Assembly (NCBI GenBank): GCA_021154065.1
Contig: JAJKJG010000066.1
Span: forward strand, 1-9,070
Reading direction: 5' to 3'
DNA from: Methylobacterium sp.
GTDB taxonomy: Bacteria; Pseudomonadota; Alphaproteobacteria; Rhizobiales; Beijerinckiaceae
Length of the DNA stretch: 9,070 nucleotides
In this document: piece after piece, positions 1 through 9,070 of the stretch
How the letters are laid out: the number at the start of each line of letters is the position of its first letter
How positions within the stretch are numbered: position 1 is the first letter of the stretch
Made by a program: the position numbers and the translations under genes
Notes under the pieces: model-generated
Databases searched by the model: none
The model's input: only the letters and a program-made list of their open reading frames with translations
Told to the model about the DNA's origin: nothing

Positions 1-240
1 CCCTTGTGGGGAGGACCGACTCGGCCGAAGGCCGAGCGAGAAGGGGGTCGCCGGGCATGGAGCACCTTGCCGACGAGGGACTCAAAGTCTGTCAGCCGCA
101 GGGGCCGGGCCTGACGGATCGCCTGGGCCTTGCCCCTGCGGCTGATGCACGGCGGGCCGGCTTCGACAGACAGCCCTATGCCCGGCGCCCCCCTCCTCGC
201 TCGGGGCTTCGCCCCGAGTCGGTCCTCCCCCACAAGGGGG
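1..240. repeat. Inverted-repeat element with nested hairpins, cut by the left edge
   Basis: Bases 1-58 and 178-239 are imperfect reverse complements of each other along almost their whole length. Both arms contain the string GAGGACCGACTCGG and both end at the inner side with CGCCGGGCAT. The core holds a second inverted pair: TCAGCCGCAGGGGC at 92-105 and its exact reverse complement at 132-145. A short pair, GTCTGTC at 87-93 and GACAGAC at 165-171, lies around the left and right flanks of that pair. The outer end on the left may continue beyond the window. There is no transposase gene, so this looks like a non-autonomous, palindromic interspersed repeat (MITE- or REP-like). Open frames through it are not credible genes: their translations are low-complexity and rich in Arg, Pro and Gly. 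Family membership cannot be assigned without a genome search. Confidence 0.7.
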
Positions 241-280
241 GAGGGGAATGGCGCGCCGGCTTTGTGTGAATCCGCTAGCG

Positions 281-373
281 CTTGCGGGAGAGGGTCGGGG
301 TGAGGGGGATTCCGGTGCTGGCCCTCACCCGGTCGGCTTTCGCCGACTCGACCTCTCCCGCGAGCGGGAGAGG
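281..373. repeat. Palindromic intergenic repeat at the 3' end of otnI
   Basis: CTTGCGGGAGAGG at 281-293 is answered by CCTCTCCCGCGAG at 352-364 (one mismatch), and GTGAGGG at 300-306 by CCCTCAC at 322-328. The right arm also contains a small hairpin, GTCGGCTTTCGCCGAC at 332-347. Bases 352-373 are nearly self-complementary on their own (CCTCTCCCGC and GCGGGAGAGG). Repeats of this CTTGCGGGAGAGG type are, to my knowledge, common between genes in Hyphomicrobiales. The element ends four bases before the otnI stop, so its hairpins would form in the 3' end of the otnI transcript. There is no T-tract, so it is not a classical intrinsic terminator, though it could protect the mRNA end. Together with the element at 1-240 it fills the 376 gene-free bases at the left edge. 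Confidence 0.7.
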
Positions 374-376
374 TGA

Positions 377-1159
377 TCAGCGCAGCCCCAGTTGCCGCAT
401 CCACTTCAGCCCCGCGACGGTGTCGCCGCGGGGCTTGTACTCGAGGCCGACGAGCCCGCCGTAGCCGATGCGCTCGAGCGCCCGGAAGATCGCCGCGTAA
501 TTGATCTCGTTGTCCTCGTCCGGCTCGGCGCGGTCGGGCACGCCCGCGACCTGGACGTGCCCGATGACGGCGCGGTGCTTCTCCATGCGCCTGATCAGGT
601 CGCCTTCCATGATCTGCACATGGTAGGCGTCGAAGAGGAGCTTCACGTTCGGCGCGCCGATCTCGGCGATGATGCCGGCAAGATCGTCCGAGCGCGAGAC
701 GAGATAGCCCGGCGCGTCGCGCCTGTTCAGCGGCTCGAGCAGAAGCGTCAGCCCGGTGCCGGCGACCTCGCGCGCGGCGCCGCGCAGGTTCGACACGTAG
801 GTGCGCCGCGCCGCCTCGCGGCTCTCCTCCGGGACGATGCCGGCCATGACGTGGATCACCGCGGCGCCGAGCGCCGTCGCGTAGGACACCGCCTGGGCGA
901 AATCGCGCTGGAACTGGTCCTCCCGCCCCGGCACGCCGGCAAACCCCCACTCGCCCTTGGCGCGATCGCCCGGCTGCGTGTTGAGCCCGGTGAGCGCGAC
1001 GCCGGCGCGGTCAAGTCGCTCCTTGAGGACCGGGAGCGGGAACTCGTAGGGGAAATGGCATTCGACCTTGTCGAAGCCCGCGGCCTTCGCTGCGTCGATG
1101 CGGTCGAGGAAGGGGAGGTCCGGAAACAGGAAGGCGATGTTCGCGGTGAAATCGGGCAT
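377..1159 (-). CDS. otnI: 2-oxo-tetronate isomerase (OtnI; hydroxypyruvate isomerase family)
   Basis: A 260-residue TIM-barrel sugar isomerase of the Hyi/OtnI family, full length for that family. It is expected to convert 2-oxo-tetronate to 3-oxo-tetronate in the cytoplasm, the step before the OtnK kinase encoded just upstream. The metal ligands expected for this barrel are all visible: Glu142 (in LLLEPLNRRDAPGY), Asp177 (in FDAYHVQIMEGDL), Gln203 (in GHVQVAG) and Glu240 (in GLEYKP). The N-terminus, with NIAFLF and the FDKVECHFPYE stretch near residue 30, is also typical. The ATG is preceded by AAGGTG (1165-1170) at a five-base spacing, which supports this start. The gene lies 135 bases after otnK on the same strand, with a repeat element between them. 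Sequence alone cannot exclude hydroxypyruvate isomerase (Hyi, EC 5.3.1.22). The DUF1537 kinase neighbour is what favours OtnI (EC 5.3.1.35). Confidence 0.88.
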   Translation of the reverse strand: MPDFTANIAFLFPDLPFLDRIDAAKAAGFDKVECHFPYEFPLPVLKERLDRAGVALTGLNTQPGDRAKGEWGFAGVPGREDQFQRDFAQAVSYATALGAAVIHVMAGIVPEESREAARRTYVSNLRGAAREVAGTGLTLLLEPLNRRDAPGYLVSRSDDLAGIIAEIGAPNVKLLFDAYHVQIMEGDLIRRMEKHRAVIGHVQVAGVPDRAEPDEDNEINYAAIFRALERIGYGGLVGLEYKPRGDTVAGLKWMRQLGLR

Positions 1160-1186
1160 CGTGTCACCTTAGATCAACACAACGGC

Positions 1187-1305
1187 CCTCATGCTGAGGT
1201 GCTCAGGCCGCAGGCCTGAGCCTCGAAGCACGCACGCTCGCGACGCCGCGTCGACATGGTGCGTCCTTCGAGGCTCGCGCTGCGCGCTCGCACCTCAGGA
1301 TGAGG
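1187..1305. repeat. Inverted-repeat element between otnK and otnI, overlapping the otnK 3' end
   Basis: Arms at 1187-1235 and 1259-1305 are imperfect reverse complements over nearly 50 bases. The left arm begins CCTCATGCTGAGGTGC and the right arm ends GCACCTCAGGATGAGG. Both arms share the inner GAGCCTCGAAG / CTTCGAGGCTC and GCACGCAC / GTGCGTCC segments. About 23 bases separate the arms. Repeats carrying this CTCATGCTGAGGTGC...CACCTCAGGATGAG pattern are, to my knowledge, widespread in Bradyrhizobiaceae-like genomes. The right arm runs into the otnK reading frame: the TGA (1295-1297) and the last few codons (a run of serines) lie inside it. No coding capacity is seen in the element itself. Confidence 0.8.
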
Positions 1306-2554
1306 AGGACAGCGCATTTAACGCCTTGGCGAAGAAGTCCGGGGCGCCGAAATTGCCGGACTTGAGCGCCAGCGCAAGCGGCCGCCCGTCGGAGGCGGCG
1401 AGCGCCGGCACGCCGGGGTCGATCTCCGGCCCGATGGCGAGGGCGTCGAGCGACAGCGCCGAGACGACGGCGCCCGAGGTCTCGCCGCCGGCGACGACGA
1501 GGCGCCGCACGCCGTCATAGACGAGCCGCGCCGCGGTCTCGGCGAAGAGCGCGTCGAGCGCCGCCGCGATCGCCTCGCGCCCATGCGCGGCCTGGAGCAG
1601 GCGGACCTTGTCGGGCGCGGCCGAGGAATAGACGAGCGGCGCCTCGCGCTCATGCGCGTGCACGAAGGCGGCAAGCGCTTCCGGCGTGACGGCGCCTTCC
1701 ATGACCGCCTCGACCTCGACCTGCAGCACCGGATGTCCGGCGCGGTGGACCTCGATCTGGGCGAGCGTCGCCTTCGAGCAGGAGCCGGCAAGCACCGCCT
1801 CGGCGCCGTCGACGCCCTGGAAGGCGCTGCCCTTGCCGGTCGCGAGGCCTTGGCGGATGAAGTTGCGCGGCAGCCCGAGCGCGATGCCGGAGCCGCCGGT
1901 GAGGAGCGGCGCCTCGGCGCAGGCATCGCCGATCGCCAGCAGGTCGTCATCCGAGATCGCGTCGACGATGACGAGCCGTTCGCCGCGCTGGGCGCCGCCG
2001 TCGAGCGCCTGGCGGAGCGCCGTTCCGCCCTGGCTCACCACGGACCACGGGACAAGCCCGACCGGCTCTCGCGACTGGCGGGCGAGCCAGCGCCGCAGAT
2101 CAGGGTCGGTCATCGGGTTGAGGGGATGGTTCTCGAGGCCGGATTCGTTGAGGAGCCGGTCGCCGACGAAGAGATGGCCCTGGTAGACGGTGCGGCCGGC
2201 GGTCGGGAACGCCGGGCAGGCGGCGACGCCGCCGACCCCCAGCGCGCGCGCCAGCGCCTCGCCGACCGGGCCGATATTGCCCTCCGGCGTCGAGTCGAAG
2301 GTCGAGCAGTACTTGAACACGAATTGCCGGCAGCCCTGCGCCCGCAGCCACTCGAACGCCTCGATCGAGAGCGCGACCGCGTCGGCCGCCGCGATCGAGC
2401 GGCTCTTCAGCGCCACGACCCCGGCCTCGCAGGTCTCGGGCGCCGGCTTCGTCGGCAAGCCGAGGAACTGCACGGTCGCGAGCCCGCCCTTCGCCAGCGT
2501 GTTGGCGATGTCGCTCGCGCCGGTGAAGTCGTCGGCGATGACGCCTAGGAGCAT
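1295..2554 (-). CDS. otnK: 3-oxo-tetronate kinase OtnK (DUF1537 four-carbon acid sugar kinase)
   Basis: A 419-residue, two-domain kinase of the DUF1537 family, close to the usual length. It should phosphorylate 3-oxo-tetronate with ATP to 3-oxo-tetronate 4-phosphate, which an OtnC aldolase then cleaves and decarboxylates to dihydroxyacetone phosphate. The N-terminal substrate domain shows ADDFTGASD (residues 8-16 region) and KYCSTFDSTPEGNIG (81-95). The C-terminal nucleotide-binding domain shows VVAGGETSGAVV (353-364) and LKSGNFGAPDFF (397-408). The C-terminal SSSS and the stop codon come from an inverted-repeat element, so the native end may have been slightly different. The core is intact. 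The ATG directly precedes the conserved LLGVIADDFTG, although no strong ribosome site stands before it. Upstream lies a 158-base gap holding another repeat, so cotranscription with the SDR gene is uncertain; cotranscription with otnI is likely. No otnC or ltnD is in the window. Confidence 0.92.
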   Translation of the reverse strand: MLLGVIADDFTGASDIANTLAKGGLATVQFLGLPTKPAPETCEAGVVALKSRSIAAADAVALSIEAFEWLRAQGCRQFVFKYCSTFDSTPEGNIGPVGEALARALGVGGVAACPAFPTAGRTVYQGHLFVGDRLLNESGLENHPLNPMTDPDLRRWLARQSREPVGLVPWSVVSQGGTALRQALDGGAQRGERLVIVDAISDDDLLAIGDACAEAPLLTGGSGIALGLPRNFIRQGLATGKGSAFQGVDGAEAVLAGSCSKATLAQIEVHRAGHPVLQVEVEAVMEGAVTPEALAAFVHAHEREAPLVYSSAAPDKVRLLQAAHGREAIAAALDALFAETAARLVYDGVRRLVVAGGETSGAVVSALSLDALAIGPEIDPGVPALAASDGRPLALALKSGNFGAPDFFAKALNALSSSS

Positions 2555-2570
2555 CAGGGCTCACTCACTG

Positions 2571-2701
2571 TGTCATTCCGGGGCGGCGCGCAACGCCGAG
2601 CCCGGAACCCATAAACACGACTGGCTGGAAAGAGGAGTCCATTGCTTTCCGCGTCGGGATGATGGGTTCCGGGCTCGCGCTCCGCGCGCCCCGGAATGAC
2701 A
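2571..2701. repeat. Inverted-repeat element between the SDR gene and otnK
   Basis: The outer ends TGTCATTCCGGGGCG (2571-2585) and its close reverse complement ending at 2701 (CCCCGGAATGACA) bound a 131-base element. The arms run about 2571-2612 and 2662-2701. They pair again at the inner end: GAGCCCGGAACCCAT on the left with ATGGGTTCCGGGCTC at 2662-2676 on the right. The roughly 50-base core (2613-2661) shows no repeat or gene. Repeats with a GTCATTCCGGGGC...GGAACCC pattern are, to my knowledge, very abundant in Bradyrhizobium and relatives. The element fills almost the whole gap between two same-strand genes. Its folded RNA could reduce read-through from the SDR gene into otnK, but no T-tract is present. 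Confidence 0.82.
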
Positions 2702-2712
2702 GTGTGCATTCC

Positions 2713-3483
2713 TCACAGCGTCGACACGAGGTGCCCGCCGTCGACCGGGATCGTCGCGCCGGTCATCCAGCGCGAGGCGTCCGAACAGAGGAGCAGGAAG
2801 GCGCCGTCGAGGTCCTCCGGTTGTCCCAGCCGGCGCATCGGGATGCGCTTCAGCATCGCCTGGCCGTGCTCGGTCGCAAAGAACCCGGCGTTGATGTCGG
2901 TCGCGATGTAGCCCGGTGCGAGCGCGTTGACGCGGATGCCGTAGCGCGCCCATTCGAGCGCGTGCGCCTCAGTCATCTGCACGACGCCGGCCTTCGAGAC
3001 CGCGTAGGCCGCCGTGCCGCCCGAAACCCGGAAGCCGAGGATCGAGGCGATGTTGACGATCGCGCCGCTGCGCTTGGCCTGGCGCCAGCGCTCGGCCGCC
3101 GCGACCGACATGAGCCAGACGCCGCGCAGGTTCGTCGCGACGACGCGGTCGAAGGCCTCCGGCGCGGTTTCGAGCGCGGCGCCGCCGTCGGCGATGCCGG
3201 CGTTGTTGACGAGGACGTCGAGAGGCCCGATCGCCGCCTCGGCGGCGGCAAGCGCCCGCGAGACGGAGCTCTCGTCGGCGACGTCGAGATCGACTGCGAC
3301 CGATTTCTCGGCGCCGGCGGCGTCGAGCTCGCGCCGGAGGGCGTCGAGCCGCTCGCGCCGGCGCGCGCCGATCGCGACCGCGGCGCCGCAGCCCGCAAGG
3401 ACGCGCGCGAAATGGGCGCCGAGCCCGCTCGACGCGCCGGTGACGAAGACGCGCTTGCCTCGGATGCCGGCTGCCAGATCCAT
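2713..3483 (-). CDS. SDR family NAD(P)-dependent oxidoreductase
   Basis: A 256-residue classical short-chain dehydrogenase/reductase with every hallmark. TGASSGLG (residues 15-22) binds the dinucleotide and NNAG is at 93-96. The catalytic tetrad is Asn118, Ser147 (after VNIA), Tyr160 and Lys164 (Y-AVS-K). PGYIATD (190-196) and the C-terminal PVDGG (247-250 region) are typical. Arginines at 41-43, just after the second beta strand (GARRRER), suggest NADP(H) preference, which is inference. The substrate cannot be read from sequence; 3-oxoacyl-reductase-like and sugar-alcohol or acid dehydrogenases share this pattern. The gene starts 22 bases after the cyclase stop, with GAGGGG at a suitable distance before the ATG, so it is probably the last gene of the ABC-cNMP-cyclase operon. 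Its other neighbours are tetronate-catabolism genes, so an alternative role in oxidising a four-carbon acid is possible. Only a flanking repeat separates it from otnK. Confidence 0.9.
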   Translation of the reverse strand: MDLAAGIRGKRVFVTGASSGLGAHFARVLAGCGAAVAIGARRRERLDALRRELDAAGAEKSVAVDLDVADESSVSRALAAAEAAIGPLDVLVNNAGIADGGAALETAPEAFDRVVATNLRGVWLMSVAAAERWRQAKRSGAIVNIASILGFRVSGGTAAYAVSKAGVVQMTEAHALEWARYGIRVNALAPGYIATDINAGFFATEHGQAMLKRIPMRRLGQPEDLDGAFLLLCSDASRWMTGATIPVDGGHLVSTL

Positions 3484-3505
3484 CCCCGCCCCTCGCCTTT
3501 AAGGC

Positions 3506-5188
3506 TCACGCCGCCTCGACTTCGGCCTCACGTTCCGTCAGCGCGCCGACGGCCGTCGCGACGTGGACGGTCAGCATCTCGCCCCTGCCGCGCACCGAGA
3601 TCTCGTGGATCTCGGCGCCCTCGATCGCAAGCCCCGCGGCGCGCACCGTCGCGTCCGAGACGACGAGGACGGATCCGAATTCCTTGTTGAGGCTCTCCAG
3701 GCGGCTTGCGGTGTTCACGGTGTCGCCGAGCGCGGTCAGGCTCGCCGAGCGCTCGGCGCCGACGCGGCCGAGCACGGCCGGGCCCATATGCAGCCCGATC
3801 CCCATGCGCAGACCCTCGCCGAGGGTGGCGTCGAACTCCTTGTTCAGCCGCTCGAGCGCCGCGAACATGTCGCGCGCGGCGTAGAGAGCGGCACGGCTGC
3901 CGGCGCCCCGCGCCGCCGACACGCCGAACAGCGCCATGATGCCGTCGCCCAAGAACTTGTCGACCTCGCCGCCATGGCGCTCGATCGCCTCGCTCATGAC
4001 CTCGAAATAGCGGTTCAGGAGGAACACCGAGTCATACGGGTAGAGCCGTTCCGCCAACGTCGTGAAGCCGCGCAGGTCCGAGAACATCACCGTGATCCGC
4101 CGCTCGACGCCCCAGCGGTACATGTCGCGGCCGGCGACCGGCTCGGCGTCGTGAAGCGGGATCAGCGGGCGCACTTTCAGGGCGTGGTCCGGCCGGATCT
4201 GGCAGGCGAGCCGCACGCCCTCCGGAGCGTGGATGCGCGTCAGCGCCGCCGCTTCGGCCCGGTTCGGCAGCGCGAGCCGGTCCTCGCCCTCGGTGACGAG
4301 CACCCGGCAGGTCGTGCAGCGGCCGCGCCCGCCGCAGACCGACGCATGCGGAACGCCGGCCGCGCGGCTGATTTCGAGAAGCGTCGCCCCCGGCGCGCCG
4401 CGGACGGTGCGCCCCGGATAGGTGATCGCCGGGCCGCGGGTGAACCAGTCGCGCACCCGCATCGCGACGAGCGCCACGGCGGCGGCGCCGAACACGAACC
4501 AGACGCCCATCTTCACCCGGTCGATGAGCGGTCCGCCCTTCTCGAACACGAAATCCGGGACGGTCGGCGGGTTCGCCATCAGGGCGAGCCGGCGCGCACC
4601 CTCCATCCAGCCGGTCAAGGCGACGGTCGGGATCATCACCGCCAGGACCAGAAGCAGCGGGCTCCAGCGCTCGTACCAGGCCTTGGTGCGGAGCCAGAAA
4701 TGCAGGCCGATGACGGCGTGCAGCCACACCACGACGAGCAGGAACGATTGGCTGAAGGCGAGGCCGGGCCAGAGCAGGCTCAACAGCCGGCCATAGGTGT
4801 CGTCGAAACCGTAGAGGCTCGCGAGGCCGCGGGTCGCCGCCACATGGGCGGCGGCGAGGAACGGGATCGACAGGCCGAGCACGATCTGAGCCACCTCCCA
4901 GGGCGCGAGGCGCCAGGTGCGGCGAAGGATCAGCTTCCACAGCGCGAGGCCGACGTGGAGCGCAAGCGCGCCGTAGAGGGCGATCGTGCCCGGCCAGGAG
5001 CGCCAGATCACGCGGCGCACCGCCTGCACCTCCTCCATCGTCTCGACGGAGATGTGGCCGAGCGCGTGGTTGAGGAAATGCGTCAGCGCGAACGTGAAAA
5101 GAACGAGCCCGGTGACGAGCCGCCAGGTCTGCGCATCGCGCAGGCGCGGGTCGCGCAGCCGGCGCGCGAGCCGGGCGGCGGATGCCAC
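3506..5188 (-). CDS. cyaC: Membrane class III adenylate cyclase with histidine-rich six-helix anchor and 2Fe-2S ferredoxin domain (CyaC-like)
   Basis: 560 residues in three parts. Residues about 22-250 form six hydrophobic helices (roughly 22-42, 66-88, 98-118, 141-165, 176-192, 226-246) with candidate heme-ligand histidines: H37/H41/H45 in helix 1, H78 in helix 2, H115 in helix 3, and H157/H163 in helix 4. Residues about 254-345 are a 2Fe-2S ferredoxin with C285, C291, C294 and C329 (Cx5Cx2C, then a distant Cys). Residues about 363-545 are the cyclase: metal-binding Asp371 (FSDLRGF) and Asp415 (KFLGDG), adenine-selecting Lys411, Thr485 at the second purine-selecting site as in class IIIb enzymes, and transition-state Asn492 and Arg496 (TVNTASR). 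All catalytic residues are present, so cAMP synthesis is likely. Sinorhizobium meliloti CyaC, as I recall, has the same layout (diheme-B anchor, binuclear Fe-S cluster) and responds to quinone redox state. The start is GTG, chosen for its strong upstream Shine-Dalgarno. It sits 16 bases after the cNMP-binding gene. Confidence 0.92.
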   Translation of the reverse strand: MASAARLARRLRDPRLRDAQTWRLVTGLVLFTFALTHFLNHALGHISVETMEEVQAVRRVIWRSWPGTIALYGALALHVGLALWKLILRRTWRLAPWEVAQIVLGLSIPFLAAAHVAATRGLASLYGFDDTYGRLLSLLWPGLAFSQSFLLVVVWLHAVIGLHFWLRTKAWYERWSPLLLVLAVMIPTVALTGWMEGARRLALMANPPTVPDFVFEKGGPLIDRVKMGVWFVFGAAAVALVAMRVRDWFTRGPAITYPGRTVRGAPGATLLEISRAAGVPHASVCGGRGRCTTCRVLVTEGEDRLALPNRAEAAALTRIHAPEGVRLACQIRPDHALKVRPLIPLHDAEPVAGRDMYRWGVERRITVMFSDLRGFTTLAERLYPYDSVFLLNRYFEVMSEAIERHGGEVDKFLGDGIMALFGVSAARGAGSRAALYAARDMFAALERLNKEFDATLGEGLRMGIGLHMGPAVLGRVGAERSASLTALGDTVNTASRLESLNKEFGSVLVVSDATVRAAGLAIEGAEIHEISVRGRGEMLTVHVATAVGALTEREAEVEAA

Positions 5189-5195
5189 GGGGATT

Positions 5196-5201
5196 CCCTC
5201 C
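5196..5201 (-). promoter_or_regulatory. Ribosome binding site deciding the GTG start of the cyclase
   Basis: On the minus strand the gap between the cNMP-binding gene stop and the cyclase reads GGAGGG, then seven bases, then GTG at 5188-5186. This near-perfect Shine-Dalgarno sequence at ideal spacing marks the GTG as the start, with no ATG needed, and suggests independent, efficient translation of the cyclase within the operon. Confidence 0.75.
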
Positions 5202-5204
5202 GGC

Positions 5205-5651
5205 TCAGCTGCGCGATTGCCGGGCGAGCTGCGTGTTCATCTTCTCGAGGCGCGAGGCGAGCTCGCGCATCACGGCGATCGACATCTGCGGGAATTGCGT
5301 CAGGAGCTCCAGGAACACCCGCTTGTCGATGCGCAGCGCGGTCGTCGGCGCCGCCGCGACGATGGTCGCCGAGCGCGGGCTGTCCGAGAGGATGCCCATC
5401 TCGCCGACGATCGCGTTCTGGCCGAGCTCGGCGACCTTGATGTCGCCGCCGGGCGAATCGATCGTCACGTCGGCCTTGCCCTGCAGGACGACGTAGGCGG
5501 CGTCGGCGGCGTCGCCCTGTTGGAAGAACTTCTGCCCCTCGGCGAAATTCACCCGCTCGCTGGTGAAGGCGAGCAGCTTCAGGCGGGCCGGATCGATGTC
5601 GCGGAACATCGGCACCTGCCGCAGCGACTGAACCTCGGTTTCCAATGTCAT
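5205..5651 (-). CDS. Stand-alone cyclic nucleotide-binding domain protein
   Basis: A 148-residue protein that is almost entirely one CAP/CRP-type cyclic-nucleotide-binding beta-roll. It opens with a helix and VPMFRDIDPARLKLLA (residues 13-28). It continues through the FAEGQKFFQQGD turn (36-47) and reaches the phosphate-binding cassette: Gly83-Glu84, then PRSAT at 92-96 with Arg93 positioned for the cyclic phosphate. The final helix (about 120-146) is charged and could pair with a partner. There is no helix-turn-helix, kinase or channel domain, so it is an adaptor or regulatory subunit rather than a transcription factor. Its ATG overlaps the ABC-gene stop by four bases (ATGA), a sign of translational coupling. 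It directly precedes the adenylate cyclase, so cAMP made by that cyclase is the obvious ligand (inference). The target is probably the ABC-like protein encoded immediately upstream. Confidence 0.9.
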   Translation of the reverse strand: MTLETEVQSLRQVPMFRDIDPARLKLLAFTSERVNFAEGQKFFQQGDAADAAYVVLQGKADVTIDSPGGDIKVAELGQNAIVGEMGILSDSPRSATIVAAAPTTALRIDKRVFLELLTQFPQMSIAVMRELASRLEKMNTQLARQSRS

Positions 5652-8422
5652 GCGACGCCTCCCGCAACGCGCTTGCCGAGCGGCTCGACGGTCTCGGCTT
5701 CCTCTTCGGTGGATGGGGACTCTTCGGTGGATGGGGGCTCTTCGGGGGATGAGGATCTCGGGCCCGAGGCCGTCGCCTCGAGGCTCGCCTTGCCCTTCTG
5801 GAACCGGATCACGGCGTCGAGCCCTTCAATCTCGCGCTCGTTCGGCAGGACCGTGAACAGGCTGCGTCCGTCCGTGACCTGGATCAGGAGCGTCAGCAGC
5901 TGGCGCTTCTGCGTCTCGCCGAAGGGCGCGAGCGCGCCGTCGACAACCATGATGTCCGGCCGCTTCACGAGGCAGCGCACGAGGTTGACGCTTGCCCGCT
6001 GCTGCGCGGTCAAGAGCCGCCCGGCCGGCCCGACCTGATGCGACAGCCCGACCCGCTCGACCCCCGGCCGCAGGCCGAGCTCGTCGACGACGGCGGTGAT
6101 CGCCTCCGTGACCCGCGCCTGCGCGTTGGCGGCGCTATGATTGACCCGGCCGAAGAGGAGGTTGTCCTTGAGGGGCGCTGCGGCGCAGACCTTCCCGGCG
6201 TCGTAGAACTCGACGCCGGGATCGGGCTCGCGCTCGAGCCGCTCGCGCACGGCGCGGCGAGCCTTGACGAGGCGAGCCTCGACCTCCTCGTCGAGAAGGC
6301 CGAGGCGATGGCGCGGCTCGATATAGGCGAGCGGCAGGGCCAGGAACCGCGTCAGGTCGTTGCCCCTGAAGCCCTCGCCGTTGCGGCGCGCCCGCCGGCG
6401 GATGATGGCCTCGTACTCGGGAAGCTCGTCGGCGGCGACGAACGAGAACTGCTCGAACAGCGGATGTCCGGGCGGCAGGCCGCGGAAGATCTCGACCATC
6501 GTCTCGGCGATCTGCGCGCCCATGGCGGCGAGCTCCTCGGCGATGCCCTCGGCCTTCAGCGCCTCGCGGAACGGGCCGTGCTCGGCAAGCGCGCGCCCGA
6601 TCAGCGCCCGCGAGGTCGGGACGCCGAACAGGAGATTTTCGCCGATCGTCGCCTGGTGGTTGTAGCGCTCGGCATCAAACGGCTCGACGAGCTCGGCCAT
6701 CCCTGAGGCCGCCAGCCGCTCGCGCAGGAGGTTTCTCGCCTCGATCAGCCGGCCCGCGAGCTCCGGATGCTTCTCGGGGTCGACCATGCCGGAAAGGCCG
6801 AAGCGATAGATGTCCTCCTTGAGGCCGATCTTGTCGAGGAGATCGATGAGGATGCGATCGAGCTCGTCCTCGTCGGCGGCGCCGGCAATCGCGCAGTCGA
6901 TCCAGGGCGCCTTGATCGCCTCGACCGGATTGCCGGTGCGCTTCGCCTCGGCGATCCGGCGCATCGTCTCGCTCGGATCCTCGTCGGGGTCGCCGAGCGG
7001 GTCGTGCCGGAGCCCGTAGACCAGATTGTCGCGAATCGTCCCCGGAAACAGGATCGGCTCGACGCCGGCATAGGCGATATGGCGTCCGGCCGCGCCTTTC
7101 GGGAGGTCGGCAAGATTGCGCTCGCCGACCAAGACCTCGCCGGCGTAGTCGCCGCTGCGATGCCCGATGATGCGGGCGAAGGCGCCGGCGGCCGGACCGC
7201 CGTCGCCGACGATGCCGACATGGGCCGGCAGCGGACAGGTCAACGAGACGCCGTCGATCACCGCTCCGCCATGCGGGTCCATGACGGTCAGCCCCTTGAC
7301 CACGAGCGGGCCGGCGAGCGGCTCGTCCTCGCCTGCCGGAGCGTCCTCGTCGGGCGCCGGCAGCAGCCGCTCCGGCGCGAAGTGCTGGACGACCTGATCG
7401 TATTTGACCTGGACGTCGAGCCGCTGCTGGTCCCAGTCGATCAGCTCCTTCAGCGGCGGCGGCAGCTCCCGATAGGCGGCGATGACGGCGACGAGCTGGC
7501 CGATGTCGAGGCTGCCGCGAAGGGCCAGGTAGCCGCCGATCGAGTAGAAGAAGAACGGCGTCATCTGGGCCAGAAGATTGTTCAGGAACTTGACCATGAA
7601 CTTCCGCTTGTAGATGCGGAAGCGCAGGTCGAAGAGCTCGAAGAGGCGGTGGCCGATCTCGGCCCGCTCCCATTTGTCGGTGTTGTGGACGTGGACGGCC
7701 TCCATGCCGTCGACGACCTCGCCGACCCGCCCGGCGAGGCGGCGGGAGGCGAGCTGGCGCTGCTTTCCGAGCTTCAGGAGCTCCCGGCGCAGCCGCGGGA
7801 TGATGGTGAACTGGATGCTGACCACGCCGGCCGCCATCAGGCCGAGCCAGAAATTCTGGACCATGATGAAGATGAGGGCGGTCGCGGCCTGCGTGCCGAG
7901 AAAGGCCGGCAGGATGAACGCGTCGCCGATGAAGCCGCCGATCGGCTCGACCTCGTCCTTGACGATGGTCGCGGTCTCGGAGGACTTCACGTTGCGAAGC
8001 GCATCCGGCGTGAACCGCAGAACCAGCGCGAACAGGTCGAAGCGCATCCGGCGCAGCATGCGCTCGCCGAGCGCGCCCTTGGCGACGTTGATCCAGTACT
8101 TGAAGACTCCGTTGATGAGCACGAAGAACAGGAACAGCCCCGACAAGCCGTACAGCAGCGTCAGGCGATCGACCTGGAAGCCCCCGAAGATGCTGACATG
8201 GGCGCCGCCGAGCCAATCCGGCAACCCGAGGGAGAGCTGGAGGAACGGCGCGGTCTCGTTGCCTTGGGCGAAGGATTTGCCCTGGATCGCCTCATTGACG
8301 ATCCGTCGCGGCAGGTCGAGCGAGGCGAAATAGAACGGCAACGAAGCCAGAACGACCGCGAAAACAATCAGCTGGTCGCGCTTCGAATGCCGCCAGATGT
8401 ACCGGAAAAGGCTTTTTTCCAT
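5648..8422 (-). CDS. ABC-exporter-like membrane protein with catalytically degenerate, internally duplicated nucleotide-binding region
   Basis: 924 residues, uninterrupted. Residues 1-345 resemble a type-1 exporter transmembrane domain: hydrophobic segments near 17-35, 87-112, 164-208 and 283-320, with coupling-helix-like basic stretches. After an acidic linker (about 350-370) an ABC domain starts (GPLVVKGLTV at 371). Its motifs are degenerate. The Walker A position reads GIVGDGGPAAGAFAR (403-417) with no Lys-Ser/Thr. The Q-loop position reads AYAGVEPILFPGT, without Gln. The signature reads LLTAQQR (803-809). Walker B reads DIMVVDGALAPFG (823-835), with Gly in place of the catalytic Glu. The H-loop region (TVLPNER, 857-863) lacks His. 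Between Q-loop and signature lie about 340 residues, against roughly 60 in ordinary exporters. They contain three xNLxxG-type motifs: DNLVYG 465-470, ENLLFG 595-600 and DNLLFG 753-758. The C-terminus is a repetitive acidic tail. ATP hydrolysis by this chain seems impossible. Transport, scaffolding or heterodimer roles remain open. It is probably the first gene of the operon. Confidence 0.85.
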   Translation of the reverse strand: MEKSLFRYIWRHSKRDQLIVFAVVLASLPFYFASLDLPRRIVNEAIQGKSFAQGNETAPFLQLSLGLPDWLGGAHVSIFGGFQVDRLTLLYGLSGLFLFFVLINGVFKYWINVAKGALGERMLRRMRFDLFALVLRFTPDALRNVKSSETATIVKDEVEPIGGFIGDAFILPAFLGTQAATALIFIMVQNFWLGLMAAGVVSIQFTIIPRLRRELLKLGKQRQLASRRLAGRVGEVVDGMEAVHVHNTDKWERAEIGHRLFELFDLRFRIYKRKFMVKFLNNLLAQMTPFFFYSIGGYLALRGSLDIGQLVAVIAAYRELPPPLKELIDWDQQRLDVQVKYDQVVQHFAPERLLPAPDEDAPAGEDEPLAGPLVVKGLTVMDPHGGAVIDGVSLTCPLPAHVGIVGDGGPAAGAFARIIGHRSGDYAGEVLVGERNLADLPKGAAGRHIAYAGVEPILFPGTIRDNLVYGLRHDPLGDPDEDPSETMRRIAEAKRTGNPVEAIKAPWIDCAIAGAADEDELDRILIDLLDKIGLKEDIYRFGLSGMVDPEKHPELAGRLIEARNLLRERLAASGMAELVEPFDAERYNHQATIGENLLFGVPTSRALIGRALAEHGPFREALKAEGIAEELAAMGAQIAETMVEIFRGLPPGHPLFEQFSFVAADELPEYEAIIRRRARRNGEGFRGNDLTRFLALPLAYIEPRHRLGLLDEEVEARLVKARRAVRERLEREPDPGVEFYDAGKVCAAAPLKDNLLFGRVNHSAANAQARVTEAITAVVDELGLRPGVERVGLSHQVGPAGRLLTAQQRASVNLVRCLVKRPDIMVVDGALAPFGETQKRQLLTLLIQVTDGRSLFTVLPNEREIEGLDAVIRFQKGKASLEATASGPRSSSPEEPPSTEESPSTEEEAETVEPLGKRVAGGVA
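5658..5663 (-). promoter_or_regulatory. Ribosome binding site of the cNMP-binding gene, inside the ABC gene
   Basis: The minus strand reads GGGAGG six bases before the ATG at 5651-5649, within the final codons of the ABC-like gene. With the four-base ATGA overlap it indicates coupled translation of the two proteins and supports this start codon. Confidence 0.7.
5702..5755. repeat. Three tandem 18-base repeats in the ABC-gene tail
   Basis: Three consecutive 18-base units (5702-5719, 5720-5737, 5738-5755) each begin CTCTTCGG on the plus strand. The first two differ at one base; the third differs at a few. The unit length is a multiple of three, so the reading frame is kept. On the minus strand they encode SSPEEP, PSTEES and PSTEEE (residues about 891-908), an acidic Pro/Ser/Thr/Glu tail after the degenerate nucleotide-binding domain. 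Copy number is likely to vary between strains through slippage. Confidence 0.85.
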
Positions 8423-8476
8423 GCCGGCAGCCTAGCCTAATGGTCGGGGGCTGTCGCCTTGCCCATAAACCCGCCT

Positions 8477-8504
8477 TTGCCCGCGCCGCCGATCCGGCTA
8501 GGAT
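8477..8504 (+). promoter_or_regulatory. Possible sigma-70-type promoter for the glycosyltransferase
   Basis: TTGCCC at 8477-8482 and TAGGAT at 8499-8504 are separated by 16 bases. They lie about 55 bases before the glycosyltransferase ATG in the 136-base divergent intergenic region (8423-8558). TAGGAT matches four of six bases of the -10 consensus. This is only a pattern match. No equally good pair was found facing the ABC-like gene, nor a CRP-like palindrome. Confidence 0.3.
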
Positions 8505-8558
8505 GGCGTCAACAAGAGCCCGCCGAACGGGCGCAGATTGGACGCGACGGATAGGGAT

Positions 8559-9070
8559 ATGCAAGCCTTCCCATTCGCGGCGGCGGGTCCGCCCTTCTCG
8601 CGCCAGTCGCTCGCGCGGGTGCTGATCTACAGCCACGACACCTTCGGCCTCGGGCATCTGCGGCGCTCGCGCGCGATCGCCAACGCGCTCGTCAGCGAGC
8701 GCCCCGGCGTCTCGGTCCTGATCATCTCGGGATCGCCGGTGATCGGCAATTTCGAGTTCGGCAGCGGCGTCGACTACGTGCGCATTCCCGGCGTCACCAA
8801 GCTCCCGGACGGCGACTACCGCAGCCTCAACCTCAACGTCTCGATCGACGACGCGACCGAGCTGCGGGAAACCATCATCCTGCAGACCGCCGAGAGCTTT
8901 CGGCCCGACCTGTTCATCGTCGACAAGGAGCCGACCGGCTTTCGCGGCGAGATCGTGCCGGCGCTCGAGCGCCTGCAGCAGCACGGCTGCCGGCTCGTGC
9001 TCGGAATCCGCGACGTCATGGACGAGCCGGCGCTGCTCGCCACCGAATGGGAGCGCAAGGGCGCGGTCGA
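8559..9070 (+). CDS. Predicted glycosyltransferase, GT-B type, N-terminal part (runs off the window)
   Basis: The first 170 codons of a gene with no stop before the right edge. It begins MQAFPFAAAG; the conserved part starts near residue 20 with RVLIYSHDTFGLGHLRRSRAIA. This contains the Gly-Leu-Gly-His loop typical of MurG-like GT-B glycosyltransferases, in the group of predicted glycosyltransferases often listed as COG4671. Further support comes from SVLIISGSP (52-60), DLFIVDKEPTGFRGE (117-131) and LGIRDVMDEP (148-157), an alternation of beta strands and loops as in a Rossmann-like N-terminal domain. The ATG has AGGG only two bases upstream (8553-8556), a short spacing, so the true start could differ by a few codons; the conserved core is unaffected. 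It is transcribed away from the ABC-like gene. The donor, the acceptor and the C-terminal nucleotide-sugar domain cannot be judged from this fragment. Confidence 0.85.
   Translation, partial: MQAFPFAAAGPPFSRQSLARVLIYSHDTFGLGHLRRSRAIANALVSERPGVSVLIISGSPVIGNFEFGSGVDYVRIPGVTKLPDGDYRSLNLNVSIDDATELRETIILQTAESFRPDLFIVDKEPTGFRGEIVPALERLQQHGCRLVLGIRDVMDEPALLATEWERKGAV

Follow-up and report, generated by a model that had tools for sequence, protein, structure and literature searches.

ABC exporters are textbook ATP-driven pumps, and the window analysed here (the whole 9,070-nt stretch) raises the question of what such a protein does once every motif of its ATPase is gone. Read from sequence alone, an unbroken 924-codon frame had been taken for an ABC-exporter-like protein with all five motifs lost. 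The gene is indeed a single intact ORF of 924 codons plus a stop, and lies on the minus strand, a point on which the sequence-only reading was silent. The reported substitutions were each recovered. Residues 412/413 are Ala/Gly in place of the Walker A Lys and Ser/Thr, residue 454 is Val in place of the Q-loop Gln, the signature reads LTAQQ, Walker B ends in Asp828-Gly829, and Pro860, followed by Asn861, occupies the H-loop His position. The features of an ATP-driven ABC transporter (Walker A, Walker B Asp-Glu, H-loop His, signature, and Q-loop Gln) are thus all missing from this pseudo-ABC protein. Coordinates are collected in Table 1.

Table 1. Positions of the pseudo-ABC gene, its parts, and its neighbours in the window
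Feature	Coordinates	Strand	Basis
Pseudo-ABC exporter gene, 924 aa	5648..8422, stop included	-	ORF, PF00664, relatives, model
Transmembrane domain (TMD), residues 1-345; most conserved part	7388..8422	-	Column conservation, model
Walker A remnant IVGDGGPAAGAFARI, without Lys and without Ser/Thr	7169..7213	-	ORF, alignment
Q-loop region, unit 1 AYAGVEPILFPGTIRDNLVYGL, Val for Gln	7010..7075	-	Alignment
287-residue insertion, residues 472-758, between unit 1 and signature region	6149..7009	-	Structural alignment, model
Unit 2 motif FDAERYNHQATIGENLLFG, inside the insertion	6623..6679	-	hhalign; weak structural support
Unit 3 motif FYDAGKVCAAAPLKDNLLFG, leads into signature helix	6149..6208	-	hhalign
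Signature remnant GRLLTAQQRASVNLVR	5975..6022	-	ORF, alignment
Walker B remnant PDIMVVDGALAPF, Gly for catalytic Glu	5921..5959	-	ORF, alignment
H-loop remnant SLFTVLPNERE, without His	5831..5863	-	ORF, alignment
C-terminal tail, acidic/Ser-rich, low confidence, residues 887-924	5651..5764	-	Model pLDDT <50
Cyclic-nucleotide-binding protein, 148 aa	5205..5651	-	Start overlaps ABC stop (ATGA); PF00027
Phosphate-binding cassette VGEMGILSDSPRSATI of cyclic-nucleotide-binding protein, intact	5361..5408	-	Alignment
Class III nucleotide cyclase, 560 aa	3506..5188	-	PF00111, PF00211; adenylate cyclases in PDB
Divergent glycosyltransferase (GT1-like), runs off window	8538..9070	+	phmmer

Ordinary ABC exporters of three related genomes were aligned to verify the motif columns. 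Seven controls show K, S/T, Q, SGGQ, DE, and H, but a script had selected them for SGGQ, so they alone could not fairly test the signature. In twelve exporters picked without that filter, the motif columns all read K, S/T, Q, D, E, H (12/12), and the signature is SGGQ (7), SGGE (4), or SLGQ (1). The five-motif test judges the signature strictly, requiring S, the first G, and Q; under it 7 of 12 ordinary exporters pass all five motifs, and 5 fail on the signature alone and pass the other four. Across 170 non-redundant family members (328 proteins minus those at least 80% identical to a kept one and those shorter than 830 aa), 163 retain zero motifs, seven retain one, and none retains two.

The fold around these motifs, which had been thought preserved, was recovered in the predicted model (mean pLDDT 83.7). 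Both hallmarks of a type I ABC exporter were found, a PF00664 membrane domain (45.9 bits against a cut-off of 28) and a C-terminal nucleotide-binding domain (NBD) of ABC fold. PF00664 was the sole Pfam match at E 0.001; PF00005 was not matched. The resemblance of the NBD to exporters is beyond chance, because phmmer aligns both of its parts to solved exporters and the predicted NBD superposes on that of ComA at 2.2 A. SUR chains are among its structural matches. In the TMD, 59 of 323 columns are at least 95% conserved (alignment of 170 members), with family motifs ExEP (157-160) and LNN...TPF (280-290) and highly conserved polar residues. The structural alignment of the NBD spans residues 367-886 yet uses only 225 of them. 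The insertion holds extra copies of the Q-loop/helical segment that the first reading overlooked, and residues 472-762 were modelled with a mean pLDDT of 90.4. Units 2 and 3 match each other by hhalign (probability 98.3, E 1.5e-14); structural support for this match is weak.

By sequence, the protein is a member of a large proteobacterial family whose ATPase motifs are eroded in every member examined. Many family records are titled ABC transporter ATP-binding protein, and the "ATP-binding" part of these titles is probably wrong. Of 385 alphaproteobacterial genomes sampled, 132 contain a family match. Orthologues with canonical motifs, the counter-evidence named by the sequence-only reading, were sought among the matches listed from three homologue searches (the best 120 of 4156, 120 of 2685, and 120 of 5217), at 80 genome-scan loci (80 of 546 relatives retained), and in a systematic sample of 20 loci, and none with intact motifs was seen. 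The sample took every sixth row among the top 115 matches in the 385-genome search, above the weaker and often partial rows, and one of its loci (L110) was already in the locus set. Sharing of the degenerate residues, proposed as a further check, holds within the nearest relatives and fails between clades. The 120 nearest proteins listed largely share them (Ala at the Lys position in 114, Walker B Asp-Gly in 119, Pro at the H-loop position in 104), whereas the replacements vary from clade to clade in the 170-member comparison. Walker A Lys is retained by some members of both large clades in the tree, which covers the members other than P0241-P0359. Because replacements differ between clades and the Lys survives in both, hydrolysis was probably lost early, and further erosion of the ATP site followed in this lineage. 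Among the matches listed, the least eroded clade retains at most three motifs, and both the H-loop His and the Walker B Asp-Glu are always lost. Nucleotide binding may persist in this less eroded clade, where 101 of the 120 matches listed have the Walker A Lys, and ATP could there be a ligand that is not hydrolysed.

Downstream, the partner protein matches PF00027 (E 5.1e-21), with the Gly-Glu and Arg of a cyclic-nucleotide (cNMP)-binding domain, and its sequence matches PKA regulatory subunits and SthK. Across cNMP partners, the cassette Gly and Glu are kept in 66 of 66 and the phosphate-binding Arg in 65 of 66. This overlapping gene, the best clue to function, had been missed in the first reading. 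A cNMP-binding protein gene is adjacent in 68 of 88 full-length loci, and the domain is fused to the C terminus in two. The remaining 18 have neither neighbour nor fusion (17 under Methylobacterium titles and one from a Phreatobacter MAG), which speaks against control by cNMP. The module is missing from 1 of 20 loci in the systematic sample; 16 hand-picked loci, biased to long frames, all have it (11 fused, 5 adjacent). The N-terminal part of the window cyclase is, by eye, hydrophobic and rich in His, and the protein also has a 2Fe-2S ferredoxin domain (PF00111) and a class III cyclase domain (PF00211, 79.9 bits). Only 15 of 88 loci have a cyclase close to the pseudo-ABC gene, a second point against cNMP control. 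The glycosyltransferase scores 169 bits by phmmer against its R. leguminosarum counterpart, which is also a neighbour. Both the cyclase downstream and the divergent glycosyltransferase upstream had gone unnoticed.

We favour, with a probability of about 0.6, a membrane protein of type I (B-type) ABC exporter fold that would no longer use ATP as fuel and would be controlled via a cNMP-binding module, a reading based on the alignments and the model. Because the ATP engine looks dead in every relative examined and a cNMP sensor is its usual company, the protein is probably switched by a signal molecule and not powered by ATP. Two copies would assemble into the usual exporter-like dimer, and the cNMP-binding protein would dock on the enlarged pseudo-NBD, at the surface that would normally relay ATP-driven movement through the coupling helices to the TMD. 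The cyclic nucleotide, plausibly cAMP made by the neighbouring cyclase, would then take over from the ATP cycle in changing the state of the TMD. That domain could serve as a channel or facilitator under ligand control, or as a switch in the membrane that acts on the adjoining glycan machinery. A more specific version is tentative: a new class of signal-controlled membrane protein in many Proteobacteria, in which a cyclic-nucleotide switch would have replaced the ATP engine, the triplicated Q-loop/helical segment would dock the cNMP subunit or domain, cAMP binding instead of ATP hydrolysis would drive the TMD from one state to another, and the TMD would form a cAMP-gated conduit or a lipid/glycan facilitator.

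Recent pseudogene formation, or random decay of an ordinary exporter, would fit the variation of the substituting residues between clades. It would also fit the in-frame stops in five listed matches of the 385-genome search, all in other genomes (G006, G117, G134, G213, and G345), from which some family copies may be broken; several other matches of that search are split or partial. This explanation is extremely improbable and was rejected, with long frames intact in 80 of 80 scan loci, a median dN/dS over the dead NBD of 0.14-0.29 (about 0.2), and no canonical orthologue in the searches, scan loci, and sample described above. Recent decay is further opposed by the survival of the NBD fold in the model. 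Selection for a non-hydrolytic role, as first proposed, is supported by the same dN/dS, itself a suggested check, and by the lack of a canonical orthologue among the matches listed. Among the three roles then offered, the inactive half of a heterodimeric exporter, its active half encoded elsewhere, is the least supported. That heterodimeric exporters can have a single degenerate site is well known (review PMC7756269), and many canonical exporters occur in the related genomes. Loss of catalytic residues under selection is common to the pseudo-ABC protein and to TM287/288, TmrAB, and TAP as that review describes them. Those exporters keep one canonical site, and ATP is still held at the degenerate one (PMC7756269), whereas the pseudo-ABC polypeptide lacks both site faces, Walker A and signature. 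Within the 92 loci themselves, no second ORF of >450 aa and >200 bits against the seven ordinary exporters was found, and this role was set aside as very unlikely.

Two other explanations leave transport out. The protein might be a receptor or sensor whose TMD detects a ligand or membrane state (a glycan intermediate, quinone, metal, or heme) and signals inwards via the pseudo-NBD to the cNMP module or cyclase, a possible but doubtful account. The strongly conserved polar residues of the TMD are consistent with it, as is one clade among the matches listed in which a GGDEF-type domain follows the cNMP domain at the C terminus (P0237, P0262), an architecture typical of signalling proteins. That GGDEF domain is degenerate, however, with a GGDEF-like motif, by the pattern used, in 0 of the 120 matches listed, which leaves no visible enzymatic output; a translocation path, moreover, is what the exporter fold suggests. 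A receptor is also favoured by TMD-only relatives, which sit in clusters with copper proteins and an annotated cytochrome c (two of three) or c-type cytochrome (the third). These relatives have no NBD and no cNMP neighbour listed, and the TMD may therefore manage without the module. A non-transporting assembly scaffold for neighbouring glycosyltransferases or an Opp-type importer is unlikely. Of the 88 full-length loci, 66 have a glycosyltransferase match at E 1e-5 (62 of these at >=100 bits) and 45 an Opp-type component, but some loci and the TMD-only relatives lack such a glycosyltransferase, and conservation is highest in the TMD and not in the soluble part.

The favoured reading, a cNMP-controlled exporter fold, was compared with known systems. 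The type I (B-type) exporters MsbA, BmrA, ComA, and TM287/288 share the PF00664 TMD family, NBD fold, and element order, whereas the pseudo-ABC protein lacks their five ATPase motifs and adds the insertion with its repeated segment and a cNMP module. CFTR and SUR are likewise ABC-exporter scaffolds, turned channel or regulator; both still bind ATP, and we know of no cNMP-binding partner for either. SthK-type cyclic-nucleotide-gated channels are membrane proteins with a cNMP-binding domain that matches in sequence, but their membrane domain is a different one, and gating of the pseudo-ABC protein is a proposal. The TIGR03896 cNMP proteins of bacteriocin-type transport are also linked to an ABC exporter; the window cNMP protein scores 44.6 bits, far under the cut-off of 161.05, and its transport context differs. 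Pycsar anti-phage systems were considered, as the window cyclase and cNMP protein match PADLOC Pycsar models. A Pycsar-like defence was not adopted: the ABC protein has no PADLOC match, and most loci have no cyclase close by. HetC of Nostoc PCC 7120, in a published account (PMC10986499), is an ABC exporter whose cNMP-type ligand domain is needed for function and binds ppGpp in vitro, a likeness to the pseudo-ABC system. That account places the cNMP-type domain at the N terminus, with an essential ATPase catalytic residue and a peptidase domain (PMC10986499), whereas the pseudo-ABC protein lacks the ATPase motifs and has no peptidase family match at E 0.001. CyaC of Sinorhizobium meliloti is described as a class III adenylate cyclase anchored in the membrane, whose 6TM part senses redox state (PMC10463352). 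The window cyclase is likened to it for its class III domain and its own hydrophobic His-rich N-terminus, and differs in having a ferredoxin domain.

About a third of the sampled alphaproteobacterial genomes thus have a match to a family in which the pump body is kept, the motor is lost, and the cNMP sensor is mostly retained. No paper on this family was found in a literature search. The family makes the drive of an ABC fold by another ligand directly testable. Sinorhizobium meliloti, which has 28 adenylate cyclases (PMC10463352), is one example, with a homologue found on pSymB. In such bacteria the family may be a non-transcriptional target of cAMP signalling.

Motif columns were calibrated with 12 ordinary exporters from three related genomes, all of which (12/12) carry K, S/T, Q, D, E, and H at these positions and seven of which have the strict signature. 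Against these columns, every substitution that the sequence-only reading had listed for the window's ABC-exporter-like protein is real; the residues present are Ala/Gly in Walker A, Val454 in the Q-loop, LTAQQ as the signature, Asp828-Gly829 in Walker B, and Pro860 in the H-loop. A first homologue search returned 4156 proteins at E 1e-20. Among the best 120 of these, Ala (114), Gly (4), or Pro (2) occupies the Walker A Lys position, and Walker B reads Asp-Gly in 119, the remaining one being gapped. Val or Ile stands at the Q-loop position in 112/120 and Pro at the H-loop position in 104/120; no aligned member of this set has the Q-loop Gln or the H-loop His (0/120 for each). Frames are long and intact in all 80 relatives kept by a genome scan, out of 546 confirmed relatives. 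Motif strings were extracted for 88 full-length loci, the window among them.

More distant members came from a second search, started from an Azospirillum relative, and a third, started from homologue P0237. None of the five motifs survives in 163 of 170 members at <80% identity; seven members keep one and no member keeps two. The Walker A Lys is retained in 17 and the H-loop His in 0. In the least eroded clade (120 proteins), 101 retain the Lys, 49 have Lys together with Ser/Thr, and 85 have the Q-loop Gln. Asn replaces the Walker B Asp in 119 of its members, and neither Walker B Asp-Glu nor the H-loop His was found in it (0/120 for each). In a rooted FastTree, which leaves out P0241–P0359, the family forms a single group apart from seven ordinary exporters (support 1.0). 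The deepest division within the family lies between a clade lacking a fused cyclic-nucleotide (cNMP) domain (91 members, 7 with Lys) and a mostly fused clade (76/79 members fused, 10 with Lys), with supports of 0.907 and 0.846. We read these alignments as suggesting that loss of hydrolysis dates to the family ancestor or earlier, and that nucleotide binding was lost afterward, a loss that would be complete in the window's lineage.

Features of the window
Feature	Coordinates	Strand	Remarks
ABC-exporter-like protein	8422-5648	-	924 aa; first in minus-strand order
Cyclic-nucleotide-binding protein	5651-5205	-	148 aa; ATG overlaps stop of ABC-exporter-like gene
Class III cyclase-domain protein	5188-3506	-	560 aa; also has a ferredoxin domain
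Glycosyltransferase-like ORF	starts 8538	+	runs off window
3-oxo-tetronate kinase gene and 2-oxo-tetronate/hydroxypyruvate isomerase-like gene	377-2554		kinase over NCBIfam cut-off; isomerase-like gene below cut-off
SDR dehydrogenase	2713-3483		

A script found a same-strand cNMP-binding gene immediately downstream in 66/92 loci. Two more (L028 and L029) were seen as ends of over-long ORFs, and the domain is fused in another two (L005 and L006). By an HMM recount, exactly 18/88 full-length loci have neither a fusion nor a cNMP gene within 1 kb; of these, 17 carry Methylobacterium titles and the other is from a Phreatobacter MAG. Systematic sampling of 20 loci gave 18 with the gene adjacent, one with it fused, and one with none; it was found at 0/12 ordinary exporter loci (flanks of ~1.5 kb). 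C-terminal fusions occur in 111/328 proteins, 109 of them among the 120 homologues P0121–P0240 and none among P0001–P0120. The phosphate-binding Gly and Glu are present in 66/66 partner proteins and the Arg in 65/66, so the cyclic-nucleotide motif is retained where the ATP motifs are gone. PDB matches of the window's partner include PKA/PKG subunits, CRP-type regulators, and the cNMP-gated channel SthK. Some Methylobacterium copies (L002, L042, L045, L047, L048, L050, L051, L055–L058, and L060) have neither a cNMP partner nor a glycosyltransferase match nearby, and the ten tested gave a nucleotide-binding domain (NBD) dN/dS of 0.29, the highest of four groups. One clade (P0237 and P0241–P0359, some named Rhodospirillales) fuses the pseudo-ABC and cNMP domains, mostly with a C-terminal GGDEF domain, and exceeds 1120 aa in 98/120; the pattern used found a GGDEF-like motif in 0/120, which suggests that the diguanylate cyclase domain has degenerated as well. 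At L119, a 795-aa ORF directly 3' of the cNMP gene (8281-10668) had no Pfam match at E 0.001.

Class III cyclase-like ORFs occur within 3.1 kb at 15/88 full-length loci, at two of them only on the opposite strand. The background of 113 matches over about 38.8 Mb in eight genomes predicts about two near these genes versus the 15 observed, a guide only since the loci are related. Sensor parts vary, with ferredoxin in the window and L033 and CHASE2 in L115; the L114 cyclase has no other Pfam domain. A cAMP link is tentatively favored because solved adenylate cyclases are the best matches of the window's cyclase domain. S. meliloti CyaC is a known membrane cyclase in which two hemes in a 6TM part serve to sense the redox state of quinone (PMC10463352); that the window's cyclase senses likewise is a guess. 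The kinase, isomerase-like, and dehydrogenase genes after the cyclase likely form a sugar-acid catabolic set.

Glycosyltransferase matches were found at 66/88 loci (at least 100 bits in 62 of these). Parts of an Opp-type importer match at 45/88 loci, with varying flank lengths, and at 0/16 hand-picked loci, which have shorter flanks. A tandem-NBD Opp-type ATPase (L012:305-2194, with similar ORFs in 29/88 full-length loci) is a recurrent neighbor of the pseudo-ABC gene and the glycosyltransferases and also adjoins the Azospirillum fusion; other loci have SBP or permease genes.

Conservation is highest in the transmembrane domain (TMD), where 59/323 columns are at least 95% conserved versus 20/519 in the NBD plus insertion. 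Its family-specific residues E159-P160, N281-N282, and T288-P289 are not shared by the seven aligned ordinary exporters, in which the E157 column is mostly Asp. Four aligned TMD-only relatives keep ExEP in 4/4 and NN and TP in 2/4. Relatives without any NBD (L007:4773-6077, L008:4788-5987, and L009:4743-6005) are encoded on Phaeobacter, Thalassospira, and Dinoroseobacter plasmids, where they cluster with copper proteins and cytochromes c. A Rhizobium TMD-only relative of 324 aa (L010:5001-5975) has universal stress proteins and a CBS-domain protein encoded nearby.

CFTR and SUR are ABC scaffolds turned channel or regulator. To our knowledge, no ABC-exporter-fold family that lacks a working ATPase site and is mostly paired with a cNMP module is known, and none was listed by our searches of a literature library. 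Degenerate ABC nucleotide sites are already known (PMC7756269), as is the active ABC exporter HetC, which carries a cNMP-type domain (PMC10986499). Because the TMD is best conserved, has family-specific residues, and occurs alone in some relatives, we think that it is most likely the working part, with the pseudo-NBD as a transmission and docking surface. The cNMP module would then control the TMD through the pseudo-NBD, with flux or a signal as the output.
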